Shown piece by piece: positions 1-64,000 of a stretch of DNA of 64,000 bases. Both the position numbers and the translations under genes were made by a program. Under the pieces are notes generated by a model that saw nothing but the letters and a program-made list of their open reading frames with translations, ran no database searches and was not told the origin of the DNA. The DNA is from Watersipora subatra (Eukaryota; Bryozoa; Gymnolaemata; Cheilostomatida; Watersiporidae), in the NCBI RefSeq assembly GCF_963576615.1, contig NC_088708.1, positions 67,062,672 to 67,126,671 on the forward strand, given 5' to 3'. Every line of letters begins with the position of its first letter. The stretch's first letter is position 1.

Positions 1-259
1 TTGGCTTCACATGTTTTTTGTATCAATATATGTTGAGCATTGTCTATAGCTTCCGCAGCCTATCTATACGTGTTGCCAGTGGTGTCATCCGCTTCTCACT
101 TCCAGCGTACCTCTAGAGTACGTCTGGCACACCTTTAGCGTCGTTTGAAGAGAATGTTTTAGCTAAAGTTGTATGAGTTCCCGAAGGGAGCAGTTGAGAG
201 TTCTAGCAGTATGAGAGTTGTTCTCTCTCATCACATTTGAGGCATTCTTAAACTTACAG

Positions 260-3200
260 CCGGGCTCATTCTACAAGGCTGCATCTCCTCTGCGCTCATG
301 CGTCCTCTCATAGCTAGGAGACCCCGTAGCACCACTCTTACTGGTAATGGAGCTGCCGGCAAAAGGGTGTCTGATGACTTACCTAGGAATGGCCATGACT
401 GTAATGGGGAGGTGTCTCCCAAGGAGGAACGGATGACACTTATATCTGGGAGTCAAACAGCATCAGGAGCTGTGAAGGATCCGTATAGTCTGAGAAACAG
501 GTTCCTCTTTCAGTGTGACCGCATGGTGTAATACTCTCAGTTCTCTATTCAGTTAATTCTATGGTACCAAGGACACATAACTCCTCAGACAACTCACCTA
601 GAACTGCTAGGTGTAATACTCTCAGTTCTGTATGATTAACTCTATGATACCAAGGATGCATAACTCATTAGACAACTCCCCTAGAACTGCTAGCTGTAAT
701 ACTCTCAGTTCTGTACGGTTAACTCTATGGTACCAAGGATACATAACTCATGAGACAACTCACTTAGAACTGCTAGGTGTAATACTCTCAGTGTCGTACA
801 GTCAACCCCAAGGTACCAAGGATGCATAAGTTCTTAGATAACTCAACTAAAACTGCTAGCTGTAATACTTTCAGTTCTGTACGGTTAACTCTGTGGTACC
901 AAGGATGCATAACTCCTTAGACAACTCACCTAGACCTGCTAGCTGTAATACTCCCAGTTCCGTACAGTCAACTCTATGGTACCAAGGATGCATAACTCCT
1001 TACACAACTCACCTAGAACTGCTAGCTATAATACTTTCAGTTCTGTACGGTTAACTCTATGGTACCAAGGATGCATAACTCCTTAGACAACTCACCTAGA
1101 ACTGCTAGCTGTAATACTCTCAGTTCCGTACAGTCAACTCTATGGTACCAAGGATGCATAACTCCTTACACAACTCACCTACAACTGCTAGCTGTAATAC
1201 TCTCAGTTCTGTATGGTTAACTCTATAGTACCAAGGATACATAACTCCTTAGACAAGTCACCTAAAACTGCTAGCTGTAATACTTTCAGTTCTGTATGGT
1301 TAACTCTATGGTATCAATGATGCATAACTCCTTAGACAACTCACTTAGAACTGATATTTTGAGAAGAATTTTTTCTGATAAAATTTAAATAAAACTTTGA
1401 ACATCTCAGTGCAAATCTACTCTAAAATTAAAAACTTAGTATTATATTTTTGGAATGTTTTGGAAATTCTCTAAATCATTTTCCAATTTGGCATGAATAA
1501 TTAGCTCATTTTTGTAGAGTTGAGTATAGAAATTTGCATGTTACGATAAACAATTAAATAAATTGCTAAGAGTTCGGTTAGCTGACTATATCTTCACATC
1601 TCTACCCTCTTTACAATATTTTATCATTACTCAAGTTAATATTATCCATCAAACAAGGCATTCTAGGTTGTCGCGCTTTGTTGATATTTAATTGAAATTT
1701 AGATGAAGCTTGATGTACTGAAAACTCTTAAAAATAGAGATTTACAGGTTTTATTTGTCACTTTGGCAAACCACGGTATTTGAAATAAAAAACTGGGTAA
1801 TCTCATTAAATAGAACTCGAAAAATTTTCGATTTTGTAAGTTTTAAAAAGTCACCGTTATATACTGTATGCGTGTTATCAGTAGTGTGAGGAGCTCATTC
1901 AACAGCATATTCGTAAGATGTGGGACAGAGGGTGTTGAGGCATCGGTGTCCAGTTACTCGTGTCCATCTAATACATTGTCTGATGCTGTGTTGGTAGTGA
2001 AGAGGTTGTCAAGCTGTGTTACTTATAATTTTAATATTACGATGCATCATTCTGTTTTTCCCATTCTTATTATATTTTTATCAAAGTTGTTTGGTACTTT
2101 ATCATCTTTAAAGCATGCAGGCACTAATAATTAAGCTGGTATTTTGTTAATTTGCTAAAGATTTTTTAAAAAAAATTAGTATTTTTATGACTTTCTATGA
2201 TCACGAGATGCCATGTAGTAGGCTGCCAAAGTCAGCAAGGTATGTGGCCATGAAGATGTGATGCAACAGATAAATGACTTTGCTAGACACGCTGTTAAAG
2301 AGATTTTGGCCTATGGCAGTGATAACCCATGTTGCAATTGGCGCATACTGTGGACCCGCAATCCTATGAGCTAGTAAACAACAAAATACACCAGCATTGA
2401 CTATGTTAGAGGCCTGCTACAACATGAGATTTAAATCCATTCCCTGGAACAGCTGATCATTTCTTCTTTCTCTTAAACATTGCCTGAACGTAACAAAGAG
2501 CTTTAAATAGCTGGTGCTTTTATAACAATTTAGGAGGCTTCAGTATAGAGTATTTCAAAGGAATTTGCTGCTAAGTTGATGAGCTATACATTTACTTGTC
2601 TAGCATACAGTTAACTCTTAATAGTACACTATTGTATTTTAAGTGTTTTACTCCCTAGATGTATAGGCTTCACCTAACCGAGCATCTCCTAGCCCTCGTA
2701 TATTGTAGCGTGTAGAGGAGCAAAGTGCTGCCGCTCAGCAATTTGAAGCAGTTCTAACTTTGTCAGTTTCTTACTTGTCACTCAGTGAACTTTTTAGCTG
2801 TCATAAGCTCATCCTTCAGCAGCTGCTGTTGAGATTAATAAAATATTGGTTTAAGCTCGTAGTGTTCGGAGGTTTTAATCGGCAGTCTTCGTTACTAGAA
2901 AGAAAACTTACCATATCTGGAATATAAGAAAGTACATCATTGATGAAAGAAGTTGAATGCTCATTGCTTTTTTGTCTCTTTCTATTTATAAATAATTTTT
3001 ATTTAATTGGATGCTTTCAAATTACCTACCCTTAGAAGCCCGCGATTACTTACCCTCCGGGAAACTTGATTACCTACCTTTAGTGAAACATGATTACCTA
3101 TCTTTAGGTTTGCGTCATTACCTACCTTTAGCGGAATGTGATTACCTACCCTTTTGGGAACTGTCTGTGTATTCATGAAAGAAAATGTGTTTGTACTCCA

Positions 3201-6200
3201 GTTTCTGTACGTACATACCAAACAGCGAAACTGTATCGCATGTACCCAGCACACAGATTTCTCAAACTTTAGTCTGTGTATTCAACAGGCAGAGACAAAT
3301 TAGTAGCTCAAGCTATATAGCTGGCTCAAGGCTGGTGGCTGAGACGAATTCTCCAGCTGACAATATTCATGGTAGCGCTTTCCTGACTGGAGGCTCACCT
3401 GGCGGTCCTCATGTGAGCACTGCTGACCTGTCTCGGCCACTCTACCGAAAGGACATCTTCTACAGTGGATCTGTTCTCAATGTTTCTCCTGTGAAGTCCA
3501 GATTGTCTCTCAAGAGCTATGTAGCTAGCATCGCTAGCTTACCTTCTGTACAGGTCAGCTGTGTACACTGTTCACTATCTTACTTTACTCCTCTGTATCT
3601 ATCGTACACGTAGAATAGTGTATTTGTAGCTAGCTAGCCTGTCTTGACAAACTGTTGTTTTTGCGGAGTTGTCCCCCGTTGAGCGGGGCGAGCAAAACAA
3701 CAGCTTGTCACAAGACGCACTGCACCTGATGCATCAGCTGCACTGAAAGGATGTTGTTCTCTTCTGTCTATGTGGCTTGGCTGCGATGTTATGGCGGTCG
3801 CTCCATTGGTAATCATAACGGATTTCGCGCAAAAATTTATGTAGAAAAAAGAAGATAAAAACGTTTAACCAGAGACCAGTCTCTGCGGTAAACTTTAGTA
3901 TAGCTTAAGAACTTAGGCAACAACAGCAACTAAACATGTTGTTATTTGTGCGCTCAGTCAGTTTTATTTCTATTTTTGTATCAATCAGTTTTATTTGCTC
4001 TTGTTGATTTTATTTTTAATTTATTTTATTCTTAAGTTCTACTAAAGTTTACCGTAAAGTCTGGTCTCTGGTTAAACGTTTGTATCATATTTTTTCTACA
4101 TAAATTTTTGCGCGAAATCCGTTAGGATTACTAATAGAGCGACCGCCATAACATCGCAGCCAAGCCGCATAGACGGAAGAGAGCAACTCCCTTTCAGTGC
4201 AGCTGATGCATCAGGTGCAGTGCGTCTTGTGACAAGCTGTTGTTTTGCTCGCCCCGCTCAACGGGGGGACAACTCCGCAAAAACAACAGTTTGTCAAGAC
4301 AGGCTAGTGGCTAGCGCATAAACGTACAAGTTTGCCAAATTATTTCGTCACACTTAATCAGTAAGATTTGGGCCACAGAAACGTAGCAGTGTGCACAGGG
4401 TTAGTATGGATAACTTAAAGAGCAAGCAGTCTATGTTAATGTTCGTGCTATTTTCTTATGACGGTATGTTTAGTCCTGGAAATAGCCTCAGCGTGGACTG
4501 GCAACTGAGCCAATCTATTCGTCCGCAAGTAAAGTCTAACTTATCGTGGTGACAGCGAGTACTGTGTCCGAGTCACTGTAGTTGACTTACTTAGTCTGCT
4601 GTTGCTAACTCATGCAGGAGAGGCAGTCGAGGCTCAAATGCTTAAACAGCCTGCCCAAGCCGATGGCAGACATATTGGCTGAGATGCTGGACTTGAGTGT
4701 GCTGAAGAACAAGGGAATGATGGTTCTTGCTCTCGCCAATGTATTTGGGATGCTTGGCTTCTACATACCTATCATATATTCTAGTAGCAGGGCTGTGTCG
4801 CTGGGAGTGAGTGAGAGTAATGCAGCACTGCTTCTTTCCATCGTAGGCAAGTAGTGCACTTTTACTATACTCCGATCATTCATTATTGTGCTGCAGCGAG
4901 TTTCTTTATGTGCACTTCTATATTATAGTTTACAAGGTAGGTTTTCCTTATGTGCACTTCTATATTATAGTTTACAAGGTAGGTCTTCTGTATGTGTATT
5001 TCTATATTATAGTTTACAAGGCAAGTTTTCTTTATGTGTATTTCTATATTATAGTTGACAAGGTAGGTCTTCTGTATGTGTATTTCTATATTATTGTTTA
5101 CAAGGTAGGTCTTCTGTATGTGTATTTCTATATTATAGTTTACAAGCTAGGTCTTCTGTATGTGTATTTCTATATTATTGTTTACAAGGTAGGTTTTCCT
5201 AATGCGTATTTCTATATTATAGTTAACAAGGCAGGTTTAGCAATAGCACTAGCAAGATGGCCCATACTAATAATGTAAATTCAGTTCAATCAACTCATTC
5301 AAGTGCATGGCATGTTCATAAAGGATCCATGTAGCAGGAGCAATTTGTGTGATTCAATTATCGGATACACGTATTATATTATTAAACATTTAATGAATCT
5401 CTGTCTGATAACAAACTTAGCATATCCTGAATATTGCTCTCATAGGCGGGTGTTGACATCTTCACAGGCACCTCAGGGCAGGTAATGAGACAAGTTTTGT
5501 GCACTTGCATAGTAAGGATTCTAAATTTAAAGTTGTAAACAGTCTGAAGAGACCGAATATAAAATAATTGTTTACAATAGCAACTCTGTTTGACCGGAGA
5601 AACACGCCCGCCGAGAGTACCTACACGGAAGAGAAGGTTGCTTATTAAATTAGACACGCTGAAAAGGCTGACCTAATATTTAACTTATTAGAACACATGT
5701 GTATCTATTTGTAAGCGTATTAATCATTTTGTCTGGTAGCAAGCTTGTAGATTGCAAAATCGATGCAGTTTTTTGCTGTCATCTTTCTCTATATTGGATG
5801 ATGATTTCTTCCTTCTCAAATCCCATTTGTTGTAGCATTATCATTAGATCAGTTTTGGTTCGTAAACATTTGGTTTTGCAATATAATGACAAAATCCTAT
5901 TTTTCTTGGTTACAACAGAGCTAACTCCATAGATGTGTTGGTATGTTGGTAGTTGTTTTCCCATGGTCTTCACTATACGCATGAGACACTCCTACGGTGA
6001 CAAAAGCAAAGATCTGCTTTTATAGTCCACCTTTTTTCCCACATTCTATGTGCTGCTAAATTTATTGATATTATTTTCAGGAATTTTTAACACTGCTGGC
6101 AGAGTTCTATCTGGATCACTCTCTCTCATACCATCGGTCTCACCACTGCTCGTCAACAACATATGTCTCGCTCTCACCGGTCTATCTGTCTTGCTTACGC

Positions 6201-9200
6201 CACTTTGTCAGACGTTCGCTCTCATGGCTGTGGCCAGTGCATCGTACGGTCTTTTTTCTTGTAAGTCTTTTTCTATAGCTTTCTTTACTAGATGTTTGAT
6301 TTTACCAGCATCTCTAAAGCTGTGTCTACACTTGCTTATGAAATGCTTGAAGATGTTAGTTGAATCCTGCACCAACTATATTGTATCATAATGAACCGCA
6401 TAAGCAAATAATACAAGTGATACATTTCATAGTTTTTACTTTTTTCTCATTGTCTATAAGAGTACATGGCTCTAAGCAATCTTTTTGTGCAATTTGGAGG
6501 TCAAGGATGTATATTTTATTTGTCTGGCAGGCAACACAGTGCGTTTGTAGACCCATTATAGAATGGTATCGATCGATTTCTTTGTTTTCTCATAAATATT
6601 TGCTTAAATTCTTCATTTTACCCAGCTGCAAGCGATTTGCAAGTTTTCAAATGGTAACCCTATTAAAGCTCTGCAAAACAGCTAATTCTATTGACAACCA
6701 TCTTCTTACAGAAAAATTACAATTTTTTTAACACAAACATTAAATTTGGGTAGTTTCTGGCTTTATTTTTATTTTATGTTTAGTTAAACACAAACGCTGT
6801 CTGATAAAAACGCAATAAAGGGTACAGCAGCAGCTGCTTTCATTTTCCTTGCTGAGCTAACCAATCAAGTGTGAGGTCTGAGCAACATCTGCAATGTTTA
6901 GCCTATGGCAGAGAGAATTTTTTTGGTTGAAAATTGTTTGTAAATAAATTGTTTACCACATTTTCTAATCAAAGTTGCAGTAGTGTTTGTAATAACAGAG
7001 ATCTGGTAAACTTTGTGGTACATTCTTGGTACACTTGGTAGTACTTGGTACACATGATAGTACTTGGTACACATGATAGTACTTGGTACACATGATAGTA
7101 CTTGGTACACATGATAGTACTTGGTACACATAGTCCAATGATGAAAGTCATTTGACTATGATGTTCATCATTGGACATTATAATTATAGTCATTGCAAAC
7201 TGAAACTACACTCTCTGTGTGTTAGTCTTCTCTGATTCGTTATTGTAACGGAATAATCATCTGACAAACTAAAGATGACCAATTTAAGTTTTAACCAATA
7301 ATTCGACCAGATTTTAATCGACCAATAATGAGTAACTGCTTTGAATGGTTGGCAGACCCAATTTTTATCAAAATCTCTTTATATTATTAAACATTTGCGC
7401 TGCTTCAATTGCAGGCGCTGCTTTTAGACTTGTTGAAATGTGTCAGCAATAATGACAGAGCTATAACTTCAAATTTGTTTGAATTGGTGCTCTAACTTGC
7501 TAACTAAGGCTTTGATTCATTGTGATATCAAGTTAAGGAGAGAGTTAAAAGTGGTCCAAGGTGCACAAGTATGAACGAATGTATGTTGCAGCAGTACTTA
7601 GTACTAGTCTATTTGCTTGTCAATTCGTATTCAAGAGTTTCTGGTAACATCACAACATCTACTTAAGTGGTATCTTCACTACCAGCTGACTGCATATGAA
7701 CTATCTCTAAACATGTTTCTTATATGATCACAAGTGACATGTTTCTTATATGATCACAAGTGAAATGTTTCTTATATGATCACAAGTGACATGTTTCTTA
7801 TATGATCACAAGTGAAATGTTTCTTATATGATCACAAGTGATGTTTTCTTTACTAGCGATGTGACTTTATTTGTAGCCACCTTTGTGTCTCTTACTCCAA
7901 TTATAATGTGTGACCTCATTGGCCTTGAAAAGTTGACCAATGGCTACGGACTACTCTGTCTCGTCAGAGGTATCACAGGCATTGCTGGGCCTCCGCTAGA
8001 AGGTGAACTAAATTGTAACTTTTCTGCCTCATGGTCTGTCAGGTTGTTTCAACTTTATTGATTTTTGACACTCTTTTTAAGAACTGAAACGTACATTCTA
8101 CACACTGCATAGTCCACTTGCTCCAAACTGCCTTCCATCATAGAATCCTTAACTATTCACTGGTCTGTAGTGTGTGTCTGGAGTTATTCTCTCTCTGAAG
8201 TGCAGAAGCAAGGCAGTTTTTTACTCTCTCATAGTTATGAGTTTTAGAGGAAACAGTGCAATCTGTAGTATTGCTGTTTACAATGGTTGGCACACACGAA
8301 TCCACTTGAAGTATGGCCATTCGTGCTGAAAAAGATGCAGAAAGCAGAAATATCTTCACTTTTTTAAAAATGCAGTTTGCTTTATGAGAAGCTATTTGTT
8401 ACGTTGAAAAATAAGATTGTTTAAAAATAGCCATTTATTTACTAGCTGGTGTGCTCGGTTAGCAAAGGCTTTTCTTATTCAGCTCCATCTAGCAGGCTTA
8501 ATCGTTACACAGACATACTTGCCTGCAGAGCACCTGCCAGTGGTTGCCAGTTATTTGCTCCCACATGTTAAGTTCATTGACTGATGTAATGATGAGCGCA
8601 AGCTGAAAGGAGTGACTTGTTCAAACTAGTTCAGCACTGCAGTACTGGCACCTTGCCAAAAACATATCTTTGCTCTCTGAAATAATTCAAATGTTGGTTA
8701 TATATTTGTAACAATATTTATAGTCATACACTTGTGTTTTGCTGTCGACTAGTGTGAGCCTTAACCACTTTCGCAGGTAAAACAGGTAGTTTGCAGTCTA
8801 CAAATATCTATTAAGTTCATTTCTTCCTTTTGTACAACCGGTTTAAACTGGTTACGCAATCTAGTTTTTAATTCTTGCATCATTTTGTTGACGCTAGTTG
8901 GGTGAATAATCGTTCATATCTCTTGGTCAATACTCAATAGTTATATCTGTTCTTGTTCAAGTGCAGGTATTTCATGTCAGGACTTGCAACTTTCACTTGA
9001 GAAAGGTTTTTCATTGCTGAGCTTTACACTTCTGTGAATGTACTTGCGTCCTAAACACCTGTGATGTGATACGGTAAATATCATGCTCTGCGTATGTAGT
9101 CATAGCCTCTACTTGTGATTGCCTTAATACATGACTAACACTGCATAAACTTTGAACACATACTTGCCCTTAAGCAGTAATTAATTCCAGCCTACATCGC

Positions 9201-10361
9201 TCGAAACACGTTGAAACACCGCAATTTCAAAAGTCGAATGACTGGGGGAAATTCAAAAATGAAACAGAGAAAAGTAATGGGTAAATTATATCAGTTGAAC
9301 TTAGAGTATCTCTATCACCATCTCTCTCTCGACACAATTATTTCTAAGCCTACATTTGCCGTCGTACTTGCGTTATCTGACATGAAATATGAATAAAAAT
9401 ATATTTTTTATTTGATTACTCATTTAATTTTCTATTTCTTTCAAGGCCTGCCCACGCAACCTCATGAGAATCCTAACCAATGTGCGATCTAAAGGTTTGC
9501 TTTGGCTACACACACCGACTCTACAAAACAATGCGTCGTTTTGAGAAATAGAAAGGATTGACCAATGGAAATCCACCTTAGCCGTGTGAAAGCCACGATG
9601 TTTACGCTGGATTTTCTATTGTCGTTATTGAAGTATCATCAGTGTATTTATTATATAATATGGATTATCAGCAACTGAGATTGTAATAACTTGTTGCTCA
9701 AAAAAAAGCTAAATGTTAATGATGAAAATGCCAAAAATTAAAATACTTTGCGTTCACCACATAAATAAAACAATAAAAAAGACTGGTTTCAACAGATTTA
9801 ATTAATTAAAGAATTATTTGAAAGCCTTCGCTGAGGAAGAAAGTAAATGAATTATATTGAATTGTTTATAGGAGTATTTGATCCAAGGCGCAGCGGTTTA
9901 ACACATGAGGCAGGTCCTGAAACGAATTAAATTCATATGTAGAAGTTGTACTCTACGTTAAACTTAAGAGTACTAATACATTTACTATCAATAGTATCAA
10001 CATCTACAGGAGCTTCTAGAAATATCCTTTTCCTCATGAAAAGCTATCGCAATTTTAGTTGGAGGTAGTAAGGTACAGGTTAGAGATGTTTGTTGTATTC
10101 AAAGAGATCATATGTTAATGTTGGGGTGTTTCCAGCTCCCTCCCCATCCTGATATGTTCTTTTAAAACTAAGTAAACAAATAGAGGTATAATGTAGCGAT
10201 GCTGGTGCTACGAGGTATGACTATTTGTTGTAGGAATGCTCTACGACTGGACTGGCGACTATGGTGCTACATTCTACACAGGAGGCGCTTTCCTGTTTTT
10301 ATCTGCTGTTCTCCACTGCCTGTTGCATCTGCGCTATTTCAAAGACCAGACGGTCGCCTGA
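260..10361 (+). CDS. MCT gene 1: SLC16-like transporter, C-terminal part, 5' exons off the window
   Basis: Six coding exons: 260-500, 3289-3553, 4618-4846, 6081-6260, 7877-8002 and 10234-10361 (TGA at 10359-10361). They total 388 codons plus stop. The piece starts at the end of TM6 (AGLILQGC), then gives a long cytoplasmic loop with the motif RPLYRKDIF, then TM7-TM12 with ILAEMLDL, NTAGRVLSG, CDLIGLEKLTNG and GPPLEG, and a short C-tail after GMLYDWTGDY. Exon phases match gene 2 throughout. The start codon and TM1-5 exons must lie left of position 1. The family moves monocarboxylates or related small molecules across membranes as a 12-TM MFS carrier; the substrate cannot be read here. One intron starts with GC (4847). 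The donors after 500 (gttcct) and 4846 are non-consensus but are supported by phase agreement with the paralogues. Confidence 0.9.
525..1355. repeat. Tandem array, unit about 83 bp, about 10 copies
   Basis: Units run from CTGTAATACTCTCAGTTCTG through GGTACCAAGGATGCATAACT to CCTAGAACTGCTAG and restart near 525, 609, 692, 776, 859, 942, 1025, 1109, 1192 and 1275. The array lies in gene 1 intron 5-6, starting about 25 nt after exon 5. Short open frames inside it are repeat artefacts. Confidence 0.95.
3634..4307. mobile_element. Fold-back (long inverted repeat) element in a gene 1 intron
   Basis: The left arm (about 3634-3909) is the near-perfect reverse complement of the right arm (about 4031-4307), with a spacer of about 120 bp rich in TTTTATTT. 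Outer ends begin CTAGCCTGTCTTGACAAAC. The transcript would form a hairpin with about 275-bp arms. There is no coding capacity; it looks like a non-autonomous fold-back DNA transposon or large MITE. The flanks contain GCTAGC-like words, but no clear target duplication was established. Confidence 0.9.
4895..5240. repeat. Tandem array, 42-bp unit, about 8 copies
   Basis: The unit is about GTTTACAAGGTAGGTCTTCT plus GTATGTGTATTTCTATATTATA. Because 42 is divisible by three, the array leaves a spurious open frame of 14-residue repeats (VYFYIIVYKVG). It lies in gene 1 intron 7-8, shortly after the GC donor. I treat the open frame as non-coding. Confidence 0.9.
7025..7125. repeat. Tandem array, 19-bp unit, about 5 copies
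   Basis: Units of TAGTACTTGGTACACATGA in gene 1 intron 8-9. The unit contains the palindromic core AGTACTTGGTACACAT. Confidence 0.9.
7712..7848. repeat. Tandem array, 26-bp unit, about 5-6 copies
   Basis: Units of GTTTCTTATATGATCACAAG plus TGACAT or TGAAAT, ending only about 30 nt before gene 1 exon 9 (7877), so the array lies in the branch-point/polypyrimidine zone of that acceptor. Confidence 0.9.
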
Positions 10362-13300
10362 ACTCGCTGTATATGTAATAGCTTTGATGTTTAATATTAC
10401 ATATCATTCACTATTATATCGAGCTAGATCTAAGTCAGTCTCTGAGTTACATACACATTGACAAATGTACATAGCATGCAGAACAGTCTTACAGGCTGAT
10501 TCTTGATTGAGGAAACCTCATATTGGCAAGATGTCTTTGTCCTTTTGGTTTTTCTTTGGAGTAGTTCTCGATATTAGCTGTCAAAAGATGTCTTGACCAA
10601 TACATGTACGTACTTGTAAAACCTTAGTTGTCAGACTGATGTTAGTGGAATAGTATATTTGTATTATTCTTGTCACACCTAATCTAATGAAAGAGAAGAG
10701 TTTAGTCATTGGAGTGAAGACCAGTAGTTTGTAATGATTGCTCGTATTGGTTAGAGTTGACAAGTCATGAAGAGTCTATTTCCAAATGCTATCAGATGAA
10801 TAGTGATTCGAAGTTGTAACATGAACAATCAGAGGATACGATTGACAAAATGGCTTGCATGGAGAGCTATTTGTAAGCCAAGTCATGCTAACAATACATG
10901 TATTTTGTAACAATTATTTGTTCAAATAGCAGTTGGAAAGAAACAGCTAGAAAGAAACAGCATAAAAAGATCCCAAATTGTGGATAATCATTCACTACCA
11001 GTTGACCATGTTGTTATTAACTTTTTTCTAGAAATGTATTGCTACATACAAGGTGAGACCCTCATGTAGAACTGCATATGTTAATGACTTCTTATTGTAC
11101 TCAGTTGTTGTGGTGTGACAATGTCAAGCTAAGGGGTCACTCGTAAAGTAACCACAAAGGTTCAGTATTCAGGGTTCAACAGGTGCTGATGGTCGCAGAA
11201 AGGTTCACATTATGAACCTTCAGCTCTGGTTTGAGGACCTGTAGAAGAGCATGCTGGTCCATTACATGTATCCTAAGAGTAGAACAAAGGTTATAAGTTA
11301 GTATTGAGCTGAATGCAAGGAGAATAATTTGTCATCTTGCATTACATCATCACCCTTTTAGTATCTGTAGCGAAAAACCACCTTTGATATTATTTACAAA
11401 TATTATTCGGGGTTGAGAATTTTCAAATAGTTATGATCCCATCATCTGTGTTATATAACTCGCATGGTCAGGCCTTTCTTGTATGTGTGACACAGACACC
11501 CACACGATTTCACTAAGTTTCTGTGAACAGAAAAAATGTGAGCAGTGTAAAAGTAAACATCTGTCATCATTTCCTATAAACTATAACTGGTGTGAAAACA
11601 CTCAACTAATTGTATCTCTGAAAAAAGAGTGGTGTTCACTGTGCCCCTAAGGGGCCACTGTTACCCCTACAGGCAGCCAGCAAATGAGACTGATGGTCAA
11701 TCAGTCATATGAGACTGATGGTCAATCAGTACACTATAAAATGTGTAGTTTGTAATAGAATCTCTGCAATTATAAATGCATTCACCTCCCAGGCTCTCCT
11801 GTGCCTTCAGACCTCTACAATGCAAGTTAGCATAAACGAGTATGGCAAATGTAGATGGAGGAGAAAGAGGAAAAGGAGAAGAGCGGAGAGTGACCCTATG
11901 TCTAGGTCAAATCTAGAAGCAGGTGCAAGCGAGAATCTCTTTCATTCAATGCAAGTTTGACGCTGCACTGATCATATGGAGGGGCTCTGATCTTTTTGTA
12001 TTTGCTTATTCATCAGATGATTGGAGGGTGTGACCTTATCCTCTCTTTTCATTGGCTTGACCTGTTCGGTGCATACTAGTCCATGTATTCTCTGATGTGT
12101 GGTCGAAGGCCCTGGCACTTCTGAAAAGAATAGCTTGTTACTGTCGTTGAAGAGGCTACATCGCAATGAACTGGCCTTCACCAAAGCCAGCAAGCTCAGC
12201 ACAACGAGCTCAGCAGCCGAACGTTGCTGTAGTCGAGACATGCATGTCTGCAAAGTTTCCTCCCAGCACACACACTCCTTCGAATAGTACTGACATCAAC
12301 GTTCATACGCGAATAGCAGCGCCTTTTTTTCAGTGGCTTCTGTTGCGCGTCTAGCTTTGCAGCAGTACCAGTTTGTAAAAATATTATTAAATGCTACATC
12401 ACTGCATGTCCAGCATGGGGACACGAAAGTTTGCAGATTAAATCACAGATTTTTGTCCAGCTACATTATCGATTTTGTGTTCAGGCATAAACGCTGTCAT
12501 ATCTCATCACAAAGGCAACTTGTACAGAATGTTCCATTAGCAAAGAATTCAAGCCTCAAGTTGTATATTCTGGCAGATCTTTAAGGACAACTGCAAGGCG
12601 CCGAGATAGACGTTCTTCTGTATTGAAATTAACAATAAATGTCACTGACATAAGTTTTATATTACTAGCTGTTTTTTAATATATCGACACAGATGTGGCA
12701 GCAAAAATGTCTAAATAAATGTTTTCGCATTATTGATTTTAAATATACTGACATCCTGCAACATTGTTATGTTTTTGCCAATTTGAAATCAATCAAGTTA
12801 TGAAATATTTTATTCTGACTTGGTGAGGATGCGTGTACGCCTTATGACATGAGACACACATCCTGAACAAGTCTACTCTCTTAGGCTACCGAGCCAAGTT
12901 CTATCTGATGCAATACTTGCTAGAGAGTACCCTGAGAACCTACCTTGAGGAAGTCGCAACACTTGTATTTTTTGGAGTATTTGGCAGCTTGCCCAGGCAA
13001 GTCTCCTGCGCCAGAAGGAATTAATAGAATGGCGATGATTCATTACATAACATCAGTTATGAAGATTTTAGAGGAATGTTGAAACTTGTGCCAGCCAAAG
13101 TTATATATATACATTTCTGCACTGAATGCCCTAGATACTGTCTCATAGCAAGTTTTTCTCTGCTAGATTATATCATCTGTTTGAGACGCTGTTTATCAAC
13201 GATCACCTTTGTGCTTTTATTTTCTAATATAATCATTTGAACTTCCCAATTGTGTGTGACTAGATGCCTTGGCTCCTAGCATTCGCTAGCCCCCGCAGCA

Positions 13301-13775
13301 GGTATCGGACTGACGTTGCTCGTGCTAGCTTTGAATTTTAGATCTTGAATGTCTCATCTGCTTTGAATTAAGGCTACTCGCTACCAATTCACCCAGGTTA
13401 TGATTATTTGCTTCTCAAGGGGACGAGTCACTGCACATATTAAAGCTTTCGCTCTCTACTTGCTTGAAAATCTACATTTGAGGAATTTATCACCAGGTAG
13501 TTTATACTGTGTTCTATTAAAGTATTCGATCGATAGATTAATTCAATTTAAATAACATATAGCATGTCGCATTACGTATTACGTATTATAACCTATTGTA
13601 GAATTTAATACAATTTTCTTTTATGCCTATTACCTGAGTAAATAGCTACAGATATTTAGGCATTAATAGAATTGTATATAAACACTAGCTCATCGCTGCT
13701 CTAAATCAAAGCATTGGACACTGGATGGGTTAAAACTTTAACATATATATTACCATAATAGCGGCTGGTCGCTGA
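10362..13775. other. Intergenic region between genes 1 and 2
   Basis: No convincing gene. A doubled 20-nt word (GAGACTGATGGTCAATCAGT) occurs at about 11687-11730. Short open frames near 11709-11960 (Arg/Lys-rich) and 11972-12287 on both strands have no recognisable domain and overlap each other. The right end should hold the gene 2 promoter. Confidence 0.5.
13673..13710 (+). promoter_or_regulatory. Candidate TATA-type core promoter of gene 2
   Basis: A TATATAAA match at about 13675-13682 lies roughly 95 nt upstream of the gene 2 ATG, leaving space for a start site near 13705-13715 and a short unspliced 5' UTR. The other genes show no comparable box. Predicted by pattern only. Confidence 0.4.
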
Positions 13776-16700
13776 ATGGAGGAAGAGGCAAAGAACACTG
13801 TGCCCGACCTGAACGGTTTTAAACTTCACAGTCTACAAAAAAGAGGCAATGAGTCAGGATCTCTTTTACAAGAGAAGGTCGCAGATGAACCAGACACAGA
13901 GATACCTGAAGACCTTGAAGGTAAGCCTTCCAAAGGTTTATAAACCTACTACAGCCCTTGGTATTCATGATCTTGCGTGTGTATCTATGAACAAAGCTGA
14001 CCTTAACGCTTTTTTGCTTCCACTTTTGAAATGGTCAGTTAGGGTTCAAACTTTTTTGTTAATTTCTCTCAACATAGTACGGCCAAACAATATATACACT
14101 AATATATTCCAAAGTAGTGTGTTAAAGCTGCCAAATAGTGCTCAATGAGTGATCAGAGCTTAAATATAAAATTTATTCATGTATGGTTTTACATGAATAA
14201 ATTTTATATACACTAATATATTATATTGCTGCATTTGGGCCATTTGTCTTATACTTTACTGCAATCCATACGAACAGAAAATGTTGTTCAACAATGCCTT
14301 TCTTATAGCCAGTGCGCTACAATACCAATTTAGCCAGGAGGTAAGCTTGAAAATATTTATTTATCCTTTAGATGACCTACAAAAGTGGTTTCGATTTTAT
14401 GACTGATCTGACTCAATATTTGAAATTTAAATGATTTTTAAAACCGCCAATCAGCAACAGCCAGTACACATGTGAAGTCATACACTTTCTTGGTCATATT
14501 TGCAAGATCTGTATTTTATTTCTGATATAGCTTTTTGATAAATTTTTATGTTTAATCAATATTTTCATAGGTGTGTTTTTTGAAACTTAAGAAGTGTATC
14601 ATTGATGCGCCCTATCTCAGCGGATGAACCTAAAATATGTACATCATCATCATATGTACTTCATCTTCTGTTTAAAATACTCTTGTGTTTAACACATAGA
14701 TATCAGCCTCATTAATACCTGTCTCATTCAAAGCTTACTGGATTACTTTTATTCTTGAACGACAGCAAATAAAGGTCAAGGGCGTCCTAAATGTGTAGTA
14801 AATGAACTCTTTTGATTTTTCAACATCATGTTGAGTTGCACGCTCTCTAAGTTTAGTCGGTTAGATACAGCGGATATGATCAGGCCACTTTCAGGGTGAC
14901 AAGCTGATTTTTGTAGAAAAATTCTGCGTTTTTGAACCCATTTAAAAGGTGACTATAATGGCAAGGCTCTTGAGTTCTCTTTGTTCCAATAAATAATGAC
15001 GGGGCTTTTTAAACATACTCTGCTAGGTTGAAAGAAATGCTTCGGGCATTTTAGGACAGCAATAATCTTCAGAGATGTCGGCCTACATTATGAGTCTGGT
15101 TTTTAGTCGAAGTACACTGGGAGGACTACATACCTGAGCCACCGGATGGAGGATGGGGCTGGGTCATAATGATTGCCTCATTTTTCAACAACTTCTTAGT
15201 TGATGGCATCGCTTACTGCTTTGGTGTGTTTCTTGCTGAATACGTCGAATATTTTAACACCAGTGTCGGCAATGTCAGTCTCTCCAGTTCTCTTCTTTGC
15301 GGTTTCTACTTGTTTGTCGGTGAGTGTAATCGTATTTACTTGCCATATTATTATCAATATAAGTTGCTTTTGGATTTCCTATGCATAGCCTAGAGGACCG
15401 CAAAATTTCAAAATATCAAAAGATATATTATATTTATCATAGAATATGGTACGCAATAAGCATCTAAAGAGCAGCTCTAGGCTACTGGTCTAAAACAGCT
15501 GATCTGTGAAGTGCAGGTCGGGGTTCAACTCCAAAAAAGGCCTCTAGTGGTGACAGGAACTAAATCCTGCCTCAAATTGCTCTTTACAACTGGGCATGTC
15601 TCTAGTTGTCGAGGTTCCCTTGTCACTGGACATAGACATGACTAGCCAAGATCATAGAGACATTAATTGCGTCAAAAATGCTCTTAAAACTTGCACAGCC
15701 TCTGCTTGCAGTCAGATAAGAATATGTCTTACTCAATCTTCGAGGAATCGCTCACGCAGACGAGCATCCACGTAGTCCTCCGTATCTACATAAACTTGGA
15801 GTTATCTTCCGCACACAACTTTCAGTGTGTGACCAACAGAGTAATTAGTCTTGATAAGCTGTGAACAAATCCAATAAAAAATTTTTGCGCAATCACTAAA
15901 TGCGTTTATTACGCGACAAGGGTTTGGTTATCGTAGCCTAAAAACATTGAAATATTTATAAAGATCTGTCAACGTATCTTAGTCGCCTCAGTTATTATAT
16001 AGCCTCATGTATTCTAACAAGGCAAAAGCGACTATAATGTTCGTAAAATTGTGAAGCATACTCGAGTAGAATGCAAAGTTCTCATGTGTGCCACAATTGC
16101 GTAACCCTACGTGCAGTAAATCGAAAAGCACCGTAGTTCAATGACTTACAGCTGTAACCAAGATTAGCTCTATTAATTTATTGTAACAGTAATAGATTGA
16201 TTGTTGTTATCTGGTAATTGATTCCTGGCTTGTTTCTGATGCACTGTCAACCAGTAACAGGTAGGGTGCACCTTCCAACTTTCATCAGGTGCGATATTTT
16301 ACTCTAAAAGTTGGTGAATCCAAAGATTTGTGAAACGATAATGCGGAATATGTATTCCACATACCTACCTTTTTAATGTATATATGTCTACCTTCATACA
16401 TGTCTTAAATTTACTAAATATATTCTTGCATTTCTATTGAATATATGTCGACAGTTGTAACACTTGGATGAATAAAATTGTTTCTTCACCCCTGTTACCC
16501 TGAGTAGATGATAATGTCTACCCAAGGTCTGGTCTTCTACCAAAGACCTGGAAGTTTGAGCACTCGCATCAAGATCTTAGCCTTTCCCATTAACATGCTT
16601 TTCTGAAACTGACTTGTGTTGGTTGTTGCCGGTATTCGCACAGACTACATTTGATGTGCACGCGTTTATTACACCCAACTATCTAATGACTACTATGGAA

Positions 16701-19700
16701 TATACTTGCTCTTATATGCCAGTACCTTTCAATCTCCTTTCTGAGTAGCAGATATTTTTTATTGAAAAAATAACTAACTTTTTACATGTTTATCAGTCTG
16801 TTAAACTTGTACTGATACCTTGTATCTACTCCTGTCTTTTTATCAAATATCAGCATTTGTTTTGTTAAATACTCTCATACCTTGTTTCCGCAATACGGAA
16901 ATAAATTCTTATGCTACATATACCTGTTTATTTGTCAGCAAAGTTCATATTTTATATACTCTTAACTTATCGATTCTTTCTGAAAAAGTCTGTACCGCTC
17001 TGTCCAGTATCTCATAAGGTGGTCTTGTAAACTAGTGTCTGGCCACTCTAACGGAACAGTTTTGTTTATTATATTGTGCGTCAGTTCTTTATTCACGTAG
17101 CAAAGCTTTTCTTCCATTCGTAATAGCTCTTTTTGTCTCGTCATTTCACATGCGAATTGCACACCTTTTAGGCTCTCAGTTATTCAAGCAAAGACCCTCA
17201 CTCTTCTGGGATATTTCAATATGGCAGCTCCAAGTTTTTTCTGTTGAAAAACCCTAGCTTTCTACTATTCATCTGAGAAGTGTCATGCAAAGTCTGATCC
17301 AACCGACATCATGTATGCACTGTAAAGATTTGCTCGTAGAATAAATTCAGGCCATGTTTATCAAGCCAGGCTCATGACTTGTTTGTGAAAAGCAGTTGCT
17401 AGCATTGCATAACTAACAACTCAAAAACATAAGCATGGCTAACTATTTTAAAATGAAGATACAAAAGGGTATTATCACGCTCGAAAGATCATGCATATGT
17501 AACTTCATTAGTTTTAGTGATTGCATAAAGTCTAGTCTCAGAGAAATGTTGATTCTATTGAACAAAAGGTCTCACAATGTGTTGAGTTTGGATTTGCACT
17601 CATTTTCTTCCCAAAACTTAATTTTAAAGTCTCTAGAGATGATTAAGGGGCAACTCTAGAATATGTTTATTTTCTATTTATATAGCCAACAAATTGGCAA
17701 AATGTTGCCCAGGAGACCTTTGGTGAAACCTGCCTGTAATTCATCTTAATAATTCTGAGTGTACTTCCTTTCTAAAATCTTCATGCTGCTGGTTTTGCGT
17801 ACATATAACCTGCCACACAATTGTGCTGCCTGCTAAATGTAAAAGGCCGTTCTTTTGAGGAGATACTTTAGATTATCTTGGAGATGAATTGTGCACTACA
17901 TACAACTAGCCATAATAAAGTTATAAATGTTAGCTTGTAACAGCAATGACAAGGTTTATCTGGATTTATTGCGTAGACTCTTATATGAAGGTTATCAAAT
18001 AGCTGTTGCAAAACTCTTTCTATGTCTTTTAAACAAATATGTTGATAAAGTTGATGTAAGGCACTATAATATCCTTATGGTAGTTCTGTTGCAGTGTGAT
18101 CATTTCTTTGCTTGATAATAACATTTTCAAAACATTAGAAGTCATGCCATAAATTCATATAATGATCCAATATTGCTGAATCATTAAGTAAGACTTTATT
18201 ATATTCAAATACTCATTACTTAATTTGTCTCATTCATGTAACTTTCAGTTGTTCACTCTACATTTTGACGACTCTCAGTTAACCCGGTATGACTTTGTAC
18301 GATCGCCATATTGTATAATAACAAACCGCTACAAATTAATACTCGTTTGTCTTTCAAAGAATTGTCTTTCTGCTATAAAATTTTTAAGGCTCATTCTCCA
18401 TTCTAGAGATTCAGCCTAAATAGGCAACATTCAACTTTATTTTATACTGTAAGTTGTTGCAGCAACAGATATATTTGTAGGTTGCGGTTGTTTCCAGCTA
18501 GCAATATATGTCAGTTCACCTATTGAGTATGTTAGTAATATAGTAGTAGATAGAGAGAAGCTATCTCTCACTGTCTGCTAAAAGTTGATTCAAATAAAAC
18601 AAGTAGAAATCCACTCACTGTAAACTCTACCCCGTCTTTCCATCAAATATGCTTGCATTCTAGTATGCTAACAACATTGAGTTCAGTAAGAGTTCTAACA
18701 ACATGGCCAACAAGGTAGTGAACCATTTGATGTCTGTTATTACTTATTACTTGTATATAACCTGATGGAGCATTTTTAAATATTAAATAAAAATTAGTTA
18801 TCCACTTTGCTAAAAAACTGTTCTAAAAAAACTTCTTTAAAAGTACATTTGGGTTGTAATACGTATTGACTTTTTATTTATACTTTTAAAAGAAGCAGTT
18901 TGCATTATCTTGACTTGCACCATTGAGATAAGTGATGTTATAAATTGTTCATTGCACAGAAATGTTTGCAGGACCAGTAGTAGCCGCATTCGTAAACAAG
19001 TGGGGCTGCAGAAAAGTTGGGATAGTTGGAAGTCTGATCGCTACCTCCGCCTTCCTCATCAGCACTTTCTCCCCCAACATCTTTATGTTTCAGTGTACAT
19101 ATGGAATCTTAGGAGGTGAGCTGGTTTCGTTACTTATTTGGCAAGCTCAAAATATGGCAAACAGGTGCTTCTACCGATATCCAATGGCTAGTTGCCATTT
19201 AAACTCTTAGTCCGCTAGCTTGCACAGTCTGTATGTGTAACGCAGTTGGATCACAGTTAATGCAAGAATTTGGCAATTTTTAGTTTGAATTTTGTTCTGT
19301 CAGAAATTTTGGCTTTCTTATCACTCGTGTGGTAGCCGCATTTAGTGACCAAATGTTTCATTTTAAGGATTCGGGTTTGGTCTCATGTACCTACCAGCGG
19401 TGGTCGGAGTTGGCTATTATTTTGAAAAGAAAAGAGCCCTAGCAACTGGCATCGCTGTCTGTGGCACTGGGATAGGTACATTTGCAATGGCACCTCTGGC
19501 AAAGTACACACTAGATGAACTGGATTGGAAGAACTCACATTATGTCCTTGGTAAGTAATTGCTTTACTGGTTGAGCTGAGAGGAAACATATCGTAAGGTC
19601 AGAGCTTCTAGATACAACTGAATCTAGCTACAAGGTGAATGTCACTCTACTTTCAGAATGAACAAAGTTTTTTATGTTTAACCTAATCCGAGCAAGTTTT

Positions 19701-22700
19701 ATATTTCTTGCAGTAAAAAGTATGGGTGCTTCTAGACTGCTATGTATTAGAGACATAATGGTTGCAGGCTTGTGCAGATAACAGATGTAAGCAGTTAAAA
19801 TTAGGGTGCTTTCAGCTAACTTTTGAGAGAGCAGACATTTACTTCTGATTATATTGGGACATAGCTGTGCTGTCTTATTTAATGTCACTAAAATCAATCA
19901 AATATCAAACTCCTTTAAAGCCCAATTTGCAGTCAGGCAGTTTTTTAAGATCAGTACCAGCATGTTATTTACAGTGTATTTCAAAAGCCAACCAAGTTTA
20001 AATGCTCCTATACGCGGGGACAGCAATGATCAATCTCGCAATATCTTCAGCTGTCCTATTTGTGTGATAGCGTATCTCTTCGGTGAATCAGAAAGCAAAA
20101 TTCCATCTCACTACTGACCGTAGATAGATCACAGTCGAGTGCCATCTTATTATGTTATTAAAATCTCCTGGTGCATGCGGCGGACCCCTGTGGTTTCCTG
20201 TCACAGATATATATTATCAATTATATGATCTATTTAATGAATTAAGGAGCCAAAGCTGTTGCAATAGTAATCTGCTGCACACGTTTCACGTACCAGTGAG
20301 GCATGTAGATGATACGTTGTGTCAATTACGTAGGTTTGTCAATTCATTTGTGCCGCTTAAATTCTTGAGAAACAATGCTAAAGTTATGCTGAAGGGTTAG
20401 TGAGTTACTAGGTGATACTTGTATTACATGTTGTATAGGTCACATATGTGTGCGTGTGAACATCTGTGGGGTGTTAGCTTCTTTATTCTTGGTTATTAGC
20501 TGATGTCTTCAAGTTTTTTTGCGTCAAAAGCAGCGAGAACAGCTTTGATTTTTGAATGTGTTTATTTATTTAGGTAAAAAATATTGCACAACCGTAGAAC
20601 AAATATGAACATACTGTGATCAAAAAGCTATAGCCCACAGTTGTATTTTCATGATTTGCTCTCATTATAGGGATTAGGGGATTAGGGATTAAGAGGCTAG
20701 AAATTAAGAAGCTAGGGTTTAGGGAACTTGAGATTAGGGGGCTAGGGATTAGGGGACTATGGATTAGAGAACTAGGGATGAGGGGACTAGAAACTAGGGA
20801 ACTAGGGATTAGAGGAATAGGGATTAGAGAACTAGGAACTAGGGAACTAGGAATTAGGGGACTATGGATTAGGGGACTAGAAATTAGGGGACCAGAAATT
20901 AGAGGAATAAGGATTAGGGGACTAGGGATTAGGAGGCTAGGGATTAGGGTACTATGAATTAGGGAACTAGGGATTAGGAGGCTAGGGATTAGGGTACTAT
21001 GAATTAGGGAACTAGGGATTAGAAGACTATTTATTAGTGGACTAGGGATTAGATGACTAGAGATGAGAGGATTAGGGATTCAGTGACTAGGGATTAAAAT
21101 ACTAGAGATTAGAAGACTAGGAATTAGGGAACTAGGGATTAAGGAGCTAGGGATTAAGAAACTATGCAACAGTACTTCACAACCCTTAAACAATTAACAA
21201 GATACAATCAAGTTTGTTGTGATGGAGAAGAGTATGAACGAGCTACCGCAAATCTGTAAAGAACTCCAAAACTTATGAGTTCTGCAGCTCTTATTACTGA
21301 TTTGTAGAGCAATAGAAGTATACCTCCACCATTGACATGAAGTAGTGACAGATGCTTACTGGTTTCATTTTATGTCAATGCCAGTCAACAGTGTCACATT
21401 TGTCTAGTATATCAAACACATTTCAGCTGGCCTTCTTCTACAAGGATGCGTTTTTTCTGCTCTCATGAGACCTCTGACAGCACGAAGGAAGATAACAAAA
21501 AACAGCTATGACAAATCTGATGATAAAAAGCCACTAACAGATTCAAGGGAGAAACCATCAACCGCAATTAAAAATAGAAGGTACTTGCAAAATCTTTCTC
21601 CCATTTTGTAAGGTATTATATTGTGCATTTACAGCAAGAGTTTGCGCGCGACTCTTTCGAAATGGGTAACGCGATTTTTCGTTTCATAGCTATCAAACAA
21701 GCCCTCGGGATAAGTAAATGAAGTTTCATTTTTTACCGGAGCAGATCTGCTGATATCAACCAGTTTTTATAGTTTAGACTTTGCTTAGACTGTTTATACA
21801 ATTTATGATTGTTAACTTAAGATACTTAACTAAATTGGCCTGGTGCGTACAACACAGGAAGTCACTAGTACTCTACAACAATTATAAAGCAAAGCAAATG
21901 ACCAACAACCAACTCTGTGCCCAAGACATCATTTTATTAATCTGGTCAATTTAGCAAACCTTCATTTTGTCAGTCGGATCAATTCACCCTAATTTTAAAT
22001 ATCATATTATAATTCAATATTAAAGGGACTTTACGCAGTCCAGTCACACACTGAGGGTTGCTGAGAAAGTTGGCTCAGTTCAGAGACTTCATGCTAGCGC
22101 ATTCATTGACACGACACAAAGAAGTTTCAAAGAACTAACTGAGGATATGGCAAGACCCATGTACAGAAAGGACATCTTCTTCAGCGGTTCCATTTGTAAC
22201 ATACCAGGATACAAAACAACAGAAAATAATGGTGACAACGCAGAAAGAGGTGCTAGTGTCATGAGCCTTCCATCAGAGGTGAGTTGCCACAGCAAAATTA
22301 GCTACATATTTTGTCTGCATGCGTTTTACGTTACTTTATTTGTTAGTGCTGTAAAGCTAACTTTAAAACTAAACAAGTATCATGATAAATTTTAGCCAGA
22401 GTTGTTTTAGCTCAGAGTTAAGTCTTAAGAGAGCTTGAATAAGCGCTGCCAGCTCGGCAGTCAGTTGGAACCCTGCAAATGTACCAGGGTTTCAAGGTGA
22501 TGCTGATTGTCATGGTGCTGACTTGCTCATTCCCGGAAAACATGGGTATTGATTTCACTCACAAAAATTGAAGAAAAATCAAAATTTTGTTTTTACGTCT
22601 GAGATTTAGTCCTAGTTTCTCTAAAAATCCAATGGGGTGAGCACCATATTTGTTAAACTCACTAACACAGGTAAAAAACTAATTTACCAAATTTGTGATT

Positions 22701-25700
22701 AAACAAAGTGTTTTAATTGGTAAAGCGATGCATCTAGGTCAAAAACATCTTCAAATGCTGAAGAATACAGCTAAACAGAGACAACTATAAATATTACATA
22801 CTTTGTTATTGAGTGATAATGATATCAATGATATAAAAGTTCTGTTGCCGCTACTGCGCCACCTGGATGGTCATATAACACCGGGTAATACTTAATCAGT
22901 GATAAAAACAGTGCTTCGCTATTAGCCATGATGTTTAGAAAGCTTCACCTGTTAAGTGCATTTAGAGAAAGTTTTGTCAGCAACTCCTTCGCAAAATTTT
23001 AACAGCGTTGAACTTTTGTGATCACCGCCAGCAGCTAATAGTGGTATCCAGAGAGTAGATTCCCATTTCCTTAATGATGCATCGATAAGCCTGGCACCTC
23101 TATTTCGAACTATATGGGAACCACCCATAACAATTATGTTTAAGTTATTTTTATGTGCACTTGTTTCTAAAGAGGCTCACTTTACCAAGACAAAGGTAAA
23201 TTCGTACTAAATGCCAAAAAGCTCAAAAAGACTTCTGCTTAAAAACTTTTGCGACATTTAGAGTAGTACCTCATATAATTGGTGAAACTCTAAACAGCTC
23301 TTATTGTCCATATACGTGTATTGCAAGTTAAATTATCTTTTTCAGAAACCCCATGGAAGGCTTTCCTGTCTAAATTCTCTGCCTAAACCAATGGCCGATG
23401 TTTTGGCAGAGATGCTTGACCTGGACGTCCTTGGCAACAAATCCATGCTTGCATTGTGCCTCGGCAATCTTTTCGGAATGCTTGGATTTTATGTACCTAT
23501 TCTTTTCTCAACAAACAGGGCTATGCAGAAAGGTGTTGACAAAGAGAAGGCTGCATTGCTGCTATCTATCATGGGTAAGAGATGAAAAGTAGTTCCATAA
23601 ACCACTAGTAAAATCTCCCAATGCCTTTTTGCCACTGGTTTTGTGCTGATATTACAAAACTGAAGTCAATTTTTGTTATTTCTGTAAGATATTATTTTTT
23701 CTGTCAGACCAGTGAGTTTTAAAAACTAGATTCAAAAAAGGACAGCTACCAAAACATAGTTACGACTGCTATAATGTAATCTGTATAAGGTCACAGGTGC
23801 TAGCAGGTGCTTGTAGATGTGATCCAGATTCTAGTTCAATTATTGCTAATTGTAAACAGGCTACCTACCACCTCGTTGCCCAACAAAATAACATAAAACA
23901 AACAAGCTTAAAATTGTATTTCTAAAATTGTCAACAGTAGCAGTGGTCTCTCGAGTTTGTTTTAATTGTTTCATGGAATGACTTACCGTCTTCACCTAGT
24001 CATAAATATACATTATTCCTTTTTGACTAACTGTGGTTTCGAACAATCACATTCTGAATATGGACATACTGCGAGCAAAAATATATCTGGCACCTGTTGC
24101 AAATGTTCTAAATCAAAGTTTGAGAAAAATGAGGATCACACACAAAGTGAAAGTGAAACTAATATCAGCTACTAACTTGTAGAAACTACTCAAACCCCTA
24201 GTTTGCAAAAGAAATAATCATTTGATAATCAAATAGGAATTTTAGCTTCAATGTTTTGTTTTTCTCTAGTCTGGCTCACCTGAGAATTAAAAAAAAATAT
24301 AGCACTCTTTTATAATCATACATAATTCAAAATTTTTTAAAGATATGAATAGCTAATTTAAAGATCATCACTAATAAAACATATGAACAAGAAGAACAAA
24401 GTGGTTTATATAAAATGATGAAAACCGATTAAAAAGCTTTGAATGTCTATTTGGAGTATATATAGTGATTTTTTGTTAACAACATTGGTAAGGCTTTAAA
24501 TCATTGTTTAAAGTTTGCTAGATTTTTCCAACATTGATCCAACTTTCAATTTAGTCAGGTTTTATTGATTCATATGCTGAGACCATTTAGCTTGTGGTCC
24601 CAGTTGAACTTGTATCCAATACGTGGCTTGTCAAATGTGAAGAACCCCATACCATTTTTAAATGTGCCTATTTCTATTTTTATTCTCTGTATAACCAAAT
24701 TTTCTTTTCAGGAGTTGCTGTTATTCAGGAGAAGATAATTTCTGTAAAAACTATCTTTTGTTATCAGGTGCTTGCAACACAGTTGGCAGGGTGCTCTCCG
24801 GTCTCATGGTTGTATTCATACCTAAGCTTTCTCCTCTAGCTGTAAACAATGCCAGTATCACCATGGCTGGACTAGCAGTTATGCTTACCCCCTTTTGCAA
24901 CACATTCGGTACAATGGCTCTGGCTATAGCTGCCTATGGTCTATTCGCAGGTAAAAACATGCAATCATGGTTGGTTGAAATACAAATAAATTTCTGTCTA
25001 ACCCACTAAACATTAATTTCTAAGGTAACTGGATAATGTTTTACAGCTTCTAACCAGTCTATAGCTGAATTCGTTTTATATATTTCTATATAATTGCTGC
25101 AAGTTTTATTCAATTATGGTAAAAGCTGATTTGTCAGCAATGCATTATGCGTGAGTATACTAAATATCAACATCACGATGAAGGCGCATGAAAACGTATC
25201 AAGTAGAAAAAATGCAATGCTTATTGGCTAAAACGCTATTTACGGTGTTATGAAGATCATACATTCGTCCAACAACAAAAGTGAAAAAACGTGCCCTCAA
25301 ATTCAGGTTACATATATTCCTCCTTTTCAGCAACGTTTGTTTCTCTCGCACCGATTATTATCTGCGATCTGATCAGCTTGTCCAAGCTGACCAATGCATT
25401 TGGACTTTTGTGTCTTGTCCGAGGATTGACTGCCATACTCGGACCTCCAGTTGAAGGTATACACTGGGTGACTTAACAACGACTAACTCCGCTAGTGGCT
25501 TCGACCAAACTGACAGAAATTAGCCTAATCCGAGTTGTAGACTAACATCTGTATCTCTCGCTCTCTTTCAGCATCTTTCATAGCTCTCTCATCCATCTTA
25601 GTATGTGACGCTGTTGGCCTTGAGAAGCTAACAAATGGCTTTGGACTAATATGTTTGGTGCGAGGGATAGCGGCTATGGCTGGACCACCAATAGAAGGTA

Positions 25701-27998
25701 TAGCTATATGACATCGTGATAGCTGCATTACTAACATAAAAAGCCAGCCTGCCTAATGTTGAAACGCTATTGTCTTCGTTGTGTGAATAATTGATTTTGA
25801 GAGGAGATTCTGTGAAGAGGTAAGTCAGAATATTTAAAAATATCTAATCAATTTTGATGTACAAATTTCATCAAGAGTTTTTCATGGTAGCTACTGTTTT
25901 TTATAGAGCATCTATCACTTTGTGAAAACAACTTTGTGAAAACACTTTCTAAAAAATGTACTTTGTGAAGACAGCTCCTAACTTTTTTATACGCAAATTG
26001 ATGGTATGCGACTTTAGAGCTGTACTACTTTTGAGCACACAGTCCAAATTCAGTTTCCGAGCACAATTTATTTCAGAGGGCTCTTTAAAAAAAATTATTT
26101 GAATTCTAAAACGATTTTGCCCATTTCATAAAATGTGTAGGGCCTATATTTTAATTTATTCAAAAACTAGAAAATGATTTTTTAAGCATTTTTACATAAT
26201 TCTATGCCACAAAACCTATATCTTGAAACTTGGTAATATATAAAGTGCACTGAATTTATTCTTAATACTCTAGTAATGGAGAAGATTAGGTGGAGAAATG
26301 TAACTCATGATCTATAGTAGCTCCTAATTCAGTCTCGCTTCTTCAGATGTGCTGTGTGAAGTAAAATAGTGTAGAAATAGCTTGTGTTCTATTCTAGCAA
26401 AGGGTAAAAAATATAACAATACATCAACAGGCTATATCGACCACAGCATACAGTCAATATTCCATAGACCACAGCAATTAGTATTTTATAGATCAAAACG
26501 GTCAGTAGACCACATAGTCAGTACTCCATAGACCACAACAGTCAGTATTCCATAGACTACAACAGTCAGTATTCTATAGACCACAACAGTCAGTATTCCA
26601 TAGACTACAACAATCAGTACTCCATAGACCACAACAATCAGTATTCCATAGACCGCAACAGTCAGTATTCCATAGACCAAAACGATCAGTATTCTATAGA
26701 CCACATAGTCAGTACTCCATAGACCACAACAGTCAGTATTTCATAGACTACAACAGTCAGTATTCTATAGACCACAACAGTCAGTGTTCCATAGACTACA
26801 ACAATCAGTATTCCATAGACCACAACAGTCAGTATTCCATAAACCAAAACGGTCAGTATTCCATAGGCCACATAGTCAGTATTCTATAGACCACACAGTC
26901 AGTATTCCGTAGACCACAACAGTCAGTATTCTATAGACCAAAGCGGTCAGTATTCCATAGACCACATAGTCAGTATTCTATAGACCACATAGTCAGTACT
27001 CCATAAACCACAACAGTCAGTATTTCATAGACTACAACAGTCAGTATTCTATAGACCACAACAGTCAGTATTCCATAGGCTACAACAATCAGTATTCCAT
27101 AAATCAAAACGGTCTGTGTTCTATTAACCACAACGAGCACATCTGCACATATCTGCATACAACATTGAAATAATAAAAATCATATGAAAGAGGATCAGTT
27201 GACAACCAGGCCAAGCCATAAAACCTTTTTGGCCTTCCAAACTTTTGTTGGTCAACTAAACCCTACAAGTCTAGGGTTTTTTGATCAAACTCCAATTTGT
27301 TTGAGATCTGAAACTTTTGAAACAGAAGATTGGACTGTGTCCGTAAAGACCTTTACATGTACTAACATTTTACTATCGTATAGACAACGTTGAAACTGAA
27401 AAAGTATTAGTTGCTGCCCTAGCATAACCACATACTCTCAATTAGCTGACTTCTGCTGTCTCAACTTTTCTAAACTTAGTAATATCTTCTGGCCTAGTAG
27501 CTATGCTTCTGACATTAGGCATAACATCTTGCTTAATTTGATGCGAGCTGCTGTGATACAAATACAATGCTTTCAGCCACATGTATAACTAACATCATTG
27601 TAGTAGAAAATGCTTGAGAATAATTGTGTGATTTGCTTGTAGTTCTTTTCACATACATGTTTATCAACAAAGTTGACTGTTTTTTTCAGATACCTCAACT
27701 TTCTCAATTATTAACTTAAATCATGCGCTTGTTCTCACTTTTCAAGGTTGAGGATTCAGGCAGCTCCAGACAGCCCGACTAGTCCTCAGATGCACAGTTT
27801 AGTGCAGTTAGATATCTCATGCCTAGACTTAGTACCTTGAGGAATTATTTATTTTTAGGAATGTTGTATGACTTGACTGGTGACTATGACGCCACGTTCT
27901 ACATGGGAGGAGCTTGCATTTTAACTAGCGCTGGGTGTCAGATGCTGCTGTTTCTAAAGCCCTTTGCACCAAAAAAGCAAGACAACCTTCAGAAATAA
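13776..27998 (+). CDS. MCT gene 2: complete SLC16-like monocarboxylate transporter, 583 aa
   Basis: Ten coding exons: 13776-13920, 15107-15319, 18972-19115, 19368-19550, 21427-21580, 22044-22278, 23346-23574, 24768-24950, 25331-25456 (or alternative 25572-25697) and 27859-27998 (TAA). The sum is 1752 nt, 583 codons plus stop. Residues 1-48 are an acidic cytoplasmic N-tail. The MCT signature PPDGGWGW opens TM1 at about residue 62. GPVVAAFVNKWG follows in TM2-3, then YFEKKRALATG at TM5. Residues about 245-375 form the cytoplasmic loop with ARPMYRKDIFFSG, and TM7-12 complete the carrier, ending in a short Lys-rich tail. Length is normal for SLC16. At TM8 the Arg of the Asp/Arg pair of MCT1 is kept (NTVGR) but the Asp position is Asn, and the TM1 Lys is absent, so proton-coupled lactate transport should not be assumed. 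It lies in tandem between genes 1 and 3. Confidence 0.93.
14164..14213. repeat. Short hairpin palindrome in gene 2 intron 1
   Basis: TATAAAATTTATTCATGTA is followed after a few bases by its reverse complement (ACATGAATAAATTTTATA), giving an AT-rich hairpin with arms of about 20 bp. Confidence 0.7.
15470..15700 (+). mobile_element. Probable tRNA-derived SINE in gene 2 intron 2-3
   Basis: An A-box-like word (TAGGCTACTGG, about 15478) and a B-box-like word (GGGGTTCAACTCC, about 15522-15534) sit about 35-45 nt apart, as in a tRNA-type pol III promoter. They are followed by a GTGACAGGAA body and a GGTTCCCTTGTCACTGGACA segment. This is an inference from promoter layout; no intact tRNA cloverleaf is expected, and copy number in the genome is unknown. 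Confidence 0.5.
16485..16645 (+). repeat. Dispersed repeat, copy 1 (related to 62955-63115)
   Basis: Shares an ordered series of words with 62955-63115 on the same strand: CACCCC..GTTA, a TCTNCTACCANAGACCTGG core, AGTTTGANCACTCGC, and TCAAGATCTTAGC. On the opposite strand the GTTCAAACTCC-like word resembles a B box, so it may be another SINE family. Confidence 0.6.
20668..21165. repeat. Degenerate (GGGACTAGGGATTAG)n array, unit about 16 bp
   Basis: About 30 imperfect units of the type GGACTAGGGATTAGG in gene 2 intron 4-5. The GGGATTAGGG content is telomere-like in composition but is interrupted by ACTA, so it is not a true TTAGGG array. Confidence 0.9.
25331..25456 (+). other. Gene 2 exon 9a (TM10-TM11 exon, first copy)
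   Basis: A 126-nt exon, acceptor ccttttcag and donor gtatac, entered and left in phase 1. It encodes 42 residues with TFVSLAPIIICDLISLSKL and GPPVE, covering the second half of TM10, the loop and TM11. The same exon in gene 1 (7877-8002) and gene 3 (44180-44305) is also 126 nt. It is followed 115 nt later by a second, diverged copy. Confidence 0.9.
25572..25697 (+). other. Gene 2 exon 9b (duplicated TM10-TM11 exon, probable mutually exclusive alternative)
   Basis: A second 126-nt copy of the preceding exon, acceptor ctctctttcag and donor gtatag, same phase. It encodes ASFIALSSILVCDAVGLEKL and GPPIE. Both copies are fully open with intact splice sites, so either can be spliced between exons 8 and 10. 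Using both would insert 42 residues in frame and add an extra half-TM10/TM11, probably breaking topology. Mutually exclusive use is therefore the likeliest mode. This is inference from sequence; no transcript evidence is available here. Confidence 0.85.
26430..27140. repeat. Tandem array, about 24-bp unit, about 28-30 copies
   Basis: Units of ACAGTCAGTATTCCATAGAC plus CACA, in gene 2 intron 9-10. The unit length gives long spurious open frames on the minus strand (YGILTVVV repeats), which I do not call as genes. Confidence 0.95.
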
Positions 27999-28260
27999 CC
28001 ATTTTGCTACTGTTTTTTTAAAGTTGAAGAAATATCACGCCTTGCTAAAGCAGAGCAAGAACAAAAGAATGTGTAGATCTCAATTAGAACTGCAAACCTT
28101 CATTTTGTGTGTTTTCTAGTTGAACTGTCTGTTTGCAGCGCTCTTGGTGATCGGCCTTGACTACTTGCATTTGTTTATTTTAAAAGCTTTACAAATCATT
28201 CACCAAAATTAGGTTTAAATATCTTCAAATGTACAGAGAAACACATATAACTGCTTGTGG

Positions 28261-28266
28261 AATAAA
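28261..28266 (+). terminator. Polyadenylation signal AATAAA of gene 2
   Basis: The first canonical AATAAA after the gene 2 stop codon, about 260 nt downstream, which would give a normal short 3' UTR. Confidence 0.55.
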
Positions 28267-28894
28267 GTTTGATTTTAATTTCAGAAAACCTAGATTATAC
28301 CAGAAATATTTTTGGCAAGCTTTCAAGCTAAAGTGAAGATTTGTAAAGATTTTTTTAGCCTTTTCTTCCACATAGCAAAATTATCTTATGCTTATCTATA
28401 TTGTTTTTATACAAATAAAGCTCTGCCTATATTTTATATCAAACCTATTGTTTCCTGGTCAAAGTTTTATATTTATGCATTGAAAGCTATCTCAAGTTTC
28501 CAATTCTATGCCTTTATACTGAGTGTTATGTCCTGTTGCCTCACTGAAAAATACAATTACATCTGGCTGCACACAAAACTCCTCTTAAATATATGCTTAC
28601 AACTTTCTCAAACTGATGAAAATGACTAGGTATTTCAGGGATATGTGTATATACAAAGAAAACAGACATTTCATAAGCTTGGTATAATTACAATACCTAC
28701 TTCATAAATTCAACTTTTGCCTTACCATCACTCAAGCATCACGGTGATAACAAAGTCTTGTAGAAACAAATACATGAGTTTTCTTAATGATTGTTTTGAT
28801 ACATGTACTTCTCTAGATCTGTGTCTGGTAATGGCTAACCTAGGCCAACTCAGTGCTTGCTTGGTTTGAGCATATCAGCTCTTCATTAGATAAA

Positions 28895-29075
28895 TTCTGA
28901 CATGGCTGTATTCTGATATGTTGACTCTGATATGTTTGCGTTCTGATAAGTCAACTTTTACATGTCTGCTTTCTGATAAGTCAACTCTGACATGTCTGCT
29001 TTCTGATAGGTCAACTCTGACATGTCCGCTTTCTGGTGGGTCAACTGTGGCATGTCAGCTCTCTGATAAGCTGGC
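28895..29075. repeat. Tandem array, about 30-bp unit, about 6 copies
   Basis: Imperfect units of the form GTCAACTCTGACATGTCTGC plus TTTCTGATAA, about 900 nt after the gene 2 stop. Confidence 0.85.
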
Positions 29076-31802
29076 CCTGGGATATTAATCTCTGGTTTAA
29101 TAGCCCACTTATATCTCTAGCATGCAATAAATGCACATCGCCAAAATAAAAAAGTTTTGAACCCTCCGAAACTAATTACACCTTCATAATTCAATTCCTC
29201 TTTTTCCAATAAGAGTGTTATTCTTATCTCTTACCTACGTGCAGCGTTACCTCTTGACAGGACCAATAACAGTATTTATTGTCATTATCGGTTTTACTGG
29301 GAAAAAAGACAGAATGAATAAAGGCCTATAGGAAGTTATTTATCATCCAATGTTAAGCATTATTTTAGGTATTTCTAGCTACTCAGAAGACCAATGTACA
29401 GCTGCAATAATGTCATAGTTCAATGGGGTGTTAGTCATTCAAATTTTTATAGTCACTAGAAGAAATTCAACTGAAATATATTACATCAACATATTAAGTG
29501 GACTTTGTTTATTCTGTATACTAACCACTTTTAAAGTGATCTCGAGAATACACCTATTCTCAACTGCACATGTAGGTGAGTAGATGCAGCCTCAAATCCA
29601 TAGAAAAGTTTTCTTGACATGGCATTATTCTTTTTTCAGTTAGACATAAACATAAGTAATTGGCCATGGTAGTATTGGGTGTATTTAAGGGAGACGGTGT
29701 GAGAACTATCATTCCTTGACTGAGTCTTGTAATAAATTCAAGGCACAGAATGTTAGCTTATGATGGGTGAGCATGAACCCCTTCCTGCTAGATGAATGGA
29801 ATGTTGAAATGCTTAGGTACAACATTTAATCTGTTTTTCTGGTCGCGCTTGCAACAAGAACTGTGATATATTTTATAAAAAAGTAAAGCACACGCGAAAA
29901 TCCTTTAGCGCTTTTTGATAATTATATAATTGAAGTTGAGCTCACGACTCTCTGTCATTCAGTGTTTGGCGTTCCATTCACACTTATTTCTATCTGTGTG
30001 ATCATAAAGTAAGGTGTTAAGTACAAAAAGCTCTCAAATACAATCGGAATGCTATCAACAGATCGTTATTGTAATGATGACAGCGCAAAGTGTAATAACA
30101 ACTATTGAGCAATCGATAACTGTTGATCTACTGATAACAGCTATTGATCTATTGATAACAGCTAGTGAGAAGGCACTCATCATTATTACTACTTAATTGG
30201 CAGCACTTATTTTAAACAGAAATATTTTTTAGACTAAGATATACAAGAATCATACAAAAAGGGCAACAGTTAGTCAATCAAATAAATGGTTTGACCTATT
30301 CTTTTTAAATTACCTTTCTCATTTAAGAGAACATTTAGCCTCAGTACCTAAAGTAAGAAGGCAAGGTAGAGTATAGTAAGCCATGTATTTGTTTGTTACC
30401 ATTTTTTCTGATAACGTTTAGCCTCAGTACCTAAGGTAAGTAGGTAAGGTAAACCATGGTAGACAAAAACATGGCTTTTTCTTAGTAAGCCATGTTTTTT
30501 TTTATTATTTTTCATAATTTCTCACCTATCATACAGCAATTAGATGCAATTGTTTTCTCACCTAAATTATATACAACTGGCAACATGGCAACAGCGAATC
30601 GAGTTTTTCCGGGTCTATGATGCAGCATCTTTATAATACTCTATTGAATATGGCTATCTTCTTGATAAGGGCTATATAGTCTCTTGCAGGTCTATGAGAC
30701 AGTAACTGCAGGTGTTTGAACTGGTCCCTGATATATGCAAGGAACAGCATAAAAGAGTGTGAAAGTAACTATGCAAACTAAAATACCATATGGTTGCAAT
30801 GATTTGCAAGGGTTTACAATGGTTGTAATGGTTTGCAAACTGCAAACCATATGACCTTCAACTAGGGTGTGTGTTTACATGCTGCCACTGGTCGGTAATA
30901 AAAATATCAATGCTAATAGATTCATGAAAGTTGTATGAGATATGAGAACGAAAAAATGAGAAAATGAGATATGAGAAAATAAGATATTTTATAGAGTAAT
31001 ATTTATTGCCGGTTTATAATATAACATAATTTTTTTTATGTAGAAAGTAGAATCTCAATGGTCAAACCTCAAAAAATTTTTGAAATTTTTTTTGTAATTT
31101 TCTAAGTTTAAACTTTTCATTAAAGTAATCCTCTCAGGATCTCATTATGGTTTTTTTCCTAAGGTAACGACCCCACACATGTTTAGTTGTAAACAAGTAA
31201 CTTATCTTATCCTGTCAATTCTAATATTAACACCTGCTATCAGGCTGATAATTATTTCACCTCATTTATAAAAAGTGATTCAGTGTTGACATACTGCCAA
31301 TTATAAGAAAACCAACTGAAAAAAATAAAGAATTGCGATATGACAGATTAAAAAATCTGTAGAATAGTGAAAAACAAAAGTTTGATTTACTAATCTGTCT
31401 CTGCAGAATACCAGAACTCAAAACCTGATTTGTGTTTACTATTATTCTACACCAACAAGTCAGCAACAAACAATGAATATAAGCTTTTTAAGTGCCGCAT
31501 CTCACCAGTGATAAGTTTGGCAGCAAATTAAAAGGGGAAAGATATCGTGAAAAACAAAAAGAAGCATCTAGTTTCTAGTACATAAGCACAAGCTGTCAGA
31601 ATGGTCTTTGAGAGCCCAGACTACAGTTATTGATAAACAGCTCCTCAATTTGAGCAGGGATTTGATGTCATATAGTAACTAACTGTGATAAGCTTTTAAA
31701 ATCGCATTTGAAATAACAACATGACAGCCAGCTCCACAGCTGTTGGTTAGTTAAACAATTTTGACTTGAAAGTCTGTAGAGACATTCAATTATTGAACTT
31801 AC

Positions 31803-32113
31803 AAAGCCTGATCATTAACGCTTAAGTAAAGAGCGTTGAAAAGTTATAACTCGATGCACTGAAGCAATTTAAAATCACAAAAAGCTAGACAGGTTTATAG
31901 TTGGTAGTTTAAAAGGTTGAAAGCAGTGCACAAGGTTAGAAAGTCAGCATAACAGTTGTACTTTAAACGACCTTATGCGACATCGTCTGCTGAACATAAG
32001 TTATCCAGCTAACCTCTAACCTCTACAAAGATCTACACCTGAATCAACTGGTTAAAGAATTTTAAGACTCTATCGTGCTTGTAATAGTTTAGCTTGTTGT
32101 TAGAGATTTTGCT
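31803..32113. repeat. Dispersed repeat of about 310 bp, copy 1
   Basis: Begins CCTGATCATTAACGC and ends TTAGAGATTTTGCT. A second copy in the same orientation lies at 36512-36815. Shared blocks include AAAGAGCNTTGAAAAGTTAT, AAGCAGTGCACAAGG and GCTAACCTCTAACCTCT. No coding capacity or terminal repeat is evident. Confidence 0.85.
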
Positions 32114-32504
32114 CACTCAAAGCCCAAGGTAATCAACACTAACTACACAAAGCATGCAACCTAAATTTCAGTTTGATACGGTATAATCATGAGCTTTGTA
32201 GCGATGTTATGTTTTGCTCACATGCTTCAACATAGGTTGTTGCAAGAAATGCTTATTTTTACCGAGCTATAATTTGAAGGGTTTGTTTATATATATTATT
32301 CCGAGTAACATGAAATGTTCTTTGTTTGTTTTTTGCAAAGGTGCTGCGTCTGTGAATGTTAAATTGCTGAAAGTGCTTACTCAGCGTGAAGAATATTTCC
32401 TGTCAACTCTGTAGGAACACACCCCATAACAACTTTTTAGTTTTTGTAGGGATATAGAAATGAATCAGGTTGGTTCAGCTAGTATTACTATTTTGCTACA
32501 AAGG

Positions 32505-33300
32505 ATGTAGTTGTAGTACTTACCAAATGTTGTCTGCTGCAAGATAAGTGTGTACTTACCATATGTTGTTTGCTGCAATAGAAGTGTGTACTTACCGTAT
32601 GTTGTCTGCTGCAATGTAAGTGTAGTACTTACCATATGTTGTCTGCTGCAAGAGAAGTAAGTGTAGTACTTACCGTATGTTGTATGCTGCAAGAGAAGTA
32701 TGTGTAGTACTTACCATATGCTATCGGCAACAAGAGAAGTAAGTGTAGTACTTACCATATGTTTACTGCTGCAATAGAAGTAAATATAGTACTTACCATA
32801 TGCTGTCTGCTGCAAGAGAAGTATGTGTATTACTTACCATATGCTATCTGCTACAAGAGAAATAGGTGTAGTACTTACCATATGCTATTTGCTGCAAGAG
32901 AAGTAGGTGTAGTACTTACCATATGCTATCTGCTGCAAGAGAAGTAGGTGTAGTACTTACCAAGTACTGTCTGCTGCAAGAGAAGTAGGTGTAGTACTTA
33001 CCATATGTTATCTGCTGCAAGAGAAGTATGTGTAGTACTTACCATATGCCATCTGCTATAAGAGAAGCAGGCGTAGTACTTACCATATGCTGTCTGCTGC
33101 AAGAGAAGTAGGTGTAGTACTTACCATATGCTATCTGCTACAAGAGAAGTATGTGTGTACTTGCCATATGCTGTCTGCTACAAGAGAAGTAAGTGTAGTA
33201 TGCCTACTTACCATATGCTATCTGCTGCAAGAGAAGTAGGTGTAGTGCTTACCATATGCTATCTGCTACACGAGAAGTAGGTGTAGTACTTACCATATGC
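32505..33300. repeat. Tandem array, about 41-bp unit, about 19 copies
   Basis: Units of GTGTAGTACTTACCATATGC followed by TATCTGCTGCAAGAGAAGTA(G), about 1.8 kb upstream of gene 3. Open frames on both strands are repeat artefacts. Confidence 0.95.
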
Positions 33301-34439
33301 GAAAGATCATCAGTTTTCTGATGTTATTACGCTCTAAGTGTAAGTCTCTCGAGACGAGAAAATTTTTGCTAACTTTTTTTTAATTAGCCGACTTGACAAA
33401 TTAATGCCATGTCTGGACCACCATGTTATCTTTACTGCAAAATGAATAATACGATATGCCACATACACATATTCATTTTTGGAATTTCAAATAGACAGAG
33501 GGAGTGAGTAAACATACCTTGCTAGATAACTCCCACTTATATTTACAAGATCACATTTTTTAAATTGACTGGTCATACTTCCCAATGTATTACATTCTTT
33601 CTTTAAAAGGGTTTTCTCATGCTATTTTGTTTGTGTTTGAGGTTAACTGAATGTCATGTGAACATTTACTCCTAATCGATGTACCGACTGCCATTGCTTG
33701 GGCAGCTTAGTTTCCAAGGGCACCTACACCTTCTTTCCATATACTCTGTATGTGTCTAGGACATTCTGTTGTAGTTTGAACTGAATTTTTAAGCCATAGT
33801 GTTACTTATTATGTATCTTTAGTTTATGTAGCCTTAGATCCAGAATATCGGTGAAAACAACCCATGAAGTAAACTATAAGTATAATACTGAGGTGGTTGA
33901 TTCAATTGGATGAGTTACTTGAACAATTTTAATAATATTTATAATGGAGTCAGACTGAATTTACTTAATACCTCAATAGGATGTCTGCTAGCTCTCAGAT
34001 GGATGTTGACCTTAGGTCAGCATATCTATAGAAGTATGTGCAGCTCTACTCTACAGCCTAGAAAAAGCTTTGTCTAAGCACCTTTTACTTCCTTGTTAGC
34101 GACCACTTTTCGTAGAAGAAGCTCTGCAAGTATTGAGAGCTGCTCTGCATCGATGAGTCCTTCATACTTGATTAGATTTCACAAAGGAATCGTATAGGAA
34201 TAAACATGTATATATACTATTGTATATAATATATACATTAAGCTGTATAAATGTAGGTGGAAAACTTTGGCAACTAATTAATGGGTACAGCCATTTTATA
34301 GGTGTTCAAAAGAATGTTGCCATATAACCTACTGGATATACGCATCTAAAATACAAAAACATTTATGCATGTTTGCAGCTGTACAAGAGTAGGTATAAAA
34401 TTATCTTCAGGTATATGTAACTTGGCATAGTTGATCTCA

Positions 34440-34680
34440 AATTATACACTTTATAAAAACACATCCTAGAAAGGGCATACTGCATTATACATTCTTTAGA
34501 AACGCATCCTAGAAAGGCATACCATATTATACACTCTATAAAAACACATTCTCAAAAGAACATACCATATTTTATATTCTATAGAAATACATCCAAAAAA
34601 TGATACATATTTGTATTATACATTTTAGAGAAACACATCTTAGAGATGGCATATTATATTGTACATTTTATAGAATAGCA
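34440..34680. repeat. AT-rich tandem array, about 55-57-bp unit, 4-5 copies
   Basis: Imperfect units of ATTATACACTTTATAAAAAC plus ACATCCTAGAAAGGCATACC, about 450-650 nt upstream of the gene 3 ATG. Confidence 0.8.
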
Positions 34681-35103
34681 TTTCAGACTGAGCTTTTGAG
34701 AAAACATACTTTAACGTGCAAAATTTCATTGAGAAAACAAAACCTTTTTAAAAATTTATTAGAAAAGCTTTTTTCAAAATCATCTAATAAGACTCGCTTC
34801 TAAGAAATGCATAATTTTCAGAATAACCATCTAAATTTTGCTCAACTCAAATGTATTTGCAGGTTTATTGAACTTTGCTCAGTTCCATCACAAGAGAGCA
34901 AAAACTTGCCACAGTTTGAAGCCGCTAGCAGACTAATAAATTGTTGGCAACAACCTGAGTTCACCAATTCCTGCATACTTACTTATTTACGCAATAATCT
35001 TATTTACCCCGGTCAAATGTACGAAATATTTCCATGCATTCCATTTTGACAATAATCCTTGATGTACCTTCGTAGCCAACGGTGTGAGAAAACACTAGAT
35101 CAC

Positions 35104-35127
35104 ATGATATTTGGTGATGGATATTGA
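35104..35127 (+). promoter_or_regulatory. Possible uORF overlapping the gene 3 start
   Basis: ATG at 35104 opens a seven-codon frame ending in TGA at 35125-35127, overlapping the gene 3 ATG at 35117 in another frame. If the transcript starts upstream of 35104 it could lower initiation. The transcription start is unknown. Confidence 0.3.
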
Positions 35128-38100
35128 AACGATGGAATCATCAAGCAAATCAGAAGTATCAAGTTCCTCTCTCTCAGCAACAGAAAAATCGACAAAGATA
35201 ACTCACGGTGAGAAAAATTAACTAGAGATTTAAAAAGACACATACCAAGATTATAGTAGAACTCAGTATTATAAAAGTGTCAGGAACTCTTAGAATGCTA
35301 TTTCTTTTTGACTTCTTGTTAAGAGTACTGCATAGAAACAGCTGTAAGCGTTCTCGTGCAAGTAAAAGAAACACAGAGATTATTGTTTCAACATTGGTTG
35401 TCTATTGGCAGCCATTCAATCTCTACTCTTACTAAAACAAAAGCATAGTATTGATGCAAAATACTTATTTAGATTTATAAGTTTTAATGGGCTCAGTTTA
35501 AGAATTTACCAGTAAAGAAGCTTATGTTAGATATCTTTCCACCCCTTCTAGATATAACAGACATTTTAGGAAGAGCTGTAAGTCTATAGAGTGATTGCGT
35601 GTAAGGTAAGTCAGTCATAGTTATATATGGCATTTGGATTTCAAATGATGATACGGGTATGGGTGTATTTCAGAACCTTTTGCAAAAATGCTACAGAAAT
35701 TATTATATAGAGCCCTTGTTTCCTTTGCTTACACCAGATTTTAATTTCTGAAATAACTTGGGTTCACTAGTTACTAGTCAGAAGTGAATGTCAAAACTTT
35801 TGATACTTTTTTTATTTTAATTTACCAAACAACAATGAAGAGATAACTTTTTTAATATTCTTAAAATTTTTCTTCTAATAACACATTTTAGTATAATAAA
35901 AATACGTATTACTATAATATTACTTATACCTAATACAGTGCCAGCTCTATATATATAATTTTTTATTATGCAAAAGTTAATAGCAGTGGTACTAGCTGAG
36001 CATTTGCATTATCGGTTGGGAGAAAAAGACATTAAAAGTGTTATGGGGTGTGGCAGGTTTCTGTAGTAGTGCATACATAAATGTCCTAAAGCTTTTAAAT
36101 ATGTATACAAAGTACACAAATATTAAGGAATTAACATGAATAAGAATAGTAGTAAGCCATAGGTAAATAGCATAAGATAGGATGTCTTAATTTACACAGG
36201 TCAAGGTCAAATAAGTGGCCTGTCTTTTTAATCTCTGCTTTATAAAGTGCTGAGAATTTTAAGCACCCATAGCAAAGCTACTCGTAATCAGATTTTAGAA
36301 GATTAGCTTTTTAAAATACAAGCAATATTTACATATAAAGAAATGTGCGTTCAATTCACCTAATGTTGCTGTTTATCTTTCTAAACTATTGCTCCGAGTT
36401 TTTGCTTTCTTGTGGTAAACTAAATTCACACAGTATATTTGAATAACCGAAATTGTTCCGAGTAGTCAGTAGTAGTTAGAGCTAGTAGAGAACACACCAA
36501 ACTTTCGTGACCTGATCATTAACGCGTATGTAAAGAGCATTGAAAAGTTATAACTAGATGAGCTGAAACAATTTACAATCACAACAAGCTAGACAGATTT
36601 ATAGGTAAGAGTTTAGAAGGTTAAAAGCAGTGCACAAGGTCAGAAAGTCAGCGTGACAAATGAGCTTTTAACGACCTTAAGCAACTTTGCCTGCTGGACA
36701 TAATTTATGCTGCTAACCTCTAACCTCTCCAACGATCTGCACCTGTATCAACTGGTTTAAGAATTTCAAAATTTTATTTTGCTTGTAATAGTTTTGCTAG
36801 TTGTTAGAGATTTTGCTATATAGAAAAGGCAGTTTTTGTGAAAAACAGTTGCAGTTCAACACTCTGCTGTTTTGTTTGCAGGAGAATGGGAAGACTACAC
36901 ACCGTCCCCTCCAGATGGCGGGTGGTCTTGGATCATACTTTTCTCTTGCTTTTTTAACAACTTTCTCATGGGAAGCTTTGTGCACACCTATGGCATCTTC
37001 ATACTCGACTACCAGAGACACTACCAAGTGAACATAGCCAGTGTTAGTCTGGTCAGCTCGTTGGTTACTGGAATGCTCCTTATGGCAGGTGACTAAACAC
37101 CACTCAGAGCAGAAGACTAATTATGGTTTGAACTTGTTAGAGTAAACAAGATATAAAATATCTAATATTAACTCTATGTGCTGGCAGTGTGACAGAATAT
37201 AGCTTTAGTTTCATCCTCATTGCAGGGCCGCTGGTTGCTGTTATGGTGAATAAATGGAGCAGTCGCACAGTGGGAATGACAGGAACTGTCATGCTAACTG
37301 CTGTTATTATCGGAAGTACATTTTCTCCAACTATACAAGTGTTTCAGTTGACTTATGGCTTTTTAGGAGGTGAGTTTGCTTATAAATTGGTTCTTGTACT
37401 ATTTTATTGCTGTTCAAGTTCAATAGAGTAGACAACTCCAATTGATTGCCAGTATTTTATATTCTACAATTTACAATAGTGCCAGTGAAGTAGCCCTAGC
37501 ATTAGACTGTCGCTTTATGTTTGTGAATAATTATTGTGATCAAATTATATCTGTTTAAAATACACCAAACTGGCTGGGCTAGTTGCTAGTAGAGGTTACT
37601 GGAAAAAATTATTTGAGCTTTAAAATAGAGTATGATATATAGTTGAGGACTTATATCAACTCTATCTATCCTATAATGAGATTTTTGGTTTAAGGATAGA
37701 AACTTCCCAAGCTTCTAGAATTAGTTCTAAAGTGCTGATGCCACTATTAGGCTCCACAGACGCTCATTATAATTTTAACTCATCAAATATTTTTTCAATC
37801 AACAAATAATCTCAACACAATCAAAGAAAGCAAGCATGCCACTTTTTATCACAGCCACAGACACTGTACAGCTTTACATATACAGAGTGTTGGAATATTT
37901 TAACCTTCTAATTTGCACTCAGCTCTTTTGTATTAACGTAAAAAAATAAGTGTCGGTTCGGCATGTATAAACTAGAGTTAATTGGAATCATTGTGAATAT
38001 AATATACTCGTGTACTAAGACTAACCTGTTGATGTTTTACTCCACATTGCTTCATAGGAAGCTGCTAATGATATTACAGTTCACAGGTACAGACATTAAT

Positions 38101-41100
38101 CATGCACTGTTAACAACGTAGACACCACCAAACTATCAACTTGTTAAAGAATATGTAAAAACAAATTGGCTGTCATAGTTCTTGCTCTTTTTAAAACAAC
38201 ATATTTTTTGTGCAATTAAATCAAAATGCTATTAGTAAATTTTGAGATACTGTATCTTTATTTTTTTGGTTTAAGTATTTTCTTGACAGGTACTGCTGTT
38301 GGACTCATGTACCTTCCGGCTACCGTTGGAGTTAGCGCTTACTTTGAGAAAAAAAGAACATTTGCTAACGGAGTTGCCCAGAGTGGTGTAGGATTAGGGG
38401 CCTTTGCCATGACACCCTTCCTCAAGCACTTGCTTACCAGCACTGGTTGGAAGGCTACCCACTTCGCTCTTGGTACATGCAGATACTTGGTTGAATTTTT
38501 ATCTATATTATGACCTAGAATTATGATTTAGAATGATGACCTAGAATGATGACCTTGAATTATGACCTAGAATTATGAGGGCTAACAAATTACTATAAAA
38601 CCAAAATATATTCAAATTCAAACAAGATAGAACTTCAGTAAATGAAAATTTGGATTACATCATTTTCCTGTGTTTTCTGTAGAAATATTACTAGCAATTC
38701 TCCTGTCATACAGCCCATGACCAATGTGATATTGGAAAAAAGAAAGGGTACTGATGATTGAAAAATGCAATATTAGCAGTCAAATGGCACTGCAGTGCAA
38801 TAGGATAACTGCAATGATAGCTGTAATGTACTGGGTGTGGGTGTTATTATATACAACAAACAGCAATAATGAAAGGAAAAGATTATATGTTTATATCTCT
38901 CCCTCTGCAATAGAGGAAATGCAATATTAGAAGTAAAATGCACTGATATTATTAAAATAACCAATATTATTAATATAGTAATACAGTAATAATAAAAAAC
39001 CAATGCACAATTTTGTTTACATTTCAAAACGTCATAGCTAACAATATCAAAAAGTTGTGATAATCTCATAAGAATCGTCAGAAAAAAATATCATCGTCAT
39101 TTCCTTTACTTTCACTGCTTTGGGCATCAGTTGAACATCAAAGTACTCAAGTTTCCAAAATGTCAGTTACTTTGAAATCGGCAAAAAAGAAACGATTTCA
39201 GTACTCCTATGTTAATTACAGAAACCTTCAACAATTCGCCAATGCTATAGACTGGTGAAATGTGCACGTTATTCTTTCGTGAAATGCGCGCGACTTAATG
39301 GTTCTATTCTCTGTCGCTCAGTGTTTTAATTGCCGGTCTGAATTTTGATAAAAGTAAGGCTTAGCAAGTTTTAATAACGATTTTCGGCCAAATTAATCTG
39401 TCTATTTGTGTATAATCCGTTCAGATGGGTAAGTTTTAAGAATATGTCGAGACTTTTCAAAGACTTAGTAATATATTTAGATAGGTTTATATGTGCTTTG
39501 TATCGCTATTACACTTAAATGATTCCACAGAAAAATGATTAAATTTTTTGATGAGATTTCGATATAAGGGTTTGCGACGTTGTTGATGAACAATTTTCAT
39601 GAGTTGTGTGCACATGCATTTATCATAAAAACTCTTAAACATTCGCTCCGCTTGTTTAGTCGTGGGATAAGCTAACATTACAGCTTCAAATTTATTGATA
39701 GGATATAGATTCATAAAACTTTACAAGTACATATATATCGGTGCTTATTTGTGTTTGATATGGGTAATAGCTCTGAAGCATTGGTTTTTTTACGCTAATA
39801 AGTTCAGTAGATAAGGCAACTTTCGATCTTTTAAATAATGAAGTCATCAGCATTAACTGCTACACAGTGAGCAGCAGGTAAGGTTTCTCCTGTTTGTCTG
39901 CTTGCATCTTGAAATTGCTATTAAACTCTCCTGTTATTTACAATAGCGTACCAATAAACCATTTCTATACTACGTCGAGTGGTAATCTGATAGCATGTTA
40001 ATTGTATATATATACTTTTAGAATTACACATATATATATATATATATGTAATTCTAAAAGTATATCTATACAATTAACATGCTATCAGATTACCACTCGA
40101 AGTAATATAGGAATATTATATATATATATATAATATATATTATATATATATAGAATAATGTCACGCTTCTCTAGCATAGTGCTCTACTACTGAAAGTAAG
40201 AGCTAAAATATAAAAGAAGTAAGAGATGACTTAAAATGAGTTTTTATTACTAATAGTTTAGACAACTCTTATATATACTGTATATATAGCCCTATACATA
40301 TATACATATATATAAGCTGACATTTTTTTGCTTATATACTACAAAAACCTTTTTTCATGTTATAAAGCTTAAAAGTTACAGTTGTTTGACAAAGTTTAAA
40401 AACCTTAATATTTTGTTTTATTTTCTCTCTTAATTTATTTAAACTGCACAAAACACTTTTCTCATGATGTGAAGTTTAAAAGTTAGAATGGTAAATGTTG
40501 TTATATGTTAAATAGAAATCAATTTTTTGTGCAAAGAATTTTTTATTACCCGGGCATTCACCTAGTATATATACATTAAATGGTAAAATGATTTATGACC
40601 TTCCGTTACTTTGGTTTTCACTAATCTTAGCCCGCAGCCTTTACTAGTTCAATTTAATACAGCTAGTTAGTGATTTGTTGCCCAGTTTCAACCTGACGTC
40701 AAAAACATCAGTGCCGTTGCCATTTTGGCTAGCTTAAAATTCCATAGATTTACTTATTTATGACATTTAGATGCACAACAAGCACAGACAACTCTTAAGC
40801 ACAGAGAGGCCTCTAAAGCATTTCACTTTTCATGACAGACAACAAAGACCTTGCATGACTTACATATATATGCAGAATGCTATATTATCTCTGCCTTACA
40901 GCTGACACTCAGCTATTTTGTATTATAATAAACAAATGGTGGATTCACATTCATAAACATCCACATGTACTAAAACTAACCTGCTGGTGTTTCAGCTGGA
41001 CTCATTTTGCAAGGCTGCATATGCTTTGCTCTACAGAGGCCACTGATAGCCAGAAGAAGAAAAGGAACCTGCCAAATGAAGAAAGAACAGGATTCTACAG

Positions 41101-44100
41101 AAGGATGCTCAGATTCAGCTCAATCGATTAATGAGAAGTTGTCTGACCCTCCTTCAAATAACAAGTCTCAAATTGGCCAAGGGTCCGTATTACTTGCATA
41201 ATAAATATTGAGATGTGGTTTTTCTCAAGTAATTCATGTTTTAACAGTGTACAACTATTTTTAAACAACTACACGTAGAATTTTACTGAAAAAGTCTCTC
41301 AAACTAGTATATGTTCATGGAGGACTTGCTCAAGTATAGATGATAACTAGTAGGGGCTGTACTGTGCTGACAATCAATTACAAATTTTGCTGTATTTTTT
41401 TGTTTTTATTTGCTTCTAGGCATTTCAGTAAAATTCCTCAGAACAACTGAATAGTGTAGCTGAGTGAATTAGCCATCTAATCAATTTGCAAGTGCTCATC
41501 AGTCAAAATGGAGCCGTGCATGCTCATGTTCAGGTTTCAATCTTTAAAATAGGACAGTTTATAAAAAGTGTGACCACTCAGCCTAATTTGATCCATTTGT
41601 AGATGTTCTCTAGGTAATATTCCCTTATCAAAAGAGAAGATAACTCCAGAAGTTACTGAACCAACAGTCTCCAAAAAGGTTATTTTTTTAAATTGTTAGT
41701 TGTATTAAAGCCTAGTTTGTTTTAGCTGTGCGATGCTGGTTTAAGTATTCTAGCGCAGTAGTTCAATAGTCCAATCACAATCTATGTTGCAGATGTCCAA
41801 TCACAATCTCTGTTGCAGATGTCCAATCACAATCTCTGTTGCAGATTAATCTTATAAAGCTTTTTTATTCGTAAAAGGAATTTGATGAACAACTCTAAGC
41901 TCTCCGAACAAATTTTCCTTTCTCTTTCATAGACAAACAGGCTGTCAGAGAGTCTGAAAAAGGCAGCGTCTGAAATTTTCCATCTCGATGTGCTCAAAAG
42001 CAAGGCTTTGTTAGTTTTAAGCATTGGAAACTTTCTTGGCCACCTTGCGTACGCAATACCTTTGCAGTTCTTCGCTGCCAGAGCCATTGGAAAAGGCATA
42101 TCAGAACAGAACGCTGCACTTCTTGTTTCCTTTTTAGGTAAATTTTTATTTGACTACGTATTTGCTAGGATAGAAGTTTTTATAAATATAGCAGCTTCCA
42201 TATTCTATTTCTATAGGTATTATTATATATGTGCTTAAAAATACAAGATACTAAAACTCGTTCAATATTTTGCCATATACCACTGCATACCATTCTTGTT
42301 TTCAAAAAACGAGTGTTCTAGGAGACAAAACTTGTCCTTTATTTTTTTATTGTGGTGATCGATGAGCATAAAAAGGGTTTGAAGGGACCTGCATGTATCC
42401 ACAAATGAATATACACTCTCAGTAAAAGTGGTCACTAAGTAAAAGATGTGCAACTTTTGGAGACGAACTGCAATCTCATCATGCAAATTATCAGCAACTG
42501 GTGTACATCAAATCATATGACAATCAATTTACAAAAATCACACTTTCTTCTTTATAACACTGATGAAAACCTTCGAAACAGCTTTACTCTTAAGTTTAAC
42601 CGTCAATTCATCACTTGTAGACATGAGACAAAATTGTTAGGATTGGTTTTGACAGATCGACTCTCTTGGAATAATCATGTCGACACTATTTGTAGTAAGG
42701 TCACGAAGTCATTGACTCTGCTCCAGTTTTGCAGGCCATACATGAACTAAAAATCTGCTATTGCATTTTATTATCAGTTTATATTTTGCCATATTATTTA
42801 TGGTATCCACATTTATTATAATCTAGCTCCAAGATATGTCTCTAAGAATTTATTTTTGTTGCAAAAAAGAGCATTTCGACTCATTGCAAATCTATATCAT
42901 ATTCCTGCATATATTATTCCAACAAATGATCTTTCCAAATCTTTGTGTCTTTTTACTCTGCCTGTGCTAAATATTTATTTTACTTCAATTCAATGTTTCA
43001 AGATTTTTCATGGTTTGTATCCTTGTTTTTTACATGACAATTACAGGTTCTCAACTCATTTCAACTTACGTGATATGAACAAATTGCATACAATCACTAA
43101 CAATCATTTTGAAAATGTCATTGCCAGCTGCTTTAACAATCTTCCACCAAATATCCGTTCTCTTAGCAAAGAAAGGCATTTTAAACACTATTTGTCAGAC
43201 TATTTATTCAATTTTAATGGCTAACTGCTGCTTTTTTCCCTTTTTTGTGTTTTACTATTGTTGCATGGCCTAATTTGAAAAAATTTCTATTTGTGAAATG
43301 AAATTATTGCCAATAAAGTACTATAAACAAGTAAGACTGCTTGGCAAATGTTAATACATTGCTTGTTGCTATTATTATGACATATATTACTGTCTTCAGT
43401 ATAATATATAAATTTAACCACAATTCAAGTCTTTCACCATACTACATGTATTATTAGTGCAAATTTGCAGATCATTATATCATATGGCATATGTTGAAAA
43501 CTTCAGATTTTTAACCAGATTAAGCAAGTTATGGTCTATTTGACAATCACTTACTTTACTTACTTTACTTTATTTACATGTACATGTAAGGCTCAGATTA
43601 TTCTCTAGTTACACTTCGCAAGCTTGGAATAACTATTTATGTATGTTCATTTCTATTCCATGTATTTAATATTCCCTTCTCTCCATCGCAGGTATCACTG
43701 GTTCTGTTGGCAGACTACTACCTGGAATAATCATGCTGTTTTACCCTAAAGTTTCTCCTCTCATGTGGACTAATGTATGCCTATTGGCAGCCGGTCTTGG
43801 ACTTATGTTTACTCCTTTCTGCTACACTTTAGCCTCTATGGCTGTCATCCTCGTCATATTATCAATTGGCGCAGGTAACTAAATTAGTATAGAACTGTTA
43901 AACCATATCTTTGTATGCGGATCTTAAATAGTCACTATGATTACTTAATGAAAGCAAGAGTTATTTTCTCATGTTTAATTTATTAAATCCATATACATAT
44001 CTCAACCAAAAGAGCAAATTCTGTGCTACAGTACTCGCTTCTTTCATTTATATAAATGTTTAGTCCTTCAAATCTTAGGTCTCATATAATAGGCTTGTGA

Positions 44101-46526
44101 TTAGGTCTTATATAGCATGGCTAGTTTAGAATTAGATGTAAGATTGATGTGATTAGTTTGGACTATCTGTTCTTTTTAGCTGGCTTTGTATGTCTGACGA
44201 CGATGATAGTGTGTGATCTCTTGGGTGTTGGCAAGTTAAACAGTGGCTTTGGAGTTATCTGCATGCTAAGGGGCATCGCAATGATTATAGGACCTCCTGT
44301 TGGAGGTAATATCTACTATCCAGTAGTTTCAATATCAGTATCGAGTTGATTAGATCAGATCAAGGGTTTGATGTAGCCTTTGGGCTTTTATTTGAGCTGG
44401 CCCTCTTAATATAATAATTGGTTTAACCATCAAAACACTTTAAAGACACAAAAAGCTGCACTTAATTATAAGCATCAATAGGTACTGATAATTATGAATC
44501 TTAATATCAATAAAATAATATCAATCTTGGTTACCACAAGATGTTATACTTGATCAGTCACTGTGTTTTTAGGCACACCAATTGCTTCCCTTGATTGTTG
44601 CGTTTCTTTTGTCTTACAATTTTTTAGCAACACTTACACACATGTACACGTACCGTAAGTCCTTATGCTCAAGCCGCGTAGCCTGTCGTTGAGCGCGGCT
44701 TCTGGCTCAAGGTCATAAGCTGCCGCTAAAGCCAAATTTTTAAAACTTACGTGGGGCTCCAGGCGGCTTCTCGATAAATGCGGTCTTTGTTGAGTTCCGC
44801 GCTATAACCATAGAATCGCAGTCATGATACACTTTTATGTACGGGGTTTTGGCGACATACTCGTTTATTTTCAAGGTCATGTTTATGGAATACTTTACAA
44901 TAAAGAAGAATTTATTGCTCATGTTTAACTCACCGCAGTCATAGGTAATTAACACCTTTTCATTCTTGACTGGCATCTTTCCATAAACATGAAGCCCTCT
45001 AACAGCGCGATAAAAATTGAGCTGAGACATGGCAAATAAGTTATTGATGCAAGGGTTTAGGAATTTGAATTCGAACTTGGGATTCGTTAAGAGCAGCACT
45101 CCGAGGCAGTTCAATTAGAGGTTTTACGAGGTTTTACGGTACTCTGTATATCACTACATCACTCACGCTTTTTGAATGAATACTTATTGAATGTACATGT
45201 ATTCTGTGTTTAGGTCACACGATTAATAGTTTCTCTGCGTGACACAATATTGATTTAGCTAAGACAACGTATACGTTTAATTACAACAATTTTTAAGACG
45301 TTTTAAACATTCAACACATTTTATATTCAATAAGTATCCATTCAAAAAGCGTGAGTGATATAGTGATATACAATGTACCGTAAAACCTCTAATTGAACTG
45401 CCTCGGAATGCTGTTCTTAACGAATCCCGTCGAACTTGGAAGTAAAAGAAAATTCTTTTCATGTGTACTGATGTAGCCTGGTTTCTTATTCAGGAGGATG
45501 GGGGCATATCGAAACCAGTCTTAACACTCTCGCTCCCGAAGGGGGTCAAGGATGACAAAACATCAGTAATTAGCCACGGTCTGTGGGCATACGCGGCTTG
45601 TTGGAGGATGATTTTTTCTTTCGTGAGACATCTGTTTTTGAGCACAAGCCGCGCGGCTTGAGCATGAGGACTTACGGTATACACATACAATTTATATGCA
45701 CATGTAAATCAAAATAATTCTTTTGTGTGATGCTTGAAGTTATAAAATTGTCCTTGTTTTACTCAGAGCCATAATTCAGTCACTCATTTACTCAATGCTT
45801 AATAAAAATATACATATTAATGATAAAAATATACATATTAATAATACAAATATACATATTAATAATACAAATATACATATTAATAATAAAAATATACATA
45901 TTAATAATACAAATATACATATTAAATATAAAAATATACATATTAAATATAAAAATATATGTAATTCATAAATACAGCCAAGTTTTGGCACTCAAAATGA
46001 ATATTAACCTTCAATTTTGTTAAGTGCTATTTTGTGATAAATCCAAGGTTCTGTAGTGTTTGAACTCTCAGAAGCTCGTGTGAATACAATTCTATATAGT
46101 TTATAATTAGCAGTGAATAGCATCACTGAACCAATCTCTTTGTGTAATAAAAAGAACTTTGATATTCCAAGAATACTCTTTTTATCCTCAAGGGGTCCTT
46201 TTTGCTTACAGATGCAAATACATAAAGGTATATGTGTATATATAGACAATCTATGATTTTTATGAATATATGAAGGTATGTGCATATATAGAAAATCTAT
46301 GATTTTTATTAATACAAGAAGGTATTTGTATATATAAAAAATTTATGATTTTTATGAATATATGAAGGTATGTGTATATACAGATAATCTATAATTTTCA
46401 GGCATGCTGTATGATGTAACTGGAAACTATGATGCTACTTTCTACATGGGAGGAAGCTTCTACCTCCTCAGTGCACTATTTCACTGCACCTTGTGGAGCA
46501 GGAAACTCCAAACTTCACCAGTCTGA
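35117..46526 (+). CDS. MCT gene 3: complete SLC16-like transporter, 508 aa
   Basis: Ten coding exons: 35117-35207, 36882-37088, 37226-37369, 38290-38472, 40996-41182, 41603-41678, 41933-42137, 43692-43874, 44180-44305 and 46402-46526 (TGA). The sum is 1527 nt, 508 codons plus stop. An in-frame TGA at 35105-35107 lies just upstream of the chosen ATG. The N-tail is Ser-rich (about residues 1-30). PPDGGWSW marks TM1; GPLVAVMVNKWSSR, YFEKKRTFANG, GSVGRLLPG, CDLLGVGKLNSG and GPPVGG follow in order. Loop exon 6 is only 76 nt and lacks the YRKDIF motif seen in genes 1 and 2, and exon 7 is 205 rather than 229 nt, so the central loop is short. The exon 5 donor (gtccgt) is weak but is the one that preserves phase. 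TM8 keeps Arg, with Gly at the proton-coupling Asp position. Introns hold a LINE fragment, a TIR element and palindromes. Confidence 0.92.
36512..36815. repeat. Dispersed repeat of about 310 bp, copy 2
   Basis: Same-orientation, diverged copy of 31803-32113. It lies in gene 3 intron 1 and ends about 65 nt before exon 2, so repeat-derived sequence forms much of the intron's 3' end. Confidence 0.85.
38693..39670. mobile_element. TIR element family T, copy 1, in gene 3 intron 4-5
   Basis: Homologous throughout to 55618-56781 and 61825-62948. The left end carries CCCATGACCAA and the right end TCGTGGGATAA, diverged versions of an inverted CCCACGACCAAA/TTTGGTCGTGGG pair. It is about 1 kb, with internal deletions relative to copy 2. 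Minus-strand coding remnants (FKVTDIL) are interrupted by stops. Confidence 0.85.
39965..40110. mobile_element. Palindromic hairpin (MITE-like) in gene 3 intron 4-5
   Basis: CTATACTACGTCGAGTGGTA at the left is mirrored by TACCACTCGAAGTAATATAG at the right, with arms of about 65-70 bp meeting in a (TA)n centre. This gives a near-perfect hairpin about 145 bp long. AT-rich palindromes follow at 40117-40150. Confidence 0.85.
42444..43332 (+). mobile_element. 5'-truncated non-LTR retrotransposon (LINE) 3' end in gene 3 intron 7-8
   Basis: Encodes the C-terminal end of a reverse transcriptase polyprotein in one frame: NLQKSHFLLYN, then ETKLLGLVLTDRLSWNNHV (the conserved region after the catalytic palm), then LLQKRAFRLI and a tail ending at the TAA near 43224. 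One in-frame TAA at 42748-42750 breaks the frame. The sequence ends with a short 3' UTR containing GCCAATAAAGTACTATAAAC. It is a dead, 5'-truncated copy of Jockey/CR1-like type; the clade is not certain. Confidence 0.8.
44651..45679. mobile_element. TA-flanked TIR element with nested palindrome in gene 3 intron 9-10
   Basis: Outer ends are TA-CCGTAAGTCCTTATGCTC and its inverse GAGCATGAGGACTTACGG-TA, with inverted repeats of about 26 bp, in the manner of Tc1/mariner-type elements with TA target duplications. A minus-strand open frame (45114-44740, 124 codons) fills the left part and has no recognised domain. The centre (45080-45430) is a second inverted repeat bearing the end sequence of the pogo-like family at 52083. 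Confidence 0.8.
45080..45430. repeat. Inner palindrome with paired pogo-like termini
   Basis: GATTCGTTAAGAGCAGCACT and CAATTAGAGGTTTTAC on the left are repeated inverted on the right (GTAAAACCTCTAATTG, AATGCTGTTCTTAACGAATC). A further inner inverted pair, ATCACTCACGCTTTTTGAAT, surrounds a loop at about 45215-45290. Confidence 0.8.
45800..45965. repeat. Microsatellite-like (ATACATATTAATAATACAAAT)n
   Basis: About 8 units of roughly 21 bp made of AAATATACATATTAATAATA. The open frames on both strands (IYILIIQ / LICIF repeats) are artefacts. Confidence 0.85.
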
Positions 46527-46533
46527 GGGTAGC

Positions 46534-46539
46534 AATAAA
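46534..46539 (+). terminator. AATAAA just after the gene 3 stop
   Basis: A canonical hexamer 8 nt beyond the TGA. If used, the 3' UTR would be only some 25-35 nt, so this may be chance. Confidence 0.25.
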
Positions 46540-46979
46540 CACGACGATACCAGTAGAAACAAACATACTAACTTTGAATTTTTTAGCTACATGTAGATTG
46601 GCTGTAATAATGGTGACGGGTGACTGTAGCAGATTTTAATTTCTATAATGCAATTTCGTTTTACAAAGTATGTGTCTAAAAACATATGAGGTACAATTCT
46701 TTGATTGTCAATTATTTTTACTGTGAATTGCTTCTAGGAAGCTGAGTCATGAATCAAACTATAGCTTGTGAATATTTTGAAATGCAGAATTCATATGCAA
46801 AATGTTTAGCATTCCTAAATGCAAGTGAAATGATCCTTGTTAAAAAACAATGGGAAATAGCGCCCAAGGATATAAAACTCAGATGCTACAATTTGTTTAT
46901 CATATACAATTTATCTGTTTGTATTTAATACATGCACCTTCTTTTGCAACCATTATGTCTCTAGAAGCTAGCTACCAAA

Positions 46980-48360
46980 CAAATTCATCTAGGACCTTGA
47001 CAACAAAGCAATGATAAACTCCATTAAACTATGCATGCAGATGTACAAGGATGGGATTTGGCCTGACGATTTCTGTAAATGCACGCTAGCACCTTTTGAG
47101 AAAAAGAAAAATACACTCGATGAGAAGACCACTAAACCATCAGTTGGATTTGTATGTATCAAAGGTTATACGACAAATTCTCATACCTTGAGTGAAAAAA
47201 AGGCCAAATATCGGACGAGAAAAGATCAGTTTAGATTTAAAAGCGGCTGTGAAACCAAAGGTGCATTGAGTTTCAGCAGGCTATGTATGTGTGCTTTGTA
47301 GACTTCAAAACAGGCTCTGTTAGAGTCGATAGGACCAATTTGATGAAAGTATTGAAAGAAAGAGGAATAAACTAGAGGGACAGATGTCTCATAGCAGGGC
47401 TTCACCTGAAACAGACAGCATCTATGAAACAGAATGAAAAATAATGGAAGTCATATTTGAAAGAGAAAACTGATAAGGATGTCTCGTCTCACCCATTCTA
47501 TTTAACATCTATGCAGAAGTAATGTTTAGAGAGGTTTCAGAGGAAGTGGAGGAAGGAGTAAATGTAGGAGTTCAGCTTGTCAAGTCAGTACGATTCACCG
47601 ATGACCAGGCAATGAAAGCGAGTGTGGAGTGTTCTACAGCATATGATAGAATACACCAACGAAATTGTAAACAACTACAGGGTGAGACTCAATACTACTA
47701 AGACCAAGGTAATGAAGATTGACAAAAAACAAGGTAAAATTCACTTGATGATTCAAGGAAAATAACTAACTAGTGCACAGCTTCAAGTACTTAGCAAGTC
47801 TAATTGCTGAACATGGCTGTGAGAAAGAAACAAGAACAAGAAATGGCGAAGGCAGCATTTGTAAAGCATAACACACAGTTCAACAGAGGTCATTGCTTAG
47901 AACTGAAGAAAAGCTGGTCAAGTGCTCTGTATGGTCAAGTGTCCACAATAGACTGTCGTTTTGTTCATAGGGATGGACGAACAAGAAATGAGTAGATGCA
48001 TTTAAAGTATGGGCCTGGAGAAAAATGAAAACTACCACTTAGAAGGATAAGATAAAAAATGAAGGTGTCCTACTTAGAGCTAATGGAGCACAGCTAAACC
48101 TTGCAGGTATAGTCAGGATGAAAAAAAGAGGTGGCTTGGACACATTTTACGACGCTAGAGCCTTATGGATGATGTGATAGAATAAAGAATTGGAGGAAGA
48201 GAACCAAGATAAAGGTAGAGAATGAAATGATGGATAAAATACAGAGTAGACGCTTCTACTATCTAATGAAGAGTGATGCAGTAAACCAAGGTTATTGGAA
48301 GTTATCATGAAATGTAGAGCTTGCCTAAGCAGAAGGCTCTAATGAATGTCTCCAGTAAGT
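46980..48360 (+). mobile_element. Degenerate non-LTR retrotransposon reverse-transcriptase fragment
   Basis: Frameshifted pieces in order resemble a LINE reverse transcriptase: MYKDGIWPDDF (N-terminal palm approach), VDFKTGS with DRTNLMKVLKERG, then GCLVSP-like ILFNIYAEVMF, the FTDDQA catalytic motif at about 47595-47612, FKYLASLIAEHG, and a C-terminal region with WLGHILRR-like and GGREPR-like traces. Many stops and indels make it non-functional. It differs from the LINE at 42444. Confidence 0.75.
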
Positions 48361-48967
48361 AAAGCAAAGCTTAATCGTGTAGAGTGCTTGCAGGTAGAAA
48401 AAACCTTGTGCACTATCAATATAAAGATTGTGTGTAACTCATACACACAACTAATACAAAGTTTGGCACAAAGGTAAAATATTCAATAGTGTTGCCAGAG
48501 AAAACAAAACATTAATATATAAGAAAAATGTTGGTAAAAGATTGGAGCTTGATGTCAAAATCTTCACAAATCTTTTTTGCAATTTATTTAATCCCACTCT
48601 TGCAGGTATTCTATATATAAATCCCATATTTATACCTACAAAATTTATCAACAATTATATAATATTTGAGAGTCTGGTGGAAGAAATAACTTTGCCACTG
48701 CTTTTACTATACAGAATTCAACAAAGATCACCTGACTAAGCATACAAAAAGGCTATTTGAAAATGTAATGATGTAGAACGATCATTCAAATGATGACATA
48801 CATAGAGTTTGCAAATGTAATGAAGCCTACATGACCAGCTGTAAGTCATGAATAAATAGCATGGCTAGCATATGTCATAATTTGTACATATCAAGGTTGA
48901 ATGCAACTGAAGCAGCGTACTGAGTAGCCTAGCCTTCAAGTCTGAGTCATAGTATTGACATGATTCT

Positions 48968-49125
48968 GAAACAGGTTGCTGGCATGAAGCATAGGAACAG
49001 GTTGCTGGCATGAAGCATAGAAACAGGTTGCTGGCATGAAGCATAGGAACAGGTTGCTGGCATGAAGCATAGGAACAGGTTGCTGGCATGAAGTATAGGA
49101 ACAAGTTGCTGGCATGAAGCAAAGG
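48968..49125. repeat. Tandem array, 26-bp unit, about 6 copies
   Basis: Units of AACAGGTTGCTGGCATGAAG plus CATAGG, about 500 nt beyond the gene 4 stop codon. The minus-strand open frame is an artefact. Confidence 0.95.
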
Positions 49126-49602
49126 ATAGGTGAAAGTTAGATAGTTCTTTTGAATTAATGTCTTAATAAAATAATATAATTATAACAGAAGTAAATGCTT
49201 TAACAGTTTATTGCCTTTACATAATGTGTATCATTTTACAGCCATGATAGCTTCTTGTTTTTTCCAATAAAAACCCTTGTAGGAGTGTAAGACAATATAG
49301 TTTTTACAAGAGTAAGTATTTAAGCAATGTACTGATTTTACTTACTTGTGTACTAATTTACAGCAATGATGGTTTATTTTATATTACTTGTTATTGCTTT
49401 GCAAATTTTAATAAAATCTAAAAGCTAAACTAAAATATGAAATTGGCAATAGAGAGTAAGAAAATTCTATATTAAATATATATTAAACTTTAAAGACTTG
49501 AAAAAATTTTGTTTTAAACTTAAAACTTAAACAAACTTAGGTTAACTAACAGTTGTGCAGAGCTTACAGGATAGCAACAATTTTTTTAATAACAATATTG
49601 CT

Positions 49603-59766
<10,164 letters not shown>

Positions 59767-60411
59767 CACCTACAGTAAGAAAAAATACATCAGTGTCAAC
59801 ACTTGTTCTTCATACTGTTGACACTTGCTATCGGTGTCTATTTAGTTGCTATCAGCATCATAACTAGTATAATTAAGTTATTATTGCTGCTAATATTACT
59901 CATAGTTACTATCATCATTACTTTGCATTAATAGAATTGACAGCAAGTAGTTGAGCTTTTGACTGAAAACGGTTTTAGATCTCATGTTAAAAACAGCTAT
60001 CCTGAAAATCCTAAGTACTTTTTCTAAGTATTTTCACCAACTGCAGAGATGCAGAAAATTGCCCTTAGAAAATTTCCTTCTCTTTTGCATTTAAATTCAT
60101 CAGTTTTACATAGATGGAAAGAATAGATTTGCAATGACTTCATCAAAACAAGCTCGGAACACAATATTTGAATGCATTTATGAAAAAACGCTCCACTGCT
60201 TCGTGGGTGTAACAGTAAAACAAAAGCGTTGAGAAAGATTACTCCTGCAAAACTGATCCTCAACCATGATAAACCGCAACAGAAAACAATCACTTGGTTT
60301 TGAGAGCAAAAACTTCTCAGGTCAGGCACTGCCACCAGTTGATAGAAATCAAGGCGGATGGAAGTTTCTCAACATATGTTAATGAAAACAACATAGGGAA
60401 CTGAGTAGAAA

Positions 60412-60735
60412 TACTGTAAAACCTCTATTTTAATGCCACCTTTATTTGAACGCTACCTCTAATAGAATGCCACTAGAATGCCACTAATAGAACGCCACCT
60501 TTCAACCTGTAGAAAAGTTGAAAAATACGGCACCATCCTTTAATTGAACGCCACTTCTTTTCACTACAATTTTGACATTCTTTGATCTTTATGAACCCAT
60601 AATAGAAAGTGCTCGGTGGAAAAGTGTTCACAAATTGTATTAATTATGACTCGGTTATATCACTAACAGTTCATTCTTTCGCTGTTGCTGTTATGGTTGC
60701 CATAGTTTTAGTTACAGCATACCTGAGCAGATCAA
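60412..60735. mobile_element. Pogo/Tigger-like element, one end
   Basis: Begins TACTGTAAAACCTCTATTTT and carries repeated AATGCCACCT / GAACGCCACC words. It aligns with the inverted right end of 52083-53397. No opposite terminus was found, so the element is truncated or continues into 60736-60930. Confidence 0.65.
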
Positions 60736-60910
60736 TTGTCACAATCATCAGAACTACAATCTGATTCGAAGTCACTAAGGTCGAAATCAAATTCATTGTC
60801 TTTAGATTTTTCCATAATGTGGTTCACAATCTTATCTGAAAACTTGAAAGTTTTTGATGAATGATGAGAATAGTCTCCAGGAACACAGTACGACTTAATA
60901 GCAGTCATTG
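60732..60910 (-). pseudogene. Acidic-tailed coding remnant next to the pogo-like end
   Basis: The minus-strand frame ends at TGA... just inside the element with an acidic tail (FDFDLSDFESDCSSDDCDN). Pogo-type transposases often end in acidic residues, so this may be the last part of a transposase. The upstream side is cut by a (TA)n tract at 60930-60974. It is too short to prove. Confidence 0.35.
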
Positions 60911-60929
60911 TTATGGTATAGCAGAGTCT

Positions 60930-60974
<45 letters not shown>
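60930..60974. repeat. (TA)n microsatellite
   Basis: About 22 TA dinucleotides; produces spurious YIYIYI frames on both strands. Confidence 0.95.
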
Positions 60975-60977
<3 letters not shown>

Positions 60978-61751
60978 CAAATCGAAGATATTTATTTAGT
61001 TGTTACTCTTCTATTGGTCCCACTCGACTTGGAACCATACTCCGGTTCAATGACAGTATGGGCCACCCGGAAGAAATGTGACAATAACGAGGTCAGCAAC
61101 AATAAAACTGGCAAGGTCAGCAAAACAGCTTAGTGTAACCAACAGGAAACCGGTTTTGCAGGAAACCGGTTTGACCACCACATATTTGTGTTTTATTGCT
61201 GAAATGACCATACAAACAGATGAAGTCATTTTGTTGTCAGGTAAATGATTCTATGAGTGAGAGAGTTTATGTGCAGCATACATCTACAATTGTCCTGAAA
61301 GTATACAACCTTTACAATAAATATTGCAAATAATTGCACACAGCAGAATAAAAAGGCGTTACATAAATCCATGAAAAAGCTGAATACAAAAAAGTGAATC
61401 ATACAAAAAAAGTATATTGTAATGAATTTGCTAAGCCCAGATTTCCTAATCTTATTCGCCATATGCGGTCAGTTATTTTCGAATTAGCCCTGGATTGCAG
61501 AAGTCAGCTGGCATGGAAAACCAATGAACTAATTGTCAGCACTTGTTATATAAGCAACTGTGATCCTGTGCTGAAGGAACAACAAAGAGAACAGAACAAG
61601 GAACTACAAGGCAAAGAACTACGCTCTATATTAGCATAAAGAACAGCTTGGTAATGTTAATTAACCTCTGCACAGCGTAGGATATATCCCAATAAGAATA
61701 TACTGTAGGCTACGTAATGGATTAATGTTAATATATGTTAACATATATAAC

Positions 61752-61752
<1 letters not shown>

Positions 61753-61819
<67 letters not shown>
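61753..61819. repeat. (TA)n microsatellite abutting family T copy 3
   Basis: About 33 TA dinucleotides ending a few bases before the family T element. Confidence 0.95.
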
Positions 61820-61820
<1 letters not shown>

Positions 61821-61824
61821 CTAA

Positions 61825-62948
61825 AAATTCCCCTGCCATACAGCCCACGACCAAATTGTTATTGGAAAAAAGAAAGGGTACTGATGGTTGAGAAATGCAA
61901 TATTAGCAGTCAAATGGCACTGCAGTGCAATAGGATAACTGCAATGGTAGCTATAATGTACTGGGGATGGGTGTTATTATATACAACAAACAGCAATAAT
62001 GGAAGGAAAATATTATATGTTTATATCTCTCCACTGCAATAGGAGAAATGCAATCTTGGCCAATATTAGAAGTAAAATGCACTGATATTATTAGAATAAC
62101 CAATATTATTAATATAGTAATAATAGAAAACTAATGCACAATTTTGTTTACATTTCAAAAGGTCATAGCTAACAATATCAAGAAGTTGTGATATTTATGT
62201 AGTTTTTTAGAAAATCTATCTAATAAAACTATTTACAAAAAATAATAACAGTAACATATTACCCATCATCGATGTTGTTAGTGTGACTATTACACTTCAA
62301 TAGTCTTCCAAACTTATAATTAAATATTGTAATAATCTCAAAAGAATCGTTAGATAAAATATCATCGTCATTTCCTTTACTTTCACTGCTTTGGACATCA
62401 GTTAGAATACCAAAGTACTCAAAAGTGTCCAAAATGTCAGTTACTTTGAAATCGGCAAAAAAGAAACATTTATATTTCAGTACTTATACGTTAATAACAA
62501 AAACCTTCGACAATTCGACAATGCTATAGACTGGTGAAATGTGCACATTATTTTTTCGTGAAATACGCACGACTTGATGGCTCTATTCTTTGTCGCTCAG
62601 CGTTTCATTTGCCGGTCTTAATTTTGATAAAAGTAAGGCTTGGCAAGTTTTAATAACGATTTTTGGCCAAATTAATCTGTCTATTTGTGTATAATCCAAT
62701 CAGATGGGTAAGTTTCAAGATATTGTCGACAATTTACAAAGACTCGGTAACATATTTAAATAGGTTTTTATGTGTTTTTTGTATCGTTATTATACTTAAA
62801 CCACTCCATTGAAAATTGGTTAAATTTGTTGATGAGATTTCAGTACAAGGGTTTGTGACGGTATTGATGAATAATTTTCGTGAGTTGTGTGCACGCGCAT
62901 TTATCATAAAACTCTCAACCAATCGCTCCGCTCGTGTTTGGTCGTGGG
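61825..62948. mobile_element. TIR element family T, copy 3
   Basis: The best-preserved ends: CCCACGACCAAA at 61844-61855 and TTTGGTCGTGGG ending at 62948, exact inverted repeats. About 20 bp of homology to the other copies continues left of the first TIR (AATTCCCCTGCCATACAG), so the true left border may be at about 61825. Confidence 0.85.
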
Positions 62949-62954
62949 AAAATG

Positions 62955-63115
62955 TTTCCTCACCCCGGTTAACCCATGTGGGTGGTAATTTCTGCTCTAA
63001 CTCGGGTCTCCTACCAGAGACCTGGGAGTTTGAACACTCGCCTCAAGATCTTAGCTGTTCCCAATAGCGCACCTTTCTGCAACTCACTTGAGCTTATTGC
63101 TGTCGGTATCTGGGT
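62955..63115 (+). repeat. Dispersed repeat, copy 2 (related to 16485-16645)
   Basis: CTCACCCCGGTTAACCCATG, TCTCCTACCAGAGACCTGGG, AGTTTGAACACTCGCC and TCAAGATCTTAGC occur in the same order as in copy 1. It directly abuts family T copy 3. Confidence 0.6.
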
Positions 63116-64000
63116 GTAGTGAAAATGCCACGAATCGAGATGACAGCAGGTTTTGCAGTGGTTTAAACTGAACTGATCGTATTCTGGTAGATATGACTGT
63201 TTATTTTACTAATAGCCAGAATAGACCGTGAAGTCTACAAAAGTACATGTCACAATAAAACTACAGTGTAAAGCATAATAACGTAAAACAAACATTATAT
63301 ACTTGACTTGAAAGTCACATTAAAACAAAAGCATTCAATTTAGTCAAATAAAGTACATATAAGTATATAATAAAACTGACCTTTTGCCTCCGTAGGCCTG
63401 CTAGTCTCTCACTTATAATTTTGTCACTTATTGATAATAAAACTTTCTGTGCTGGGTTACATGCTGCCCACAGCACTAAAACTGCTACTGTGTGGCTAAT
63501 CTGAAACTGGCGTATATATATGTAAAGGCAAATGTGGGTCAGCAAACAATGTCACCATTAAGGAAACCAGTGGAAGTCGTTTAGAAAAACCGTTCCCAGT
63601 ACACGCAGCATGAGTATGTTTTAATAAGCAGTGTAATTATGGCATAACTGCAATTTTAATGTGTTTCGGCAAGATTAATGAGTTTCATGCATGGCCCAGC
63701 GGTGGCAGCGAACTATAGACATTACAATGAACTGTAATTTGCGAGTACATAGGCAATGGTACTAGCTGACTTTACACTTCACACTGGGCAAGCCACATTT
63801 TGCCACAGGTGTGCCAAAGTGTTGCACAAGCAAGGCACGCTACAGATGTTATTGCACTCAGTACCCCAATGACTACTGGAATTACAGTTGTTCTTACATC
63901 CCAGCATTTTTCAATCTCTTCTGCAAGAGGGTGATATTTCTTTACTTTTTCTTTTTCTTTGCTGGCTATATTTTAATCATTGGGTACTTTTATATCTGTT

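Follow-up and report, generated by a model that had tools for sequence, protein, structure and literature searches.

Probable exon-swap splicing in an SLC16-type membrane carrier

Exon-swap splicing is a well-known kind of alternative splicing. A set of mutually exclusive exons encoding a membrane helix gives NKCC2 its variants A, B and F, which differ in ion affinity. Splice variants A, B and F of this transporter (SLC12A1) are recorded in the available text of PMC5209364. In SLC25A3 and SLC39A14, neighbouring internal exons of the same frame likewise encode alternative versions of one membrane-carrier segment, with transcript support for either-or use, according to the available part of PMC5740500. 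Exons are often duplicated in tandem, yet such copies are not commonly spliced in a mutually exclusive way (PMC9741552), and of 6,541 human candidates for mutually exclusive splicing 1,399 were validated, or 855 under a stricter rule (PMC5740500).

The exon pair described here belongs to an SLC16/MCT-like gene of the bryozoan Watersipora subatra and lies in a 64,000-nucleotide stretch of the genome (C1:67062672-67126671), the whole of which is called the window below. Four genes of the same family have exons in the window: gene 1 (partial, + strand), gene 2 (+), gene 3 (+) and gene 4 (-). In gene 2, the exon for the TM10-loop-TM11 segment was duplicated in tandem long ago. Judged from the anatomy, age and constraint of the two copies, A and B, their mutually exclusive use is the best reading and probably the right one. 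As in NKCC2, a choice among homologous exons would tune a transporter at its transport path, although NKCC2 has a different fold and three copies, and its case has been demonstrated in tissue. SLC25A3 and SLC39A14 belong to other carrier families, and the either-or use that is supported by transcripts there is read from sequence here. The most direct literature searches, made mostly outside subscription papers, turned up no such exon pair in SLC16 among the papers listed.

Gene 2 and its family

The coding exons of gene 2, all on the + strand, are arranged in the order N1–N7, exon A, exon B and N9. N1, which carries the DGGWGW motif, occupies positions 15107..15319 of the window and is followed by N2 (18972..19115), N3 (19368..19550), N4 (21427..21580), N5 (22044..22278; the cytoplasmic loop), N6 (23346..23574), N7 (24768..24950), the cassette exons and the last coding exon, N9, with the stop (27859..27998). 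Two candidate N4 donors preserve the frame, one of which is used here, and several N5 acceptors do so; N5 is uncertain because 20 N4/N5 donor–acceptor pairs keep the frame of the A form open. A start-codon exon was looked for 5' of N1 and was not found. Joined without this first exon, the frame is open in every combination and runs, stop included, to 535 codons with A, 535 with B, 577 with both and 493 with neither. Two introns of the gene contain minisatellites, one of 15 bp x 32.6 copies between N3 and N4 (20668-21156) and one of 24 bp x 26.5 copies between exon B and N9 (26506-27134).

Gene 2 is an SLC16/MCT-like carrier of the major facilitator superfamily (MFS). Both the A form and the B form match Pfam MFS_1, and the solved structures that gene 2 matches best by sequence are MCT2, MCT1, MCT10 and MCT8, with E 7e-52 for MCT2 and 1e-45 to 2e-44 for MCT1. 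The exon B peptide alone had no match in PDB. The monocarboxylate transporter profile NCBIfam TIGR00892 is matched with E 8e-74, which at 248.9 of 586.1 bits is below the curated cut-off. MCT2 and MCT1 (SLC16A7 and SLC16A1), the closest solved structures, have in common with gene 2 the DGGWGW motif and the TM8 arginine (Arg313 of MCT1). They differ from it in three places, gene 2 having Tyr for Lys38, Asn for Asp309 and Ala at F367/F351. Of the residues of the proton-linked carriers MCT1-4, Lys38, Asp309 and Arg313, only the last is thus present, and the Tyr and Asn place gene 2 in SLC16 but outside the proton-linked MCT1-4 subgroup. The equivalent of this Asn in MCT2, D293N, lowers proton-linked transport and leaves counterflow unaffected (PMC7228944).

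The cassette exons

Exon A (25331..25456, +) and exon B (25572..25697, +) are adjacent internal exons between N7 and N9. Each is 126 nt or 42 codons long, in the same phase (1-1), and is bounded by AG and GT; the acceptors read CCTCCTTTTCAG for exon A and GCTCTCTTTCAG for exon B, and the donors GTATAC and GTATAG, respectively. Between them lies a spacer intron of 115 nt (25457..25571, +). Neither exon has a stop, a frame change or a lost splice site, so that, judged on their sequences, both are open and have usable sites. These are the coordinates and numbers given in the earlier note, which had described two tandem 126-nt exons of the same phase, both open and with intact sites, around a 115-nt intron, and all of them hold. 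An AG 24 nt 5' of exon A (25305-25330) would, by eye, add eight in-frame residues without a stop.

The copies are identical at 76 of 126 nucleotides and 24 of 42 amino acids, and this divergence of 40% at the nucleotide level rules out a duplicate created by the assembly. When A and B were compared with the window by tblastn, they matched each other, and three further places gave one homologous exon apiece (E 2e-24 to 9e-13), and the next match after these cassette-type exons had E 0.25. The similarity of A and B is, on these values, far above chance.

The position of the cassette in the carrier can be read from the alignment of gene 2 to MCT1 and MCT2, which is without gaps across it. The last whole codon of N7, for the Ala mentioned above, aligns with MCT1 F367 and MCT2 F351, and the first cassette residue is the one after it, inside TM10. 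Starting inside TM10, the exon supplies the latter part of that helix, the loop and much of TM11. The earlier note's description of it as TM10-loop-TM11 is therefore right as to the loop but applies to part of each helix. In MCT2, TM10 and TM11 both help to line the cavity (PMC7228944).

The cassette start falls between two substrate residues of TM10, F367/F351 and S371/S355. F351 and S355 of MCT2 are part of its proposed substrate site (PMC7228944). In MCT1, F367Y alters lactate affinity and the preferred direction of transport, and S371G leaves kinetics unchanged and makes an inhibitor weaker by one order of magnitude (PMC13265630); in contrast to S371G, mutants of S355 in MCT2 have substantially lower activity (PMC7228944). 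Cassette position 4, aligned with S371/S355, is Val in A and Ile in B, whereas position 31, aligned with E398, is Arg in both. The cassette thus borders the substrate by alignment, and the sole aligned contact that differs does so mildly.

A and B diverge more strongly elsewhere, with Pro/Ser at position 8, Leu/Ala at 14, Ser/Gly at 16 and Ser/Glu at 18. At position 14 it is B that deviates from the common residue (Leu in 16 of 18 other exons), and at position 16 it is A (Gly in 17 of 18). A clustering of the differences around the pore-side helix and loop, as had been suggested, shrinks to a mild skew toward the TM10 side, with 11 in the first 18 positions and seven in the other 24. Through helix shape and the loop, the A/B differences may affect kinetics or preference.

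Constraint and age of the duplication

Synonymous sites differ between A and B at 25.0 of 34.0 and nonsynonymous sites at 25.0 of 92.0 (Fisher p 3.7e-6), and the differences at codon positions 1, 2 and 3 number 18, 4 and 28. Compared with the gene 1 exon, A differs at 26.5 of 33.8 synonymous and 15.5 of 92.2 nonsynonymous sites, and B at 25.0 of 33.5 and 18.0 of 92.5, respectively. Site differences were counted for 21 of the 29 genome places, L020, L022, L023, L025, L026, L027, L028 and L030 being omitted for stops or partial matches. L019, which was off register, was removed before the trees and before the simulation and residue comparison, leaving A, B and 18 others.

The large excess of synonymous over nonsynonymous divergence implies that the duplication is old and that A and B have both been retained as protein. 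When 2000 copies were simulated as drifting freely, with 1.5 substitutions per site, 338 were still open, and the residues alike never exceeded 14 of 42, against the 24 observed. At least nine of ten neighbouring exons of the cluster share the residue in 15 columns; A conforms in 14 of these and B in 12, as expected if both occupy one place in the fold. These patterns indicate that selection on protein held both copies through much of their history. The exon is too short for its trees to separate the possible orders of the duplication and the split of genes 1 and 2: trees joining A with B, A with gene 1 or B with gene 1 are all compatible with the data (p-AU 0.32, 0.45 and 0.36; nine of the 20 exons).

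It is unlikely, though better placed than the other rivals taken up below, that one copy alone is in use and the other is silent or in early decay. Recent silencing would be expected to leave little trace in the sequence, and one copy may have been silenced very recently. The branch-point motif YTNAY was found nowhere within 70 nt of the exon A acceptor, whereas exon B is preceded by one, at -27 in the spacer. A weak acceptor of exon A would fit regulated choice of exons and would equally fit a silent copy. Against silence stand the constraint on both A and B since their split and the intact frames and splice sites of both.

Paralogues of the cassette

The genome searched comprises 783.7 Mb in 239 contigs. 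The exon B peptide matches at least 29 places and the exon A peptide at least 28, A and B themselves being on each list. At least 14 of the at least 29 exon B matches, A and B included, lie within C1 67.07-67.25 Mb, where MCT-like genes form a tandem cluster on both strands; further matches are on C4 and C10. At the 27 exon B match places other than A and B, the 1.5-kb flanks were screened at E up to 1 and contained no intact second copy; the residual weak hits in these flanks (E 0.06 to 0.9) are antisense or short. N6 and N7 each have one match in gene 2 and at least 18 and 16, respectively, genome-wide. Within the reach of these searches, the exon pair is peculiar to this exon of gene 2.

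Inside the window, the tblastn match ranges place the counterpart of the cassette at 7876..8001 (+) in gene 1, 44179..44301 (+) in gene 3 and 49839..49955 (-) in gene 4. There is one copy in each, which together with the 27 genome places bears out the claim that the paralogues have a single exon here. An ungapped BLOSUM62 scan of the flanking introns of genes 1 and 3 for a decayed second copy gave no score above 4. Gene 4 seems to have a damaged acceptor ahead of its cassette-type exon, with TTTTTCG in place of the TATAG of four close relatives, and Val stands where there is otherwise a shared Asp; gene 4 may be a decaying copy, or an alternative acceptor may be in use. A candidate second pair, L026 (C1:67157199-67157306, with one TAA) and the adjacent L009 exon, was rejected; L026 has N7-like and N9-like matches of its own, which mark it as a separate decayed gene copy.

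Some MCT-like matches fall in long open frames, namely L024 (C1:70757224-70757340; 547 aa) and matches on C10 (383-385 aa), and these look like intron-poor or intronless genes, which may be retrocopies. Two adjoining ORFs inside gene 3 (42439-43224, +) resemble, by eye, the end of a non-LTR retrotransposon reverse transcriptase.

The spacer and the exclusion of one copy

Mechanisms that could keep two neighbouring exons apart were examined in the spacer and its surroundings. For steric blocking, PMC5740500 uses a limit of 50 nt between donor and branch point. The spacer has candidate branch points, predicted by motif, at distances of 57, 72 and 89 nt from its donor; the best placed, a CTAAC at -27 from exon B, is the one at 89 nt. 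Five paralogues have introns of 113-116 nt after the same exon, as inferred from exon homology (one of the five is gene 4, with its apparently damaged acceptor), and their candidates sit at -27 from the next exon, at a distance of 87-90 nt from the donor. The suggestion that the short spacer bars the joining of A and B sterically is not supported by these distances or by the like layout in the paralogues, and the spacer looks by these measures like an ordinary short intron. Nor would a shift of frame followed by decay remove a doubled transcript, 126 nt being divisible by three and the joined frame open. The donors GTAAAA, GTATAC and GTATAG are none of them U12-like, judged by eye against the U12 consensus, and give no sign of U2/U12 incompatibility.

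RNA structure gave no clear sign in this single species. Intron–intron pairing was equalled or exceeded in strength by 14, 15, 35 and 58 of 60 shuffles, which is the level of shuffled sequence, and local folds have z 0.68, -0.90 and 0.00. Three possible origins of the spacer were tested against 300 shuffles each. Of these shuffles, 71 scored at least as well when the spacer was taken for a relic of the upstream intron, 253 when it was taken for one of the intron after B, and 214, 182, 19, 186 and 23 when it was taken for one of the short introns of the five paralogues. No clear similarity emerged and all three origins were rejected, two of the five paralogue introns having a slightly raised similarity (19 and 23).

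A looser form of alternative splicing, in which A, B, both and neither occur in mixed proportions without strict exclusion, draws on the fact that the four combinations are all in frame and that no obstacle to A–B joining was found. It conflicts with the fold argument, the exons starting within a helix, and it seems to us quite improbable. Least probable is that A and B are normally joined, giving a carrier with its TM10-TM11 segment doubled from the middle of a substrate helix: the spacer is laid out like the paralogue introns and the 577-codon frame is open, but half of TM10 would be repeated in a 12-helix fold, A and B each keep most family-conserved positions as if filling one place. Such a carrier would be a natural MFS fold variant of which we know no example.

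Mutually exclusive use of A and B is favoured by their equal length, phase and sites, the contrast of synonymous with nonsynonymous divergence, the drift simulation, the conserved columns and the start of the exon in TM10. Where exons end inside helices, skipping or doubling breaks the fold, as argued in the available text of PMC5740500. The same reading is weakened by the failure to find an exclusion mechanism, the open frame of all combinations, the low base rate of such splicing and the mildness of the Val/Ile contact difference. If it holds, each gene 2 mRNA would take one copy, A or B, and two carriers would result that differ only in the segment beside the substrate site, with a likely effect on affinity, rate or preference rather than a switch between on and off. 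Exclusion, if real, would depend on regulated splicing together with selection against a missing or doubled half-helix, and would not act via steric blocking, frame or U2/U12 incompatibility.

Meaning for the SLC16 family

The exon boundary lies one residue past a site that in MCT1 and MCT2 sets substrate size and affinity, and the contact that follows falls inside the cassette. Production of both forms would give gene 2, an SLC16-type carrier, a splice switch next to its substrate site. Ten stop-free places in this cluster have a single cassette; if both forms are made, splicing and gene duplication would therefore diversify the same carrier side by side.
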